From contig JASBRU010000005.1 in assembly GCA_030149285.1 (NCBI GenBank), positions 186,001-250,000 of the forward strand: a stretch of 64,000 nt of DNA, read 5' to 3'. The translations under genes were made by a program, and so were the position numbers. The stretch's first letter is position 1. Each line of letters opens with the position of its first letter. Shown one piece after another: positions 1 to 64,000 of the stretch. The DNA comes from Flavobacteriales bacterium (lineage in GTDB: Bacteria; Bacteroidota; Bacteroidia; Flavobacteriales; JASBRU01). A model generated the notes under the pieces. It saw nothing but the letters and a program-made list of their open reading frames with translations, was not told the origin of the DNA and ran no database searches.

Positions 1-181
1 GTAAAAAATGTAATTCAGTATCAGTATACTTTAGCATGTAGTATTGAGACAAACTAGCTATGAGTACAGCATAACCCCATAATAAATAAAAGAAGCCATT
101 ATCACTTACGTTGCGCTTAGCAGTAGCAATCATTTGTTGTATTACTTCTAAGCCTTGTTGTTGGTCAAAATCTTTATCCAT
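1..181 (-). CDS. Partial membrane protein of unknown function, N-terminal part
   Basis: I translated this by eye from the ATG at 181. The 60 visible residues begin MDKDFDQQQGLEVIQQMIAT and lead into a first hydrophobic segment (FFYLLWGYAVLIASL). The C-terminus lies outside the window. Short multi-pass proteins with this opening (an acidic start, a GLE.I..MI.TAK segment, then LLWGY) are common in Bacteroidota, often beside a small winged-helix regulator gene; that resemblance is from memory. A promoter-like sequence lies about 30 bases upstream (210-241). The function is unknown. Confidence 0.7.
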   Translation of the reverse strand, partial: MDKDFDQQQGLEVIQQMIATAKRNVSDNGFFYLLWGYAVLIASLSQYYMLKYTDTELHFL

Positions 182-209
182 TTTTACAATGATTAAATTA
201 ATTACACTA

Positions 210-241
210 CAAATATAAACTAGTTTATATTATAAACCAAA
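210..241 (-). promoter_or_regulatory. Bacteroidota-type promoter of the truncated membrane protein gene
   Basis: On the minus strand, TTTG (241-238) is followed after 20 bases by TATATTTG (217-210). This matches the TTTG...TAnnTTTG promoter form known for this phylum. Transcription would start near 203, giving a leader of about 22 bases before the ATG at 181. Confidence 0.5.
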
Positions 242-255
242 TATATTTTTAAAAA

Positions 256-714
256 TTAAACCCCAAATAAAAGCCTATAAAATTCATCATACTCTTCACC
301 ACCAGCTACATTTTTACACTTATTTAAATAAGACCAAACTAAAGCCTCGTTATCCCACTTCTCAAAGGTCATTTTATTGAAAAAATTGGACATAAGGCTT
401 AAAGCATCTAAAAAGGCCTCGTTGTCTTTTGCACACCAACCTAATATTTCTTGAGTTTCCCAACTTAGCCAAAAACATTTTCTAAGCTTTGTATCAAAAT
501 ATAGTTCATCTAACTCTATCCTACCAATATGAAACAAATCACTAGCTTCATTAATTTCAGTAAAAAAAGAAATCGCCCCTATTTCAAAATTTGATACATC
601 ATAATACTTTATGAGCTTTAATAGCTCATCATCATAAGTATTTATGTTTAAAGGAGACTCTCTTAGATTAAGCACTTCAGTTTCTAAGCTATTTACAAAC
701 TCTTTAGCTGTCAT
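256..714 (-). CDS. Hypothetical protein, possible SUKH (SMI1/KNR4)-like immunity protein
   Basis: This 152-residue soluble protein has no signal peptide or membrane segment. The middle (about residues 60-105) has a hydrophobic-Gly-Arg-x-Glu-x-Asp-x-Leu-x-Phe-Asp pattern (IGRIELDELYFDTK), then a strand and an A-x(3)-E-A-F-L-D-A-L helix. This recalls the core of SUKH/SMI1-KNR4 proteins, many of which protect against polymorphic toxins. That link is only a pattern-level inference; an unrelated fold is possible. It is the last gene of a four-gene minus-strand cluster and starts 2 bases after the stop of the gene before it. Confidence 0.6.
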   Translation of the reverse strand: MTAKEFVNSLETEVLNLRESPLNINTYDDELLKLIKYYDVSNFEIGAISFFTEINEASDLFHIGRIELDELYFDTKLRKCFWLSWETQEILGWCAKDNEAFLDALSLMSNFFNKMTFEKWDNEALVWSYLNKCKNVAGGEEYDEFYRLLFGV

Positions 715-716
715 AA

Positions 717-1070
717 CTATACTCCATTATCTAGCTTATCAATTGTTTCTTGTGCCTTTGCCATTAAATAATTCCATTCCTCAATCTCAAAAACATCAGG
801 GACATCAGGGTAATCCTCTTTTTTCATAAATTTTTGAGCTTTTAAACACTCTTCATTGAACATACTTAATGTAACAAACTCTTCCTTTGTAAAAATCTCT
901 CTAAACCATTCTTGTTCAGGCAAAAAACCACTTAACCATTGCTCCATTATCTCAATGGGAATGTGTACAAACGGAACTGCTTTTTTATACCTCACCTGTT
1001 CTTCTTTAGAAGAGAAATAGGTAAGAGTCATAATAAGATTTAGCTTACTATTTTTCTGTAATTCAGTCAT
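717..1070 (-). CDS. Hypothetical protein, 117 residues
   Basis: I do not recognise this protein. It is small, soluble and mostly helical in appearance, with several aromatic residues (WLSGF, EWFREIF, EEWNYL). A TTG codon lies three bases upstream, but the ATG at 1070 is preferred: it overlaps the TGA stop of the preceding gene by one base (TGATG), the usual sign of translational coupling. The gene sits in a run of four small unknown genes. By context it may be an immunity-type or accessory protein, but the sequence does not show a function. Confidence 0.6.
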   Translation of the reverse strand: MTELQKNSKLNLIMTLTYFSSKEEQVRYKKAVPFVHIPIEIMEQWLSGFLPEQEWFREIFTKEEFVTLSMFNEECLKAQKFMKKEDYPDVPDVFEIEEWNYLMAKAQETIDKLDNGV

Positions 1071-1366
1071 CAATCATAAAAACTTAAAAACTCATCTTGA
1101 AAATCAAGCTTTGAGTCGACTTGATAAATATAGTGCCCCACAGAGGCCCCATTCTTTTGTAAATCTAACCACACTTCAATTAAAGTGTGTTCTATGGCAA
1201 TTTCAAAAAAACAAACCTTGATACATTTATCTACAGGTTTTATATAGCTCAACGAATAACCTAAGTCCGTTTCTAATTCCTCAGTATTATTAGAGCAACA
1301 ATACTCATAAGCTTTCCTAGCTTTATTATATAATTCTGCTCTTTCTGTTCTGTCTATTTCCATCAT
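1070..1366 (-). CDS. Hypothetical protein, about 98 residues
   Basis: I do not recognise this small soluble protein. It has four cysteines (a CC pair, then single Cys residues in KCIKVCF), and alternating hydrophobics after residue 45 suggest a beta-sheet. An in-frame GTG lies at 1372, but the ATG at 1366 is preferred: the next gene upstream also begins ATG-ATG-GA, 11 bases after the same 25-bp leader repeat, and here the repeat ends 8 bases before the ATG. Its last base overlaps the start of the following gene. Confidence 0.6.
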   Translation of the reverse strand: MMEIDRTERAELYNKARKAYEYCCSNNTEELETDLGYSLSYIKPVDKCIKVCFFEIAIEHTLIEVWLDLQKNGASVGHYIYQVDSKLDFQDEFLSFYD

Positions 1367-1374
1367 GCTCACTA

Positions 1375-1399
1375 TTTAAAACCAAAATACCCAAAACAA
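1375..1399 (-). repeat. Leader repeat copy 1, upstream of an unknown gene
   Basis: These 25 bases match 2045-2069 at 24 positions; the only difference is A versus G at the twelfth base. Read on the minus strand, the core is TTGTTTTGGGTAT-TTGG-TTTTAAA. It lies 8 bases before the preferred ATG of the downstream gene and within the 40-base gap after the preceding gene. Confidence 0.85.
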
Positions 1400-1412
1400 C
1401 TAAGCAAATAAA

Positions 1413-2033
1413 CTAACCCTCATCAGAATCCTTTGAAAAGAAAATAGCTCTTATACGGTCTGTTTCTTCTCTCATATGGCTCCATGTTTGACTATTCAAA
1501 ACAATGCTGTCTGCTTCAGATAAAGATATATTCAATCCATAAATTAAAGCCGCTACAGAATCTATTTGACTTGCATTATTATCATACAAAAGTTGAACTA
1601 TTTGCTCGGTAGACTTAGTATCCTTATTAGCGATTACCAACTCCTTATATTCATCAATATGACGTCTTTTTATCTCCTCATCCGTAGGCTTTTTATAAAC
1701 ACCATATAAAAAATCCATTGATGGATTGAAGTAGATTCTAATAATATCTCCAATATCAGTTGGCGGAATTGTAGGCTCTTTAATAGGGTTAATAGAGATT
1801 ATTTTTATCTCTTCGTCTTGCTTTAAGGTAAAATTTTCAAGGATTTCTTTTAGTCCAACATGATTAATATTATGCATGTTTTGTAAAGTACTATATCCCA
1901 TAGAAAGTGCATATTCACTATCCTTCTTTAGCATAACAGAATCACTAATTTTATAAAGAGATTGGTTGAAATAATCATCTTTATACAACCCTCTATCAAT
2001 TAGTATTTGTTTAATTAGATTTTTCTCCATCAT
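1413..2033 (-). CDS. Hypothetical protein, 206 residues
   Basis: I do not recognise this protein. It is soluble, with no signal peptide. The N-terminal half includes a Pro-rich strand region (NPIKEPTIPPTDIGDIIRIY). The C-terminal 60 residues look helical, with an acidic tail (FSKDSDEG), and contain a conserved-looking segment (AALIYGLNISLSEADSIV) of the sort found at the C-terminus of several small accessory proteins. It is the first gene of the four-gene minus-strand cluster and has leader repeat copy 2 just upstream. It starts at the first ATG of an ATG-ATG pair. Confidence 0.6.
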   Translation of the reverse strand: MMEKNLIKQILIDRGLYKDDYFNQSLYKISDSVMLKKDSEYALSMGYSTLQNMHNINHVGLKEILENFTLKQDEEIKIISINPIKEPTIPPTDIGDIIRIYFNPSMDFLYGVYKKPTDEEIKRRHIDEYKELVIANKDTKSTEQIVQLLYDNNASQIDSVAALIYGLNISLSEADSIVLNSQTWSHMREETDRIRAIFFSKDSDEG

Positions 2034-2044
2034 AGTTTTTTACT

Positions 2045-2069
2045 TTTAAAACCAAGATACCCAAAACAA
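2045..2069 (-). repeat. Leader repeat copy 2
   Basis: This is the second copy of the 25-bp sequence at 1375-1399 (24 of 25 bases identical). It ends 11 bases before the ATG at 2033. Both copies lie between start codons and upstream sequence in the same orientation, so it is a repeated 5' leader rather than repeated coding sequence. Confidence 0.85.
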
Positions 2070-2129
2070 TTCGGGTACTTACCAGTTTATTTGATAAATT
2101 TATAATGTTTAACCCTAAAGAAAAATAAG

Positions 2130-2639
2130 ATGAAAAAATTAATGTCTATTGCTATGCTGATGCTTGCTTTTACATTTACAGCAAATGCACAAAAAGAAAA
2201 AAAGAGTCCGGCTAAAAGCTCTAGCGCAACAATTGATGGCGTAACAGTAACCGTAAACTACAGCTCGCCATCAGTAAGAGGACGAACCATTTGGGGCGAC
2301 TTAGTACCTTATGATAAAATATGGAGAACAGGAGCTAACGAAGCTACTACCATCAGTTTTGATAAAGATGTAAAGATTAACGGCACTACAGTTAAGGCAG
2401 GTACTTACAGCTTATTTACTATACCTGGTAAAGAAAAGTGGACTATCATCATAAATACTGAAGCAAAACAATGGGGTGCTTATAAGTATGATGAAAAACT
2501 AGATGTAATGCGTTTTACAGTTACTCCAGAAAAATCAAAAGAAATGCAAGAAAGCTTAGAAATTGAAGTGGATGAAGATGGAGAAATTTCTATTGAATGG
2601 GAACACTTAGAGGTAGAGTTTAAAATAGCTAAGGCTTAA
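2130..2639 (+). CDS. DUF2911 domain secreted protein
   Basis: This 169-residue exported protein has a signal peptide (residues 1-20, cleavage after TANA). The rest is one DUF2911 domain: the paired-strand segment VTVNYSSPSVRGRTIWG, then VPYDKIWRTGANEATTI and KAGTYSLFTIPG are hallmark segments. The family is widespread in Bacteroidota; its biochemical role is unknown and the fold is expected to be all beta. The gene stands alone and converges on the ABC transporter gene. The two stop codons interlock in one TTAA, with no intrinsic terminator visible between them. Confidence 0.9.
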   Translation: MKKLMSIAMLMLAFTFTANAQKEKKSPAKSSSATIDGVTVTVNYSSPSVRGRTIWGDLVPYDKIWRTGANEATTISFDKDVKINGTTVKAGTYSLFTIPGKEKWTIIINTEAKQWGAYKYDEKLDVMRFTVTPEKSKEMQESLEIEVDEDGEISIEWEHLEVEFKIAKA

Positions 2640-4417
2640 TCTACTTCATCACCAATAAACTGCTTTTCGTATAGATTAGTATAGAAACCATTTTTACGAA
2701 GTAACTCTTGATGAGTTCCTTCTTCTACAACACGGCCGGCATCCATCACCAAGATTTTGTCGGCCTTTTGTATGGTAGCTAATCTATGTGCTATAACTAT
2801 AGAAGTTCTGTTCTCTGTAATCTTATCTATAGCATTTTGTATCAGTATCTCAGAGTGCGTGTCTACCGATGAAGTAGCCTCATCCAGTATCAATATATCC
2901 GGGTTAGTTACATAAGCTCTTAAAAAGGCTAATAACTGTCTCTGCCCTGCAGACAGCATAGTACCGCGTTCACGTACATTATAATGATAACTATCAGGCA
3001 ACTCTTCTATAAACTCATCAACCTGAATAACTCTTGCGGCCTCTTTAACTATATCTAAAGAAATATCTTGATCTAATACAATGTTGTTATAAATAGAGTC
3101 TGAAAACAAAAACACATCTTGTAATACCAATGCAATATGGGTTCTTAATGAATCAAGTTTCACCGTTTTAATATCTACACCATCTATAGTAATAGTACCG
3201 CTTTGTATTGGGTAAAACCTGTTTAATAGATTAATGATTGTTGTTTTTCCGGCACCCGTAGCACCTACTATAGCCAAGGTCTCCCCCGCTTTTACTTTAA
3301 AAGAAACTCCTTTCAAAATGGTTTCTTCCTCGTTATAGCCAAATACTACATCTTTAAACTCAATATCGCCTTTTACATCATCTAAGTCATTTACGCCATT
3401 ATCTTCAATACGAGAGTCGGTATCTAATATCTTAAATACCCTATCCGATGCCACCATACCCATTTGCAAAGTGTTAAAACGGTCTGCTAATTGGCGTAAG
3501 GGACGGAACATCATATTCACATAAAGTATAATAGCCGTTAAGTCTCCCAACACCTGTGAGTTTTCAATACTTATATTATCAACATTCAAGGCTATTATTC
3601 CGCCATACCATACCACTAAACCTATAGATATAGCTGAGGCAATTTCTAATACCGGCAAGAAAATAGAGAAGTACCAGATAGAACGAATATTGGCGTCCAT
3701 GTGACGTTTATTTATCACTTTAAACTTGTCCATCTCTGCCTTCTCACGGTTAAATATCTGTACGATATTCATACCCGTTACATGTTCTTGTACAAATGCA
3801 TTGAGCTTAGAAACCTCAGTACGTACATCCTGGAAAGACGACTTAATTGCTTTCTGAAAAAATAAGGTTGCAAAATATAGTATTGGAGCAACAGCCAAAC
3901 TTAGTAATACCAAGCGCCAATCTAGCGTAATAAACATTACCGCTATAATTACAATTATCTTAAAGAGGTCGCCAAAAATAACCAGCAAACCTTCTGCAAA
4001 AATATTGGCAATAGTTTCTATATCCGATACGGCTCTGGTAACCAACGTACCAATAGGAGTGTTGTCAAAATACTTTAGTTTAAACCCTAATACATGTTTG
4101 TATAGCTTAATACGTAAGTCTTTAATAATACTCTGTCCCAGCCAGTTTGCACCGTAGGTAAACACCAACTGAAATATGGCTTCTAATACAAGAACACCTA
4201 TCATCAGCATCGTAAACTTTAACAGCATACTGCCATTAGGCTCTACAATAAAGTTATTGATAGTGTACTTTATTAAGTATGGGCGTAGTGATGCTAATCC
4301 GGCAATAACTATGGTAAGCACCATACATAAAATAAATATCCCCTTATAGGGGCGCACATACTTTAGTATTCTGTTTAACAGTTTTAAATCAAAAACTTTA
4401 CCGCTTACTTCAGACAT
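2636..4417 (-). CDS. ABC exporter, fused membrane and ATPase half-transporter (MsbA/MdlB-like)
   Basis: This 593-residue protein is a full half-transporter that should act as a dimer in the inner membrane. An N-terminal six-helix ABC-transporter domain (about residues 20-320) is followed by the nucleotide-binding domain: Walker A GATGAGKTT, signature LSAGQRQ (Ala in place of the usual second Gly) and Walker B ILILDEATSSVD, then the H-loop IVIAHRL. Family members export lipids, drugs or peptides; the substrate cannot be read here. It overlaps the 3' end of truA by 8 bases, so the two genes are probably cotranscribed. Confidence 0.9.
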   Translation of the reverse strand: MSEVSGKVFDLKLLNRILKYVRPYKGIFILCMVLTIVIAGLASLRPYLIKYTINNFIVEPNGSMLLKFTMLMIGVLVLEAIFQLVFTYGANWLGQSIIKDLRIKLYKHVLGFKLKYFDNTPIGTLVTRAVSDIETIANIFAEGLLVIFGDLFKIIVIIAVMFITLDWRLVLLSLAVAPILYFATLFFQKAIKSSFQDVRTEVSKLNAFVQEHVTGMNIVQIFNREKAEMDKFKVINKRHMDANIRSIWYFSIFLPVLEIASAISIGLVVWYGGIIALNVDNISIENSQVLGDLTAIILYVNMMFRPLRQLADRFNTLQMGMVASDRVFKILDTDSRIEDNGVNDLDDVKGDIEFKDVVFGYNEEETILKGVSFKVKAGETLAIVGATGAGKTTIINLLNRFYPIQSGTITIDGVDIKTVKLDSLRTHIALVLQDVFLFSDSIYNNIVLDQDISLDIVKEAARVIQVDEFIEELPDSYHYNVRERGTMLSAGQRQLLAFLRAYVTNPDILILDEATSSVDTHSEILIQNAIDKITENRTSIVIAHRLATIQKADKILVMDAGRVVEEGTHQELLRKNGFYTNLYEKQFIGDEVD

Positions 4418-5159
4418 CTATAATTTCTTTGTCGTATTCTATATCCACCAAATACAAGCCTTGTGCGGGTACTGATACACCGGCTTTACTACGGCTTTTA
4501 CTTTCTATTATTCTTTTAAACCCTTCTATATCCAACTTCCCTTGCCCTACTTCTATCAGTGTTCCTACTATAGCTCGCACCATGTTTCTCAAAAAACGAT
4601 CTGCCTGAACAGTAAAGACCCACAAATCACCCCGCTGCTGCCATTCTGCACGCATAATTTTACAAATATACGTTTGAACATCGGTTTTTGACTTAGAAAA
4701 GCATTCAAAATCTGTGTACTCAAACAATACTTTAGCCGCCTTGTTCATTAACGCAAAGTCTAAATTTCCGTACAAACGATAAGCACTATCTATTTCAAAA
4801 GGGTTTTTATGCTCAGTTAGGTAATACTCATAGGTTCTACTCAATGCATCAAACCTAGCATGTACTTCTGGTTTTACCTTATAAATTTTAAAAACAGATA
4901 TATCATTTGGCAAAAAGGCATTCATTTTAAGTGTAAGAGCATCCACATCATAGCTTAATTCATCCACATCAAAATGAGCCACCATTAATTTTGCATGCAC
5001 TCCCGCATCTGTTCTTCCTGCACCTACTACATCTATCTTTAGTCCCAAAATTGTGCTTAAACAGTCATTCAGTTTTTCTTGCACAGATATAGCATTTGGC
5101 TGCACTTGCCATCCGTGGTAGTTTTTTCCGTTATATGATAGTTCTATAAAGTAGCGCAA
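4410..5159 (-). CDS. truA: tRNA pseudouridine synthase A
   Basis: This 249-residue enzyme makes pseudouridine at positions 38-40 of the tRNA anticodon stem-loop. The start MRYFIELSYNGKNYHGWQ and the catalytic motif GAGRTDAGVHA (the Asp is the nucleophile) are diagnostic, as is the C-terminal FLRNMVRAIVGTLIEVG. The start codon is TTG at 5159: the upstream codons are GCA and a TAA stop, and the N-terminus then matches the family exactly. A promoter-like TAATTTTG lies at 5199-5192 on the minus strand. It is followed by, and overlaps, the ABC exporter gene. Confidence 0.95.
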   Translation of the reverse strand: MRYFIELSYNGKNYHGWQVQPNAISVQEKLNDCLSTILGLKIDVVGAGRTDAGVHAKLMVAHFDVDELSYDVDALTLKMNAFLPNDISVFKIYKVKPEVHARFDALSRTYEYYLTEHKNPFEIDSAYRLYGNLDFALMNKAAKVLFEYTDFECFSKSKTDVQTYICKIMRAEWQQRGDLWVFTVQADRFLRNMVRAIVGTLIEVGQGKLDIEGFKRIIESKSRSKAGVSVPAQGLYLVDIEYDKEIIDV

Positions 5160-5218
5160 TGCTTAGGAATTTCTTTTATTTGCAATGGCAGCAAAATTAA
5201 GCTTTCCAAACGAATTAT

Positions 5219-5713
5219 ATGAAACGTATTGTTTTACTTTCTGATACCCACAGCCATATTGATGATAGGATTATTGACTATTGTAAAGAGGCTGATGAAA
5301 TATGGCATGCAGGTGATATTGGAGATATATCCGTTACAGATAAATTAGCCGAAATTGCACCTGTAAGGGCTGTTTACGGAAACATAGATGGGCAAGAAGT
5401 AAGAATTGTGCACCCTTTGCATCAGAAATTTACTTGTGAGAGAGTAAAAGTGTGGATTACTCATATAGGTGGTTATCCGGGTAGGTACTCCCCTGCTATC
5501 AGAGAAGATTTATATAAGTATCCTCCAAAGCTATTTATCTGTGGGCACTCACACATCTTAAAGGTGATGTATGACAAAAAACTAGGACTACTCCATATGA
5601 ACCCCGGAGCTGCCGGAAAGCATGGTTTTCATAAAGTACGAACTATGCTTCGCTTTAATTTAGAAGATGGAGAAATAAAAGATTTAGAAGTAATAGAATT
5701 GGGTAATCGTTAG
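5219..5713 (+). CDS. YfcE/MJ0936-type metallophosphoesterase
   Basis: This 164-residue cytosolic phosphodiesterase belongs to the calcineurin-like superfamily. The dinuclear metal-site motifs appear in order: SDTHSH near the N-terminus, HAGDIGD, GNIDG, a conserved ITHIGG and the C-terminal GHSH, followed by the family-typical MNPGAAG. YfcE-like enzymes hydrolyse phosphodiesters in vitro; the natural substrate is unclear. It is transcribed divergently from truA, 59 bases away, and converges on the DUF4293 gene with stop codons overlapping by four bases. Confidence 0.9.
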   Translation: MKRIVLLSDTHSHIDDRIIDYCKEADEIWHAGDIGDISVTDKLAEIAPVRAVYGNIDGQEVRIVHPLHQKFTCERVKVWITHIGGYPGRYSPAIREDLYKYPPKLFICGHSHILKVMYDKKLGLLHMNPGAAGKHGFHKVRTMLRFNLEDGEIKDLEVIELGNR

Positions 5714-6126
5714 CGCAACCTATCAGCTGAACGAACCAAATCTTCATCTTTTTTAATAGCCCTGTTTGCCAAAGCAATTAAAATTACACTCACCAGCGGA
5801 AACCCCATTACTATACCTTGGCTCTCTATTACCTCACCAACAGCTAAGTTCGGGTTCATCATTTTATATACCAATAAAGCAACCAATGCTAAGTTGATGA
5901 GAATATTAAGCCTACCCAGTACAAATTGGGTTTGACGAACCTTATACTTAGTAATGGTATAAATAGATAGTATTGCTGATAAAATGAATAGTGCCATAGC
6001 AATAGGTTCATCGGTAATCATTACTTTATAACCACCGGTTATAGTCCATAAACTAAAAGCAAAAACTAAGCCTCCGCTAATTATTGCAGAGATTAATAAG
6101 TATAAAGATTGGATTCTTTGAATCAT
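5710..6126 (-). CDS. DUF4293 integral membrane protein
   Basis: This 138-residue protein has four predicted membrane helices (starting near residues 7, 37, 72 and 100). It opens with MIQRIQSLYLLISAIISG, the hallmark of DUF4293 proteins in Bacteroidota; the tail is charged (RAIKKDEDLVRSADRLR). The function is unknown. In this phylum the gene is regularly found next to rho, as here, where it is divergent from rho. A TATTTTTG promoter-like box lies at 6151-6144 on the minus strand, 18 bases before the start. Confidence 0.85.
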   Translation of the reverse strand: MIQRIQSLYLLISAIISGGLVFAFSLWTITGGYKVMITDEPIAMALFILSAILSIYTITKYKVRQTQFVLGRLNILINLALVALLVYKMMNPNLAVGEVIESQGIVMGFPLVSVILIALANRAIKKDEDLVRSADRLR

Positions 6127-6169
6127 TAGTAGTTGTTTTTTGGCAAAAATAGCAGAAAATAATTGCCTA

Positions 6170-6225
6170 TTTGTTATTGATATTCAATTTATTTGTATAC
6201 TTGCATTATACTTATTCGGTATAAT
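6170..6225 (+). promoter_or_regulatory. Promoter and leader dyad of rho
   Basis: TTTG (6170-6173) is followed after 22 bases by TATACTTG (6196-6203), one mismatch from TAnnTTTG. Immediately after it lies a perfect inverted repeat, ATTATAC (6205-6211) and GTATAAT (6219-6225), with a 7-base loop, at or next to the expected transcript start. The remaining leader before the rho ATG is about 120-140 bases. The position suggests an operator or 5' hairpin that could control rho; that role is inferred. Confidence 0.45.
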
Positions 6226-6348
6226 TACCTCATTAATAAGAAGTCCCTACTTTATTTCAATTAAAATAATTTGAAGACCCCTTGGTTTTTTTATTTCACA
6301 TTATACAAACAAAATCATTTTACTTTTTAAAAATAATTATCAAATAGC

Positions 6349-8010
6349 ATGCACGATATTACAGAGCTAAAGGAAAAGAAACTTCCGGAGCTTCAGGAAA
6401 TCGCTGAAAAGCTGAATGTTCCTAAATTCAAACGTCTAAACAAGTTAGATTTAATTTACCAAATATTAGACGTACAAGCTACTACTACAGCAAAAGCTGT
6501 AAGTAACTCTGGCGATAGTTCTGCCAAAAATGAACCCAAAAGAGACACTCGCAGAAAACCTGAGCAAACAAGAAAACCCGTTGCAAAAACGGATAGTGCA
6601 AAACCAGCAGCAACTGCTGAACGTACTGAAAAGCGTACAGAAAAAAGCGAGAACACAACAAAAGCAAGTGAAGGCCAAAAGTCTACTCCTGCACCAAAAG
6701 AAGGTCAGAGACAAAACGACAATCGTCGCCCTCAGAGAGACAATAATACTCCTAGAGATAACAACCGTCGTCCTGCAAATGACAATCGTAATCAAAACAG
6801 AAATCAAAACAGAAATGATAGCAACGATACTAACGGCAACAGTAATGGCAACCGCCATCACGATAATCGCCGTAATCAAACGAAAGAATACGAATTCGAA
6901 GGAATTATCTCCAGTGAAGGTGTACTCGAAATAATGCCTGATGGGTATGGTTTTTTACGTTCATCGGACTACAACTACCTTACCTCACCAGATGATATTT
7001 ACTTATCTCAGTCTCAAATAAAATTATTTGGATTAAAGACCGGTGATACTGTACAAGGACAAATACGTCCACCAAAAGAAGGAGAAAAATATTTTCCATT
7101 GGTAAAAGTTGAAAAGATAAATGGTAGAGAACCGGATTTTGTAAGAGACCGTGTTTCTTTTGAGCATTTAACTCCTCTTTTCCCAGATGAAAAGTTTAAC
7201 ATTACAGATAAACACAGTACTATATCTACACGTGTTGTAGACCTTTTTGCCCCTATTGGTAAAGGACAACGTGGTATGATTGTAGCACAGCCAAAAACGG
7301 GTAAAACAATGTTATTAAAAGACATTGCAAATGCAATTTCTGCTAACCACCCGGAGGCTTACTTAATTATCTTGCTTATTGATGAAAGACCTGAAGAGGT
7401 TACTGATATGGCCCGTAGCGTAAATGCAGAGGTTATTGCCTCTACATTTGATGAGCCTGCGGATCGTCATGTAAAAGTTGCAAACATTGTGCTTGAAAAA
7501 GCAAAACGTATGGTAGAATGCGGACATGATGTTGTAATTCTTTTAGACTCTATTACACGTTTAGCACGTGCATATAATACAGTTTCTCCAGCGTCCGGTA
7601 AAGTATTATCGGGTGGTGTTGATGCAAATGCATTGCACAAACCAAAACGTTTCTTTGGTGCGGCTCGTAACATAGAAAATGGTGGTTCATTAACCATTGT
7701 TGCTACTGCATTAATTGATACAGGATCTAAAATGGACGAGGTTATCTTTGAAGAATTTAAAGGTACCGGTAACATGGAAATGCAATTAGATAGAAAAATT
7801 GCTAACCGTCGTATTTACCCGGCTATTGACCTTGTTTCTTCTAGTACTCGTAGAGAAGACTTATTACTTGACGAAGGTGTACTACAACGTATGTGGATAC
7901 TTCGTAAGCATTTATCAGATATGAACCCTGTAGAAGCTATGGAGTTCTTAAATGATAGAATTAAGAGAACTGAAGACAATGATGAGTTCTTAATTTCTAT
8001 GAATAGATAA
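6349..8010 (+). CDS. rho: Transcription termination factor Rho
   Basis: This 553-residue protein is a hexameric RNA-dependent ATPase that ends transcription. A Rho N-terminal helical domain (residues 1-45, [20 protein letters not shown]) is followed by a disordered linker of about 130 residues rich in Asn, Arg, Lys and Thr, then the RNA-binding cold-shock-like domain (from [20 protein letters not shown]) and the ATPase core with Walker A (QPKTGKT) and Walker B ([16 protein letters not shown]). Rho is about 420 residues in Escherichia coli; the extra length is the linker, typical of Bacteroidota. It has a long leader with its own promoter and a strong downstream hairpin. Confidence 0.98.
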
Positions 8011-8029
8011 TATCAACTCTTTATAAAGC

Positions 8030-8060
8030 AAAAAAGCCGAGCAAATGCTCGGCTTTTTTT
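8030..8060. terminator. Bidirectional intrinsic terminator between rho and mpl
   Basis: An A-run leads into the stem GCCGAGCA / TGCTCGGC with a tiny loop, then a T-run. It is flanked by A on the left and T on the right, so it can serve rho (plus) and mpl (minus), whose stop codon is at its edge. Confidence 0.9.
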
Positions 8061-9417
8061 ATTGTATTAAGTCTTGCCCAAAAGTATTGAGGTCTATCCC
8101 ATCAAAGTTCCCAGAACTCATTAAGAGTAAGTTTTTATTTGCCCAATCCTTTTCCTTCAGAAAGCTTTGTATACTATCAGAGTCTGTAAAAATAGTTAGG
8201 TCATCCTTATCAAAGGCCTGCCTTACTTGCTCTTCAGAGATAGGGGCTAATTTTTTATGTGCTATAGCTTTAGGGCTATAATATACCACAGGCACATCAG
8301 CATTATCCATAGCACCCTTATACTGCTGTAAAAACTCAGTATTTAAACTACTAAAGGTGTGTAACTCTAAACAGGCTATCAACTCTCTTTTTGGGTATTG
8401 CTTTTTAACAGCCTCTAGCGTAGCACTAACTTTAGAGGGGGAATGTGCAAAGTCTTTATATATAACTGTATTATCGTTTTTAGCAATAAGTTCTAATCGT
8501 TTAGATGCACCTTTAAAACTGGCTATAGCCTCGTAAAACTGTTCGTCTGTAACTCCCATTTGGTTACATATCCATCTGGCACCTTCCATATTGGTTAGAT
8601 TATGTTCACCGAATATTTCTAAGGGTAAATCACCTTCCGGAGTTTCTAAGTACGTTACACCATCATTTATATAGTATGTAGGTGTGTTATAAGGAAACAT
8701 CTTAATCTCATTTTGCGTGTTTTCAACCAAATCCACAACCTCACTATCTGCTTGGCAATAAATTAAAGCCCCGCCCTTTTCTATTTGGTTAATGAAAATT
8801 TCAAATTGCTCTTTATAGTTATCGTAGGTAGGAAATACATTGATGTGATCCCAAGCAATACCACTAAGCAATGCAATATTAGGTTTGTATAAATGGAATT
8901 TTGGTCTTCTATCTATTGGCGATGATAAATACTCATCTCCTTCCAGCACAATAAACTCATTATGCGGGGTAAGCTTCACCATGGTTTCAAAACCTTCTAG
9001 TTGTGCTCCTACCATATAATCACAATCCATTTCATGGTAATGCAATACATGCAGTATCATAGAAGTTATGGTTGTTTTACCATGGCTTCCTGCTATTACT
9101 ACACGGGTTTTATTTTTAGACTGCTCATATAAGTACTCCGGGTAAGAGTAAATAGTTAAGCCAAGGTCTTTTGCTTTTTGTAACTCAGGGTTATTTTCTC
9201 TGGCATGCATTCCAAGAATTACAGCATCTAAATCTTCTGTTATTCTAGCAGGATCCCAACCTTCAGACTCTGGTAATAAACCATATTTTTCTAATCGTCC
9301 TTTAGATGGGTTAAAAAACTCATCATCAGAACCTGTTACTTCATATCCTTTGTGATGTAATGCCAATGCAAGATTGTGCATTGCGCTGCCGCCTATAGCA
9401 ATAAAATGTACTTTCAT
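8059..9417 (-). CDS. mpl: Mpl-type murein peptide ligase (Mur ligase family)
   Basis: This 452-residue ATP-dependent ligase most resembles Mpl, which joins recycled murein tripeptide to UDP-N-acetylmuramate in the cytosol; MurC is the closest alternative. An N-terminal dinucleotide-fold motif (IAIGGSAMHNLALAL), the Mur ligase P-loop GSHGKTT, the segment EGDEYLSS and the C-terminal domain (VIYKDFAHSPSKVSATLEAV) are visible. HARENNPEL is typical of the Mpl branch. A TAGATTTG box (9446-9439, minus strand) just upstream suggests its own promoter. It lies 33 bases downstream of the diheme peroxidase gene but is probably unrelated in function. Confidence 0.9.
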   Translation of the reverse strand: MKVHFIAIGGSAMHNLALALHHKGYEVTGSDDEFFNPSKGRLEKYGLLPESEGWDPARITEDLDAVILGMHARENNPELQKAKDLGLTIYSYPEYLYEQSKNKTRVVIAGSHGKTTITSMILHVLHYHEMDCDYMVGAQLEGFETMVKLTPHNEFIVLEGDEYLSSPIDRRPKFHLYKPNIALLSGIAWDHINVFPTYDNYKEQFEIFINQIEKGGALIYCQADSEVVDLVENTQNEIKMFPYNTPTYYINDGVTYLETPEGDLPLEIFGEHNLTNMEGARWICNQMGVTDEQFYEAIASFKGASKRLELIAKNDNTVIYKDFAHSPSKVSATLEAVKKQYPKRELIACLELHTFSSLNTEFLQQYKGAMDNADVPVVYYSPKAIAHKKLAPISEEQVRQAFDKDDLTIFTDSDSIQSFLKEKDWANKNLLLMSSGNFDGIDLNTFGQDLIQ

Positions 9418-9450
9418 GTATACTTAAATCTTAGAAAGCAAATCTAATGA

Positions 9451-10458
9451 TTACGGAGCAAAGTTGGGGTTTGTAATAAAGTCTTTATCGGTGAGTGATT
9501 TCAAAAAGTTGATTAGGTCTTGCTTTTCAGAATCCGTAATATCAAAACCGGTAATTAACTCACTTTGATACTTCCCGTGCATCCCTCCTTTTGCATAATG
9601 CTCAATTACTTCCTCCAAGGTATTTAAGCTACCATTGTGCATATAGGGGGCGGTTACTTCTATGTTTCTTAATGTAGGAACTTTAAACTTACCATAGTTT
9701 ACAGAGTCCATTTCTATACGCATTCTACCAATATCTTCATAGACTACATATAAACCGTTATTCTGGAAGGTATTATTGCTAAAGTTAAATCCGGTATGGC
9801 AAGATGAACAGTTCAGTTTATCACTAAAAAACAACTCCATCCCTCTCTTTTCAGAATCATTAAGAGCTGTATCATCTCCTTGAAAATGATATTTATCAAA
9901 AGGTGAGTTACCACTTATAATTGTACGCTCATAAGCAGATATTGCCCTTGTTATACCAAAAGGTGTAACCTCATCATTAAACACCTTTTTAAATAACTTT
10001 CTATACTCTGCATTTTGATTTAAGCGCTTAGCTACATCTACAATAGGTATATCCATCTCTTCTGTAGACTCTATAGGAGTAATTACTTGTATCTCTAATG
10101 TGGGTACTCCCCCATCTCTAAAAAAGCTTGTACCGTAAGCAACATTGGCCAAACTCATTGCATTTCTAGTACCCGCCTGATTGTCTATACCTATACTAAA
10201 TCGCTTAGGATCCGTCATGGCATTTTGCATAAAATGGCATGAACCGCATGATATTGTAGAGTCTCTAGACAGTGCTGTATCAAAAAAGAGCTTCTTACCA
10301 AGCTCAATTTTAGCATTGGTCATAGGGTTATCTTCGGGAATTTCTAATTCAGGGAAACCTTGCGGCAATTCAGACACATACTCATCATTTTGCTGACAAG
10401 AACTATATATAAAAGGGATAAAAAATAATAGAGGTATAATACGCTTGATAGCTCTCAT
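9451..10458 (-). CDS. Diheme cytochrome-c peroxidase / MauG family, MbnH-like
   Basis: This 335-residue lipoprotein (lipobox SSC at residues 19-21, followed by QQNDE) has two c-type heme sites: CGSCH at 71-75 and CSSCH at 217-221. A C-terminal segment TLRNIEVTAPYMHNGS (Met273, His274) holds residues that could ligate a heme. The family includes H2O2-reducing peroxidases and MauG-like enzymes that oxidise protein side chains. MbnH, a member, converts a Trp of its partner MbnP to kynurenine so that MbnP can bind copper. Three MbnP-like genes lie directly upstream, the nearest overlapping by one base (TAATG), which favours an MbnH-type role. True peroxidase activity remains possible. Confidence 0.9.
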   Translation of the reverse strand: MRAIKRIIPLLFFIPFIYSSCQQNDEYVSELPQGFPELEIPEDNPMTNAKIELGKKLFFDTALSRDSTISCGSCHFMQNAMTDPKRFSIGIDNQAGTRNAMSLANVAYGTSFFRDGGVPTLEIQVITPIESTEEMDIPIVDVAKRLNQNAEYRKLFKKVFNDEVTPFGITRAISAYERTIISGNSPFDKYHFQGDDTALNDSEKRGMELFFSDKLNCSSCHTGFNFSNNTFQNNGLYVVYEDIGRMRIEMDSVNYGKFKVPTLRNIEVTAPYMHNGSLNTLEEVIEHYAKGGMHGKYQSELITGFDITDSEKQDLINFLKSLTDKDFITNPNFAP

Positions 10459-11222
10459 TATTCAATGCTAAATGCATTTACAAAATTATCCATTATGCGT
10501 GTAGCAATATGTTTATCAGAAGGTGTTACGTGAGATTGATTATCTACAGTAATATCTACCTTGCCGGCATCTCCATTAAATATCTCAAACATATCTACAT
10601 CAATATTCACCACTTCAGTAGATGTAGTATTGGTAGTAAATGTATGCTGAAGACCTCCTATTTTTCTATACAATGGATTTGTTCCGGGGTGTATAGATAC
10701 TAATACATCTGTAGCTGAGCCTAAGTTACCTACTGTATCTACCCTGCCATCAAACATTGCAAATTTATACTGCGATGCCCAACTCCAATATGTACCTTGA
10801 CTGATACCTAATGGATGTGATTGTGGGAAAGTAGCAGGATCTGAAGCATTTAATACAGAGTCTAAACCTATACCAAACTTAATTGCCACATAGTTACCAG
10901 AAGGCACATTCATTCTTACTTTTTTACTAAAATTGCTTTTAAAGTCTACTAAGGCAACATCTTTTACCTCTATTTCAGTTAAATCTGCCTTAACTAAGGT
11001 AACTCTAGAAATATAAAATTTAAAGGTCTCAAATTTTGTTGGATGTGAGTCTTCATTTAAAAACTCTGTATCTACACTAAAATCATTTGTTCCTACACTT
11101 GCACTAAAATCTAACCTTAAATTATTCTCAACTGGTAAAATTGGTTTAGGGTCATCCTCACACTCAGAGAAAGTAAATGTGATGAAAATAAATAATGGCA
11201 ATATGTATCTAAGTGCTTTCAA
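10458..11222 (-). CDS. MbnP-like putative copper-binding protein, copy 3
   Basis: This 254-residue exported beta-rich protein belongs to the MbnP family. Family features are the RLDFSASVG strand near residue 36, KFYISRVTLVK near 68, and the tryptophan motif YWSWASQYKF with Trp146 and Trp148, followed by a V.IHPG strand. It has a signal sequence ending FSEC; Glu at -1 of the cysteine is poor for a lipobox, so lipidation is uncertain. The start is TTG at 11222 (an in-frame ATT lies just upstream). It is the third MbnP gene and abuts the diheme enzyme gene, so it is a natural substrate candidate. Confidence 0.85.
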   Translation of the reverse strand: MKALRYILPLFIFITFTFSECEDDPKPILPVENNLRLDFSASVGTNDFSVDTEFLNEDSHPTKFETFKFYISRVTLVKADLTEIEVKDVALVDFKSNFSKKVRMNVPSGNYVAIKFGIGLDSVLNASDPATFPQSHPLGISQGTYWSWASQYKFAMFDGRVDTVGNLGSATDVLVSIHPGTNPLYRKIGGLQHTFTTNTTSTEVVNIDVDMFEIFNGDAGKVDITVDNQSHVTPSDKHIATRIMDNFVNAFSIE

Positions 11223-11227
11223 AATAT

Positions 11228-11980
11228 TTATTGTAAGTGTATGGCGTTATTAAAATTGGTAGCTATTATAGTAGATAACGCAAAATCTGCTGCTTTTGTT
11301 GGATTAGATGTTGCTTTCGGTTGATTAATAAAATTAATACCATCTACAAGTACTTCTACATCAAACGAGTAATCAAAGTCTACATATCTATTTGCTCCAA
11401 CAGAAAAAGTTCTTAATTGAGCTCTGCTAAAGGCAAATTGATTTGCTCCAATATGATATGAAAATGGTACAGTTGGCTCTTTATCTTGAGTTGAACTCGT
11501 ATCAACAGCCCCCTCTAATATTAAAAACTTATAGCCTCTGCTATCGCCAAAGTGCCAGCCCGTCTTTAAGGGATGATTTGGACCTAAAAACTGAGGATAT
11601 ACTTTATTTCTATTAGTATCTAACCCAACCTGAAAGCCAAATTTTCCGCTATACCCACCATTTTCTAACTCTCCAACTGGTATTAATCTATTATTCATTC
11701 CTGCAATATTCACACTATCAAATGAAATTGAGTCTAATCCATCTACAACATATGCGTCAGACACCAAAAACTCTAATTTTGATATTTTAAAACGCTGACC
11801 AAAGTCATTTGTATAGATATTGTTTGGACTAAAAGTAGTAGTATCATAAGTCATATCAAACCTGATACGTACGTTTCTCCCGTCAAAAGAATCGCTGTCA
11901 TCATCATTTTTACATGAAAAAATGAATATGGCTACTGCAAGTAGCATCAGAAATCTCATGAAAGTTTTTTTAGTAGTCAT
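11228..11980 (-). CDS. Divergent MbnP-like lipoprotein, copy 2
   Basis: This 250-residue lipoprotein (lipobox FSC, Cys23, followed by KNDDD, an acidic signal of the type linked to surface export in this phylum) shares the MbnP layout: RIRFDMTYD near residue 38, KISKLEFLVSD near 65, GYKFLILEG near 149 and YHIGANQ. Where copies 1 and 3 have W-x-W, this copy has F144 and D146 (GWHFGDSRGYKF); its only nearby Trp is W142, shifted by two. It may therefore not be modified like the others. It lies between the other two MbnP genes in the operon. Confidence 0.8.
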   Translation of the reverse strand: MTTKKTFMRFLMLLAVAIFIFSCKNDDDSDSFDGRNVRIRFDMTYDTTTFSPNNIYTNDFGQRFKISKLEFLVSDAYVVDGLDSISFDSVNIAGMNNRLIPVGELENGGYSGKFGFQVGLDTNRNKVYPQFLGPNHPLKTGWHFGDSRGYKFLILEGAVDTSSTQDKEPTVPFSYHIGANQFAFSRAQLRTFSVGANRYVDFDYSFDVEVLVDGINFINQPKATSNPTKAADFALSTIIATNFNNAIHLQ

Positions 11981-12027
11981 GGTGTAAAATGTTTTATTCT
12001 AAACAAATATAAAGCTTTTCGGCTATT

Positions 12028-12762
12028 TTACTCTAATGTAACTGCATTCTGCATGTTATCGGCAACGGTTTCTGTTAATGTGTTTGGCATATGTGCTATC
12101 AACGTACCAGACAAGTCAACATTAGTAAATAACTCTGCTACATCAATATTCATATGTAATGTATAGTCTGCATTTGCTTGTGTATCAAAATGGTTTGATA
12201 TAGAAACATTTCTTAATAAATCATCTGTACCAACATGAATCACAAAATCTTTGTCTGCTACTCCATTACCATCTGCATCTACTTTACCTTCTAGTACAAT
12301 AAACTTATATCCACTAGCCCAGCCCCAATGCATAGAAGGGCTTTGGTTTGCCAATGGATTTCCGGTTTTATAGGTAGAAGGGTCATCATGATTAACAGCC
12401 GGATTTACACCTGCATTAAAATTAAAACTATTAAAGTGCCCTACGGCTATATCACCTACAACATAAGAAGGTTGATTTGCATCAAATAAAATATGATTGT
12501 TGTACTCCACATTATCATCATGTCCTACAAGTGTAAAATCTGAAATATAAAACTGAAGTCTATCAATTACATACTTCCTGCCTGTGTTATCTTGTCCTTC
12601 AACTCCCAATTGAATTTCATTATCACCTAAACTAGTATGAAAATGCATACGTAATTTATTAGTGTTTGTAGGTGTTGTAGCGTCATCATCATTTTTTTTA
12701 CAAGCAACAAATACTGATGATGTTAGTACCACTGCTGCTAATAAACCTATATACTTTTTCAT
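12028..12762 (-). CDS. MbnP-like lipoprotein, copy 1, first gene of the operon
   Basis: This 244-residue lipoprotein (lipobox VAC, Cys21, followed by KKNDDD) has the MbnP fold signature: LRMHFHTSLGDNE, YVIDRLQFYISDFTL, then MHWGWASGYKFIVLEG with Trp146 and Trp148, and FVIHVGTDDLLRN. Apart from the lipid-anchored Cys it has no cysteine, so it is not the four-Cys subfamily. It carries many histidines (for example HFHT and NHDD) that could bind metal. Known family members bind copper after Trp-to-kynurenine conversion. A TAAATTTG box (12852-12845, minus) is a probable promoter for the four-gene operon. Confidence 0.88.
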   Translation of the reverse strand: MKKYIGLLAAVVLTSSVFVACKKNDDDATTPTNTNKLRMHFHTSLGDNEIQLGVEGQDNTGRKYVIDRLQFYISDFTLVGHDDNVEYNNHILFDANQPSYVVGDIAVGHFNSFNFNAGVNPAVNHDDPSTYKTGNPLANQSPSMHWGWASGYKFIVLEGKVDADGNGVADKDFVIHVGTDDLLRNVSISNHFDTQANADYTLHMNIDVAELFTNVDLSGTLIAHMPNTLTETVADNMQNAVTLE

Positions 12763-12844
12763 TTTTTTTATCTTTTTATAAATTAAACGTTTTTTCTAGC
12801 GTATTAGTTTGGTTAGTCACAACCTAATGCACCTAGCCATTATA

Positions 12845-12852
12845 CAAATTTA
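12845..12852 (-). promoter_or_regulatory. Probable -7 box of the MbnP/MbnH operon
   Basis: TAAATTTG on the minus strand matches TAnnTTTG. No clear TTTG lies at the usual distance upstream. It would give a leader of about 75 bases before the first MbnP gene. Confidence 0.35.
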
Positions 12853-12993
12853 ACATTCTATACATATAAATGTATAGTTAATTAGTAATGGTACTATTTA
12901 ACCGGTATTTAGTCCCTTACTATTTAGTTTACGAATATTAATGGTAAAAGGTTTCAATAAAAGTACTTTATACATTAGTTTTGCTACAAACAA

Positions 12994-14130
12994 ATGAGCC
13001 TTATGATTATATCTGACAATTTTGACAGCGGAAACATTGAAGTTATAGAAGCGCAAGACTTTAATAACATTAAGCTAAACATTAGAGTTGATAGTAACTC
13101 TCATCACTATCAGTGGTTCCATTACCGTTTACAAAATGCAAAAGATAAGGCTTGTACTATGCATATTTTAAATGCCGGTGGAGCATCATTTGCAGACGCC
13201 TACAAAGGTTATAATGCATGTGCATCTTACGATAGAAAAACTTGGTTTAGAGTACCTACAGAGTATGATGGCGCTACCTTAACTATAAAACATACTCCGG
13301 AATACAACTCTGTTTATTACGCATACTTTGCACCTTACTCGTATGAGCAACATTTAGATTTGGTACATACTGCCCAGCTGTCTAACAGATGTAAATTAGA
13401 AAGTTTAGGCAAAACTGTACAAAACAGAGATATAGACTTTTTAACAATTGGAGAACCCGCTGAAGGCAAAAAGAAAGTATGGGTTATAGCTCGCCAGCAC
13501 CCTGGCGAAAGTATGGCATCGTGGTTTATGGAAGGCTTTTTATTTCGCTTGTTAGATGAAGAAGATTCTGTGGCTAGAAAACTATTAGATAAAGCTGTTT
13601 TTTACGTTGTTCCGCACATTAACCCAGACGGAAGTATTATAGGAAACCTAAGAGCCAATGCTGCTGGTGCTAACCTTAATAGAGAATGGGACAGCCCAAG
13701 TTTAGAGAAAAGCCCTGAAGTATTACATGTTAGAAATAAAATGGATGAAATTGGTGTAGACTTAAACCTTGATGTACACGGAGATGAAGAACTACCCTAC
13801 AATTTTGTTGCAGGTGCAGAAGGTAACCCTGGTTTTACAGATAGAATAGACAATCTTCAAACAGAATTTATTAATAATTGGATTCAGACCTGCCCTGACT
13901 TTCAGGATGAATATGGTTACCCAAAAGATAAACATGGTGATGCAAAGATGAGTATTTGCACAAATCAAATTGGGCAGCGCTTTGATTGCCTAGCACTTAC
14001 TATTGAAATGCCTTTTAAAGATAATGCTGATTTACCGGATCCAATTTATGGATGGTCAGCTGATAGATCTGAATTGCTTGGTGCATCAGTATTGCACCCT
14101 ATACTATATACTTTAGATATGCTTAGATAG
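12994..14130 (+). CDS. M14 family zinc carboxypeptidase, cytosolic (AGBL/CCP-like)
   Basis: This 378-residue enzyme has no signal peptide, so it should act in the cytosol. An N-terminal beta-sandwich (residues 1-120) typical of the cytosolic carboxypeptidase group is followed by the catalytic domain: zinc ligands in HPGES (His169, Glu172) and in DVHGDEE (His262), substrate-binding NPDGS and ANLNREW, and the C-terminal TIEMPF that carries the catalytic Glu. Relatives remove C-terminal residues such as glutamate; the bacterial substrate is unknown. A TAGTTTTG box (12976-12983) is so close to the start that the transcript may be nearly leaderless. Confidence 0.9.
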   Translation: MSLMIISDNFDSGNIEVIEAQDFNNIKLNIRVDSNSHHYQWFHYRLQNAKDKACTMHILNAGGASFADAYKGYNACASYDRKTWFRVPTEYDGATLTIKHTPEYNSVYYAYFAPYSYEQHLDLVHTAQLSNRCKLESLGKTVQNRDIDFLTIGEPAEGKKKVWVIARQHPGESMASWFMEGFLFRLLDEEDSVARKLLDKAVFYVVPHINPDGSIIGNLRANAAGANLNREWDSPSLEKSPEVLHVRNKMDEIGVDLNLDVHGDEELPYNFVAGAEGNPGFTDRIDNLQTEFINNWIQTCPDFQDEYGYPKDKHGDAKMSICTNQIGQRFDCLALTIEMPFKDNADLPDPIYGWSADRSELLGASVLHPILYTLDMLR

Positions 14131-14752
14131 TATCTTGCTTTATTAACTCGGCAAGTTCGCTCATCATCATTGCAGTAGCACCCCATATAATGTGCCCATC
14201 AATTTGGTAGGCAGGTGTTTTGATGATTCTATCTTTTAGGTGTATTTCTTTCTCAATAAGGTTAATTGAATCTAAAAAATGGTTTATCTCAAACTCCAGT
14301 ATTTCTTCAACTTCAGACTCTTGCTTTATAAAGTCCGGCTCTTCATTAAGAACACCAACTACCGGATTTACCAAAAAGTTACTAGGCGGAATATATACTT
14401 CTGTTAAGCTACCTATTACCTCTACTTTATGGGTAAGTAGGCCTACTTCTTCGTTTGCTTCTCTTAAAGCTGTTTCTATAAGATTTGCATCTCCTTTTTC
14501 AACTTTCCCACCCGGAAAACTTATTTGCCCACTATGTACTCCGGGGTATTTTTTACGTAGTGTAAATACTATATGTGGTATAGCCTGTTTTGGGTAAACA
14601 AGTGCTAAAACAGCGGCTTTTCTTGGAGTGATACCACTGTTATTTGCAGTTAGTCTTTGTCTGTTTGGTGGCACCAAACGCATTTGAGCCTCTACACCAG
14701 GCAGAGGCTCATTTATTGCATTCTTTAATCTTATGATAAATTCTTCAAACAA
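14123..14752 (-). CDS. Nudix hydrolase, CoA pyrophosphatase-like (NudL/YeaB type)
   Basis: This 209-residue protein has a complete Nudix box, GGKVEKGDANLIETALREAN followed by EEVGL, which binds the metal and cuts a pyrophosphate bond. The upstream segment (LALVYPKQAIPHIVFTLRKK, then HSGQISFPGG) fits the CoA/nucleoside diphosphate group that hydrolyses CoA or its derivatives. The start is TTG at 14752; a TAA lies two codons upstream and no ATG precedes the conserved N-terminal helix. It converges on the M14 peptidase gene with an 8-base overlap and follows the DUF6263 gene by 6 bases. Confidence 0.88.
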   Translation of the reverse strand: MFEEFIIRLKNAINEPLPGVEAQMRLVPPNRQRLTANNSGITPRKAAVLALVYPKQAIPHIVFTLRKKYPGVHSGQISFPGGKVEKGDANLIETALREANEEVGLLTHKVEVIGSLTEVYIPPSNFLVNPVVGVLNEEPDFIKQESEVEEILEFEINHFLDSINLIEKEIHLKDRIIKTPAYQIDGHIIWGATAMMMSELAELIKQDTI

Positions 14753-14758
14753 GTGTTA

Positions 14759-15589
14759 CTATTTAAGTTCACTTGATAACAACATATCTATTGTAGTGTT
14801 CATATTTAACTCATCTTGCCCAGGAACAACCATTAACATATCCATATTAGTAGTATAATCTGCAACTTTTAACCAACCAGTAGCTCTATCAATTGTATAA
14901 GTCCCTCCCATGTTTCCGCTAACGGTGGTAGTAATACCTTGCACAAGACCTTCGCCATTTAGTGGGCCTGTGGCTTCTATAAGAACATTATCTCCTGTCA
15001 TTTCTTTAACTGTATAGGTTAACTCTACAGTAAAATCTAAACCGTTTTGATTCATTTCTTGTGCTGTAGTCCATGTATAGCCAACTGTCAAGTCTTCTTC
15101 AGGAAACACAAGTGCCATACCAGAGCCCATTTGATTTAAGTTTAATGACTCCCCCATTGCTTTGGGAAAACCTGTATATGTCATTTCGCCAATAGCTTTA
15201 CCTAGCTTATCTACAGTAAATGCAAACGAGCCTTTAAACATTTGCCCTATTTCAGCAGGTATTGTATCATTCCCCTCTACACTTTCTGCATCAAAAGACA
15301 TCTCTTCTCCTGCAAAATTCACATCTAGTTTATTAATGGTATTTGTAATAGTATATGTTTCATCTTCATTTGTAGCAACAGCTTGCTCCATACTAAAATC
15401 CATCACATTATCTTGTCCATCAACTTCTCCCATTAACGGGGAGCTAATAGACATAGTCATTGACATTTTTGTGTCATACACAGCTCCATCTGCTAAATCT
15501 ATTCTTAGCTTGTTATTTTTCTCTCCACATGATGATAGTGTTGCTAACGTTACAGCAAATACTGCAATTAATTGAATTGCTTTTTTCAT
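14759..15589 (-). CDS. DUF6263 family lipoprotein, paralogue A
   Basis: This 276-residue lipoprotein (lipobox SSC, Cys20, then GEKNNKL) is predicted to be all beta. It matches the DUF6263 pattern: LRIDLADGAVYDTKMSM after the Cys, a long two-lobe body, and a C-terminal GTYTIDRATGWLKVADYTTN. The function is unknown. It is related to the next upstream gene (15719-16570) along its whole length and shares the order of motifs (PEEDLTVGYTWT here, PENKVKVGDSWT there), so the two are probably an old duplication. A promoter-like sequence lies at 15679-15711. Confidence 0.8.
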   Translation of the reverse strand: MKKAIQLIAVFAVTLATLSSCGEKNNKLRIDLADGAVYDTKMSMTMSISSPLMGEVDGQDNVMDFSMEQAVATNEDETYTITNTINKLDVNFAGEEMSFDAESVEGNDTIPAEIGQMFKGSFAFTVDKLGKAIGEMTYTGFPKAMGESLNLNQMGSGMALVFPEEDLTVGYTWTTAQEMNQNGLDFTVELTYTVKEMTGDNVLIEATGPLNGEGLVQGITTTVSGNMGGTYTIDRATGWLKVADYTTNMDMLMVVPGQDELNMNTTIDMLLSSELK

Positions 15590-15678
15590 TTTTTATTCAT
15601 TAAAAGTTTATATAAAAATTACTTATATCCCCCACTCAGCATTTTTTATTAAACCTTTATGTGATGTATAAGATTGCG

Positions 15679-15711
15679 CAAATTTATAATAAGAAACAAC
15701 AACTTCTACAA
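15679..15711 (-). promoter_or_regulatory. Candidate promoter of DUF6263 paralogue A
   Basis: On the minus strand TTG (15711-15709) is followed after 22 bases by TAAATTTG (15686-15679). It would give a leader of about 80 bases and separate control from the neighbouring paralogue. Confidence 0.4.
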
Positions 15712-15718
15712 GAAGTGT

Positions 15719-16570
15719 TTATTCTTTTACTTCGCTTGTAGATGTAATTGTTGTAGTAACAGACATATTCATATCTTGTCCCTGCATACTCATTGCAATA
15801 TTTGTATTCTGTATAACATTACTAGATAAGCTTACACCATGTTTTCTATCTACTATAGCCGTTCCTTTTTGTGTTCCTTTTATAGAAGCTTTTATACCTT
15901 GTAAATCTCCTTCTCCACTAATATCTCCAGAAACACTTAGTAGTACTTCTCTCTTTTTTATATCACTAACAGTATATATAGTATTTACTTTTTTAAGCAT
16001 CCCATTAGCATTCTCTTCTCTGGTAACTGTCCATGAATCACCAACTTTAACCTTGTTTTCCGGCAACACAAAATTCAAATTACTTTGCATTTGATCTAGC
16101 TGCATATTTTTTACCATCTCTTCATTAAAAGCAGAATAGTCTGGCTTACCAATGCTCTCTCCTCTTGTATTAATGGTTTCTAATATCGGTTTTCCTATCA
16201 TACCACCCACTAATTCATGCATTCTTGCCTGAAATGTATCGGTAGAGTCATAATCTTCCGAATTATAAGAACTATTACCCCCTCCTTGTTCCATAGCAAC
16301 ACTCATAGAGTTAAAAACACTTTTCATTTTATAAGTGTCTTTTTCTTTTGACTCAACTGTTTGAGTGATTTTATAAGCCATTTTAGTTGTAGAGCCTGCT
16401 GCTTCGCCTAAGTCCAAAGAGAACGAAACTGCATCAATTGTTAGGGATGTTTCTATCTGACTCCCTTCAGATAAATTAATTCTTAGTTCTACACTTTTAT
16501 TTCTTACAAATGATGACATTACAAACATCATCACTACCAATAAAGGTCCTGATTTGATTAGATTCTTCAT
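15719..16570 (-). CDS. DUF6263 family exported protein, paralogue B
   Basis: This 283-residue protein is exported through an N-terminal signal segment (GPLLVVMMFVMSSFV) but has no lipobox cysteine, unlike paralogue A. Motifs in the same order as its neighbour include LRINLSEGSQIET near the N-terminus, LPENKVKVGDSWTV near the middle and GTAIVDRKHGVSLSS near the C-terminus. It is probably a periplasmic or secreted beta-rich protein of unknown role. It has its own TAAATTTG box (16601-16594, minus) about 24 bases before the ATG. The intergenic gap to paralogue A is 129 bases. Confidence 0.78.
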   Translation of the reverse strand: MKNLIKSGPLLVVMMFVMSSFVRNKSVELRINLSEGSQIETSLTIDAVSFSLDLGEAAGSTTKMAYKITQTVESKEKDTYKMKSVFNSMSVAMEQGGGNSSYNSEDYDSTDTFQARMHELVGGMIGKPILETINTRGESIGKPDYSAFNEEMVKNMQLDQMQSNLNFVLPENKVKVGDSWTVTREENANGMLKKVNTIYTVSDIKKREVLLSVSGDISGEGDLQGIKASIKGTQKGTAIVDRKHGVSLSSNVIQNTNIAMSMQGQDMNMSVTTTITSTSEVKE

Positions 16571-16677
16571 TTTTTATGCTTTTAGTTACTACACAAATTT
16601 AAAATAAGAAATTATACCTCCTACATATTTACTAATTATAATAGACTTAACAGGTTTTCTTTTATTACATTAGCAAC

Positions 16678-16705
16678 ATCGATGTAAAATCACATACTTA
16701 TCGAT
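16678..16705. promoter_or_regulatory. Paired ATCGAT palindromes upstream of oxyR
   Basis: Two identical ATCGAT palindromes (16678-16683 and 16700-16705) are spaced 22 bases apart, two helical turns, ending 12 bases before the oxyR ATG. LysR-type regulators bind dyads at helical spacing and often control themselves, so this is a plausible autoregulatory operator. The match to any known OxyR site is not shown. Confidence 0.35.
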
Positions 16706-16717
16706 ATAATTTATATT

Positions 16718-17653
16718 ATGACACTAACCCAAATAAACTACATTATTGCTGTAGACACATATAGACATTTTGCTACAGCAGCAGAAAAAAGCTTCGTTAC
16801 ACAACCAACGCTTAGTATGCAAATCCAAAAGCTAGAAGATGAGTTGGGAGTTTTGATATTTGATAGAAGCAAACACCCTATTAAACCAACTGAAATTGGG
16901 AAAAAAATTATTGAGCAAGCTAGAACCATAAAGTTTGAAGCGGACAAAGTATATGAAATTATTGCTGAAGGTAAAGGAGAGGTTTTTGGAGAATTTAGGC
17001 TAGGTGTTATCCCTACGATTGCCTCTACTCTGCTCCCAAAATTGCTTAAAAACTTTAGCAATAAATACCCTAAGATAGAACTGATAGTTGAAGAACTACA
17101 AACTGATGAGATTGTAGACAAGCTAAAAAAAGACACCCTTGATGCGGCAATTGCAGCAACACCGCTACATGAGAGTAAAATTATAGAAAAACCATTGTAC
17201 TATGAGCCCTTTATGGCTTATGTACCCGAAGGACATAGATTATTTGATGATGAGTTTGTTTTAGTTTCTGAACTGGACATAAATGATATTTTATTGCTAA
17301 ATCGCGGTCATTGCTTTAGAAACAATGTGGTAAACCTTTGTGATAATGCTTTTAATAGCAACAAAAAAAGCAACCTAAAGCTAGAGAGCGGGAACTTTGA
17401 TACTTTAATTAAGCTTGCTCACCAAGGGTTTGGCATGACACTTATACCCTACTTATATGCCTTAGAGCTAGACAATAAGTATCAGAAATATGTAAAACAT
17501 TTTGATAGTCCAAAACCTACAAGAGAAGTAAGTATAATTTACAACCAAGCTCAATCCAAATTATCAGTCATCAATGCCTTAGCTGATGAAATAGTTAAAG
17601 TTATTCCTAAAAATTTAAGCTCTAAAAAGCAGAGCATTATTAGCCCTTTGTAA
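16718..17653 (+). CDS. oxyR: OxyR, hydrogen-peroxide-sensing LysR-type regulator
   Basis: This 311-residue protein has an N-terminal winged helix-turn-helix (residues 1-60, FATAAEKSFVTQPTLSMQIQ) and a LysR effector domain. The redox pair is present: Cys199 in RGHCFRN and Cys208 in VNLC, nine residues apart as in E. coli OxyR, where peroxide oxidation forms the disulfide that activates transcription. It should control catalase, peroxiredoxin and related genes elsewhere. No such gene is adjacent, though a DsbA-family protein gene converges on it. Two ATCGAT repeats lie just upstream. Confidence 0.93.
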   Translation: MTLTQINYIIAVDTYRHFATAAEKSFVTQPTLSMQIQKLEDELGVLIFDRSKHPIKPTEIGKKIIEQARTIKFEADKVYEIIAEGKGEVFGEFRLGVIPTIASTLLPKLLKNFSNKYPKIELIVEELQTDEIVDKLKKDTLDAAIAATPLHESKIIEKPLYYEPFMAYVPEGHRLFDDEFVLVSELDINDILLLNRGHCFRNNVVNLCDNAFNSNKKSNLKLESGNFDTLIKLAHQGFGMTLIPYLYALELDNKYQKYVKHFDSPKPTREVSIIYNQAQSKLSVINALADEIVKVIPKNLSSKKQSIISPL

Positions 17654-17712
17654 AATAATATGCAAAATGTAACCTGTATGACATTTAAATTAAATGTATA
17701 TACATAAATTTG

Positions 17713-17810
17713 TACATCTAATTGAGTTGGTTACTTAGTTAGTAAAATCTGTAAGATTTTAATTTGGTTTTTGGTTAGTTGAAAAAGCCTCCCTTATTGG
17801 GAGGCTTTTA
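17713..17810 (+). ncRNA. Candidate small RNA or long 3' leader between oxyR and the terminator
   Basis: A TAAATTTG box (17705-17712) lies 52 bases after the oxyR stop. About 90 bases follow with a perfect 7-bp hairpin (AAAATCT, loop GTA, AGATTTT at 17744-17760), two GGTTA-type repeats and then a strong terminator. No open reading frame fits. It may be an independent short RNA or just the 3' untranslated end of oxyR; no upstream -33 box is clear. Confidence 0.25.
17782..17810. terminator. Intrinsic terminator shared by oxyR side and the DsbA-family gene
   Basis: Stem AAAAGCCTCCC / GGGAGGCTTTT with a short TTATT-type loop. It lies between convergent genes and is usable from both strands. Confidence 0.85.
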
Positions 17811-17812
17811 TA

Positions 17813-18457
17813 TTAATTAGCAGTTTCTTTTGGATTTAGAATACCTTCAACAACAGTCTTTATTTCATCAAAAGTTCTGTAGCCAATTGCAACAGCATAT
17901 AACTGATTGTCGTGCTGAAGAGCCAATGTAGGAAAGCTTTTTGCCCCAACTTGTTGAGCCCACTGAAAATCACTTAAGGTTTGTGCCTTCATTTGTTCAG
18001 ACTCAAATAAGTCAGCAAACTCTTTTTCATCAACACCGTATTTAGCTAATAAAGGAAAATAGTTTTCGGCAATATTAGTATCAATATTATCCCTGTAAAA
18101 GGCAATTTGTACATCCTTAAAAAAAGCCAATGTATCATCTGGCTTCAACTGTCTAATAACAGCAATTGCTCTAGATGGCTTTTCAGTATCATATATAAAC
18201 TCCGATTCGGGTTTTAAAATATCATAACCAAAAGGCATTCCGGTTCTTTCATCCACAGCCTCCCAGTGTCCTATAAGCATACTCTTATCATCATCCTTCA
18301 TTGGTTCTTTTGTGTAAGGCCTTAAGCCTCCAAAAACTACACTAAAGAAAAACTCGTCTTTGTAGTGTTCCTTCACTTTTTCTAATTCATTAGAAAACCC
18401 ATAACACCATGAACACAGTGGGTCTCCAACATATATAAACCCTGATTTTAAACTCAT
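17813..18457 (-). CDS. DsbA-family (FrnE-like) thioredoxin-fold protein
   Basis: This 214-residue protein carries the thioredoxin-fold active site CSWC (in VGDPLCSWCYGFSNEL) near the N-terminus, a helical insert, and the cis-proline loop AKSFPTLAL near residue 175. It has no signal peptide, so it is probably a cytosolic oxidoreductase or isomerase-like protein of the FrnE group. The ATG at 18457 is chosen because the protein then begins MSLKSGFIYVGDP, as in relatives; the longer reading to 18496 adds 13 unconserved residues. A TAACTTTG box (18526-18519, minus) lies upstream. Facing oxyR, it may belong to redox defence. Confidence 0.85.
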   Translation of the reverse strand: MSLKSGFIYVGDPLCSWCYGFSNELEKVKEHYKDEFFFSVVFGGLRPYTKEPMKDDDKSMLIGHWEAVDERTGMPFGYDILKPESEFIYDTEKPSRAIAVIRQLKPDDTLAFFKDVQIAFYRDNIDTNIAENYFPLLAKYGVDEKEFADLFESEQMKAQTLSDFQWAQQVGAKSFPTLALQHDNQLYAVAIGYRTFDEIKTVVEGILNPKETAN

Positions 18458-18614
18458 AATTATTACATTAATATTAAATAGTGATAACCAATACAATGAT
18501 GTATTGTTTTTCAGCGTACAAAGTTAACACTTATAACAAAGTCTTTCAGTTAGTTTAACACTACTATAATTACCAATTAACTAACTGAGAGTTTATTTGT
18601 AAACAAAAAATAAC

Positions 18615-20654
18615 ATGAAAAAATTACTACTTATATTATGTATTGCAATTACTATAACACAGGTAACTGCTCAAAGTATAGTAAGCCCTACATCAGGTCC
18701 AAGCCTTAAAAATGTAAGCTTACAATTAAATGCACACGGAGACCCATCAAATTCTCGTACTAGTTTTAATGCCAACTTAAAACCCTTTTATCATGGAGTA
18801 GCTTCTGGCGACCCAATGAGTGATAGAGTAATTATTTGGACTAGGGTTACGCCAGATTCTGCAGGTACAATTACAGGAAACTGGTATGTAAGCACAGATA
18901 CACTTGCAAACAACATTGTTACTCAAGGTACTTTTAGCACAGACTCTAGTAGAGATTACACGGTAAAAGTTGACGTAACCGGATTATCTAGCAACACCAC
19001 TTATTACTACTTTTTTCAGGCAATGGGTGCAAACTCATTAATGGGGCGTACCAAAACGGCGCCAACAGGTACAACAACAGATCACTTACGATTTGCAGTA
19101 ACATCTTGCAGTAATTACGAGGCGGGCTATTTTAATGCTTATGGTAGAATTGCAGATAGAAATGACCTACACGGCATCATTCACTTAGGAGATTATATTT
19201 ATGAATATGGAAATGGCGAATACGGAGACACTGCTTTAAGCAATGGACCAAGAAAACACGACAGTACTGAAACCGTAACTTTAGAGCAATATCGCTCCCG
19301 CTACTCTTTATACAGATTGGATGAAGACTTAATGCGTGCACATCAACAACATCCTTTCATCAATATTTGGGATGACCATGAGTCTGCTAATGACTCTTAT
19401 ACAAGCGGAGCTGAAAATCATGATGTAACAACTGAAGGTAGTTGGACATTAAGAAAATCATTAGCCAAGCAGGCTTTTTTTGAATGGTTACCGATTAGAG
19501 ATAATTCTGATACTACAATTGTAAGAACCTTAAACTACGGAAACTTAGTTGATTTAATTATGATTGATACTCGACTAGAAGGTAGAGAAATACAAATATT
19601 AGATGTTACTAATCCGGCACTATACTCTCCTACACGTACTATGTTAGGTAATGCACAACGCAACTGGTTATTAAATGAATTGGATAACTCATCTGCAAAA
19701 TGGAAAATAGTTGCCAATCAAGTTATCTTCTCAGAATTTCATGTGGGTTGGGCTGCACAAGGCGGACAAACTCCACAAGATGTAGAAAATATTTTCTTAG
19801 ATATTTGGGATGGATACCCTGCCGAACGCAGTAGAATTATCAATTATATAGACTCTGCTAATATTGATAACGTAGTATGGCTTACAGGTGATTTCCACAG
19901 TACCTTTGCTTTTGATGTTGCAGACACAGTTGTTGACCCAGCAGCTTTTTATGCGCCTGTACCTAATTACGATAGAACAACTGGGGCTGGCTCTGTAGCA
20001 GTAGAATTTGCAACACCGAGTATTACCTCAGCTAATTTTGACGAAAACGTTGGAGCTTTAGCTGCTGCAGGTTTAGAATTTCAGATTAACAATCCATTAC
20101 CATCACCTGTACCGCCTGGACATATACCTAACCCACATATGAAATATGTTGATTTAGATCAACATGGTTATTTCATATTAGATGTTAAAGACGATAGTAC
20201 CCAGGCCAACTGGTATTTTGTAGATAAAATTAATGCCCCATCTACTACCGAAAGCTTTGGACAAGGTCAATACTCAAAAGATGGCGAAAACCACTTAAAT
20301 ACCTCATTAGTTGAAAGTGCAGAAAAAGCAACTCAGGACATTGAAGCACCAAAAAACCCACCTACTTATGGCATAGGAACACTAGAGAACAACAATTCTT
20401 TTGCATTAATGAGTGTTTATCCAAACCCTGCTACCGATAGAGTATTGGTTCAATTTGCATTAGCAAATACACAAGATGTAAAAGTTGTTATGTATGATTT
20501 AACCGGTAAAATAGTTGCAGAACTGGTAAACGGAAAACAAAATGCCGGGGTTTACAATTTACGCTTTGAGCGCAACAACTTACCCAATGGATTATACTTA
20601 TTAAAAATAAGTACCCCTGAAGGTGAGACGACACAAAAAATAATCTTTAACTAA
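18615..20654 (+). CDS. phoD: PhoD-type alkaline phosphatase with T9SS sorting domain
   Basis: This 679-residue protein has a signal peptide (residues 1-19), a PhoD N-terminal beta domain (GVASGDPMSDRVIIWTRVTP), and the metallophosphatase domain with SCSNYEAG, HLGDYIYEYG, WDDHESANDSY and TGDFHSTFAF, which bind calcium and iron in known PhoD. The last 80 or so residues (SVYPNPATDRVLVQF...LYLLKI) form a type A T9SS sorting domain, so it is exported across the outer membrane and probably displayed or released to take phosphate from phosphoesters outside the cell. Usual PhoD proteins are about 550 residues or less; the extra length is the sorting domain. Confidence 0.93.
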   Translation: MKKLLLILCIAITITQVTAQSIVSPTSGPSLKNVSLQLNAHGDPSNSRTSFNANLKPFYHGVASGDPMSDRVIIWTRVTPDSAGTITGNWYVSTDTLANNIVTQGTFSTDSSRDYTVKVDVTGLSSNTTYYYFFQAMGANSLMGRTKTAPTGTTTDHLRFAVTSCSNYEAGYFNAYGRIADRNDLHGIIHLGDYIYEYGNGEYGDTALSNGPRKHDSTETVTLEQYRSRYSLYRLDEDLMRAHQQHPFINIWDDHESANDSYTSGAENHDVTTEGSWTLRKSLAKQAFFEWLPIRDNSDTTIVRTLNYGNLVDLIMIDTRLEGREIQILDVTNPALYSPTRTMLGNAQRNWLLNELDNSSAKWKIVANQVIFSEFHVGWAAQGGQTPQDVENIFLDIWDGYPAERSRIINYIDSANIDNVVWLTGDFHSTFAFDVADTVVDPAAFYAPVPNYDRTTGAGSVAVEFATPSITSANFDENVGALAAAGLEFQINNPLPSPVPPGHIPNPHMKYVDLDQHGYFILDVKDDSTQANWYFVDKINAPSTTESFGQGQYSKDGENHLNTSLVESAEKATQDIEAPKNPPTYGIGTLENNNSFALMSVYPNPATDRVLVQFALANTQDVKVVMYDLTGKIVAELVNGKQNAGVYNLRFERNNLPNGLYLLKISTPEGETTQKIIFN

Positions 20655-20683
20655 AAGATTGATTACAGACCGACCAAATAGTA

Positions 20684-20713
20684 AAAAAAGCCCGATTAAT
20701 TAATCGGGCTTTT
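20684..20713. terminator. Bidirectional terminator between phoD and the DUF4199 gene
   Basis: AAAAAAGCCCGATTAA / TTAATCGGGCTTTT forms an almost perfect palindrome with flanking A and T runs, between two convergent genes. Confidence 0.9.
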
Positions 20714-20719
20714 AAATTT

Positions 20720-21283
20720 TTATGATGTAGCTACTTCAAGTGTATCTCCACTATCATCCTTAGGAGTGTTTCGTTTGAGAGCAACGGCAAATATTGTACT
20801 CATAATCAGACCAATAATAAATACAGTGATAAACATTAAAAAATCCTGAAAATAGGTATTAAAGAATAATGGCATCTCTGCTTTTTGTTTATCCAATTCA
20901 GCCATTACCTCATCCATAGATACAGCACTACCCGCTTCTTGCTCCATTGTATACTGCGTGTATTTCACCATAAAATCAGGGTCAATAACTTCAATATATA
21001 CGTGGTTAAACAAGCCAAATAAAACTGAAGGAAATAAAGCAATTAAAATTCCCACTTTAAATGCTTTTCCAAAGCTTATTACACCACCATTGTGGTCATC
21101 CCTATATTGTCTTACAGCAAAGTAGATAGCAAATAAAGCCACTATCATAGATGTATACCCTACTATCTCTCCCCCTTTAAAATCTTCTACATCTGTACCT
21201 ACTCCAAATAAGTAGCCCGCAAATAATACTAATAACATTAAGCCAAAGGAGATAAAACCGAACTTCCAGATAATTTTTTTCAT
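20720..21283 (-). CDS. DUF4199 integral membrane protein
   Basis: This 187-residue protein has four predicted membrane helices (starting near residues 9, 40, 75 and 140). The second and third flank FAVRQYRDDHNGGVISFGKA, the motif that defines DUF4199, a family found mainly in Bacteroidota. A Lys-rich amphipathic helix lies between helices 3 and 4 and the C-terminal tail is acidic. The function is unknown; relatives often lie beside membrane glycosyltransferases or signalling genes, but here the neighbour is a LuxR-type regulator 110 bases upstream. Confidence 0.85.
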   Translation of the reverse strand: MKKIIWKFGFISFGLMLLVLFAGYLFGVGTDVEDFKGGEIVGYTSMIVALFAIYFAVRQYRDDHNGGVISFGKAFKVGILIALFPSVLFGLFNHVYIEVIDPDFMVKYTQYTMEQEAGSAVSMDEVMAELDKQKAEMPLFFNTYFQDFLMFITVFIIGLIMSTIFAVALKRNTPKDDSGDTLEVATS

Positions 21284-21393
21284 ACGATATAATTTTTGTT
21301 TTTAATGACGAACCGAAATAAGCCAAAAGCCATTAAAAAGGACTCATACCAAAGTATGATTTTATTTGAACAATTGAAAATGAAATAGTTATA

Positions 21394-21816
21394 CTATTTA
21401 ATGATATTCAATTCTTTGGCAGTAGTAACAGCCTGTGTACGTCGTTTTACATCTAATTTTACAAATAAATTAGCCGTATGGGTTTTGATTGTATTGAGAG
21501 AAACAAATAATTTATCTGCGATTTCTTGATTAGATAAACCTTCTGAAATAAGTTCCAAGACTTCCATTTCTCGTTTACTGATGCCCAATTCTTCAATCTT
21601 TCTCGAATCAATTGGTATATCATCAACTTTTACCAATACTCTTTTCGCTTTTTTATTCCTGCTTATAAAAATACCTAAGGCAAGAAAAGCAATGGAAATA
21701 GCACCGATGTATATCTCTTGCGAAACATTAGCTGATATAACAGAATACTGTGCTATCAATAACAACAACACAACACCTGACAATACTAAAGCAAAAGGAA
21801 TAATGATACTTCGCAT
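21394..21816 (-). CDS. Membrane-anchored LuxR-type helix-turn-helix regulator
   Basis: This 140-residue protein has two N-terminal membrane helices (about residues 5-25 and 34-52) followed by a short linker and a GerE/LuxR DNA-binding domain (residues 75-140; KREMEVLELISEGLSNQEIA, then TIKTHTANLFVKL). There is no receiver or ligand-binding domain. Membrane-tethered LuxR-type proteins of this compact form are known in Bacteroidota; target genes and signal are unknown. It is codirectional with the DUF4199 gene just downstream, which is a reasonable target or partner. Confidence 0.88.
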   Translation of the reverse strand: MRSIIIPFALVLSGVVLLLLIAQYSVISANVSQEIYIGAISIAFLALGIFISRNKKAKRVLVKVDDIPIDSRKIEELGISKREMEVLELISEGLSNQEIADKLFVSLNTIKTHTANLFVKLDVKRRTQAVTTAKELNIIK

Positions 21817-21849
21817 GTGCTAAAAATACTAAGCTTATTTGTGATACAA

Positions 21850-21878
21850 AAAGAAAAAACCGGCAAAAGCCGGTTTTT
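21850..21878. terminator. Intrinsic terminator downstream of icmF
   Basis: AAAAAACCGGC-AAAA-GCCGGTTTTT lies between the icmF stop (21898, minus) and the LuxR-type gene. The stem is strong and followed by a T-run on either strand; for icmF the minus-strand reading applies. Confidence 0.85.
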
Positions 21879-21897
21879 ATAATCTTATAATATACTC

Positions 21898-24800
21898 TTA
21901 CATATTTCGGCGATACTGACCACCAACTTCAAATAAGGCATTGGTTATTTGTCCTAACGAACAAACCTTGGTAGCTTCCATTAAACGTTCAAATATGTTT
22001 TCGTTTTGTACTGCTGCCTCTTGTATAATTCTTAATTGCTCATTAGCCTCATTACTATTTCTAGTATGTAATCTACCTAACATAGCAATCTGATATTCTT
22101 TTTCTTCTTTAGTAGCACGTATTACCTCTTTAGGTATTACAGTAGGCGAGCCCTCTGAGCTTAAGAAGGTATTCACCCCAATAATTGGGAATTCGCCATT
22201 ATGCTTTAAGGTTTCATAGTACAAGCTTTCTTCTTGTATCTGCCCACGTTGGTACATCGTTTCCATAGCACCTAATACACCACCACGCTCTGTAATTCTA
22301 TCAAATTCAGATAATACAGCCTCTTCTACTAAATCCGTTAACTCTTCAATAATAAACGAGCCTTGTAATGGGTTTTCGTTCTTCGCTAAACCAAGCTCTT
22401 TATTAATGATTAATTGTATCGCCATTGCTCTACGCACACTTGCTTCTGTAGGGGTTGTAATCGCCTCATCATAAGCATTGGTATGCAAGGAGTTACAGTT
22501 ATCGTAAATAGCATATAGTGCCTGTAAAGTAGTACGGATATCGTTAAAATCAATCTCTTGCGCATGTAACGAACGACCAGAGGTTTGGATATGGTACTTC
22601 AGCATTTGTGCTCTGGAGTTTGCACCATACTTGCTTTTCATGGCTTTAGCCCATATTCTTCTGGCTACTCTACCAATTACTGCATATTCCGGGTCTATAC
22701 CATTTGAGAAGAAGAACGATAAGTTAGGTCCGAACTTATTAATATCCATTCCTCTACTTAAGTAATATTCTACATAGGTAAAGCCATTTGCCAATGTAAA
22801 TGCCAATTGTGTAATTGGGTTCGCACCTGCTTCTGCAATATGGTATCCTGAGATTGATACCGAATAGAAGTTTCTTACCTGATTTTCGATGAAGTACTCT
22901 TGTACATCACCCATCAAACGCAAAGCAAACTCTGTAGAGAAAATACAGGTATTTTGTGCCTGATCTTCTTTTAAGATATCTGCTTGTACAGTACCTCTAA
23001 CCTTAGCAATTGTTTCTTTTTTAATTTGAGCATATACGTCTTCAGGTAATACCATATCTCCGGTAATACCTAACAACATCAAACCTAAACCATCATTACC
23101 CTGTGGTAAATCTCCTTGGTATTGCGGACGTTGTATATCTTTTTCTTTGAAAATAGCTGCAATTTTCTTTTCTACCTCTACTTCTAAACCATTCTCTTTA
23201 ATGTAAATCTCACATTGTTGATCTATAGCCGCATTCATAAAGAAACCTAATAACATAGGCGCCGGACCATTGATAGTCATACTCACCGATGTCATTGCAT
23301 CAGCTAAATTGAAGCCTGAGTATAGTTTTTTTGCATCATCTAAACAGCAAATAGAAACACCCGAGTTACCAATCTTACCGTAAATATCCGGTCTGTAATC
23401 AGGGTCATTACCATATAATGTTACAGAGTCAAAAGCTGTAGACAAACGCTTTGCGGGCATACCTAAACTCACATAATGGAAACGTCTGTTGGTACGCTCA
23501 GGGCCACCTTCTCCGGCAAACATACGCGTTGGGTCTTCGCCCTCACGTTTAAATGGAAATAACCCCGCTGTGTATGGAAATTCACCTGGTACGTTTTCCT
23601 GTAAGTTCCATTTCAGTAAATCTCCCCACGCTTTATACTTTGGTAAAGCAACTTTTGGAATTTGTGTGTGAGATAAACTCTCGGTATGCGTTTTTATAGA
23701 TAACTCTTTATCTCTAACCTTAAATTTAAATTCAGGCTCTGTATATTTCTTTCTCTTCTCCTCCCACTCATCCAATATCTTTTGGTTACGAGGATCAAAG
23801 TCTAAGGCTACTTTTTCATAAGCATCTTGTAAGCCTTTTATCAATCTATCTTTATCTTCAAGAGAAGAATCAGTAATAGTATCAATAGATTTTTGAATAC
23901 CGTATAACTTTTGTGCAACCTCGGCTTGCTCCTCTGCCCACTTATCGTAAGCACGGTTGTTCTCTGATATCTCTGATAGGTAACGGATTCTGCTTGGTGG
24001 AATGATGTATATCTTTTCAGACATCTCATCCGTAATTTCAAAAGTAGACTTCAGTTCTTTAGCACCTGTTTTCTCTATCAACTTATCCATTATCGCTTTG
24101 TAAAGCGAATTCATACCAGGGTCATTAAACTGAGATGCGATTGTTCCGAATACAGGTAACTCTTCATCTGGAGTATCCCATAATTGGTGGTTACGCTTGT
24201 ATTGTTTCTTTACATCGCGTATTGCATCTAAAGCACCGCGCTTATCAAACTTATTTAAGGCAATGATATCTGCAAAGTCAAGCATATCAATCTTCTCTAG
24301 CTGAGTAGCAGCACCATACTCTGGTGTCATTACATATAAGCTTACATCTGAGTGGTCCAAAATCTCCGTATCTGACTGACCAATACCTGATGTTTCAAGA
24401 ATAATTAAATCGTATTTAGCCGCTTTTAATACTTGCAAAGCTTCATTTACGTGCTTAGATAAAGCTAAGTTAGACTGGCGAGTAGCCAACGAACGCATAT
24501 AAATTCTATCATTCTTAATGGCATTCATTCGGATACGGTCTCCTAATAAAGCACCACCTGTTTTACGTTTAGATGGGTCAACCGAAACTATTGCTAATTT
24601 TTTATCCTTAAAATCTATCAAGAAACGACGTACCAACTCATCTACTAATGATGATTTACCTGCACCACCTGTACCTGTAATCCCTAATATTGGGGTATCT
24701 ACTTCTTTTGCTAATTCATGTATCTTATCTAAATCTGCTTTAGATTCTTCAGGGAAGTTTTCTGCTGCAGAAATAACTCTACCGATGGCACGAGCATCTT

Positions 24801-25281
24801 TATCTTCAATATGGTTTACCTCACCATTTAAGTTTTGACCTGTTGGGTAGTCTGATTGCTGAACTAAATCATTAATCATACCCTGTAAACCTAACTCTCT
24901 ACCATCATCCGGTGAGTAAATGCGAGTAATACCGTAATCATGTAATTCCTTTATCTCTTCCGGAAGGATAACTCCACCGCCACCACCAAATATTTTGATG
25001 TGACCAGCACCCTTTTCCTTCAGTAAATCATGCATGTATTTGAAATACTCTGTATGTCCACCTTGGTAAGATGTCATTGCAATTGCCTGTGCATCTTCTT
25101 GTATAGCACAGTTTACAACTTCTTCTACACTTCTATCATGTCCTAAGTGAATAACCTCAACCCCAGTAGCCTGAATAATACGGCGCATAATATTGATGGC
25201 AGCATCGTGTCCATCAAAAAGAGATGCAGCAGTTACTATTCTAACTTTATTTTTGGGTTTATAAGGTGCAATCGCTTCCAT
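21898..25281 (-). CDS. icmF: Fused isobutyryl-CoA mutase IcmF (B12 domain, GTPase chaperone, mutase)
   Basis: This 1127-residue fusion rearranges isobutyryl-CoA and n-butyryl-CoA using adenosylcobalamin. Domains in order: B12-binding (residues 10-140, DGHD at 23-26 supplying the His ligand), MeaB-like GTPase (Walker A 200-211, [16 protein letters not shown] at 343-346) that loads and protects the cofactor, a helical linker, and the CoA-mutase barrel (about 560-1120). Substrate residues fit IcmF rather than methylmalonyl-CoA mutase: Phe in LFPFKRE and Gln777 in QNT where methylmalonyl enzymes carry Tyr and Arg. It follows its own promoter (25305-25335) and probably serves branched-chain amino acid or fatty-acid metabolism. 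Confidence 0.93.
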
Positions 25282-25304
25282 AGTCGTTCTCGTTTAAAGG
25301 AATG

Positions 25305-25335
25305 CAAATTTACGAATTCGCGCGCCAATGGGCAA
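25305..25335 (-). promoter_or_regulatory. Promoter of icmF
   Basis: On the minus strand TTG (25335-25333) is followed after 20 bases by TAAATTTG (25312-25305), a good fit to the phylum consensus. Transcription would start about 17 bases before the ATG. This separates icmF from the long operon upstream. Confidence 0.5.
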
Positions 25336-25350
25336 TTGCTTTTTTACCCT

Positions 25351-26094
25351 TTAAAACTTGTAGGTAATTCCGTTCTGTAAAGTATAGTTTGTTTCGGGTA
25401 TTCCGGGTATAGGATCAGAGTCATACACCAAGTCAAAAGTTACTCTAAAACGTAGGTGATCATTCACTTTAAACTGGAATGATGATTGAGATGAAATCCT
25501 AAAATCATTGAAATCTTCCACATCTGGCTGGTAATAAGATGTTGTTGTAAACTTCACATTTTTAGAGATTTCCCAACCAAATGCTAAATAACTACTTGCT
25601 CTTACCCTGTTCTCTTCCGGAAATTCTTGGGGGCTTTCATGCTCATACATTGCCGCTAAACCAAAAGACAAATTAAGGCTATCCGTTTTGATGAAGTTTG
25701 CTCTCACTCCTGCCCCACCTAATAGTCTAAGATTTATTTTTTGCAGCTTATTAAATTGGTGTTGCGCAAAAGCTTCATAGCCTATTACTCTATCTTTTTT
25801 ATGAAAGTTATAGCGTAAATGCTGAAAACCCCTGTTTACTCCATCCTCATTATCAGTACGCACAACAGCTAAGTCATTCAATAATAAAAATGTAGATGAT
25901 TTGCGTTTGTACTGAACATGTACCGCATTAGAAAACTGCAATACATCCTGTGTATTTCTGGTAAACGTAAGTCCTAGGTCTACCCTTCCGCTTAGTCCTT
26001 CTTTTTCCTCTAAACGCTCTTCCTCAATATTTACAATTTGAGCTTGAATGAAAGAAAAAGCAATCAATAAAATTCCGGTAAATAGTAATCGCAT
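25351..26094 (-). CDS. DUF481 outer-membrane beta-barrel-like protein
   Basis: This 247-residue exported protein (signal peptide, residues 1-18, ending IQAQ) is built of alternating beta-strands, with a family-typical start after the signal (RVDLGLTFTRNTQDVLQFSN) and ends in NYTLQNGITYKF, an aromatic C-terminus typical of outer-membrane barrels. DUF481 proteins are thought to sit in the outer membrane; no transport function is established. It is the last gene of the long minus-strand run, 7 bases after yjjG, and followed by a gap containing the icmF promoter. Confidence 0.82.
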   Translation of the reverse strand: MRLLFTGILLIAFSFIQAQIVNIEEERLEEKEGLSGRVDLGLTFTRNTQDVLQFSNAVHVQYKRKSSTFLLLNDLAVVRTDNEDGVNRGFQHLRYNFHKKDRVIGYEAFAQHQFNKLQKINLRLLGGAGVRANFIKTDSLNLSFGLAAMYEHESPQEFPEENRVRASSYLAFGWEISKNVKFTTTSYYQPDVEDFNDFRISSQSSFQFKVNDHLRFRVTFDLVYDSDPIPGIPETNYTLQNGITYKF

Positions 26095-26101
26095 AAATGC
26101 T

Positions 26102-26794
26102 CTACAGTATTTTATGTAGTTCGTTTAAATTTGAGATTTCAAAGGTAATATCTTCTTGGTGTTCTACCTTATTTGGGTTAAAGAAAACCTGATCCATACC
26201 TGCGCTTTTTGCACCCAATATGTCAGCCTCCATATGGTCTCCTATCATTAGAGAGTGTTCACCTTTAGCCTTAGACTTGTCTAGGGCAAACTTAAAAATT
26301 CGTGGATGTGGTTTTTTCACTCCGGCTTTGTCTGACGTTACAATTACATCAAAGTACTTTTCTAAACCTGTTTTGCTCAACTTCACATCTTGTATTTCGG
26401 CAAAGCCATTGGTAATAATATGTAACCTATACTGGTTGGCTAAGTAATCTAACAACTCTATACTATTGGGTACCAGCTTGGTTTTATAAGGTGAAATACG
26501 CACATAATCATCGCCCATTTTTCGGGCAAGCTTTTTATCATCCACACCAAATTTTTGCAAGGCAAACAAAAAACGCGTAGAGCGTAATGTATCTCTATCA
26601 ATCAATCCATTCCTATACTTTGCCCACATTTCATCATTAATAATGCGGTATTCATGCACAAAATGGTCTATATCAGATATGCCTAATACATCTAATTTAT
26701 GATTGGCATGTAATTCATGTATAGTCTCAGTAGAGTTTGCATCAAAGTCCCAGAGCGTATTATCTAAGTCAAAAAATATGTGTTGGTACTTCAT
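26102..26794 (-). CDS. yjjG: YjjG-type HAD pyrimidine nucleotidase
   Basis: This 230-residue HAD-superfamily phosphatase carries motif I (FFDLDNTLWDFDANS), a Thr-containing motif II (HIITNGFAE), Lys in motif III (GVKKPHPRIF) and motif IV (MIGDHMEADILGAKSAG). The YjjG group dephosphorylates non-canonical pyrimidine nucleotides, sanitising the pool. The ATG at 26794 is chosen: it gives MKYQHIFFDLDN and overlaps the preceding stop codon by four bases (ATGA). It is the penultimate gene of the glycan-type run, where its role is probably incidental. Confidence 0.9.
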   Translation of the reverse strand: MKYQHIFFDLDNTLWDFDANSTETIHELHANHKLDVLGISDIDHFVHEYRIINDEMWAKYRNGLIDRDTLRSTRFLFALQKFGVDDKKLARKMGDDYVRISPYKTKLVPNSIELLDYLANQYRLHIITNGFAEIQDVKLSKTGLEKYFDVIVTSDKAGVKKPHPRIFKFALDKSKAKGEHSLMIGDHMEADILGAKSAGMDQVFFNPNKVEHQEDITFEISNLNELHKIL

Positions 26795-27705
26795 GCTTTT
26801 TTTAACCACTTTAAGTAAAAAGGCAATCTATTAATTATTAGTTGTGGATACTGGTTTTTCTTTGCTCCAAAACCACTATAAAAACGAGCCAAGCCTTCTA
26901 TATTAGAACCCTCAAAGTCAAATAAAGTTTCCCTTCCGGCATACGTCATAATTATTTGGTCAATCAAATAAGTCATTGCAGAAGTTTCTTTGCCGTAACT
27001 ATCAGTTGCAGAGAACAAAAAGATGATTCTATCGGGAGTAATCAATACAAATGCTCCTGCACAAATAGAGTTTCTTTTATCTAACACTGTGTACACTCTA
27101 CCAAACTTTCGGTATCTGCTTACATGCATTACATGCTTCAGCCTTTCATAATCTAGTTCAGAAAAAGAGCTTACCTCCTTACCCCTATTGTTTCTGAAAA
27201 GATTAATCAAAATTTCAGGTTCTTCGTAATCCAACAACTCTAGTTTTACCTTTTGAGCGTTTTTTAAGTTTCGTTTGGTTTGTGATGAATACCCTTCGTA
27301 AATCTGCTCATAAGATTGATTTAAGTTTAATTCGTAATTATCCCTCATTACATGGTTAAACTCTTCATCAATCTCATTATACGAGTTTACCCACGCATCT
27401 ATAAACTTATATTGCTTAGGTATTGCTTTTATAAAATCGGTAACCAAGTTTTTAGACACATGTTCTTTTGAGAAAACACCCAATTGCTGTGCCCAAAATG
27501 GAGGGTATAAATAATCTATACCAAACTTCTTATTACTGATAATCGGGAAAACAGCTTGATAATCATCCAATACTAATGCATCCCACTCAGGTGCAATTGT
27601 ATCTAAATACCAAGAGTATGCATATACTAGTTTATTGGAGGCATTATCAATACAGTCATCCCATTTTTCGGTATCAATGTCAAGATGATTGACAAATTGT
27701 ATCAT
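26791..27705 (-). CDS. FemAB/GNAT-like acyltransferase
   Basis: This 304-residue soluble protein appears to have the two GNAT-like lobes of the FemAB fold. The C-terminal lobe carries the segment SSQTKRNLKNAQK, FSATDSYGKETSAM, and DFEGSNIEGLARFYSGFGAK, all typical of FemAB-like proteins in this phylum. FemAB enzymes add amino acids to peptidoglycan from aminoacyl-tRNA; many homologues in polysaccharide loci have unproven acyltransferase roles. Its start overlaps the deacetylase gene by 4 bases and its end overlaps yjjG by 4 bases. In this setting transfer of an acyl or aminoacyl group to a glycan precursor is a reasonable inference. Confidence 0.8.
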   Translation of the reverse strand: MIQFVNHLDIDTEKWDDCIDNASNKLVYAYSWYLDTIAPEWDALVLDDYQAVFPIISNKKFGIDYLYPPFWAQQLGVFSKEHVSKNLVTDFIKAIPKQYKFIDAWVNSYNEIDEEFNHVMRDNYELNLNQSYEQIYEGYSSQTKRNLKNAQKVKLELLDYEEPEILINLFRNNRGKEVSSFSELDYERLKHVMHVSRYRKFGRVYTVLDKRNSICAGAFVLITPDRIIFLFSATDSYGKETSAMTYLIDQIIMTYAGRETLFDFEGSNIEGLARFYSGFGAKKNQYPQLIINRLPFYLKWLKKA

Positions 27706-29009
27706 TGAGCAGTGGCTTTAGCAATCATTTTTTCATAAACAGTATTCCAACCTTGCCAAGCAGGTTCTTTTTCGCTAAACGTACGATTGTGCCATACAGT
27801 TATTAGCTGACCTCTTACTTTTTTTACTTCTTCTATTAAAGGGGTAATATGTTCCATTGCTTCACTAGGACCTACTTTCATATAATCCATTAAACTTACA
27901 TCCATCAATGCAAAAGGGTGAATCATTAAAAAGGTTTCATGCTCTAACTCTAAGTCATAAAAAGGAAAAGGTGTACATATACTTGCTCTAAAACCCACAT
28001 TAGATGCATACCCCATTGTATATTCATCTTTTATATCCATATCCATCAATATACGATAGGTAGATGGAAAAGTGATTTTTAAAAAATGTTGTCTACTAGC
28101 GGTAATTGGTTTGTTTATAGCGCCTTCTAAGCCTTTTATCTCTGACTGCAACTTCTTTTTACTACTATTTGATGCATAAGACGGGTGAATTCCTACCTGG
28201 GCATCATCGCTTAAACTTTTTATGGATAGTTTAAGAATGTTGCTGTGCATAGGTAGATTACGGTCATAAGTATCAAAATTGGCAAACAGAATAAAGTATA
28301 GCGATTCATAACCAAAACGCTCTTGCAAGCTTAACTGATAAGAGTATGTATCAAAAGGGTCATGCTTTATATGTAGTAAAACTTGTAACCTACTTAAAAA
28401 GTTACCAAACTGTAACCTCCATATATCTTTTGCAAAGCCCCCTAGAGTTCTTAGTATTCCCTTGCCTCTGTATGCAAAAGAATTATCTACATCAATGGTA
28501 GATATGTACTTATACTTAGGTTGTTTGATTTCTAGTGTTGGATATGCTTCTAGCAATTTCTCTTTGAGCAGTTGCACCCAATTGTTTACTACAGGCTTTT
28601 GCAAAAACTTATTTTTAAAAGCCAAACTCTCACTTGCCGGAAAACGACCGTATTGATCCGGTATAAAAGGTAAATACTCCTCATACCTACTCACCAAATA
28701 AAATGAAGCTGCAAAAACATCAAAGGGTAAAGCAGAATTGTCTGATGTAGAAAAGAAAATAGGCAATCCTTGAAACTGGTTTACATAAATTTCTTTCTCA
28801 AAAATATCTGTCTCAAATAGCAAACTTACAGCATGTATATATACTCCATCTTCGGGTTTTTGCTTACTGTAATTTAGCTTTGCTTCTGTGTGTGACTTAT
28901 ACTTTTCTATATCTGTAGTAAACTCCAGCTCAACACCTAACATATTCTTAAGCAATAGCCTAAAAATATATCGTGTTCGTGGAGTAATTTTATCTAGATA
29001 TACCAGCAT
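27702..29009 (-). CDS. Polysaccharide deacetylase family protein
   Basis: This 435-residue protein has an N-terminal domain of about 130 residues (DUF7033-like, seen before deacetylase domains in Bacteroidota) and a NodB-type deacetylase barrel: the metal-binding IDVDNSFAYR, HPSYASN near the middle, and a C-terminal LMIHPFALMD and VWHNRTF. It has no signal peptide. Enzymes of this fold remove N- or O-acetyl groups from sugars. The coding region overlaps the FemAB-like gene by 4 bases and lies 5 bases after the reductase gene, so it is almost surely cotranscribed. Confidence 0.85.
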   Translation of the reverse strand: MLVYLDKITPRTRYIFRLLLKNMLGVELEFTTDIEKYKSHTEAKLNYSKQKPEDGVYIHAVSLLFETDIFEKEIYVNQFQGLPIFFSTSDNSALPFDVFAASFYLVSRYEEYLPFIPDQYGRFPASESLAFKNKFLQKPVVNNWVQLLKEKLLEAYPTLEIKQPKYKYISTIDVDNSFAYRGKGILRTLGGFAKDIWRLQFGNFLSRLQVLLHIKHDPFDTYSYQLSLQERFGYESLYFILFANFDTYDRNLPMHSNILKLSIKSLSDDAQVGIHPSYASNSSKKKLQSEIKGLEGAINKPITASRQHFLKITFPSTYRILMDMDIKDEYTMGYASNVGFRASICTPFPFYDLELEHETFLMIHPFALMDVSLMDYMKVGPSEAMEHITPLIEEVKKVRGQLITVWHNRTFSEKEPAWQGWNTVYEKMIAKATAQ

Positions 29010-29014
29010 ATAAA

Positions 29015-29752
29015 TTAATATAAACCGCCATTAACATTTATTGTCTCTCCGGTAATATAAGATGCTTTTTCGTTTGCTAAATACAATATTGCTTGTGTTA
29101 TATCTTCTGTTTTACCAAAATGTTGTTTTGGTATACTTCCTTTTACCAAATTTCTGATATCCTTTGGCATCTCATAAAGCATACCTGCTTCCATATAACC
29201 TAAAGCAATATTGTTTACGGTTATATCAGTATTTGCTACTTCTTTAGATATAGACTTAGTCATTCCAAACAAGCCAGACTTAGCTGCTGCATATGCAGAT
29301 GTACCCGGAAATCCCATCTGCGCCACAACTGATGACATATTGATAACCCTACCAAACTCTTGTTTGCGCATAAAAGGCAAAACATATTTTATTGCCAAAA
29401 ATGGCCCCGTAAGGTTAATGGCTATCGATTTATTCCAATCTTCTAAATCTTGTTTCCAGCTAATACCACTTACATTGGTCCCTGCATTATTAACCAATAC
29501 ATCTATCCTACCAAAGTCTTTTGCCACTTTGGTAATCATTTCTATTACATCTTCTTCCTTGGTAATATCAGCTTGGTAAAAGCCCACTTTTATATTCTGA
29601 AACTCAGGCATGCTTGTTACAATTTTCAAATCTTTTGCACTCTCATGGTAATGCAATGCCAAATTATAACCTGCCTTAGCTAAAGATGATACTATTGCAG
29701 TACCTACTCCGCCAGAAGCTCCCATTAATAGTAATGTACGTCCTTTATTCAT
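29015..29752 (-). CDS. Short-chain dehydrogenase/reductase, FabG-like
   Basis: This 245-residue protein has a Rossmann fold with GASGGVGTAIV (residues 12-22), NNAG, a catalytic Ser in INMSSVVAQ and the YAAAK pair, then ETINVNGGLY at the C-terminus. This is the classical SDR type of 3-oxoacyl-ACP reductase, using NADPH. Its place in a polysaccharide-type gene run makes a dedicated role (an acyl group or a keto sugar) possible rather than bulk fatty-acid synthesis; the sequence alone does not decide. It is preceded by the AAC(3)-fold gene with an 18-base gap. Confidence 0.85.
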   Translation of the reverse strand: MNKGRTLLLMGASGGVGTAIVSSLAKAGYNLALHYHESAKDLKIVTSMPEFQNIKVGFYQADITKEEDVIEMITKVAKDFGRIDVLVNNAGTNVSGISWKQDLEDWNKSIAINLTGPFLAIKYVLPFMRKQEFGRVINMSSVVAQMGFPGTSAYAAAKSGLFGMTKSISKEVANTDITVNNIALGYMEAGMLYEMPKDIRNLVKGSIPKQHFGKTEDITQAILYLANEKASYITGETINVNGGLY

Positions 29753-29770
29753 ATCACAAATCTACACTTT

Positions 29771-30667
29771 TTAGGCTTCCACTCCGTGTGGTGTGTACAT
29801 AGTTACCCCACTTGCCTTGTATTGTTCAACCATTACATCAAACATACGCTTGGCATCTAAAAGTAAACAATTCGCATCGCCCAATTTGGTATGTGTTAAT
29901 GCACCTTCCTTTTCAAAAAGTGGTATTAACTCATCACACCTGCGTTTTTTTGAATAGACTGGGCTATGCACTTTTGTTTTTACTCTATGTGTTTTACCCT
30001 TCTCATCTACTACTTCAACTTCAAAAATTTCTTCATCATATATAGGGTAGGCGAATTCTACAGCATCTTCTAATGTATGCAAGTTTGTTCCGGCATTATC
30101 TAAAGTAACTCCAGCCATTAATATCTTACCCTTTTTTTCTGCAACTCTGTAAAATGGAGATTTACCCGTATAAGGCGTTAACTCACCTAAATGACCATTT
30201 GTTAAGTAATCAGCATCCGGTCCGTAAGCACATACAGGTTCTGTGGGGTGTACGCTACGCTTCACACCCTCATGTTGTCTAAAGTACTCTGTAATAGCAC
30301 CCATTTTAGAAGGGGTATTCAACACATCAAACTGTTTATTTTCTCTAATATACTCTAGCTGGTAGCCTTCTACCGGAGAAGATGGCATTAGTAAATTTCC
30401 TTCTTTACCTACAGCCAGTAACAAAGCATCTACAACAGTTTTTGGTCCATCTTGTAAATACCCTATTTTACTCATACTACTATGCACCAATAGAGTATCT
30501 CCCTTATGGATTCCCATTTCTCTGAGCTGAAGTTTTAAATCTTCTATAGTTAATGCCAAACCACTTGCTTGCTGGTTTTCTAGCTCTTTACGACGCAGGT
30601 TTTTCTTATGCTTTCTAAAGGCATTTAACAGAAAGGAGGGGGTTATACTTCGTAAAAAGTTTCGCAT
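29771..30667 (-). CDS. AAC(3)-fold N-acetyltransferase, probably sugar-modifying
   Basis: This 298-residue protein belongs to the aminoglycoside 3-N-acetyltransferase (AAC(3)/YokD) fold: LLVHSSMSKIGYLQDGP, NLLMPSSPVEGY, the SVHPTEPVCAYGP segment with a conserved His, and a later LHTLEDAVEF. Members acetylate amino groups using acetyl-CoA. Resistance is only one use; genes of this fold also lie in polysaccharide loci, and here neighbours are glycosyltransferases and a deacetylase. The start overlaps the GT39 stop by one base. Acetylation of an amino sugar is the most economical inference. Confidence 0.85.
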   Translation of the reverse strand: MRNFLRSITPSFLLNAFRKHKKNLRRKELENQQASGLALTIEDLKLQLREMGIHKGDTLLVHSSMSKIGYLQDGPKTVVDALLLAVGKEGNLLMPSSPVEGYQLEYIRENKQFDVLNTPSKMGAITEYFRQHEGVKRSVHPTEPVCAYGPDADYLTNGHLGELTPYTGKSPFYRVAEKKGKILMAGVTLDNAGTNLHTLEDAVEFAYPIYDEEIFEVEVVDEKGKTHRVKTKVHSPVYSKKRRCDELIPLFEKEGALTHTKLGDANCLLLDAKRMFDVMVEQYKASGVTMYTPHGVEA

Positions 30668-32223
30668 TATTTTTTAGCTATAATTTTATACAGATTACAA
30701 TTATCATCTTTCTCTATCAACTCAACAGTAAATAATTGTAATAGTTTTTCATCTAAAGCTTTATTACAGCTTACCACTTTTTGCCCTACCTCAATAGAGT
30801 TTGGTGTAACATAATTTACTGCTGTGCCCTTATCCTTTAACACCAAACTATGAAACACAATTTGTGGGTTATAAGTATCTTTTCTGTAATCTGTAGGGTC
30901 ATCAGTAAGTATAGCAAACGTTTTATGGGTTTCACTTATTTCTTTTAAAAAGCTTTCGTAAACCATCCGTTCATCAAAACAATACTCCGGTTCATTTTGG
31001 TAAGGTTTTATAGAGAAATTGCCTTGCTTTAACTGTCTTAAATAATCAAAATGAAAATCTCTATTACAAAACCTATTTGAATTTTCTGCTTTAGCTAAAG
31101 CAAAATGATACGGGATTGAAAAGACTAATACCATAAAAACAACTCTCAATATTGCAATAAAGGTTGGGTTTTTACTCAGTCTTTTTGCAATTTCATTAAA
31201 TACACTAAATAAGATAATACCAAAGGATAATGCAGCCAAAGGAAAAATTTGGGCATTATACCATGCATGCTTAGTACTAGAAAATGAAATAAGCACTAAA
31301 TAGGTAATGATTAAGGTATTTGCAAAAACAATAAAACGGTATTTATCCGGAGATTTACTTCTCTTAATTAATACCAAACCAAATAATGGAAGTATGTAAA
31401 ATGGTTTTAAGCTATTGAGTTTAAAGAAGTACCAAAATGAGGGTGTCGCCTCGTTTTGAGTTTCAGAAAAGCGACCAAAATTATTAGCTAATTCTGCTTT
31501 TATATAGCCCGGGTTTATCAGCTCAAAAATACCATAATATGCCACTATCACTAATATAAAAGCCCCAACATGAATTAACAATCTCTTATTAAATACAAAT
31601 GCAATTCCTTTATCAATCAAAGTATATAGTATAATACCCGGTATGAAAAAGAAAGCAGAAATGGTTTTGGTAAAGAATGCCAATAACAATGCTACCAATG
31701 CTAGCCTTAAGTAATAGTTTTGCTTTTTATCTGTTGGGGCATATAAATACCTAAAAAAAGTAAGTACAAACCAAGATGTAAACAAAATCAATATTGCATC
31801 GTAATCGCCTGTTCTGGCCACATGTATAGTATTATAACCCGGAGACAATACCAATACTAATGCTGCAATTAAGCCCATTAACTGCTCCTTAAGTGTATTA
31901 GCCATAAACCGTATAAACAAGAAACAAGTAAGCGCTACGGCTATAAAAACAGGTATACGTTGCGCTAAAACTGTATGGCCAAAAAACTTAAAGGATAAAG
32001 CTTTAAACCAAACCACTAATGGAGGTCGTAAATTCCATAAATCAGGTTCCCCATTAAAATGCGGAACAAAATAGTTACCATTTGCCAACATCTCTAATGC
32101 ATTAATTGCAGAACGAGACTCATCCCATATTTGCAATGGCAAGGCATTTACATTATACAAAATCGGAATCATGCATAACAATACCCAAAGTATGGGAAGT
32201 CCTATTTTTAAAAATCCTTTCAA
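30667..32223 (-). CDS. GT-C glycosyltransferase, ArnT/GT39-like membrane enzyme
   Basis: This 518-residue protein has about 11 membrane helices and a soluble C-terminal domain. The first periplasmic loop carries the acidic motif WDESRSAINALEML followed by FNGEPDLWNLRPPL, which is the pattern of ArnT/PMT-family transferases that move a sugar from a lipid-phosphate donor to lipid A or protein. It begins at TTG (32223), overlapping the stop of the next GT-C gene in the tetranucleotide TTGA. The lipid-linked donor could be made by the GT2 encoded two genes upstream. Substrate unknown. Confidence 0.85.
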   Translation of the reverse strand: MKGFLKIGLPILWVLLCMIPILYNVNALPLQIWDESRSAINALEMLANGNYFVPHFNGEPDLWNLRPPLVVWFKALSFKFFGHTVLAQRIPVFIAVALTCFLFIRFMANTLKEQLMGLIAALVLVLSPGYNTIHVARTGDYDAILILFTSWFVLTFFRYLYAPTDKKQNYYLRLALVALLLAFFTKTISAFFFIPGIILYTLIDKGIAFVFNKRLLIHVGAFILVIVAYYGIFELINPGYIKAELANNFGRFSETQNEATPSFWYFFKLNSLKPFYILPLFGLVLIKRSKSPDKYRFIVFANTLIITYLVLISFSSTKHAWYNAQIFPLAALSFGIILFSVFNEIAKRLSKNPTFIAILRVVFMVLVFSIPYHFALAKAENSNRFCNRDFHFDYLRQLKQGNFSIKPYQNEPEYCFDERMVYESFLKEISETHKTFAILTDDPTDYRKDTYNPQIVFHSLVLKDKGTAVNYVTPNSIEVGQKVVSCNKALDEKLLQLFTVELIEKDDNCNLYKIIAKK

Positions 32224-33479
32224 GTTTCTTTTAAGGCTAATGTTTTGAAATCAAAATTGCGATAAACCTTATACATACACCATCCTATTGCAATTAAATA
32301 TAGAGATGCGATAAAGCGTTCGTCAAAATAAAACTTCCCATATTTTGGGTCAATGTTTACGGTTAAAAGAAACCTCAACACTTTCTCTAAATTTAACACA
32401 TAAGCTAATGATACCAGTATATATGGCCAATAATCTTTTGCCAATAATGCATAAATTCCTAAAAACAATAGTGCAGGATGTGAGTAACGCTCATGCATTT
32501 GGGTATTAAAAAAGAAAAATAAAAGTGCAATAAGGCCTGAAATTAAAAATAGCTGCTTGAAAATAGTTGGATTATTCAGTACACCTTTTAGAGTATGCTT
32601 GATACTGGTAACAATTAATGGGAATAGAGCTATAAATGAAGTTAAGAAAAATAGTACAAAACCCCATTTTCTGTAGGCTAATCCCATAAACAAGGTATCA
32701 TCTGTAAAGAGCCAAAAATTTTGATTGATGGGCAAAACTATGTACCAAAAATTATAGGCACTTAAAGATACATATGGGTACCTGCCTACTGCATTAAAAT
32801 TAATATCTATAATCTTTTGCAAGCCACCTTCCATTGCAAAGGGCAGTACTACTAAAACTGCTATTACGGCACCAATAAGTACTCCTCCCAGCGCATTTAT
32901 TGGCTTTTTACGTACTTGTGGTAATAAGCCTAAAAGGAATATAGGGATGAAAACAATAGTTTGCATTTTAGCTAAATAAGCTAGTACCAAAAAGCTGATT
33001 CCTAATATTGGCTTGTTTTTATAGACAAATAGTAATGAGAAGAAAACCAATGCAGTATAAAAGGCATCTACTTGCCCCCAGAATAAGGTATTATAAAAAT
33101 AAGGTATGCTTAGTAAAAACAGAAGTGGGTAAACAAGCCTCTTTTTCCAGTCATTAAAAAGCAGATACACTCCTGCAATTGGGGCGATAAAATCAAAGAT
33201 TAGTACTACATATTTCAGCTGATTGATGTTTTCAAGAATCAATTCGAAACTATCTTGATTTGCACTAAAAACGTATAGAAAGTATAAAAATAAGGGGTTA
33301 TAATCTATATCATCAAAGCCATAAATACTAGCAAAGCCATGCTCGTACATATGTCTACCCCACTCATACCAATACCATTGATCTCCGGGAAAACCCGATA
33401 CAGGTACTAATAGTGCTATAATTGCAAATAGCAACAAAAAAAATAGAGGTAGAAAAATAGGCTTTTTTAGAAAGCTCAT
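32220..33479 (-). CDS. Multi-pass GT-C-type membrane protein, putative mannosyltransferase-like
   Basis: This 419-residue protein has about 10-11 hydrophobic helices. After helix 1, the loop GDQWYWYEWGRHMYEHGFAS and the following DDIDYNPLFLYFLY resemble the first periplasmic loop of GT-C enzymes (GT87/PIG-M-like), with acidic residues positioned for catalysis; later ALFWGQVDAFYT and MHERYSHPALL are motifs I associate with this group. It would use a polyprenyl-phosphate sugar outside the inner membrane. It overlaps the GT2 gene and the GT39 gene by 4 bases each. Confidence 0.78.
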   Translation of the reverse strand: MSFLKKPIFLPLFFLLLFAIIALLVPVSGFPGDQWYWYEWGRHMYEHGFASIYGFDDIDYNPLFLYFLYVFSANQDSFELILENINQLKYVVLIFDFIAPIAGVYLLFNDWKKRLVYPLLFLLSIPYFYNTLFWGQVDAFYTALVFFSLLFVYKNKPILGISFLVLAYLAKMQTIVFIPIFLLGLLPQVRKKPINALGGVLIGAVIAVLVVLPFAMEGGLQKIIDINFNAVGRYPYVSLSAYNFWYIVLPINQNFWLFTDDTLFMGLAYRKWGFVLFFLTSFIALFPLIVTSIKHTLKGVLNNPTIFKQLFLISGLIALLFFFFNTQMHERYSHPALLFLGIYALLAKDYWPYILVSLAYVLNLEKVLRFLLTVNIDPKYGKFYFDERFIASLYLIAIGWCMYKVYRNFDFKTLALKET

Positions 33480-34405
33480 TCTTTTATATTGGTGTCCTGA
33501 ATAATATAAACAGGTCTGTTTTTTACATTGTTATTGATGCGGCCTATGTACTCTCCTATTACTCCAATTGTCAATAATTGCACTCCTCCTAAGAAAAGCA
33601 CACTGATAATTAATGAGGTCCAACCCGTTACGGTACGCTCTAAAAAGTAGTAAGAATATAAAGCATATATAATTACAACTAATGCTATAAACGAAACCAC
33701 AAAACCTGCTGCGGTAGCCACTTTTAGTGGAAAAGTTGAAAAAGAAGTAATACCATCCATAGCAAAGCTAAACATCTTTTTAAAGGTGTAGCCCGTTTCG
33801 CCTGCATTTCGCTCATCTCTATCGTACTCTACAAAAGACTGCTTAAAACCTATCCACGATATTTGCCCTCTCAAAAACTTTTCTTGCTCCGGCATTTGAC
33901 GTAAATAATGCACTACTCTATTGCTAATAATTCTAAAATCACCGGTATTTAATGGTATCTCAACAGATGAGATTCTAGCAATAATTTTATAAAACCATTT
34001 AGCTGTTAGGAGCTTAAATTTACTCTCCCCTTTTCGTTCTCTACGTTTTGCATAAACTACATCATACCCTGTATTAAACTTGGTATAAAGTTCTTTTATT
34101 AGCTCAGGTGGGTCTTGTAAATCTCCATCTATAAATACCACAGCCTTTCCCTTAGATTTATCTGCACCTGCATAAACTGCTATTTGATGCCCAAAATTTC
34201 GGCTAAAGTTGATGTATTTTACATGTTCATCTTTTTCGGCATGCTCTAACAACCAACTCAAAGAAGCATCTACACTACCATCATTTACAAAAATGTATTC
34301 GTAATTGGTAATACCCATATCAGTCATAACGGCATTAAGCCTATTATACATCAATGGAAGATTTGCTTCCTCATTATATACTGGTATAACTACAGATAAA
34401 TCCAT
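33476..34405 (-). CDS. GT2 glycosyltransferase, polyprenyl-phosphate sugar synthase-like (GtrB/DPM1)
   Basis: This 309-residue protein has a GT2 domain starting SVVIPVYNEEANLPLMY, with VNDGSVDAS, the metal-binding IDGDLQDPPE, and RKGESKFK, followed by two C-terminal membrane helices (about 230-250 and 265-290). This arrangement is that of GtrB/DPM1-type enzymes that load a sugar on undecaprenyl phosphate for later transfer by GT-C enzymes. The gene lies 3 bases after the toroid gene and overlaps the downstream GT-C gene by 4 bases, so the donor and two transferases are encoded together. Confidence 0.88.
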   Translation of the reverse strand: MDLSVVIPVYNEEANLPLMYNRLNAVMTDMGITNYEYIFVNDGSVDASLSWLLEHAEKDEHVKYINFSRNFGHQIAVYAGADKSKGKAVVFIDGDLQDPPELIKELYTKFNTGYDVVYAKRRERKGESKFKLLTAKWFYKIIARISSVEIPLNTGDFRIISNRVVHYLRQMPEQEKFLRGQISWIGFKQSFVEYDRDERNAGETGYTFKKMFSFAMDGITSFSTFPLKVATAAGFVVSFIALVVIIYALYSYYFLERTVTGWTSLIISVLFLGGVQLLTIGVIGEYIGRINNNVKNRPVYIIQDTNIKE

Positions 34406-34408
34406 TCT

Positions 34409-35626
34409 TTATTCGGTTGTTTTTAAATCCATTAGTAATGAATCTGCCAAATATTTTGTTGCCCAATTTGGGTTTGCAAACTTCTCGTACTTACCCCATA
34501 AAGGGAAAGAGCCAAATAGTGCTCCTTTTGTATTAGTTGTTTCTTTATCCCCTCTATCTATCAACTCTAGTAATATAGAGTTCATTTTTTGGGCTGCATA
34601 AAGATACTTTTTTTCATTTGTATGCTGATAGAGCTTTTGCCAAACAATAGCTATTTGTGCACAACCGGTAGTAATCATAGATTCTTTACCGTTCCAATTT
34701 TTGTCATACCTACCAAATAAATAGCTTCTTTTTTCAAATTTGCCTAACAAAACATCCGCAGCTTTTTGAGCTGCGGTAATATATTGTTCGTTCTGTAACA
34801 ATAAGCCACAATCTAACATACCGTCTATGGTATACGATATAGTATGTAGTATAGGTCTATCATTGTGTTTAATAGTATTATCACAATCCGCAAACCAACC
34901 ATTTGGTTTTTGCTTTTCAGAGATTATCCAGTTTATACTTTTCTCAGCAGCTTTTTTATAAGTCTCGTTTTTAGTTATCTGGTATAGTTCAAGCATTGGG
35001 GCTACCACATAACTATCATATACTCTGGCAACTCCCATAAAAACATGTTGTTCCCAATAACCTTTCTCATTTTGAATACCACAAAGCCAATCAGCCGCTT
35101 TTACAGCAGAATTCAAGTATTTCTCATCTTTAGTTTGTTGATAAGCAGCAATCATGCCTCTTATCACCTGCCCAGTATTAAATACTACTTCAGGTCTATC
35201 ATGTTCAATATATAAACTTTGCCAACCTCCACTTGGTTTCTGAATACTAATTAACCAATCTGCGGCTTTTATAGCTCTATTTATTGCATCTTCATCTTTG
35301 TATTGAATGCCATACTTTATAAGCGTAGGAATAATATAGCCAGAGGTTTCCGGGTAGGAACTGGTCCAGCCTTCTATCATTCTATAGGTACCAAAACCAT
35401 CATCTACCATTTGGTCTTGAGAATGCTTTAGCCAACCAATATTACTATTTAAACCCGCTGTTTTTTGTTCTACACTAAGGTCTCTAGATAGCTTATAGTA
35501 TCGCTTCCATTTGGTATAATCATTAACCAACAAATGTCTTTTTTCTTTAGAAAAAAATGACTTTGCAAAGTAATTGGCATATGTAACTAGAGAGTTTATC
35601 AAGGTATTACTGGATGTTTTTAGCAA
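34409..35626 (-). CDS. Alpha/alpha-toroid protein in glycan locus
   Basis: This 405-residue soluble protein looks like an (alpha/alpha) toroid: pairs of helices recur with GWLKHSQD, PSGGWQSLYIEHDRPEVVFN, EKGYWEQH and PNGWFADCDNT, the G-x-W/GW turns being typical of six-hairpin sugar-processing or terpenoid-cyclase-like folds. No catalytic family can be named. It could be a lyase, epimerase or glycoside-hydrolase-like enzyme acting on the precursor. The likely start is TTG at 35626, overlapping wecB by 20 bases; no ATG occurs before residue 70, so the exact start is uncertain. Confidence 0.7.
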   Translation of the reverse strand: MLKTSSNTLINSLVTYANYFAKSFFSKEKRHLLVNDYTKWKRYYKLSRDLSVEQKTAGLNSNIGWLKHSQDQMVDDGFGTYRMIEGWTSSYPETSGYIIPTLIKYGIQYKDEDAINRAIKAADWLISIQKPSGGWQSLYIEHDRPEVVFNTGQVIRGMIAAYQQTKDEKYLNSAVKAADWLCGIQNEKGYWEQHVFMGVARVYDSYVVAPMLELYQITKNETYKKAAEKSINWIISEKQKPNGWFADCDNTIKHNDRPILHTISYTIDGMLDCGLLLQNEQYITAAQKAADVLLGKFEKRSYLFGRYDKNWNGKESMITTGCAQIAIVWQKLYQHTNEKKYLYAAQKMNSILLELIDRGDKETTNTKGALFGSFPLWGKYEKFANPNWATKYLADSLLMDLKTTE

Positions 35627-36710
35627 TTATTTTGCAAATAAAGTCTGCTGTTTTGCCATCACCAAAAAATTGAGGGAAATCTTTCGAATTATTATTCAAT
35701 ACCGTACTTAATCCATCACTTATATTAGTTGGGGCCAATACCGCATGACCAGACTCTACTAGTTCTACCCATTCTGTTTCCTCTCGTAAAACCACACATG
35801 GTTTTTGATAGAAATAAGCTTCTTTTTGTACTCCACCGGAATCAGTAAATACTACTGAGCAGTTTTTTTCTAGAGCTACCATCTCTAAATACGAGGCGGG
35901 TGGTATTAGCAAAAAATTATCCGTTGAGTTGATTTCCTCAAGTACAGCTTTATCAAGGTGAGTTTCTATTGCCTTTTTAGTTCTTGGGTGAAGTGGTAAA
36001 ACCAACTTAGTATTCTGTTTTTTTACCAATTCTAATAATGATATAAATAAATGGTTTAATTGCTTTATATCATCAGTATTAGACTGCCTATGTATTGTAG
36101 CTAACCAGTAATTGTTTTTCTCTAATCCGTTTTTAGCTAAAACAGACTCATCTGCTTTTTGTCCATAATACAAAGCGGCATCGTACATGATGTCTCCGGA
36201 ATGATGAATTATAGAATCACTAAAATTCTCTTTCTGTAAATTATTGATGGCCGTTTGGGTAGGGCAAAAAAGAAAATCAGATACATGATCTGTTAATACC
36301 CTATTTACCTCCTCAGGCATCTGCTTGTTGTATGATCGTAAACCGGCCTCTATGTGTGCTACAGGTATATTTAGTTTAGCTGCAGTTAAAGCTCCAGCAA
36401 TAGTTGTATTTGTGTCGCCATAAACAACTACTACATCCGGTTTTTCGGTATTCAATACCGCCTCAAACTTCAGGCTTATTTGCGCTGTTTGCTGTGTATG
36501 AGAACCTGAGCCAACCTCTAAATGGTAGTTTGGTTTAGGAATATCCATTTCGGTAAAAAATACCTCCGACATATTCTCATCATAATGCTGACCGGAATGC
36601 ACCAATACTTCTTTAATAATACTAGAGTAGCTATCTCTTATTACTCTGCTTAATGCTGCTGCTTTTATAAATTGAGGACGGGCGCCTACAAGTGTAACTA
36701 CCTTTATCAT
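35607..36710 (-). CDS. wecB: UDP-N-acetylglucosamine 2-epimerase (non-hydrolysing)
   Basis: This 367-residue cytosolic enzyme interconverts UDP-GlcNAc and UDP-ManNAc. The GT-B-type fold has the N-terminal VGARPQFIKAAAL, HSGQHYDENMSE, HIEAGLRSYNKQMPEE and the nucleotide-binding SGGVQKEA with VLREETEW. No wecC-type dehydrogenase is in the window, so ManNAc itself, rather than its uronate, may be the product used. It overlaps the start of radC's stop region and the toroid gene, placing UDP-ManNAc supply at the head of the glycan run. Confidence 0.93.
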   Translation of the reverse strand: MIKVVTLVGARPQFIKAAALSRVIRDSYSSIIKEVLVHSGQHYDENMSEVFFTEMDIPKPNYHLEVGSGSHTQQTAQISLKFEAVLNTEKPDVVVVYGDTNTTIAGALTAAKLNIPVAHIEAGLRSYNKQMPEEVNRVLTDHVSDFLFCPTQTAINNLQKENFSDSIIHHSGDIMYDAALYYGQKADESVLAKNGLEKNNYWLATIHRQSNTDDIKQLNHLFISLLELVKKQNTKLVLPLHPRTKKAIETHLDKAVLEEINSTDNFLLIPPASYLEMVALEKNCSVVFTDSGGVQKEAYFYQKPCVVLREETEWVELVESGHAVLAPTNISDGLSTVLNNNSKDFPQFFGDGKTADFICKIIAKNIQ

Positions 36711-37405
36711 AAAATACCTTTATCCATAAAACTGTAGTATTCCTTTTCTGTAATAATAAGGTGGTCTAACACCTTTATATCCATTACAGTACCCGCTTCT
36801 TTTATTTTTTTAGTTAAGCGTATATCTGCATCACTAGGATTTAAGTTCCCTGATGGATGATTATGGCACAACACAATAGATGTTGCCAATTGCTCTAAAG
36901 CATGTTTAAATACTATTCTGCTATCTACCACAGTACCCGTAATACCACCTTTACTTATATTCTGTTTGCTTATTACTTTATTGGAGTTACTTAAATATAG
37001 TACCCAAAACTCTTCGTGCCCTAACTCCCCTAATACAGGTTGCATTAGTTCATAAACATCTTTACTGCTAGATATTACGGGCTTTTGCATTGCTTCAGAC
37101 TCTCTTCTTCTACGTCCTAACTCTAAAGCTGTTATAATGCTAATAGCCTTTGCTTCGCCAATACCTTTAAACTTGGTTAAATCTGCTACGCTAAGCCTAC
37201 CTAACTCCGATAAATTATTATTTACAGATTGCAAAATGCGCTTTGATAAATCTACAGCAGACTCTGTTCTATTACCCGAACCAATTAAAATGGCTATTAA
37301 CTCTGCATCAGACAAACTTATTTTTCCTTTATTCAATAACTTTTCCCTGGGTCTGTCGTCTTCAGCCCACGATTTAATTGAAAAAGATTTTGGGTATTCT
37401 TCCAT
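36707..37405 (-). CDS. radC: RadC-family JAB1/MPN-domain protein
   Basis: This 232-residue protein has an N-terminal helix-hairpin-helix part (LLNKGKISLSDAELIAILIG, GRLSVADLTKFKGIGEAKA) and a C-terminal JAB1/MPN domain with the metal motif CHNHPSGNLNPSDADI. Despite the name, a DNA repair role is doubtful; the function is unsettled. The ATG at 37405 gives the family-typical start MEEYPKSFSIKSWAEDDRPR. A TACTTTTG box (37419-37412, minus) is close enough that the transcript could be leaderless. It overlaps wecB and is the first gene of the minus-strand run. Confidence 0.9.
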   Translation of the reverse strand: MEEYPKSFSIKSWAEDDRPREKLLNKGKISLSDAELIAILIGSGNRTESAVDLSKRILQSVNNNLSELGRLSVADLTKFKGIGEAKAISIITALELGRRRRESEAMQKPVISSSKDVYELMQPVLGELGHEEFWVLYLSNSNKVISKQNISKGGITGTVVDSRIVFKHALEQLATSIVLCHNHPSGNLNPSDADIRLTKKIKEAGTVMDIKVLDHLIITEKEYYSFMDKGIL

Positions 37406-37548
37406 CGATATCAAAAGTACACAATCTATAAATATTGAAAACAACGGGTTTTAAAAGCTTTCATTGCCCTCCTAAACTTGCTTTTACCATTTTTTTTACT
37501 ACTTTTAGTCTGTTAACCAAGTAATTAGAACATAACCCCCATTATGCT

Positions 37549-39285
37549 ATGAGAAATATTACAAAGATAGTAGTGCTTTTTGCACTGTTTATTTTTCTCT
37601 CTACAAACTTAAAAGCGCAAAGTCCTACACAACCAACCTATGAGAAAAAGGTGTATGTAGATGCAGACCAAAACACCTATGTGCAAAAGTCTTTACCACT
37701 TTATTTAAGTTTTTCTACCACTAAAGGTGGTACCCAGCACCCATTAAACAGTAAAGCTAGTGCAGACTATGCCAACCCAATGTATTTAGATACTGAAGGC
37801 ATCAACTACATTAGAAGCCGTTGGGCAGTTGATAAAGAAACAGGCAGAACTATACAGCCTCAGCAAGAAATTTTATTTGAAATTTACGCCGATGGTATAG
37901 CGCCATCTACTTCAATTAAGTTTAGCGGTGCGCCAAAATATGTATCGGGTAAAACTTATTACGGTAAAGGTTTAAATTTTGACCTTACCTCTCGTGATGG
38001 TGTTTCTGGTGTAGAAGGCACTCATTATGCATTAGATGCCAATACTTATGCAGATTACAACAGCACAGTATCTGTTGGTAAAGAAGGTGAGCACAACTTA
38101 TACTACTATGCTCATGATTTTGTAGGTAATGCAGAAGCAAGTAAAAGCAGAACTTTTACAGTAGACATCTCTTCTCCTAAATCATCTAGCGAGATTGTAG
38201 GCATTAAGTACAACAACAATATTATAGCACCAAGCACTAAGTTTAAATTGACTATCAATGACAACCTATCTGGTGTAAGACGCACTTATTATTCTTTTGA
38301 TAATGGTAAAAACAACTACTATGGTAGCCAAATAAACACCTATGGTTTAAGCGATGGTGAACACACACTATATTACTACGCAGTAGATAATGTAAAGAAT
38401 GAAGAAACTAAAAACAGCTTTACATTTTACTTAGACAAAATAGCCCCTGTGGTAGAAAACAAAGTTGTAGGTGATCAACACAAAGGAAGATACTTATATG
38501 TATCTAACAGAACAGATATCAACTTATCTGCAACAGATAACAAAGCAGGTGTGCAAAAAATCAATTATAACATTGATGGTGGTAGTAATAATACCTTTAG
38601 TTCTAACTTTAAGGTAACTGATAAAACGGGTGCGCACTACATCAATTACACAGGTACTGATAATGTTGAGAATAAAAGTGCTAGAAAAACACTAACCGTT
38701 TATATGGACAATAAAATGCCAAGTACTGGTATTAAGTATGGTTCTCCACAGTTTTTTGATAGAGACACTTTGTTTATCAATAAAGACACCAAGATTACTC
38801 TATTCTCATCTGACGCCCATTCTGGTGTGCAAAAAACAGAATATGCTGTAGACGGTGGCGCTATGCAAGCTTATAGCCAGTTTACAATACCCGGAGAAGG
38901 AAACCATAACATAAAGTTCAACTCTACAGACAATGTAAACAACGTTGAGCAAGTAAAAGAAAGCAGAACTTTTGTAGACAATACTGCACCGGAGATTTAT
39001 GCAAACTTTAGCATACAACCAATTGGTACTAAAGACGGGCTTAAGGTATATCCAAACTATACACGTTTATACTTAGGAGCAACAGACAAGCATGTAGGTA
39101 CCGAGAAGATTTTATACTCTATTAATGGAGAGCCTTTAAGAGATTATTCTAGTCCATATACATTAGACATCTCTGAGTTGGATACTTTTAAAAGCAATAA
39201 AAAGTATTCAGTAAAAGTGGTTTCTAAAGATAAACTAGGTAATACCTCAGAAAAAACGATAGAGTTTTACGTTGGCACAGAGTAA
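37549..39285 (+). CDS. Secreted repeat protein (OmpL47-like Ig-type repeats)
   Basis: This 578-residue protein has a signal peptide (residues 1-23, ending LKAQ). Five Ig-like beta units of about 91 residues recur: the motif Gly-x-x-x-x-x-Tyr-hydrophobic-hydrophobic-Asp-Gly begins at residues 154 (GVEGTHYALD), 242 (GVRRTYYSFD), 334 (GVQKINYNID), 426 (GVQKTEYAVD) and 517 (GTEKILYSIN). This resembles OmpL47-type domains, with conserved GEH.LYYYA.D.V.N segments between units. It is likely a cell-surface or periplasmic protein with a binding role. It is divergent from radC and ended by a strong terminator. Confidence 0.82.
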   Translation: MRNITKIVVLFALFIFLSTNLKAQSPTQPTYEKKVYVDADQNTYVQKSLPLYLSFSTTKGGTQHPLNSKASADYANPMYLDTEGINYIRSRWAVDKETGRTIQPQQEILFEIYADGIAPSTSIKFSGAPKYVSGKTYYGKGLNFDLTSRDGVSGVEGTHYALDANTYADYNSTVSVGKEGEHNLYYYAHDFVGNAEASKSRTFTVDISSPKSSSEIVGIKYNNNIIAPSTKFKLTINDNLSGVRRTYYSFDNGKNNYYGSQINTYGLSDGEHTLYYYAVDNVKNEETKNSFTFYLDKIAPVVENKVVGDQHKGRYLYVSNRTDINLSATDNKAGVQKINYNIDGGSNNTFSSNFKVTDKTGAHYINYTGTDNVENKSARKTLTVYMDNKMPSTGIKYGSPQFFDRDTLFINKDTKITLFSSDAHSGVQKTEYAVDGGAMQAYSQFTIPGEGNHNIKFNSTDNVNNVEQVKESRTFVDNTAPEIYANFSIQPIGTKDGLKVYPNYTRLYLGATDKHVGTEKILYSINGEPLRDYSSPYTLDISELDTFKSNKKYSVKVVSKDKLGNTSEKTIEFYVGTE

Positions 39286-39322
39286 TTAACGTTGCCTTTC
39301 CCCCATCAAAAACTTAAGGCAA

Positions 39323-39358
39323 TAAAAAAAGCCTCCGAAATTCGGAGGCTTTTTTTTA
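39323..39358. terminator. Bidirectional terminator between the repeat protein gene and rpsT
   Basis: AAAAAAAGCCTCCGAA / TTCGGAGGCTTTTTTT lies between convergent genes. The stem is about 15 bp with almost no loop. Confidence 0.92.
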
Positions 39359-39376
39359 TATTCTATTCTTGTTTAC

Positions 39377-39628
39377 TTACAAGCTTGCTACGTGTCTAGT
39401 TAATTTAGACTTTAAGTTAGATGCCTTGTTAGTATGAATAATGTTTTTCTTTGCAAGCTTATCTAGCATACCAATAACATTTGGTAAAGCTGCAGAAGCT
39501 TCTTTCTTATCTGTCATTTCGCGTAAACGAGCAATAGCATTACGAGTAGTTTTATGCTGATACTTGTTACGTATACGCTTAACTTCGTTAGATCTAATTC
39601 TTTTTAATGCAGACTTATGATTAGCCAT
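39377..39628 (-). CDS. rpsT: 30S ribosomal protein S20
   Basis: This 83-residue basic helical protein starts MANHKSALKRIRSNEVKRIR and contains HKTTRNAIARLR and ASNLKSKLTRHVASL, all typical of S20, which binds the 5' domain of 16S rRNA. It lies 21 bases downstream of tRNA-Glu on the same strand, so the tRNA and mRNA are probably cotranscribed and cut apart. Confidence 0.97.
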   Translation of the reverse strand: MANHKSALKRIRSNEVKRIRNKYQHKTTRNAIARLREMTDKKEASAALPNVIGMLDKLAKKNIIHTNKASNLKSKLTRHVASL

Positions 39629-39649
39629 AATAGTATTGTTAAATTTATG

Positions 39650-39721
39650 TAGCCCATAGGAGAATCGAACTCCTGTTTCCAGGATGAAAACCTGGCGTCC
39701 TAACCACTAGACGAATGGGCC
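39650..39721 (-). tRNA. tRNA-Glu (UUC)
   Basis: On the minus strand this 72-nt gene begins GGCCCATTCGTCTAGTGG, with a 7-bp acceptor stem (GGCCCAT / ATGGGCT, the terminal pair G-U), D-arm TCTAGTGGTTAGGA, anticodon stem CCAGG / CCTGG around loop TTTTCAT (anticodon TTC), and the T-arm AGGAGTTCGATTCTCCT. CCA is not encoded. The only tRNA in the window; rpsT follows closely. Confidence 0.97.
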
Positions 39722-39750
39722 ATTATTGTTCCCTCAATTTTTAGGGACTG

Positions 39751-39780
39751 CAAATGTAAAACATTTTTGAATTTAGCAAA
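39751..39780 (-). promoter_or_regulatory. Promoter of tRNA-Glu and rpsT
   Basis: On the minus strand TTTG (39780-39777) is followed after 18 bases by TACATTTG (39758-39751). The expected start is about 25 bases before the tRNA. Confidence 0.55.
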
Positions 39781-39810
39781 AAATAATACTGACAAATTTT
39801 AAAAGAATTT

Positions 39811-40497
39811 TCATTCTTCTTCATTTGAGAATTTAAAACCAAGTTGTTTTGAGGTTTTTATACGGAACTCGTTGCTCATATTTTGCATCTGATAAACAGT
39901 AACTTCTCGTACATCATTAAACTCAGGGGTCATTAAATCAAACTCCAAACCATAGACAATAGCAGTTTGCACAATAGACTTAATAGCCTCTTTATCAATC
40001 ACATCATTTACAAAATCATTATACATAAAGCCAAATTGTCTTTTCCCTTCGGTAAAAAAGTGAGAGTCTTTATTCACAAATACTCTACCTAATAAAAAAC
40101 CGCTATCTCTAACTCTATTGTACCTAAATGAGTCTGATAAAAAATTATACATATTTATCATGCCGCAATAAGCTGCCAACCTATCTTTCTTGATATATGA
40201 CGATTGGTATATGTGATGGGTAGAATCAAATGCAAATACATTGGTGTGCATATTGAAGATAAGTATATCACCAGAAAACTTTATTTCAGCTTCAAACTCC
40301 CCTTTATCAGTATATTTTACCTCAACAGCAGTATCAACAGCAGCAATTTTTTCATTCAATTCTTCAGCTGTTTCTTTTAATACTTCCTTAAAGATGGCAA
40401 ACATCTCTTTGGTTTTTCTAAAAACTGCCTGTTTAGTACAAGACTTAGTTCTTAGTAAATCATATATCATATCTGTTTGCTCAGGATGCTTTTTCAT
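39811..40497 (-). CDS. Conserved hypothetical protein next to proS
   Basis: This 228-residue soluble protein has no signal peptide. A helical N-terminus (KHPEQTDMIYDLLRTKSCTK) is followed by a mixed alpha/beta core with FDSTHHIYQSSYI, AYCGMINMYNFLSDSF and a DSGFLLGRVFVNKDSHF segment, then an acidic tail. I recall homologues next to proS across Flavobacteriia, but no function. The gene starts 2 bases after proS ends, so the two are an operon. Confidence 0.75.
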   Translation of the reverse strand: MKKHPEQTDMIYDLLRTKSCTKQAVFRKTKEMFAIFKEVLKETAEELNEKIAAVDTAVEVKYTDKGEFEAEIKFSGDILIFNMHTNVFAFDSTHHIYQSSYIKKDRLAAYCGMINMYNFLSDSFRYNRVRDSGFLLGRVFVNKDSHFFTEGKRQFGFMYNDFVNDVIDKEAIKSIVQTAIVYGLEFDLMTPEFNDVREVTVYQMQNMSNEFRIKTSKQLGFKFSNEEE

Positions 40498-40499
40498 AA

Positions 40500-41972
40500 T
40501 TAATATGCTTTTGCAAAGTATACACGCTGCTTAGATGGTTTACCACTATATATACATTTACCTTCTTCCGGTTTTGTATCTAAAGCTATACAACGTATAG
40601 TAGCTTTTGTTTCTTCTTTAATACGTTCTTCTGTTTCTGCAGTACCATCCCAATGGGCCAATACAAAACCACCCTTATTATTCAACACGTCTTTAAACTC
40701 TTCATAAGAATCAACCTTTTGGGTATTTTCTGTTCTAAAGTCTAATGCCTTATTGTAAAGGTTCTTTTGCATATGCTCAAGTATATGCGCTACTTTATTA
40801 TCTATATCAGCTTGCTGTAAAAATTCTTTTTCCATTGTATCTCTACGAGCAACCTCTACAGTACCTTTTTCTAAATCTTTAGGACCAATTGCAATACGTA
40901 CTGGCACCCCCTTCATTTCATACTCCGCAAACTTCCAGCCCGGCTTTTGAGTATCTCTATTGTCATACTTAACTGTAATACCCTTAGCTTCTAAAGATTT
41001 TTTAATTTTAAAAGCTACCTCATCTATTTGTTGTAACTGTTCTTCTCCCTTATATATAGGTACTATTACAACTTGGTACGGAGCTAAGTTTGGAGGTAAT
41101 ACCAATCCGTTATCATCAGAGTGTGTCATTACTAAGGCCCCCATTAAACGAGTAGAAACCCCCCATGAGGTTGCCCAAACATACTCTTGCTTTCCTTCTT
41201 TGGTAGCAAACTTCACATCAAATGCTTTTGCAAAATTTTGCCCTAAGAAATGAGATGTACCTGCTTGTAAAGCCTTACCATCTTGCATTAAAGCTTCAAT
41301 ACAGTATGTATTTAACGCTCCTGCAAAACGTTCCGACTCTGTTTTCACACCTCTTATTACCGGCATTGCCATAAAGTTTTCTGCAAACTCTGCATATACT
41401 TTCAGCATTTGCTCTGCTTCTGCAACAGCCTCTTCTTGAGTAGCGTGTGCCGTATGCCCTTCTTGCCATAAAAACTCAGCAGTACGTAAAAACAAACGCG
41501 TACGCATTTCCCAACGCACCACATTTGCCCATTGGTTTACTAATATTGGCAAGTCTCTATATGATTGTATCCATTTACGGTAGGTATCCCATATAATAGT
41601 TTCTGATGTTGGGCGAACTATTAGCTCTTCCTCTAATTTTGCATCTTCATCTACTACAATACCACTACCATCTTCTGCGTTTTTTAAACGATAGTGGGTT
41701 ACAACAGCACATTCTTTGGCAAAGCCATCTACATGGCTTGCTTCTTTGCTGAAGTAAGATTTAGGTATAAATAATGGAAAGTAAGCGTTTTCATGCCCTG
41801 TTTCCTTAAACTTCTTGTCTAACTCGGCTTGCATTTTTTCCCATATTGCATAACCGTATGGTTTAATCACCATACTCCCTCTAACACCTGAATTCTCTGC
41901 TAAGTCTGCTTTTACTACTAACTCATTGTACCACTTTGAGTAATCTTCTGATCTTGACGTTAATTTTGCCAT
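40500..41972 (-). CDS. proS: Prolyl-tRNA synthetase
   Basis: This 490-residue class II synthetase charges tRNA-Pro. The short archaeal/eukaryote-like form (no editing insertion) is clear from its length and from motif 2 ([20 protein letters not shown]), [30 protein letters not shown] in the anticodon-binding domain and a C-terminal zinc-type extension ([18 protein letters not shown]). E. coli ProS is about 570 residues with an editing domain, absent here. The start ATG is the only one with the family N-terminus. Confidence 0.96.
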
Positions 41973-42047
41973 TTAAACTTGGTATGGATTTTGTTTGTTA
42001 TATAAATGTATAGCTCTGCAAAGCTAAGTAAATAAAAAAGTTTTGAT

Positions 42048-43484
42048 ATGAAAATAATTGTTCCACTTTCGATTTTAGCAGTTATCCTTACTGCTTCCTG
42101 TTCATCCGGCACCTATAGCAGTGTTTATGATGACGGTATATACTATGATTCGGACAGAGAATATACTGCCGAACCTCAGCCTGTTATTGTATCACAACCT
42201 ACACAAGAAATAACAAACCAAAATAACGAAGCCTATGATGACTATAGTGACAATTGGTTTTCTGAAGAAGAAAATAGCACAAATTATGACTATAGCGAGG
42301 TTTATTATGATGAAGAAAGCGGATCTTATGTAACCAATAATTATTACTACGGTAATGACAATTATTATGAATACTCATCTAGAATAAGACGTTTTCATAG
42401 AAACTACGGTTACAATTATTACGACCCTTACTATACAAACGCATATTGGTATACCTATGACCCTTTTTATTATGGCACAAGTATTTACTGCCCAACCCCA
42501 GGTTGGGGCTGGAGTGTAGGATACAACACCTGGGGTGGTTGGGGTTGGGGCTTCAACTATGGGTATAGCCCATGGGGTTACTCCTATTGGAATAGACCTT
42601 GGGGATATTATGGTGGCTATTGGGGATACGGAAATTATTGGAATGGATACTCTCATGGGTATAATGATGGTTACATTGCGGGCACTTATTACAACAGCTA
42701 TGATAATAACAGTTATTACTATGGACCAAGAAGATCTGGTAATACAGGTGGTAACTCTGGTGGGTCCCGTTCGCAAAGAAGTATTGGTGACATATACACA
42801 CAGGGCTTAAAAACAGGAACTGTTTCTGCTCCTAGTAGAAGAAGCGCTGATGAAATAATGAATACTTATACTAGAGAACACCCTAGAACAACTATTAATA
42901 AATCTAGTGGTACTTCTGCTCCTAGCAACACACAAACTATTGGTGGCAGGTCTGGTTCTACATCTCCTTCAAACCAAGGCTCTACAACAACACCTAATAG
43001 AAATAGAGACTTTAATAGCGAGAGTAATCCTAGAAACAACACAAAAGGACGATCTAGTGCACCAACAAATAACCAAGGTATAAACAACAACTCTACACCT
43101 AGTAACAGTACCCCTAGGTCTACAAATACACCTACAAATACCGCCCCTACTAGGAATAGGAGTTTAAATGACAATACAGCTCCATCTGGCAATACAAGAC
43201 CAACAAGCCCTAGCAATAGTAAACCAAATAGACCTAGCAGAACTTCAGGAAAAAGTAGTTCTCCTTCAAATAATAGAAGTAGAACTCCTAGCTACAAACC
43301 AAATAAAAGTAGTAGTCCTAGCAATAGGTCTAACAACAGAAGTACTAGCCCTAATAGGTCAAGTACTCCTCCATCTAGGAGCAATAGCACTAGTCCGTCA
43401 CGCTCAAGCAGTCCGTCTAGGTCTAGTAGCCCACCTTCTAGATCAAGAGGTAGCAGTGGAAGAAGTAATAGCAGACGTAGATAA
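42048..43484 (+). CDS. Low-complexity lipoprotein (Tyr/Gly/Trp-rich, then Ser/Pro/Arg/Asn-rich)
   Basis: This 478-residue lipoprotein has a signal peptide with lipobox TASC (Cys19). Residues 20-110 are acidic and Tyr-rich; about 120-230 is an aromatic region (repeats of WG, YG, GWGWG, NYYD); the remaining half is dominated by Ser, Pro, Thr, Asn and Arg, with SPSRSSSP-type runs near the end. It has no recognisable catalytic domain. Homologues beside proS in this phylum have sometimes been given the name of proS by mistake. It is 13 bases upstream of a FadL-type porin gene, so a shared envelope role is possible. Confidence 0.82.
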   Translation: MKIIVPLSILAVILTASCSSGTYSSVYDDGIYYDSDREYTAEPQPVIVSQPTQEITNQNNEAYDDYSDNWFSEEENSTNYDYSEVYYDEESGSYVTNNYYYGNDNYYEYSSRIRRFHRNYGYNYYDPYYTNAYWYTYDPFYYGTSIYCPTPGWGWSVGYNTWGGWGWGFNYGYSPWGYSYWNRPWGYYGGYWGYGNYWNGYSHGYNDGYIAGTYYNSYDNNSYYYGPRRSGNTGGNSGGSRSQRSIGDIYTQGLKTGTVSAPSRRSADEIMNTYTREHPRTTINKSSGTSAPSNTQTIGGRSGSTSPSNQGSTTTPNRNRDFNSESNPRNNTKGRSSAPTNNQGINNNSTPSNSTPRSTNTPTNTAPTRNRSLNDNTAPSGNTRPTSPSNSKPNRPSRTSGKSSSPSNNRSRTPSYKPNKSSSPSNRSNNRSTSPNRSSTPPSRSNSTSPSRSSSPSRSSSPPSRSRGSSGRSNSRRR

Positions 43485-43497
43485 AAAAATAATAAGC

Positions 43498-44940
43498 ATG
43501 AAAAAGTACATATATATCATCCCAATGTTTGTTTTGGGAATAGGCACAACCTTTGCTCAAAACTCCGGAGATGCACTCAGATATTCGCAAACTACTCTTA
43601 TTGGTAGTGCTAGATTTAATGGTATGGGCGGGGCCTTTGGCGCACTTGGAAACGACTATACAGGAACCTACATTAACCCGGCAGGGTTTAGCGTTTTTAG
43701 AAATGACTATGCAGGCTTTTCCTTCGATTTTATGGCTAGAAAATCTGATGCAAATTATTTTGGAAGCCAAAATGATGATTCAAAAATCAATCTAAACTTA
43801 AGTAGCTTAGGCTTTGTAAAACACATTGATATTAATGACAATGGTTGGGACAAACTAAGTATTAGTTTTGGTTTAAACAGAACCAATAATTTTCATAGAA
43901 GATTGGATATTATTGGCACAAATACCCAAAACTCTTTGGCTGATGTTTTTCTGAAAAATGCCAATAATCAAGGTTATACACCAGATGATTTAGACCCATT
44001 TAATGAACAATTGGCTTTTGACACTTATCTTTTAGATACTGTTGGAGGAGCCACAAATTACGAATCACCAGTACCATCAAACTCTGGTTCTAGGCAAAAC
44101 CTTCATTTACGCTCAAATGGTTATACCGAAGAGTTTTCTATAGGTTTTGGAGCAAAATATGAAGACAACCTATACATAGGATTAAGTATTGGTATAAACG
44201 GTGTTAAATATGAAGAAACCCGTACTCACACAGAATCTGAGTTTGATCCTTTATCTAGTCTACACAGTTTTACTTTCAATAATTATTTAAAAACCACAGG
44301 AGGTGGTGCAACTATTAAACTTGGTTTTATATATACACCCACAAAATGGTTTCGCTTAGGCATGGCATACCACTCACCTACTTGGTATACATTAACTGAT
44401 GATTATGCATCTGATATGCAAACCACTTTTAAAGACTCTGCACAATACAATGCAAACTCTCCTGATGGCTCTTTTGATTACAGAATAAATACACCAATGA
44501 AGGTGATTACAAGTGTTGGTTTCGTTATAGGTAGGTATGGTATTATTAGTGCGGACTATGAGTTTGTTGATTATACTACAGCTCGTATTAAATCTGACAA
44601 CTATCATTTCTTTAACGAAAACAATGCAATTACAACCTCATTTAAACCTGCTTCAAACATTCGTGTTGGTGCAGAGTTAAGAATTGCACCTACTATTAGT
44701 TTAAGAGGTGGGTATAGCTACTTAGGTTCACCCTACGAAGATGATATCAATAACGGAGGAGAATCTGTAAGCTACTCTGGTGGTATTGGTTTTAAAGAAG
44801 ATAACTTTTCTATAGACTTTGCCTATGTATACACTCAGCAAGACCAACAATACTATTTATATGACTCAGCAATAAATACTCCTGCTGACCTTGAAACTAT
44901 TACTAAAAACTTTATAGCTTCATTTACATATCATTTTTAG
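43498..44940 (+). CDS. OmpP1/FadL/TodX-type outer-membrane transporter
   Basis: This 480-residue protein starts at the ATG at 43498 (13 bases after the previous stop), giving a clean signal peptide (MKKYIYIIPMFVLGIGTTFA). The mature part opens with DALRYSQTTLIGSARFNGMG, the FadL-type N-terminal segment, then GNDYTGTYINPAG, and a C-terminal series of beta-strands ending in FIASFTYHF, the aromatic end of outer-membrane barrels. Family members import hydrophobic compounds such as fatty acids. A longer reading upstream runs through the lipoprotein in another frame and is rejected. A perfect palindromic terminator follows. Confidence 0.88.
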   Translation: MKKYIYIIPMFVLGIGTTFAQNSGDALRYSQTTLIGSARFNGMGGAFGALGNDYTGTYINPAGFSVFRNDYAGFSFDFMARKSDANYFGSQNDDSKINLNLSSLGFVKHIDINDNGWDKLSISFGLNRTNNFHRRLDIIGTNTQNSLADVFLKNANNQGYTPDDLDPFNEQLAFDTYLLDTVGGATNYESPVPSNSGSRQNLHLRSNGYTEEFSIGFGAKYEDNLYIGLSIGINGVKYEETRTHTESEFDPLSSLHSFTFNNYLKTTGGGATIKLGFIYTPTKWFRLGMAYHSPTWYTLTDDYASDMQTTFKDSAQYNANSPDGSFDYRINTPMKVITSVGFVIGRYGIISADYEFVDYTTARIKSDNYHFFNENNAITTSFKPASNIRVGAELRIAPTISLRGGYSYLGSPYEDDINNGGESVSYSGGIGFKEDNFSIDFAYVYTQQDQQYYLYDSAINTPADLETITKNFIASFTYHF

Positions 44941-44961
44941 CCCATCCTATGATGAATGATT

Positions 44962-44993
44962 AAAGCTCTTAATGGTACCATTAAGAGCTTTTT
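44962..44993 (+). terminator. Intrinsic terminator after the FadL-type gene
   Basis: AAAGCTCTTAATGG / TACCATTAAGAGCTTT is a nearly perfect palindrome followed by a T-run on the plus strand. Confidence 0.9.
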
Positions 44994-45083
44994 TAATGTA
45001 AACACATTCGTTTAAGAACAATATTTGTTTTGAATGGTTCTAAACTAATGATGAAAGATATGACTCAAGTAAAATCTATGACG

Positions 45084-45091
45084 TATCTTTG
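45084..45091 (+). promoter_or_regulatory. Probable -7 box of the folE operon
   Basis: TATCTTTG, a full match to TAnnTTTG, lies 73 bases upstream of the folE ATG. An upstream TTTG at the usual distance is not obvious. The 5' leader would be about 65 bases. Confidence 0.4.
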
Positions 45092-45164
45092 CACCCATCT
45101 AATCTTTAATTAGATATTGCCCTACGTTGGTGTGTGTGGGGACAGAAATTTTTAAACACATATT

Positions 45165-45851
45165 ATGAGTAAGAACAGAATTGTTGCGTTGAATAGTGAA
45201 GAGGATGGTATTGGTGAAGACCACATGATGACATCAATCAATACTCCATTGAGAGAGGATGCCTTTGACCTTAGTAAAGAAGAAAAAATCAATCAAATTC
45301 AGGAGCATTTTACTAAGATAATGGAAACATTAGGCTTAGATTTAAATGATGATAGCTTGAAAGGCACTCCAAAGCGTGTTGCCAAAATGTACGTTAATGA
45401 AATTTTTGGTGGTTTAGACAACATGGATAAACCCACTTCTTCTAATTTTGAAAACAAGTATCGTTACAACGAAATGTTGGTAGAGAAAAACATTACTTTA
45501 TACTCTACTTGCGAGCATCATTTTTTGCCGATAGTTGGTAAAGCGCACGTTGCATACATATCTAACGGTAATGTTATTGGTTTATCTAAAATGAACCGTA
45601 TTGTAGACTTTTTTGCAAAACGCCCTCAAGTACAAGAGCGCTTAAACATTCAGATTGTAGAAGAGCTTAAAAAAATATTAGGCACAGAAGATGTTGCATG
45701 TGTAATAGATGCAAAACACTTATGTGTAAACTCTCGCGGAATTAGAGACGTTGCCAGTAGCACTGTTACCGCAGAGTATGGTGGTAAATTTAAAGAAGAG
45801 AAAACTCGCCAAGAGTTTTTAGACTTTATAAGAATGGACTTGAATATATAA
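45165..45851 (+). CDS. folE: GTP cyclohydrolase I
   Basis: This 228-residue enzyme turns GTP into dihydroneopterin triphosphate, the first step to folate and tetrahydropterins. An unconserved N-terminus of about 45 residues precedes the family core: TPKRVAKMYVNEIFGGLDN, the zinc and active-site STCEHHFLPIVGKAHVAYI, KMNRIVDFFAKRPQVQERLN and CVIDAKHLCVNSRGI. The zinc ligands (Cys and His in CEHH, the later Cys) are present. It begins an operon with cysS, 6 bases downstream. Confidence 0.96.
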   Translation: MSKNRIVALNSEEDGIGEDHMMTSINTPLREDAFDLSKEEKINQIQEHFTKIMETLGLDLNDDSLKGTPKRVAKMYVNEIFGGLDNMDKPTSSNFENKYRYNEMLVEKNITLYSTCEHHFLPIVGKAHVAYISNGNVIGLSKMNRIVDFFAKRPQVQERLNIQIVEELKKILGTEDVACVIDAKHLCVNSRGIRDVASSTVTAEYGGKFKEEKTRQEFLDFIRMDLNI

Positions 45852-45857
45852 ACATTC

Positions 45858-47324
45858 ATGGAACACCCCATAAAACTCTATAACACCCTTACAAGACAAA
45901 AAGAAGCCTTTACACCACTAAATCCTCCATTAGTAGGTATGTATGTGTGTGGGCCTACCGTATATAGCAATGTACACCTAGGCAACTGTCGTACTTTCAT
46001 TTCTTTTGATATGATATATCGCTACTTAACCCACATGGGCTATAAAGTGCGATACGTGCGTAACATTACTGATGCAGGGCACTTAGAGAATGATGCAGAC
46101 AGCGGCGAAGACAAGATTGCAAAAAAAGCAAGGTTAGAGCAGCTAGAACCTATGGAAATTGTACAGAGATATACGCTGGATTTTCGGAATGTAATGGCAC
46201 AGTTTAATGCCTTACCACCTAGTATAGAACCTACAGCTACCGGTCATATTGTTGAGCAAATTGAAATGATTGAAAAGATCTTGGATGAAGGCTTGGCATA
46301 TGAAGTAAATGGTTCGGTATATTTTGATGTAAATAAGTATAACGAAACTGATAACTACGGTAAGCTATCTGGCAGAAATATTGAAGAATTAATAAGCGGT
46401 ACAAGAGATTTAGATGGACAAGGTGAAAAAAGAAGTCCACTAGACTTTGCGCTATGGAAAAAAGCATCACCAGAGCATATTATGCGTTGGCCTTCACCTT
46501 GGAGCATTGGTTTTCCAGGTTGGCATTTAGAGTGTTCTGTAATGAGTAGTAAATACTTAGGAGAACAGTTTGATATACACGGTGGTGGTATGGATTTAAA
46601 ATTCCCTCATCACGAATGCGAAATTGCACAATGCAATGCCGCCAATAAAGTAGAACCCGTTAAATACTGGATGCATACCAATATGCTTACCTTAAATGGT
46701 AAACGTATGAGTAAGTCTACCGGTAACACATTATTACCTGAAGAGTTATTTACCGGTGATAATGATATACTTGACAAAGGATTCTCCCCTACTGTTGTTC
46801 GTTTCTTTATGATGCAGGCGCATTATGCCAGCCCATTAGATTTTTCTAATGATGCATTAGTAGCAGCAGAAAAAGGATTTAATAGATTAATGGAAGGGAT
46901 TACAACTTTAAGTGTTATTAGTCCTGCTAAAGAATCTACGTTTGATGTAAATAGCTGGAAAGAAAGTTGCTACAACGCAATGAATGATGATTTTAACACT
47001 CCAATACTTATTGCTAACTTATTTGAAGGCATAAAAGCTATTAATTCTGCTAAAAATGATAAAGCCAGCTTAACTGCTGACGATATTGAGTTGATGCGCA
47101 AAACATTAACAGAGTTTACTTTTGATGTATTGGGCTTAAAGCTAGAAACTGAAAATAGTTCATCAGATAAGTTAAATGGTGTTGTAGAAATGCTAATTGC
47201 AATGAGAAATGAAGCTAGAGCCACAAAAAACTGGGCTTTATCTGATAAAATAAGAGATGAATTGGCAGAATTAGGAATTCAGCTAAAGGACGGGAAAGAC
47301 GAAACAGGCTTTACAATAAACTAA
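45858..47324 (+). CDS. cysS: Cysteinyl-tRNA synthetase
   Basis: This 488-residue class I synthetase charges tRNA-Cys. Zinc- and ATP-site motifs are visible: [20 protein letters not shown] (HIGH equivalent HLGN), [10 protein letters not shown], the zinc His in HHECEIAQ, and KRMSKSTGN (KMSKS). A helical anticodon-binding C-terminus follows. The gene lies 6 bases after folE and is followed after 6 bases by yidD. All are on one likely transcript. Confidence 0.97.
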
Positions 47325-47330
47325 GAGAAA

Positions 47331-47588
47331 ATGGGATTGGTAAATAAAATATTAGCCTTCCCGTTTTTAGCTCTAATAAAAATATATCAGTGGGGTATTT
47401 CGCCCTATTTAGGAAGTAATTGTAGACATACGCCTACTTGCTCTGAATATACAACCGAAGCCATTAAATTACATGGCCCTTTAAAAGGTGGTTGGCTTGG
47501 ATTAAAAAGAATAAGTAAGTGTCATCCTTGGGGAACAAGTGGGTATGACCCCGTACCAAAAAAGAATACAAATAATGATGATTTATAA
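47331..47588 (+). CDS. yidD: YidD membrane protein insertion efficiency factor
   Basis: This 85-residue protein contains the HAEMOLYSIN-domain pattern of Yid[41 protein letters not shown] and [16 protein letters not shown]. It helps YidC/Sec insert membrane proteins. The three conserved cysteines are present. It starts 6 bases after cysS. Confidence 0.95.
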
Positions 47589-47598
47589 CCAGAAACAA

Positions 47599-48741
47599 AT
47601 GAAAAGAATTGCGCAGATTGCACTTGTAGGAATTATTGCTGTAGCGTGTAAACCAACTACTCCGGCAACAGAAGAAAACACAACCGACTCTACTCAAACA
47701 GAACACGGTTCTGCTGAACATCATCATGGTGGAGAAGAAGCTTCTACACAAATACATTATGAAGGAGAAAAACATCTAACTAACATTAAGCAACTAACTA
47801 ATGGTGGTGATAATGCTGAAGCCTATTTTAGTTTTGATGGAAGCAAACTAGTATTCCAATCTAACAATGCAGATTGGGGCTTAGGTTGTGACCAAATATT
47901 CTTTACAGAGCTAGAAGGAAGTAATATGATGGAAACCATGCCTCAAATGGTGAGTACAGGAAAAGGCAGAACTACATGTTCTTACTTTATGCCAGGCGAT
48001 AAAACTATCTTATTTGGCTCGACACATTTAGGTGGTGAAGCTTGCCCACCGGAACCATCTAAAGAAGATGGATATGTATGGCCTATTTATGAAAGCTTTG
48101 ACATTTTTGTATCAGACTTAGAAGGTAATATAGTTAAACAACTTACCGATAACCCTGGGTATGATGCTGAAGCTACACTTTCACCTCAAGGTGATAAAAT
48201 TGTATTCACTTCTACTCGTTCTGGCGATTTAGAGTTATACACAATGGATATAGATGGCAGCAATGTAAAACAAGTTACTACAGGTCTTGGATACGATGGT
48301 GGTGCATTCTTTTCTCCAGACGGAACAAAACTAATTTTCCGTGCATCTCGTCCACAAACGGATGAAGAAATTGCTGAATACAAAGCTTTACTAGAAAGAG
48401 GTTTAGTAAAACCAACTAATATGGAGCTATTTATTTGTAATGTAGATGGTTCTGACTTAAAGCAAATTACCAACTTAGGTAATGCAAACTGGGCTCCTTT
48501 CTTCCACCCATCAGGTGAAAAAGTTATTTTTTCATCTAATCATATGTCAGAACGAGGTTTTCCGTTTAACTTATTTATGATAAATATTGATGGTACCGGT
48601 TTAGAGCAAATTACTTTTGACGGAGCATTTGATGCTTTCCCAATGTTTTCTCCAGATGGAAAAAAGTTGGTATTTTCGTCAAACCGTGCAAATGGCGGTA
48701 CCAGAGCAACAAATATTTTTATTGCTGATTGGGTAGAATAA
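47599..48741 (+). CDS. TolB-like beta-propeller lipoprotein (PD40 repeats)
   Basis: This 380-residue protein starts at the ATG at 47599, giving a signal peptide and lipobox (IAVAC, Cys17). A short linker with His-rich and Glu-rich residues (EHGSAEHHHGGEE) leads into a six- or seven-bladed PD40/WD-like propeller: AYFSFDGSKLVFQSN, ATLSPQGDKIVFTSTRSGD, AFFSPDGTKLIFRA, PFFHPSGEKVIFSSN and PMFSPDGKKLVFSSN recur. TolB-type propellers bind proteins or peptides in the periplasm. It lies 10 bases after yidD and 14 bases before lgt. Confidence 0.82.
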   Translation: MKRIAQIALVGIIAVACKPTTPATEENTTDSTQTEHGSAEHHHGGEEASTQIHYEGEKHLTNIKQLTNGGDNAEAYFSFDGSKLVFQSNNADWGLGCDQIFFTELEGSNMMETMPQMVSTGKGRTTCSYFMPGDKTILFGSTHLGGEACPPEPSKEDGYVWPIYESFDIFVSDLEGNIVKQLTDNPGYDAEATLSPQGDKIVFTSTRSGDLELYTMDIDGSNVKQVTTGLGYDGGAFFSPDGTKLIFRASRPQTDEEIAEYKALLERGLVKPTNMELFICNVDGSDLKQITNLGNANWAPFFHPSGEKVIFSSNHMSERGFPFNLFMINIDGTGLEQITFDGAFDAFPMFSPDGKKLVFSSNRANGGTRATNIFIADWVE

Positions 48742-48755
48742 TATAAAACTCCAAC

Positions 48756-49862
48756 ATGAATCACTTACTGGCTATTACCTGGACATTTGATAAAGTGCTA
48801 ATTTCTTTTGGCGAACGCGGAATCAGATGGTACGGGTTACTGTTTGCTATTGCTTTTATGGCAGGATATTACATTATGCGTAATATTTTTAGAAAAGAAA
48901 AAGTAAGTGAGGCTGTACTAGATAAGCTTCTTATATATGTAATGATTGCTACCATTATTGGAGCAAGACTAGGTCATGTTTTCTTTTATCAATGGGATCA
49001 TTATTCTCAAAACCTTTTTGAGATACTTGAAATATGGAAAGGTGGGCTTGCTAGCCATGGGGCAGCTATAGCTATAATAATAGCTATGTATATTTTCTCT
49101 AAAAAAGTAAGTAAGCGCTCTATATTATGGATACTGGACCGAGTAATAATAACTGTAGCTTTAGCAGCCTGTTTAATTAGAACCGGTAATTTAGTTAACT
49201 CAGAAATTATTGGTCAACCCACTGATGCCAGCTATGGTTTTGTATTTGCTGCAGATACTAGAGACTATATAGTTGATGTATATGGAGAAAACGGAAGAGA
49301 TTATATTAAAGATGTAAAGTTTGTTAATACAGGTGAGGTAAAAGAAATAGATGGTTTTAAGCACCCTGTATATGATTTACAGTTAACTTTCTTTGAAAAC
49401 CAAACTGACCCAACTGTAAACGCAAAAATTGTAAGACAGGATATTTTACCACGTTTAAATACAGTAGCTAAAGATAATAGGCATTTTATATGGCCTACAA
49501 AAAGCAAAGTTTCAGCAAGTACTAGTAACAACAGTGTTATTAATGCTACGCTTTTGGGTATCCCTAGGCATCCTGCTCAACTATACGAGGCTTTTGCTTA
49601 TCTGCTAATTTTTATATTGCTATTTACCCTTTATTGGAAAACCAATGCCGGACAAAGAAAAGGCTTATTACTTGGGTTATTCTTAGTACTTGTATTTACT
49701 GCTCGTTTCTTTATAGAGTTCTTAAAAGAAAACCAAGTAGAGTTTGAAGAGGACTTATCTTTAAATATGGGGCAAAACCTTAGTATACCATTGGTAATTA
49801 TTGGTCTTGTTCTTGTGATAATAGCTATGCGTAAAAAACCCGAATTGATTGATGAAAAATAA
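48756..49862 (+). CDS. lgt: Prolipoprotein diacylglyceryl transferase, long form
   Basis: This 368-residue integral membrane enzyme adds diacylglyceryl to the lipobox cysteine of prolipoproteins. Membrane helices start RWYGLLFAIAFMAGYYIM, with the family signature RTGNLVNSEIIGQPT and GLASHGAAIAI (the conserved His). A region of about 90 residues (near 165-255, AADTRDYIVDVYGENGRDY onward) is inserted compared with the usual 270-290-residue enzyme; similar insertions occur in Bacteroidota. Several lipoproteins in this window would be its substrates. Confidence 0.92.
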   Translation: MNHLLAITWTFDKVLISFGERGIRWYGLLFAIAFMAGYYIMRNIFRKEKVSEAVLDKLLIYVMIATIIGARLGHVFFYQWDHYSQNLFEILEIWKGGLASHGAAIAIIIAMYIFSKKVSKRSILWILDRVIITVALAACLIRTGNLVNSEIIGQPTDASYGFVFAADTRDYIVDVYGENGRDYIKDVKFVNTGEVKEIDGFKHPVYDLQLTFFENQTDPTVNAKIVRQDILPRLNTVAKDNRHFIWPTKSKVSASTSNNSVINATLLGIPRHPAQLYEAFAYLLIFILLFTLYWKTNAGQRKGLLLGLFLVLVFTARFFIEFLKENQVEFEEDLSLNMGQNLSIPLVIIGLVLVIIAMRKKPELIDEK

Positions 49863-50397
49863 AAGACAACTAGTTGCAATAATATTAATTGTAGTATTTG
49901 TAGGTGGCTTTATCGTTATATCTATGATTGATGGTTTTAACAAGGTGGCTAAACCTGCCGATACTAGAAAACCATCTCAAAGTTCTACTCAATATGAGCC
50001 CCAGTTTACAAAAGAGGGTGAGTTGTGGTTTATAGATGAAGAAACTAATGATACCATTCAGCAATTTGACATCGAGTTTGCAGAAAGTGATTATGAAATA
50101 GAAACAGGTATGATGTACCGAAAGTCTATTCCAAAAAATACAGGAATGCTATTCGTTTTTAACGATAGTAGACCTCGTTCGTTTTGGATGAAAAACTGCT
50201 TTGTATCTTTAGATATGGTTTTTATTGCAACGGATAGCACCGTAGTAAGTATCCAAAAGAACACACCTATTCAAAGCGAATTGAGTCAACCGTCTGAAGG
50301 ACCGGCTCAATATGTATTAGAAATTGAAGGAGGTATGTCTGATGCAATAGGTATTGAAAAAGGCGATAAAATTATATTCCGAAAAACTGATTCATAA
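49852..50397 (+). CDS. DUF192 family exported protein
   Basis: This 181-residue protein has one N-terminal membrane segment (VAIILIVVFVGGFIVISM), a linker, and a DUF192 domain: EIETGMMYRKSIPKNTGMLF, SFWMKNCFVSLDMVFI and YVLEIEGGMSDAIGIEKGD. DUF192 proteins are small beta-barrels; no function is established. The ATG at 49852 is preferred to the TTG three bases before. It overlaps lgt by 11 bases and is followed by a terminator. Confidence 0.88.
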   Translation: MKNKRQLVAIILIVVFVGGFIVISMIDGFNKVAKPADTRKPSQSSTQYEPQFTKEGELWFIDEETNDTIQQFDIEFAESDYEIETGMMYRKSIPKNTGMLFVFNDSRPRSFWMKNCFVSLDMVFIATDSTVVSIQKNTPIQSELSQPSEGPAQYVLEIEGGMSDAIGIEKGDKIIFRKTDS

Positions 50398-50425
50398 AAA
50401 AGGGAGCTTAAAGCTCCCTTTTTTG
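50396..50425. terminator. Bidirectional terminator between DUF192 and the M1 peptidase gene
   Basis: AAAAAAGGGAGCTT / AAGCTCCCTTTTTT lies between convergent genes. Confidence 0.92.
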
Positions 50426-50430
50426 TTTGA

Positions 50431-52764
50431 TTAATTATTTGAAGACTCTTCGGCTTCTTCTGCTCTTTTTTGTCTCTGCATATCATTCTCCGGTGAATAA
50501 CCACCACTTCTTCTTTTGTATAACTGAAAGCGTGTAGGCTCTTGTTTAGGAGGCCAGTAGTTGTTATTTCTATCAATATCTGCAACCTCTAAATAAGGAT
50601 CTAAGCTAATGCGTGCCACTTCTTTTTCAAAAAAGAACACCTTGGTAACTCTTTCGTCATTTGTTTTCCATATCTCAGCAGGTATACGTGCTACTTCTTT
50701 TGTACCATCCGTAAACTCAAACTCAACAATAATTGGCATTACTAAACCACCTTCGTTTTTAAATGTCAATTGGTAATAGTTCTCGCCTGAAAGCAATAAA
50801 GCTTCTTCTTCCTCATCTAAACTCTCTATATAACGCTCGTAATCTTGCTTATCTAAAATAGTTACAGCAAATGGGTCATAGGTATTATAAAAGTCAGAAG
50901 CTTCAGGATCCTTTTCTACCCATGTCTGCTTTATATCTGTTTTATTACGAACATTACCAATAAAAATATCCTCATCTGCTCTACTTTCTTTTCTAGAAAG
51001 TTCTTTCTCCACTTCAGGGTTTTTAGTATCAATTCTGTACCAAACTACCTCTTCTAAGTTCTGGTCTACATGGTCTGTGGTATAAAACCAACCTCTCCAA
51101 AACCAATCTAAATCTACTGCAGATGCATCTTCCATTGTTCTAAAGAAATCTGCCGGAGTAGGGTGCTTAAACATCCAACGGTTTGCATATTCTTTAAAAG
51201 CATAGTCAAACAACTCGCGGCCCATTACAGTTTCTCTCAATATATTTAAAGCTGTAGCAGGCTTGCCGTAAGCATTATTTCCAAACTGAAGTATACTCTC
51301 AGAATTCGTCATAATAGGCATCATTCCGCTTTTATCACCTTTCATGTAATCTACAATCTTAAAAGCCGGTCCTCTACGAGAAGGGTAGTCTCTCTCCCAC
51401 TCTTGTTCTGTTAAGTACTGTACAAATGTGTTTAAGCCTTCATCCATCCATGTCCACTGACGCTCGTCAGAGTTTACAATCATCGGGAAGAAGTTGTGCC
51501 CTACTTCATGTATAATTACTCCCATCATACCATACTTAGTACGGTCATCATAGGTACCATCTTTTTCAGGTCTACCGTAGTTAAAGCAAATCATTGGGTA
51601 CTCCATACCAATACTCTTAGAGTGTACAGATATAGCTTTATGGTAAGGATAGTCAAAAGTATATTTTGAGTATGTTTTTAAGGTATGAGCTACTACCCTT
51701 GTAGAAAATTGCTCCCATAATGGGTTTCCTTCTTTTGGGTAATATGACATTGCCATAACAGTACGATTACCAAACTTTACAGCCATTGCATCCCAAATAA
51801 ACTTTCGAGAAGAAGCAAAAGCAAAGTCTCTTACGTTCTCTGCATGAAACTCCCATGTTTTCTTTTTATCAGAGGGCTCCTTTTCTGCCTCAACAGCTTC
51901 ATCTTGCGTAACAATTATTACTGGTTTATCAGTAGAGTTTTCTGCTTCTCTAAAACGCTTCATCTCAGTTGATGAAAGCACAGAACCCATATTTTGCAAC
52001 TTTCCTGTAGCACCAATTACATGGTCTGCAGGCACAGTAATAGCCACATCAAAATCGCCAAAGGTTAAGGTAAACTCACCTCTACCTAAAAATTGTTTAT
52101 GCTGCCACCCCTCTACTTCATTGTATACAGCCATACGTGGGTAAAACTGTGCAATGGTATATAAGTAATTCCCATCTTCTTCAAAATATTCATAACCAGA
52201 ACGACCACCTATTTCCATACGGTTATTGATATTATACCACCACTTAATGCTAAAGCTAAACTTACCGCCCGGCTTTAAGGGTTGTGGCAAATCAATACGC
52301 ATCATTGTATTGTTAATGGTATATGGCAAATCTTTGCCTGCATTTTTCACATAATTTATTTTAAAACCTCCATCAAATTCATTATGCATTCTTTTTATTG
52401 CATCAAAACTTTGTCTTGTAGACATACTAGAGGTAGATATTTTCTTCGTATCAGAATCTTTGGCTCTCATATTCTGATCTAACTGTACCCATAAGTAGGT
52501 CAATACATCCGGAGAGTTGTTGTAATAAGTAATGGTTTCTACACCATATATTTTTTGTTCTTTATCATCCAGTTCGATATCAATCTCATAATCTGCTTTT
52601 TGCTGATAGTACTCATGCCCTGGTGCACCTGATGCAGTACGATATACGTTTGGCGTAGGTAACTCCTGACCTAATTGACGAAACTTGTTTTTGTTGGTAT
52701 TGTCTTGTGCAAATGCAAATACGGAAATAGAAATTCCGAATAAAAATAAAATACTCTTCTTCAT
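50431..52764 (-). CDS. M1 family zinc metallopeptidase
   Basis: This 777-residue exported protein (signal peptide residues 1-19, ending FAFA) is an aminopeptidase-like enzyme. An N-terminal beta-domain (YEIDIELDDKEQKIYGVETI) precedes a catalytic domain with the zinc motif HEVGHNFFP near residue 418, the following WMDEGLNTFVQY carrying the third ligand Glu, and a helical C-terminal part. The tail after residue 690 is charged and Arg/Glu-rich. It shares an operon with a HupE/UreJ-type permease and a DUF6702 protein (overlaps of 4 bases). The substrate is unknown. Confidence 0.9.
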   Translation of the reverse strand: MKKSILFLFGISISVFAFAQDNTNKNKFRQLGQELPTPNVYRTASGAPGHEYYQQKADYEIDIELDDKEQKIYGVETITYYNNSPDVLTYLWVQLDQNMRAKDSDTKKISTSSMSTRQSFDAIKRMHNEFDGGFKINYVKNAGKDLPYTINNTMMRIDLPQPLKPGGKFSFSIKWWYNINNRMEIGGRSGYEYFEEDGNYLYTIAQFYPRMAVYNEVEGWQHKQFLGRGEFTLTFGDFDVAITVPADHVIGATGKLQNMGSVLSSTEMKRFREAENSTDKPVIIVTQDEAVEAEKEPSDKKKTWEFHAENVRDFAFASSRKFIWDAMAVKFGNRTVMAMSYYPKEGNPLWEQFSTRVVAHTLKTYSKYTFDYPYHKAISVHSKSIGMEYPMICFNYGRPEKDGTYDDRTKYGMMGVIIHEVGHNFFPMIVNSDERQWTWMDEGLNTFVQYLTEQEWERDYPSRRGPAFKIVDYMKGDKSGMMPIMTNSESILQFGNNAYGKPATALNILRETVMGRELFDYAFKEYANRWMFKHPTPADFFRTMEDASAVDLDWFWRGWFYTTDHVDQNLEEVVWYRIDTKNPEVEKELSRKESRADEDIFIGNVRNKTDIKQTWVEKDPEASDFYNTYDPFAVTILDKQDYERYIESLDEEEEALLLSGENYYQLTFKNEGGLVMPIIVEFEFTDGTKEVARIPAEIWKTNDERVTKVFFFEKEVARISLDPYLEVADIDRNNNYWPPKQEPTRFQLYKRRSGGYSPENDMQRQKRAEEAEESSNN

Positions 52765-53345
52765 AGTGGTAATCGTTCTATCATCATTACTAAAGAAAGC
52801 CCAAGTGTGGCTCCTGATACGGTTAAATTTACGTCTCTATGTGAGACTTTAAATAGACTCATAAAAATGCCGAGTGTTGCAAATATAGTAGTTACAATCA
52901 ATAATTGGCCAAGCTCAATTCCTATGTTAAAAGCCAGTAAATTATATACTGCTTGTTCTCCTCCTGTAGACATGCTTACAAAGAAATTAGAAAACCCTAG
53001 GCCATGTATCAATCCAAAGGCTAAAACTAATAGGTAATTAAACCCAAATCTTTTACTGTAATTGACTTTTACTCCTCTAATCAGGTTATAAATAGAGGTG
53101 ATGAAAATGGTAGTTGGAATTAAAAATTCTATCAAATCTTGAGAAAAAGCAATAACCTTAAGTCCTGCTAAAATTAAGGTAATTGAATGCCCAACAGTAA
53201 AAGCAGTAACCAATATTAGTAGTTTTCGCCAGTGTTTTATTGGGTATACAATGGTTAATGCCAGTACAAATAAGATATGATCATAGCCTTGTAAATCGGC
53301 AATATGTTCTAAACCTAGCTTTAAATACGATTCGAAAATACTCAT
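52761..53345 (-). CDS. HupE/UreJ-family membrane protein
   Basis: This 194-residue protein has about six membrane helices and the histidine-rich pattern of HupE/UreJ: GLEHIADLQGYDHILF (His14 and His23), AFTVGHSITL (His53) and FGLIHGLGFSN (His114). HupE and UreJ proteins are nickel or cobalt permeases beside hydrogenase or urease genes, neither of which is in this window. In Bacteroidota a HupE/UreJ-type gene often lies between a DUF6702 gene and an M1 peptidase gene, as here. Metal uptake is a reasonable inference. Confidence 0.85.
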   Translation of the reverse strand: MSIFESYLKLGLEHIADLQGYDHILFVLALTIVYPIKHWRKLLILVTAFTVGHSITLILAGLKVIAFSQDLIEFLIPTTIFITSIYNLIRGVKVNYSKRFGFNYLLVLAFGLIHGLGFSNFFVSMSTGGEQAVYNLLAFNIGIELGQLLIVTTIFATLGIFMSLFKVSHRDVNLTVSGATLGLSLVMMIERLPL

Positions 53346-53860
53346 TTGGCAAAGTTTAAAACATCCTTATTAGCAGACTTTCTTAAAATCAAGCTCTTTG
53401 TTTTATCGCCAACTTTTACATGTACCATATTCTTTTGGTCATCAAACAATTCAGTTAGCAGTGCATTCATTACCTCCACACTTTTTACTTCTGCTATCCC
53501 TTTTGCCTCCATATAGCACCAAGTAACATTATCTAGCAACACCTCTTTACCAATAAATGTATATTCTATCTTCTTGCCATTTACTGTTAGTTGAAATCCA
53601 TTTTTTAAATACTTAAAAAGATATTCATCAGACTTTTCTGTGTCGTCTAATTTATAACCTACAACACCTTGTTTTTCTATTGCTTTTTCAAGGTCATCGG
53701 TAAAAAGTTTTAAGGCTATTTCTAGGCTTTTATTTTCTTCATTATAATCTATTTCACAAACACTTACATAAAACTCATGCATAAATGAGCTTAGAGATGT
53801 AATAGATAATAAACCTATAAGTGCAGTAAAAATGGTTCGTTTGTAAACAGTTGAAAACAA
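53342..53860 (-). CDS. DUF6702 family exported protein
   Basis: This 172-residue protein has an N-terminal signal segment (TALIGLLSITSLSSF) followed by HEFYVSVCEIDYNEENKSLE, the family hallmark, and KLFTDDLEKAI, in a beta-rich domain. The function is unknown. It is the first gene of a three-gene operon with HupE/UreJ-type and M1 peptidase genes, with 4-base overlaps. It begins at TTG (53860); no ATG precedes it in frame nearby, and the domain needs this start. Confidence 0.82.
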   Translation of the reverse strand: MFSTVYKRTIFTALIGLLSITSLSSFMHEFYVSVCEIDYNEENKSLEIALKLFTDDLEKAIEKQGVVGYKLDDTEKSDEYLFKYLKNGFQLTVNGKKIEYTFIGKEVLLDNVTWCYMEAKGIAEVKSVEVMNALLTELFDDQKNMVHVKVGDKTKSLILRKSANKDVLNFAK

Positions 53861-53919
53861 AATGCGTCTTTTAATTTATAGAAATGTTATAGATTTATTG
53901 ACCAATAAAACTCAAAGAT

Positions 53920-55203
53920 ATGCGAAAAATTATATTCGGTTTTCTTTTAATCAGTATTAGTGCACATGCACAATACAAAAATGTAAAAATCTCGGATGGT
54001 AATGGCCAATTAGGCCCATGTGAACCTAGTATAGTTATCAGTCCTGCCAACCCAAATAATATTGTAGCTGGTACTATTCTTAACCTTTATTTTTACTCTA
54101 ATGATGGTGGACTTACATGGGAAAGCGGAAAACTAGAGTCAGAATATGGTGTTTGGGGAGACCCTTGTGTGATTGCAGATATAAAAGGGAACTTCTATTA
54201 CTTTCACTTATCAGACCCTACAGGGAAAAACTGGGCTAGCCCGGAAATTTTAGATCGTATAGTATGCCAAAAATCTACTGATGGTGGTAAAACATGGAAC
54301 AATGGCTCCTATATGGGTTTAAACGCACCTAAACAACAAGATAAAGAATGGGCTGCTGTAGATTATAAAAATGGAAACATCTATGCTTCTTGGACTCAGT
54401 TTGACAAATATAATAGTAAAGAAGAAGGTGATAGCACACGAATTTTATTCTCTACCTCAACAGATGGTGCTGAGTCTTGGTCAGAACCCGTAAGAATTAG
54501 CGACCGTGCAGGTAATTGCTTAGATGATGACCTAACCGTTGAAGGGGCTGTACCTTCGGTAGGACCCAATGGTGAAGTATATATAGCTTGGAGTTTTGAC
54601 GATAAGATTTATTTTGACATGTCTACAGACCATGGTAAAACATGGCTCCCCAATGATATTGTTGTATCAAACCAACCAAACGGATGGGCACAAAATATAC
54701 CAGGTATTAACAGATGTAATGGTATGCCTGTTACAGGTTGTGACATTAGTGGTGGTGAACACAACGGAACCATATACATCAATTGGACTGACCAACGTAA
54801 TGGCGATGATGATACAGATGTTTTCCTTTCTAAATCTACTGATAGTGGTAAAACATGGACAAAACCAATGATAGTAAATGATGATAAGTTTGCTGCTCAT
54901 CAATTTTTTACATGGATGAGTGTAGACCCTATTACCGGCTACATATACATTGTATACTACGACCGTAGAAACTACGATGATGAAAACACTGATGTATATA
55001 TGGCTTACTCTAAAGATGGTGGAGAAACTTTTACAAATGAAAAAATTAGTGAATCTCCTTTTAAACCTAATAAGGTTCTATTCTTTGGAGACTACAATAA
55101 CATATCTGCATACGATGGCATCGTAAGACCTATTTGGACGAGATTTGAAGGCACAACTAGAAGTGTATGGACAGCAATCATAAATATGAAGGATGATGAG
55201 TAA
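53920..55203 (+). CDS. Secreted BNR/Asp-box beta-propeller protein (sialidase-like fold)
   Basis: This 427-residue protein (signal peptide residues 1-17, ending AHAQ) has six Asp-box repeats of the form S-x-D-x-G-x-T-W: YSNDGGLTW, STDGGKTW, STDGAESW, STDHGKTW, STDSGKTW and SKDGGETF, and a body of propeller strands. It lacks an obvious N-terminal RIP motif of true sialidases, so catalysis on sialic acid is doubtful and a glycan- or surface-binding role, or another hydrolase, is possible. The 3' end overlaps pepE by 8-11 bases. Confidence 0.85.
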   Translation: MRKIIFGFLLISISAHAQYKNVKISDGNGQLGPCEPSIVISPANPNNIVAGTILNLYFYSNDGGLTWESGKLESEYGVWGDPCVIADIKGNFYYFHLSDPTGKNWASPEILDRIVCQKSTDGGKTWNNGSYMGLNAPKQQDKEWAAVDYKNGNIYASWTQFDKYNSKEEGDSTRILFSTSTDGAESWSEPVRISDRAGNCLDDDLTVEGAVPSVGPNGEVYIAWSFDDKIYFDMSTDHGKTWLPNDIVVSNQPNGWAQNIPGINRCNGMPVTGCDISGGEHNGTIYINWTDQRNGDDDTDVFLSKSTDSGKTWTKPMIVNDDKFAAHQFFTWMSVDPITGYIYIVYYDRRNYDDENTDVYMAYSKDGGETFTNEKISESPFKPNKVLFFGDYNNISAYDGIVRPIWTRFEGTTRSVWTAIINMKDDE

Positions 55204-55909
55204 AAACTTGTTGATTGTAAGTACTTCTACCATACATGGTGGTAAGTACCTTGATTATATGGAAGAGGATATTAAAGCATTTTTTAATGGATGTACTGAA
55301 ATTGTGTTTATCCCTTATGCTCGCCCAGGCGGTATAAGCCATGATGAATACACAGCTATTGCCAGAAAAAAATTTAGTGAGCTTGGAATCAACGTAAAAG
55401 GAGTACACGAATTTGCAAACCCTGTTGAAGCAATCAATAATGCTCAAGGAGTATTTACAGGTGGTGGAAACACGTTTGTATTACTCAATAGCTTATATGA
55501 GAATAAGCTGATTGACGCCATAAGGCAAAGAGTAAGTAATGGCATGCCTTATATGGGTACAAGTGCAGGCTCTAATATTACAGGGCTTACTATTAATACT
55601 ACTAATGATATGCCCATTGTATACCCTCCTACTTTTGAGGCTTTGCAATTAGTTCCATTTAACATCAACCCACATTATTTAGATCCGGACCCTAACTCTA
55701 AACATATGGGAGAAACCCGTGAAACTAGGATTAAAGAGTTTCATCATTTCAATACCCAACCTGTTGTAGGTTTAAGAGAGGGTAGCTGGTTACATGTACA
55801 AGACAATAGCATAACTCTTAAAGGCGAACATACAGCCAGAATATTCAGAAAAGGAGAAAACCCGACGGAGTTTTCAAAAACAGATGACCTTAGTTTTTTG
55901 TTAGCATAA
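55193..55909 (+). CDS. pepE: Peptidase E (alpha-aspartyl dipeptidase, S51)
   Basis: This 238-residue cytosolic serine peptidase cleaves Asp-Xaa dipeptides. The catalytic Ser lies in YMGTSAGSNITG; upstream IPYARPGG and FTGGGNTFVLL match the S51 fold, and FEALQLVPFNINPHYLDPDP is a conserved segment. Two ATGs are adjacent (55193 and 55196); either would overlap the end of the BNR protein gene. elbB follows 12 bases later. Confidence 0.9.
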   Translation: MMSKNLLIVSTSTIHGGKYLDYMEEDIKAFFNGCTEIVFIPYARPGGISHDEYTAIARKKFSELGINVKGVHEFANPVEAINNAQGVFTGGGNTFVLLNSLYENKLIDAIRQRVSNGMPYMGTSAGSNITGLTINTTNDMPIVYPPTFEALQLVPFNINPHYLDPDPNSKHMGETRETRIKEFHHFNTQPVVGLREGSWLHVQDNSITLKGEHTARIFRKGENPTEFSKTDDLSFLLA

Positions 55910-55921
55910 AAAAAGAAAATC

Positions 55922-56611
55922 ATGAAAATAGGCGTATTACTTTCCGGAAGCGGTGTTTATGATGGATCTGAAATTCATGAAGCCGTTCTTACATTATTAG
56001 CATTAGAAGAAAATGGTGCAGAACCCGTTTGTTTTGCTCCAGACATCAACCAACATCATGTAATCAATCACCTAAATGGTGAAGAAATGGATGAAACCAG
56101 AAATGTATTGGTTGAATCTGCAAGAATAGCCCGTGGTAATATTCAATCGTTAAATAATATTTCTATAGATGATTTTGATGGATTGATGATTCCGGGTGGC
56201 TTTGGTGCTGCAAAAAACATTAATAAATGGGCCTTTAGTGGACCTGATGGCGATATTTTACCTGAGGTAAAACAACTTATACAATGTATGATAAAAGCGG
56301 GTAAACCTATAGCCGGAATTTGTATGGGACCAACTGTAATTGCCAAAGCCTTAGAAGGAACCGATATACATGCACAATTAACAGTGGGTACTACACAAGC
56401 TGCATCGCCCTACAATATTCAGGAGATCAATGACGGAATGAAAAGCATTGGCTCTTTCCCCCAGCTTAAGACAGTAGAAGAAATAGCTGTAGACCAACAA
56501 TACAAAATTGTAACTGCACCTTGCTATATGATGGAGGCAAACATTGTACAAATCCGTAACAATGTTAAACAAACCGTAGTAGAGCTCATACGTATGGTTT
56601 CTCATAATTAG
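55922..56611 (+). CDS. elbB: ElbB/ glyoxalase III-like DJ-1/PfpI-family protein
   Basis: This 229-residue protein has the DJ-1/PfpI fold. It opens KIGVLLSGSGVYDGSEIHEA, with the isoprenoid-biosynthesis-associated ElbB pattern PGGFGAAKNINKWAF and the nucleophile-elbow IAGICMGPTV (Cys134). E. coli ElbB has glyoxalase activity and was linked to isoprenoid production; its natural substrate is unsettled. The gene follows pepE by 12 bases. Confidence 0.9.
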   Translation: MKIGVLLSGSGVYDGSEIHEAVLTLLALEENGAEPVCFAPDINQHHVINHLNGEEMDETRNVLVESARIARGNIQSLNNISIDDFDGLMIPGGFGAAKNINKWAFSGPDGDILPEVKQLIQCMIKAGKPIAGICMGPTVIAKALEGTDIHAQLTVGTTQAASPYNIQEINDGMKSIGSFPQLKTVEEIAVDQQYKIVTAPCYMMEANIVQIRNNVKQTVVELIRMVSHN

Positions 56612-56613
56612 CC

Positions 56614-56621
56614 TATCTTTG
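56614..56621 (+). promoter_or_regulatory. Probable -7 box of gpmI
   Basis: TATCTTTG, a full TAnnTTTG match, lies 25 bases before the gpmI ATG, right after the elbB stop. No upstream TTTG is clear. Confidence 0.4.
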
Positions 56622-56646
56622 CACCTTATTTTGCTAGCATAATACC

Positions 56647-58164
56647 ATGAATAAGAAGGTAATTTTAATGATATTAGATGGATGGGGTATTGCCAAAAAC
56701 CCGGAGGTTTCGGCAATAGACAAAGCTCATACCCCCTTCATGGATTCTGTATACAAAAAGTATCCTAACAATAAGCTACAAGCTTCCGGTAGAGATGTAG
56801 GTCTACCCGCCGGTCAAATGGGTAACTCAGAAGTGGGCCATATGAACTTAGGAGCCGGTAGAGTTGTATACCAAGATTTGGTAAAAATAAACTTAGCGGT
56901 TGAAGAAAATACTTTAGGCGAAAACCTGGAGTTGGTAAAAGCACTTGACTATGCAAAAGCCAACAATAAAAATGTACATTTTATAGGTCTTTTATCAGAT
57001 GGTGGTGTACACTCGCACATCAATCACTTAAAGGGCTTAACCAATATAGCTGCAAATAAAGGCTTAAATAATGTATTTATCCATGCTTTTACAGATGGTA
57101 GAGATACTGATCCTAAAGGAGGATTACACTATATCCAAGATTTAGAGCAACATTTAGCAAACACTACCGGAAAAATAGCCTCTATCACAGGGCGTTATTT
57201 TGCAATGGATAGAGATAAGCGTTGGGAACGTGTTAAACTAGCTTATGATGCTATGGTAAATGGTATAGGAACAGAGTTCAACTCTGCTACTGAAGCAATT
57301 AAAGCATCCTATAACGATGGCGTAACTGATGAGTTTATAAAGCCATCTATCATTACCACTAATAATGAACCTGTTGCTACCATAAAAGAAGGCGATGTTG
57401 TACTGTGCTTCAACTTCCGTACCGATAGAGGCAGACAAATTACAGAGGCGCTTACACAACAAGATTTTCATGAGCACAACATGCATAAGTTAGACTTGTA
57501 CTATGTTACAATGACCAACTATGATGATACTTTTAAAGGAGTACATGTAATGTATGATAAAGATAACCTTAAAAATACATTAGGAGAAGTATTAGAAAGA
57601 GCCGGAAAAAATCAAATACGAATTGCTGAGACAGAAAAGTACCCTCATGTAACTTTCTTTTTCTCAGGTGGTAGAGAGGACATTTTTAAAGGTGAAAAAA
57701 GAATATTATGCCCATCTCCAAAAGTGGCTACTTACGATTTACAACCTGAGATGAGCGCTTATGATATTAGAGACAAAATTATACCTGAACTAAAGAGCAA
57801 AGAGCCTGATTTTATTTGTCTTAACTTCGCCAACCCTGATATGGTTGGTCATACAGGTGTAATGGAAGCTGCAATTAAGGCTTGCGAAACGGTTGACAAA
57901 TGTGCAAATGATGTTGTTAATTCAGCTTTAGAGAATGGTTATACTACCATTATTATAGCAGACCACGGCAACTCTGATTGTATGATTAATGAAGACGGGA
58001 CAGTAAATACAGCTCATACAACACAACCCGTACCTTTTGTTTTGGTTGATGAAAATTATACTAAACCAATAAAAGAAGGTAAATTGGGCGACATTGCTCC
58101 TACAATATTAGAGTTAATGGGTATTGAGCAACCAAATGAAATGACAGGTAATACACTTTTATAA
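56647..58164 (+). CDS. gpmI: 2,3-bisphosphoglycerate-independent phosphoglycerate mutase
   Basis: This 505-residue glycolytic enzyme interconverts 3- and 2-phosphoglycerate with two manganese ions. The alkaline-phosphatase-type motifs LMILDGWG, catalytic Ser in GNSEVGHMNLGAGR, DGRDTDPKGG, RTDRGRQI and IIADHGNSD are all present. It precedes the BT0820-type phosphatase gene with a one-base TAATG overlap, and a methionine aminopeptidase gene follows that. Confidence 0.97.
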   Translation: MNKKVILMILDGWGIAKNPEVSAIDKAHTPFMDSVYKKYPNNKLQASGRDVGLPAGQMGNSEVGHMNLGAGRVVYQDLVKINLAVEENTLGENLELVKALDYAKANNKNVHFIGLLSDGGVHSHINHLKGLTNIAANKGLNNVFIHAFTDGRDTDPKGGLHYIQDLEQHLANTTGKIASITGRYFAMDRDKRWERVKLAYDAMVNGIGTEFNSATEAIKASYNDGVTDEFIKPSIITTNNEPVATIKEGDVVLCFNFRTDRGRQITEALTQQDFHEHNMHKLDLYYVTMTNYDDTFKGVHVMYDKDNLKNTLGEVLERAGKNQIRIAETEKYPHVTFFFSGGREDIFKGEKRILCPSPKVATYDLQPEMSAYDIRDKIIPELKSKEPDFICLNFANPDMVGHTGVMEAAIKACETVDKCANDVVNSALENGYTTIIIADHGNSDCMINEDGTVNTAHTTQPVPFVLVDENYTKPIKEGKLGDIAPTILELMGIEQPNEMTGNTLL

Positions 58165-58589
58165 TGTTTGAAGAGTCTAAAATTATAGCAGTAGATTTTG
58201 ATGGCACAATCGTAGAAGATGCGTATCCGAAAATTGGGAAACCAATGATTTTTGCATTTGAAACGTTGAAGCAAATGCAAAATGCAGGTCATCGGCTTAT
58301 ATTATGGACCTATCGCTCCGGTAAACGATTAGATGAAGCAGTAGCTTTTTGTAAAGAACATGGCATAGAGTTTTATGCAGTAAACAAAAGCTTTCCCGAA
58401 GAGCCGGATGAGTTAGATAATAAAGTGAGCAGAAAAATACATGCCGATTTATTTATTGATGATAGAAATGTTGGTGGCTTTCCCGGTTGGGGCGAAATAT
58501 GGCAAATGCTTAATGGTAACAACAGAGCAAATGCCGAAATGGAAAGCAAGTTGAAAAAGAAGAAAAAAGGTCTTTTTGGTAGAAGATAA
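58164..58589 (+). CDS. BT0820-type HAD-superfamily phosphatase
   Basis: This 141-residue protein has motif I AVDFDGTIVEDAYPKIGKP, LWTYRSGKRLDEAV in the motif II position, and DLFIDDRNVGGFPGWG, the hallmark of the BT0820 group of short HAD phosphatases. The C-terminus is lysine-rich. The natural substrate is unknown. Coupling to gpmI (one-base TAATG overlap) is likely. Confidence 0.88.
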   Translation: MFEESKIIAVDFDGTIVEDAYPKIGKPMIFAFETLKQMQNAGHRLILWTYRSGKRLDEAVAFCKEHGIEFYAVNKSFPEEPDELDNKVSRKIHADLFIDDRNVGGFPGWGEIWQMLNGNNRANAEMESKLKKKKKGLFGRR

Positions 58590-58596
58590 ACTATAG

Positions 58597-59388
58597 ATGG
58601 CAATTATATTAAAAACAAGAGAAGAGATTGAATTGATGCGCGAAAGCGCTCAAATTGTATCTAAAACATTAGGTATGTTAGCTCCATTGGTAAAACCCGG
58701 AGTTACAACCTTAGAGCTAGATAAACTAGCAGAAGAATTTATTAGAGACCATGGTGCAGTACCCGGTTTTTTAGGTCTTTATGATTTCCCTAATACCCTG
58801 TGCATGTCCCCTAATGACCAAGTAGTACATGGCTTTCCGAATAAAACCCCTTTAAAAGAAGGAGACATTATTTCTATAGATTGTGGTGCTATTAAAAATG
58901 GTTACTATGGCGATCATGCTTATACTTTTCCTGTTGGCGAAGTGAGTGATGATATAAAGCAATTACTTAAAGTAACTAAAGAGTGCTTATACATAGGTAT
59001 AGAAAAAATGACTACTGGTAATCGCATGGGCGATATGGGAGCAGCAATACAAGAACATGCAGAGAAACATGGTTATGGTGTTGTAAGAGAGTTGGTAGGT
59101 CATGGTTTAGGCAGAAAAATGCACGAAGACCCGCAAGTACCAAACTATGGTAAAAAAGGGAGAGGTAAAAAATTCCAAGAAGGACTAGTATTGGCAGTTG
59201 AGCCAATGATAAATATGGGAACACACCGCGTAAAACATCTAAGCGATGGTTGGTCTATTGTTACGGTTGATGGAAAGCCATCTGCACACTTTGAACATGA
59301 TGTAGCTATAGTTGATGGTAAACCGGATATACTTTCTACATTTGATTATATTTATGAAGCTTTAGGCATTGATGAAAAGGATATATAG
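58597..59388 (+). CDS. map: Type I methionine aminopeptidase
   Basis: This 263-residue enzyme removes the start methionine from new proteins. The pita-bread fold carries metal ligands: IDCGAIKNGYYGDHAYTF, GHGLGRKMHEDPQVPNYG, ALAVEPMINMG and AHFEHDVAI. It starts 7 bases after the BT0820-type gene and overlaps the methyltransferase gene by 17 bases. Confidence 0.96.
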   Translation: MAIILKTREEIELMRESAQIVSKTLGMLAPLVKPGVTTLELDKLAEEFIRDHGAVPGFLGLYDFPNTLCMSPNDQVVHGFPNKTPLKEGDIISIDCGAIKNGYYGDHAYTFPVGEVSDDIKQLLKVTKECLYIGIEKMTTGNRMGDMGAAIQEHAEKHGYGVVRELVGHGLGRKMHEDPQVPNYGKKGRGKKFQEGLVLAVEPMINMGTHRVKHLSDGWSIVTVDGKPSAHFEHDVAIVDGKPDILSTFDYIYEALGIDEKDI

Positions 59389-60139
59389 ATTTTTACTTAA
59401 TAATGTTCCGCGTCCCATACTTATTCGTTTAAGTTATGTGTTTCGCTTAATTGCACCAATTGTATTAAGAGGTAACAACGTTACTGACCCTATTGATGGT
59501 AAAAGCTTTAAAACCTTTTTGCCTTATGGTTATGGTGATACACAAAGACCAAATGCCCTATCTCCTAGTACAAACTCACTAGAAAGACATCGTTTACTTT
59601 GGTTGTACTTAAAAAATGATACTGATTTCTTTACATCTCCAAAAAAGATGTTGCACGTTGCGCCTGAGCAGTGTTTTTACAAGCGATTTAGAAAACAAAA
59701 GAACTTAGATTACACCACTGCTGACATTGAGTCTCCATTAGCTGACATTAAAATGGATATCCACGATATTCCTTTTGATGATGATACATTTGATGTAATC
59801 TTTTGCAACCATGTATTAGAACATGTAGATGACGATGCACAATGTATGCGCGAGTTGCAAAGAGTGCTAAAACCAAATGGACTTGCCATTATGCAAGTAC
59901 CGCAGGATAGAAATAGAGAAGTAACCTACGAAGACCCTACAATTACAGATCCTAAAGAAAGAGCCATACATTTTGGACAATACGATCATGTACGCTGGTT
60001 TGGATTGGACTATCCTAAAAAATTAGAAGCTGCCGGTTTTAAAGTAACAGAAGTAGACTACAGCAAAAAAATTGGTAGAGAAGAAGCGGAAAGGTATCGT
60101 TTACCTAAAAACGAAACATTATACGTTTGTACTAAATAA
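59372..60139 (+). CDS. SAM-dependent methyltransferase
   Basis: This 255-residue class I methyltransferase has the motifs MLHVAPEQCFYKRFRK, TADIESPLADIKMDIHDIPF, DVIFCNHVLEHVDDDAQCM (SAM site and LEH) and LKPNGLAIMQVPQD. A Rossmann-type fold is clear but the substrate is not. A TTG lies at 59369; the ATG at 59372 is preferred. It overlaps map by 17 bases, so the two are translationally linked. Confidence 0.88.
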   Translation: MKRIYRFLLNNVPRPILIRLSYVFRLIAPIVLRGNNVTDPIDGKSFKTFLPYGYGDTQRPNALSPSTNSLERHRLLWLYLKNDTDFFTSPKKMLHVAPEQCFYKRFRKQKNLDYTTADIESPLADIKMDIHDIPFDDDTFDVIFCNHVLEHVDDDAQCMRELQRVLKPNGLAIMQVPQDRNREVTYEDPTITDPKERAIHFGQYDHVRWFGLDYPKKLEAAGFKVTEVDYSKKIGREEAERYRLPKNETLYVCTK

Positions 60140-60145
60140 CTGTAC

Positions 60146-61606
60146 TTATTTAACTCTGCTTAACCCTGCTTTTGCTTTCTGATTAATTCCATCGTAATAC
60201 GGATAATCATAGTACTCTAAACAAGTTTTATAATACTTCTTAGCATCGGAAACAGAACCTGACTCTTCGTATATAACAGCTATATTTAATGCTGCATTTG
60301 CAGCCATATACGAGCTCTTGTTTGTATTAGTATTGATAGCCAAACTATAGTAATCTATCGCCTTTTTAAGCTCATTCGTACGATGGTATATTCTAGCTAA
60401 ACGATAGTTATACTCTACTTTATCATACTCAGTAGCGCAGCAGTTCTTTAGCTCATTTATTTTAACCAATGCCTTGTCATAATAAGCACCGTCAAACAAT
60501 AATCTAGCTTCTAACAACACCTTATTTGTAGGTTGATCAAATATATGTTGTGCCTCAATATCTGCACCAGAATTTATGGCTCCTTTCGTTTTAGAGTAGT
60601 TCTTGTAAGTATCAAACTTCTCGCTATCTCCATTCAATAAATAATGCCACGCTAAATATCTGTAGGCCGATTTAACATAGTTCTTCCCTTTAAAATTATT
60701 TAAGAAACGAAGAAAATACACATCAGCATCCTTATCAAAACGATTAAGCTTTGCCTTACCTAACAGATAATCCATGTAAAAAAACTCTTGGTACTTAGTA
60801 CCTGTAGGTCTGTTTTTTAAAACAGCTATTGCTTCATCGTTTCTGCCATTATGCATTAAAATACGGGCCTGTAAAAAGCTTAATAAAATATTGTTCTGGT
60901 AATCTAAGTCTAGCCTTGTTAAATCAAACTCTTCGTCATTTTCTAGCTGTTGTTTGGTAAATGCCAGCACAAAGCCTGCTTTTGTATTTAAGTAGGCATA
61001 GCGGCCGGTTTTAGTACGCTCATAGGCATTCTCCAAGTATTGCACTCCTTTAGGTATACTGCCTTCAAAGCCAGCTATATTTGCATAAAACTGGTATTTA
61101 TCGGGTATACTACCTACTGCTGCATGTAAAAACCCCATACCTATCCTGTTAGGTGTAAATGTGGGAAACTCTTTTACATTATCCTCTAATTTATGATACG
61201 CTTTATAAGTATCATATGCAGCACTTACCTCATGCCCATATTTAATTTTAAATGCCGAACGCAACAAGTACATCTCAGAAAGGCATAGCTTGTAATAGGG
61301 TGATTCATCCGCATCATCGTCATCTACTCTATCTAATAAACTATCAAAGTAGTCTTTACGCTCTTCATACAATACATCTTCTTCTTTGATAAAAAAGTCA
61401 AAAAACTCTACATATGCCTCAACATAATATGGGATTGCATTATCGGGGTTTTGTTTTTTCTCAAGCTCTAACAAACTACGTGCTTCAGACAAACGTAGTT
61501 CCATCATTAGTGTATGGGCTTGCTGGCATCTATCATTAAAATCAAAAGATGCATAACAGCCTATACTGGCTAAAAAAGCGAATATGGATAGAATACTTTT
61601 TTTCAT
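60146..61606 (-). CDS. TPR-repeat secreted protein of unknown function
   Basis: This 486-residue protein has a signal peptide (residues 1-19, ending CYA) and is mostly TPR-like helix pairs; near the C-terminus EYNYRLARIYHRTNELKKAI and NAALNIAVIYEESGSVSDAK are clear TPRs. No enzymatic motif is visible. It probably sits in the periplasm and mediates protein contact. A terminator-like hairpin abuts its start codon (61607-61635), so translation or transcription of this gene may be limited. Confidence 0.8.
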   Translation of the reverse strand: MKKSILSIFAFLASIGCYASFDFNDRCQQAHTLMMELRLSEARSLLELEKKQNPDNAIPYYVEAYVEFFDFFIKEEDVLYEERKDYFDSLLDRVDDDDADESPYYKLCLSEMYLLRSAFKIKYGHEVSAAYDTYKAYHKLEDNVKEFPTFTPNRIGMGFLHAAVGSIPDKYQFYANIAGFEGSIPKGVQYLENAYERTKTGRYAYLNTKAGFVLAFTKQQLENDEEFDLTRLDLDYQNNILLSFLQARILMHNGRNDEAIAVLKNRPTGTKYQEFFYMDYLLGKAKLNRFDKDADVYFLRFLNNFKGKNYVKSAYRYLAWHYLLNGDSEKFDTYKNYSKTKGAINSGADIEAQHIFDQPTNKVLLEARLLFDGAYYDKALVKINELKNCCATEYDKVEYNYRLARIYHRTNELKKAIDYYSLAINTNTNKSSYMAANAALNIAVIYEESGSVSDAKKYYKTCLEYYDYPYYDGINQKAKAGLSRVK

Positions 61607-61635
61607 AAAAAAGGGGATTCCTTAACGAAATCCCC
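61607..61635 (-). terminator. Terminator-like hairpin directly before the TPR gene start
   Basis: On the minus strand the stem GGGGATT / AATCCCC (bases 61635-61613), a loop of about 9 bases and a T-run of six end at base 61607, and the ATG of the TPR gene starts at 61606. It would end transcription of the upstream coiled-coil gene; the hairpin overlaps where the TPR gene's ribosome site should be. Confidence 0.8.
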
Positions 61636-61666
61636 AGTCAATAAATTGTGTAATCAATTGTTCATA

Positions 61667-62449
61667 TTAGTTAAAGCTAGAGAAATGCTTAGAAAGCTTT
61701 TCTTCCTCTTCTCTTGCTAATTCTGGATCAACTAAAATACGTCCGCTATGCTCATCCGTAATTATTTTTTTACGAGCAGCAATTTCTAACTGACGTTGTG
61801 GAGGAATAGTAAAGAATGAACCACCAGAAGCACCTCTTTCAATTGGCACTACTGCTAATCCGTTTTTAGCATTCTCTCTAATGCGTTTGTAAGCAGATAA
61901 TAAACGTTCTTCGATACTCTTTTCAAATTCCTTTGATTTTTTCATCAAAGTATCTTCTTCTTTTTGAGTTTCTGCAATAATATTATCTAACTCATCTTTT
62001 TTGAATTGTAAGTGAGATTTACGTTCAGCTAATTTTTCATCAGAAGCAGCTATTACTTCTTTTTTAGCATCAATCTTCGCTTTAAATTCTTTGATGTGTT
62101 TTTCAGAAAGCTCTATTTCTAACGTCTGAAATTCAATTTCTTTAGTTAGTGCATCAAACTCACGGTTGTTACGTACATTTTTTTGCTGAGCTTCATACTT
62201 CTTAATAAGCTCTTGAGCTTCCTTAATTGTATTCTTCTTATTCTTGATTTCCGCATCCATATCAGAAATCTCATCGTTTAATTTACCTAAACGGGTTTCT
62301 AAACCGGCAATCTCATCTTCTAAGTCTTCTATTTCTAAAGGTAATTCACCGCGGATGTTTCTAATTTTATCAATACGAGAATCGATAAGCTGTAAGTCAT
62401 ACAATGCTCTCAACTTCTCTTCTACGGTTACTTCTTTTGCTTTTGCCAT
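61667..62449 (-). CDS. Coiled-coil protein with degenerate C4-type zinc-ribbon end
   Basis: This 260-residue protein is mostly coiled coil (residues 40-190). The C-terminal domain follows the zf-RING_7/DUF164-type pattern, but all four cysteines expected are gone: GASGGSFFTIPPQRQ has Ser208 and Ser211 where CxxC is usual, and IITDEHSGRILV has Asp232 and Ser235 where the second pair is usual. It therefore should not bind zinc in that way. Bacterial relatives with intact ribbons are thought to bind nucleic acid or the translation machinery. It follows the Nif3-like gene by 6 bases. Confidence 0.85.
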   Translation of the reverse strand: MAKAKEVTVEEKLRALYDLQLIDSRIDKIRNIRGELPLEIEDLEDEIAGLETRLGKLNDEISDMDAEIKNKKNTIKEAQELIKKYEAQQKNVRNNREFDALTKEIEFQTLEIELSEKHIKEFKAKIDAKKEVIAASDEKLAERKSHLQFKKDELDNIIAETQKEEDTLMKKSKEFEKSIEERLLSAYKRIRENAKNGLAVVPIERGASGGSFFTIPPQRQLEIAARKKIITDEHSGRILVDPELAREEEEKLSKHFSSFN

Positions 62450-62455
62450 CTTTCG

Positions 62456-63550
62456 CTATAGATAATTAATAGGGTTCGTATTTATTTCTGATAAAGAGAG
62501 TGCAAAATTAGCAAATTTTTTGCTAAGTATATCATATAAAAGCTGTTTCGTAAACTGCTCGCTTTCATAATGCCCAATATCAGCAATTACTATCTTGTTT
62601 TCAGCATCAAAAAACTGATGGTATTTATAGTCTGCTGTTACAAAAACGTCTGCATTTGCAGCAATAGCATTAGGTAGCAAAAAACTACCCGAGCCGCCAC
62701 AAATAGCTACCCTCTTTACTTTTTTATTTAAAAGGTTGGTATAACGCACTACACCTGCACCCATTTTTTCTTTTACTAACTTTAAAAAATCTAGCTCGTT
62801 CACCTCTTCTGTAAGCTCTGCTATCATACCACTGCCCACATTACTGTTGCTATTATCTAAGCTATATATGTCATATGCTACTTCTTCATAAGGATGTGCT
62901 TTAAGTAATGCTTTTACAACCTTACCCTGTAGATGAGCAGAGAAAATAGTTTCTATTTTGGTTTCATTTTCATGATGTCGCTCTCCAATTTCACCAACAT
63001 GTGGGTTAGTACCCTCGTTAGCTCTAAAAGAGCCTACTCCTTGCATAGAGAAACTACATTCATCATAGGCCCCTATATTTCCTGCTCCTACCTCAAACAA
63101 AGCAGTTTTTACCTGTTCAGCATTTTGATGGGGTACATAAGTAACCAGTTTTTTAAGTAAGCCAACTTTGGGCGATAGAATACGGGTATTTTGTAAACCC
63201 AATCGTTCACAAATCATTTGATTTACACCATTATGCACATTATCTAAATTGGTATGAATAGCATATATGGCCACATTATTTTTAATGGCTTTAATTACTG
63301 TACGTTCTACATAGTTTTTACCATTTAGCTTTTTAAGCCCTGAAAAAACTATTGGATGATGTGCAATAATAAGCTCACATCCTTTACTTACAGCCTCCTC
63401 TACTACATCTTCTGTAACATCTAATGAAATTAAGACATGGGAAACCTCAGCACTGGGTTCACCAACTATTAATCCTGAATTATCATAAGACTCTTGATAA
63501 GAAAGCGGAGCGATTTGCTCTAAGTAAGAAGTAATGTCTGCTATTTTCAT
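62456..63550 (-). CDS. Nif3-like dinuclear metal protein (YqfO/YbgI family)
   Basis: This 364-residue protein belongs to the Nif3/GTP cyclohydrolase I type 2 family. Metal ligands are in IIAHHPIVFSGLKKLNG, HTNLDNVHNG, and the C-terminal DIGHYESEQF. The length shows the inserted central domain (about residues 120-230, PII-like), as in the longer YqfO form. A true enzyme activity is not established. It is the first gene of a minus-strand set with the coiled-coil protein, and is divergent from lpxK. Confidence 0.9.
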   Translation of the reverse strand: MKIADITSYLEQIAPLSYQESYDNSGLIVGEPSAEVSHVLISLDVTEDVVEEAVSKGCELIIAHHPIVFSGLKKLNGKNYVERTVIKAIKNNVAIYAIHTNLDNVHNGVNQMICERLGLQNTRILSPKVGLLKKLVTYVPHQNAEQVKTALFEVGAGNIGAYDECSFSMQGVGSFRANEGTNPHVGEIGERHHENETKIETIFSAHLQGKVVKALLKAHPYEEVAYDIYSLDNSNSNVGSGMIAELTEEVNELDFLKLVKEKMGAGVVRYTNLLNKKVKRVAICGGSGSFLLPNAIAANADVFVTADYKYHQFFDAENKIVIADIGHYESEQFTKQLLYDILSKKFANFALSLSEINTNPINYL

Positions 63551-63607
63551 GAGTTCAATATTACTAAATTTATAAGTTCTACGTTAGCTTTTTGTAGTTT
63601 AGCTGCC

Positions 63608-64000
63608 ATGAAAATATTGAGATTTTTACTTTTTCCCCTTTCTATTATTTACGGAATCATATTATGGCTCCGTAATAAATTATTCGATTGGGGGATTTTT
63701 AAATCTCAAAAATATATAACACCTATTATTGCTATTGGTAACCTAAGCACAGGAGGCACTGGTAAAACCCCGCATACAGAATACTTAATTCATCTATTTA
63801 AGGAGCACTATAAAATGGCTGTATTAAGCAGAGGGTATGGCAGAAACACAAGCGGGTATTTAAAAGCAAATAACAATCATACTGCGAGTGATATAGGCGA
63901 TGAACCCAAACAATATTTTGACAAATTTGACAACATAACCGTTGCTGTAAGCGAAAAACGAGTTATTGGTATTGAAGAGTTATTAAAAACTAATAAACCC
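63608..64000 (+). CDS. lpxK: Tetraacyldisaccharide 4'-kinase (partial)
   Basis: I translated this by eye from the ATG at 63608; the 131 residues seen have no stop and run off the window. MKILRFLLFPLSIIYGII (membrane-associated helix) is followed by the P-loop GNLSTGGTGKTP and LSRGYGRNTSGYL, which are diagnostic. LpxK adds the 4'-phosphate to lipid A precursors at the inner membrane. It is divergent from the Nif3-like gene. Confidence 0.95.
   Translation, partial: MKILRFLLFPLSIIYGIILWLRNKLFDWGIFKSQKYITPIIAIGNLSTGGTGKTPHTEYLIHLFKEHYKMAVLSRGYGRNTSGYLKANNNHTASDIGDEPKQYFDKFDNITVAVSEKRVIGIEELLKTNKP

Follow-up and report, generated by a model that had tools for sequence, protein, structure and literature searches.

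In MbnP, the 2021 structure paper reportedly found that the first Trp of a WxW motif is converted to kynurenine and that Cu(I) is held by a His and a Met. MbnP/MbnH pairs are widespread, yet to our knowledge they are understood in one organism only. The CorA/CorB and MopE/SACCP systems of methanotrophs likewise combine a surface copper protein carrying kynurenine with a dihaem peroxidase-like partner, and their sequences are not markedly MbnP-like according to the 2013 paper (PMC3912023, PMC3621798). Among dihaem enzymes, BthA of Burkholderia has Ser at the inter-haem Trp position and is a peroxidase reducing H2O2; it forms bis-Fe(IV) despite the missing Trp, an absence that its authors call remarkable (PMC6405878).

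The DNA studied here is from a Flavobacteriales bacterium (JASBRU01; assembly GCA_030149285.1, contig JASBRU010000005.1, positions 186,001–250,000), and this whole stretch of 64,000 nt is referred to as the window. It holds a variant of the known MbnP/MbnH system that includes a pseudo-MbnP.

Operon layout, family profiles and fold

The operon runs from three MbnP-like genes (WP1, WP2 and WP3) to a single dihaem gene (MbnH), all on the minus strand, with intergenic gaps of 47 (WP1/WP2), 5 (WP2/WP3) and −1 (WP3/MbnH) bases. The original prediction had described this arrangement, and all four reading frames were found as follows.

12028..12762, minus strand, WP1, canonical MbnP-like lipoprotein (244 aa, lipobox ...FVAC21)
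11228..11980, minus strand, WP2, pseudo-MbnP lipoprotein (250 aa, lipobox ...IFSC23)
10458..11222, minus strand, WP3, MbnP-like, probable lipoprotein (lipobox FSEC21)
9451..10458, minus strand, MbnH/MauG-like dihaem c-type lipoprotein (335 aa, lipobox YSSC21)
12845..12877, minus strand, candidate operon control region (83–115 bases upstream of WP1)

WP3 has a TTG start codon, and its lipobox F-S-E-C is atypical in having Glu at −1. Signal peptides and lipoboxes were seen, and all four proteins would be exported and are probably lipid-anchored. No other MbnP gene is present in the genome assembly, which comprises 9 contigs and is about 76% complete, and a further CCP_MauG gene is located on a different contig, within a frame of 650 aa. 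A neighbouring TonB receptor had been noted as missing; none was found on the window's contig, and all 11 matches in the genome were on other contigs.

The proposed membership of the MbnP and MbnH families is borne out by profile, fold and gene order. Against the Pfam MbnP model PF20243 (curated cut-off 27 bits), scores were 110.6 bits for WP1 (E 1e-31), 108 bits for WP3 (E 7e-31) and 58.7 bits for WP2 (E 1e-15), the lowest of the three and still over the cut-off. TIGR04052 (MbnP_like_WxW, four-Cys) gave about 54 bits for WP1 and WP3, below its cut-off of 140, and did not match WP2; each of the MbnPs holds the lipobox Cys only, in place of the four Cys of this model. The dihaem protein scored 178.5 bits with CCP_MauG and has two CxxCH sites. 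Its best model by far was TIGR04039 (MbnH) at 315 bits, under a cut-off of 363 that was passed by 0/31 related genomes, with the MauG model at 205, and its best PDB match was the di-heme enzyme 6e1c (E 5e-53).

The fold comparison covered the AlphaFold2 models of WP1 and WP2 (pLDDT 90.3 and 88.8), the secondary structures of which are nearly identical. The sole good PDB match for the two models was the MbnP crystal structure 7l6g (E 1e-9 and 8e-7; TM-score about 0.53–0.54 to query), the next matches having E 0.0076 and 0.07. 7l6g is also recovered by sequence with a profile built from WP1–3 and relatives, its GMAWNW and HVGS lining up with MxWxW and HxG; identity between the MbnPs and 7l6g is 12–17%.

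The candidate control region contains a perfect 8-bp inverted repeat (CTATACAT-TTAT-ATGTATAG, 12858–12877), the sole perfect copy in the genome and a possible operator, followed by a Bacteroidetes −7-like TAAATTTG box at 12845–12852. As the −7 box by itself occurs at chance level, the region is best treated as a lead.

Motif states and a conserved clade of pseudo-MbnPs

Motif states were read from alignment columns. WP1 has the complete motif P-S-M144-H-W146-G-W148 with H176, and its Trp146, the first Trp of WxW, aligns with the leading Trp of the 7l6g GMAWNW stretch and is kept in canonical relatives. WxW is also present in WP3 (T144-Y-W146-S-W148, H178), in which Thr replaces Met, and is absent from WP2, the loop of which reads W142-H-F144-G-D146 instead of M-x-W-x-W, with H176 retained. 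Based on the roles reportedly assigned in the 2021 structure paper and on the alignment to 7l6g, the putative copper ligands are Met and His in WP1 and His in both WP3 and WP2.

12325..12327, minus strand, WP1 Trp146 codon (TGG), predicted kynurenine precursor
11549..11551, minus strand, WP2 Phe144 codon, corresponding in register to the missing Trp

The register of WP2 is ungapped to a conserved GYKF, with equal secondary structure, and is fitted by the AlphaFold2 models, which place a short strand at residue 145 in WP1 and 143 in WP2. Since this register and the models put Phe144 at the Trp site, WP2 has neither a kynurenine precursor nor the Met. Trp146 or Trp148 had been named as candidate sites of oxidation; these residues are present in WP1 and WP3, as the sole two Trp of each, and absent from WP2, the sole Trp of which is Trp142. 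The idea that one enzyme matures several carriers is thereby narrowed by sequence to two at most (WP1 and WP3), WP2 having Phe at the kynurenine-precursor position. The other suggestion of the original prediction, that the copies split roles, is supported by the three motif states and by three separate tree positions.

An alternative is that all three MbnPs are MbnH substrates, WP2 via its displaced Trp142, and form a graded set of copper carriers. The operon and fold are common to all three, and the only Trp of WP2 is in the same loop, beside His143, with His176 retained. We nevertheless consider this quite unlikely, as, by the GYKF register and the predicted secondary structure, the Kyn position is occupied by Phe144 and the Met position by Trp142, and the clade mates of WP2 have Arg or Asn at the Trp site and have lost the His. 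Taken by itself, WP2 is likewise an improbable substrate for MbnH.

In an order-wide survey, 398 genomes were searched with WP2, and 236 had a PF20243 match. Gene neighbourhoods were read for 40 of the WP2 matches in family f7, which were picked by similarity to WP2 and are not a random sample. WP2 and WP3 correspond to the two members of a cassette that recurs at these f7 loci, its genes mostly ≤16 bases apart. The first Trp was retained in the downstream copy in 31/31 tandem pairs, whereas the upstream copy had Arg, Asn or a gap at that position in 29/31 and lacked the His in 30/31; WP2 differs in retaining His176. The conserved order of the f7 loci is NUDIX–PlsC–pseudo-MbnP–MbnP–[MbnH]–mpl, where MbnH is present only sometimes and mpl encodes a Mpl/MurC-type ligase, with DUF6263 and OxyR-like genes further out at some loci. 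The window has mpl, MbnH, WP3, WP2, NUDIX, DUF6263 and a LysR-type gene in the same order as relatives, and the place of PlsC is taken by WP1 and an M14 peptidase gene. A conserved gene of ~255 aa beside the cassette in relatives (cluster c1) was considered as a third MbnP and rejected, as its NHQTYF and FPQGTT motifs point to a PlsC-type acyltransferase. Two tandem DUF6263 proteins are encoded at 14759–16570 of the window, and a DUF6263 gene of the same cluster is found between the NUDIX and OxyR-like genes at three other loci (L146, L158 and L174).

Most relatives have no MbnH beside the WP2–WP3 cassette and carry other MbnHs elsewhere in the genome, so the link between cassette and MbnH is not obligatory. 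In families f13–f15, WP3-like genes occur solo or with MbnH, and those of f15 have the same Met-to-Thr change (NTYWSWASKYKF). At five f15 loci (L258–L260, L266 and L267) the WP3-like gene keeps WxW with Thr for Met, and no MbnH was found nearby.

In the tree, WP2 was placed inside a 29-row pseudo-MbnP clade (SH-aLRT 100) and WP3 with intact cassette copies (SH-aLRT 94). WP1 was among MbnH-adjacent MbnPs; its motif suggests a grouping with a 14-row MHWGW clade, its exact place not being resolved by the tree. Recent tandem duplication was rejected as the origin of the three genes, given these distinct positions and the 21–28% identity of WP1 to WP2 and WP3.

The pseudo-copies had a dN/dS of about 0.02–0.08 between close relatives where dS was finite (Nei–Gojobori), values that are rough because dS is often near saturation, and in most testable pairs this was below the value for the active copy. 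On these rough estimates the pseudo-MbnP clade is under purifying selection. The pseudo-copy also occurs alone at the same locus in eight cases (L165, L171, L173–L176, L179 and L182). Loss of active-site residues and the lowest profile score might point to WP2 as a functionless, decaying duplicate, but its frame and signal are intact, its clade extends across a family with SH-aLRT 100, dN/dS is low and mostly under that of the active copy, and the pseudo-copy stands alone at the eight loci. Decay is therefore highly improbable, and the selection test on the clade led us to reject WP2 as a pseudogene. Several pseudo-MbnPs escape PF20243 altogether, so that annotation as hypothetical proteins would follow, and a literature search on pseudo-MbnPs and on MbnPs of Bacteroidetes gave no matches. 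The group is conserved, has been overlooked and is kept by selection after losing its site. That WP2 represents such a clade goes beyond the original prediction, as does the absence of an inter-haem Trp, or of any Trp, from the dihaem enzyme.

Two MbnPs followed by MbnH were seen at 13 loci in several Bacteroidota, and three tandem MbnPs once elsewhere (L146), where no MbnH adjoins them. Of the roughly 140 loci that were read, only the window has three MbnPs with MbnH. In Verrucomicrobiaceae, MbnP and MbnH share a single frame of ~590 codons at three loci (L083:8170-9957, L100:8188-9957 and L112:8215-9981), a natural fusion of enzyme and substrate.

A dihaem enzyme without tryptophan

The haem sites of MbnH are C71xxCH75 and C217xxCH221, and two further positions were located by alignment.

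9595..9597, minus strand, MbnH Tyr288 codon, MauG-type axial haem ligand position (alignment to homologues)
10117..10119, minus strand, MbnH Arg114 codon (AGA), inter-haem Trp position (aligned with the Trp of 6e1c and bCcP FWDGR)

The position of residue 288 is Tyr in 135/140 homologues and Met in the bCcP 1iqc, and we take Tyr288 to be the axial ligand from what is known of the family. MbnH thus has two CxxCH sites with Tyr rather than Met at the axial position, as expected of the MauG/MbnH type. The inter-haem Trp of that type is missing, with Arg114 in its place, and the protein contains zero Trp. This position was Trp in 92, Arg in 15 and other or none in 33 of 140 MbnH-like proteins, and 16/48 MbnHs without the inter-haem Trp, the window's counted, have no Trp in the whole protein. 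The state has switched repeatedly, at least 7 changes being forced by starred tree branches. For MbnHs beside a WP3-type gene at the cassette locus, the Trp was missing in eight (f7) and present in one (f14, L263). The window's MbnH is nearer to Arg-type MbnHs found at MHWGW loci (52% identity) than to cassette MbnHs (≤45%), and an AU test did not reject its grouping with the latter (p 0.27).

At nine loci (L038, L039, L041, L042, L044, L046, L048, L052 and L053) an Arg-type MbnH is followed by a Trp-bearing dihaem gene. Two tandem dihaem genes of Arg and Trp type follow one MbnP at these loci and at L264, which suggests a two-enzyme relay; in the window, no second dihaem gene follows MbnH.

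The dihaem protein could instead be a plain peroxidase or act on other targets, with the MbnPs binding a metal or something else without kynurenine. Its Arg114 in place of the inter-haem Trp and the lack of any Trp are compatible with this, as BthA, also without that Trp, is an H2O2-reducing peroxidase (PMC6405878). Against it, bis-Fe(IV) is still formed by BthA (PMC6405878), so loss of the inter-haem Trp need not stop high-valent chemistry; the axial Tyr288 is retained, whereas bCcPs have Met; and Arg-type MbnHs adjoin MbnPs with intact MHWGW motifs. Overall, we regard a plain peroxidase as rather unlikely.

Proposed model and comparison with known systems

We lean towards a model in which one Trp-free MbnH matures WP1 and WP3 into kynurenine copper sites and WP2 is a non-maturable partner. 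The locus would then encode an outer-envelope kynurenine–copper system of the MbnP/MbnH type, with one dihaem enzyme and unequal MbnPs. By analogy with the family, the MbnH haems and H2O2 would oxidize the first WxW Trp of WP1 and WP3 to kynurenine; because MbnH has no Trp, hole transfer from haem to haem and on to the substrate would have to do without a Trp relay of the MauG type. That WP1 is a genuine MbnH substrate is likely, and with Met144, Kyn146 and His176 it may hold Cu(I) tightly. WP3, without Met, may bind Cu(I) differently or more weakly. WP2 would not be maturable at the kynurenine site. Its gene immediately precedes that of WP3, as in relatives, and the protein is probably a partner of WP3 rather than a third kynurenine carrier; it might help in assembly or dock MbnH or some other envelope protein. 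Several observations count against this model: WP2 retains His176 and has one Trp two residues upstream, which might allow oxidation at a shifted site, most relatives have no MbnH adjoining the cassette, all profile scores are under the NCBIfam cut-offs, the tree place of WP1 is not resolved, and no copper or redox regulation of the operon was seen.

A wider reading, which we hold as possible and advance tentatively, is that pseudo-MbnPs, having kept the fold and discarded the kynurenine/copper site, partner an active MbnP or act alone at the mpl-linked locus, and that the associated MbnHs make kynurenine without a Trp relay. The operon is a built-in comparison, setting one enzyme beside a full substrate, one that lacks the Met ligand and one that lacks the Trp. 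It makes testable how MbnH chooses its substrates and whether the Met ligand and the inter-haem Trp are needed.

Compared with MbnP/MbnH of Methylosinus trichosporium OB3b (PDB 7l6g, 6e1c), the window shares the fold of WP1 and WP2, the WxW and HxG of WP1 and WP3, and a MauG-type dihaem partner in the same operon. It differs in having three MbnPs per MbnH, one of them without WxW, in the absence of the four-Cys motif, a nearby TonB receptor and methanobactin genes, and in an MbnH without the inter-haem Trp. CorA/CorB and MopE/SACCP are each a single pair, and bind copper via two His, water and Kyn (PMC3912023, PMC3621798). BthA and the window's MbnH both lack the inter-haem Trp, with Ser and Arg114 respectively, and BthA is not known to act on an MbnP. 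The f7 loci (L146–L185) are without WP1 and mostly without an adjacent MbnH, and the window in turn has no PlsC and carries an M14 peptidase gene; common to both are WP2, WP3, the gene order and the place between mpl and the NUDIX/OxyR-like genes.
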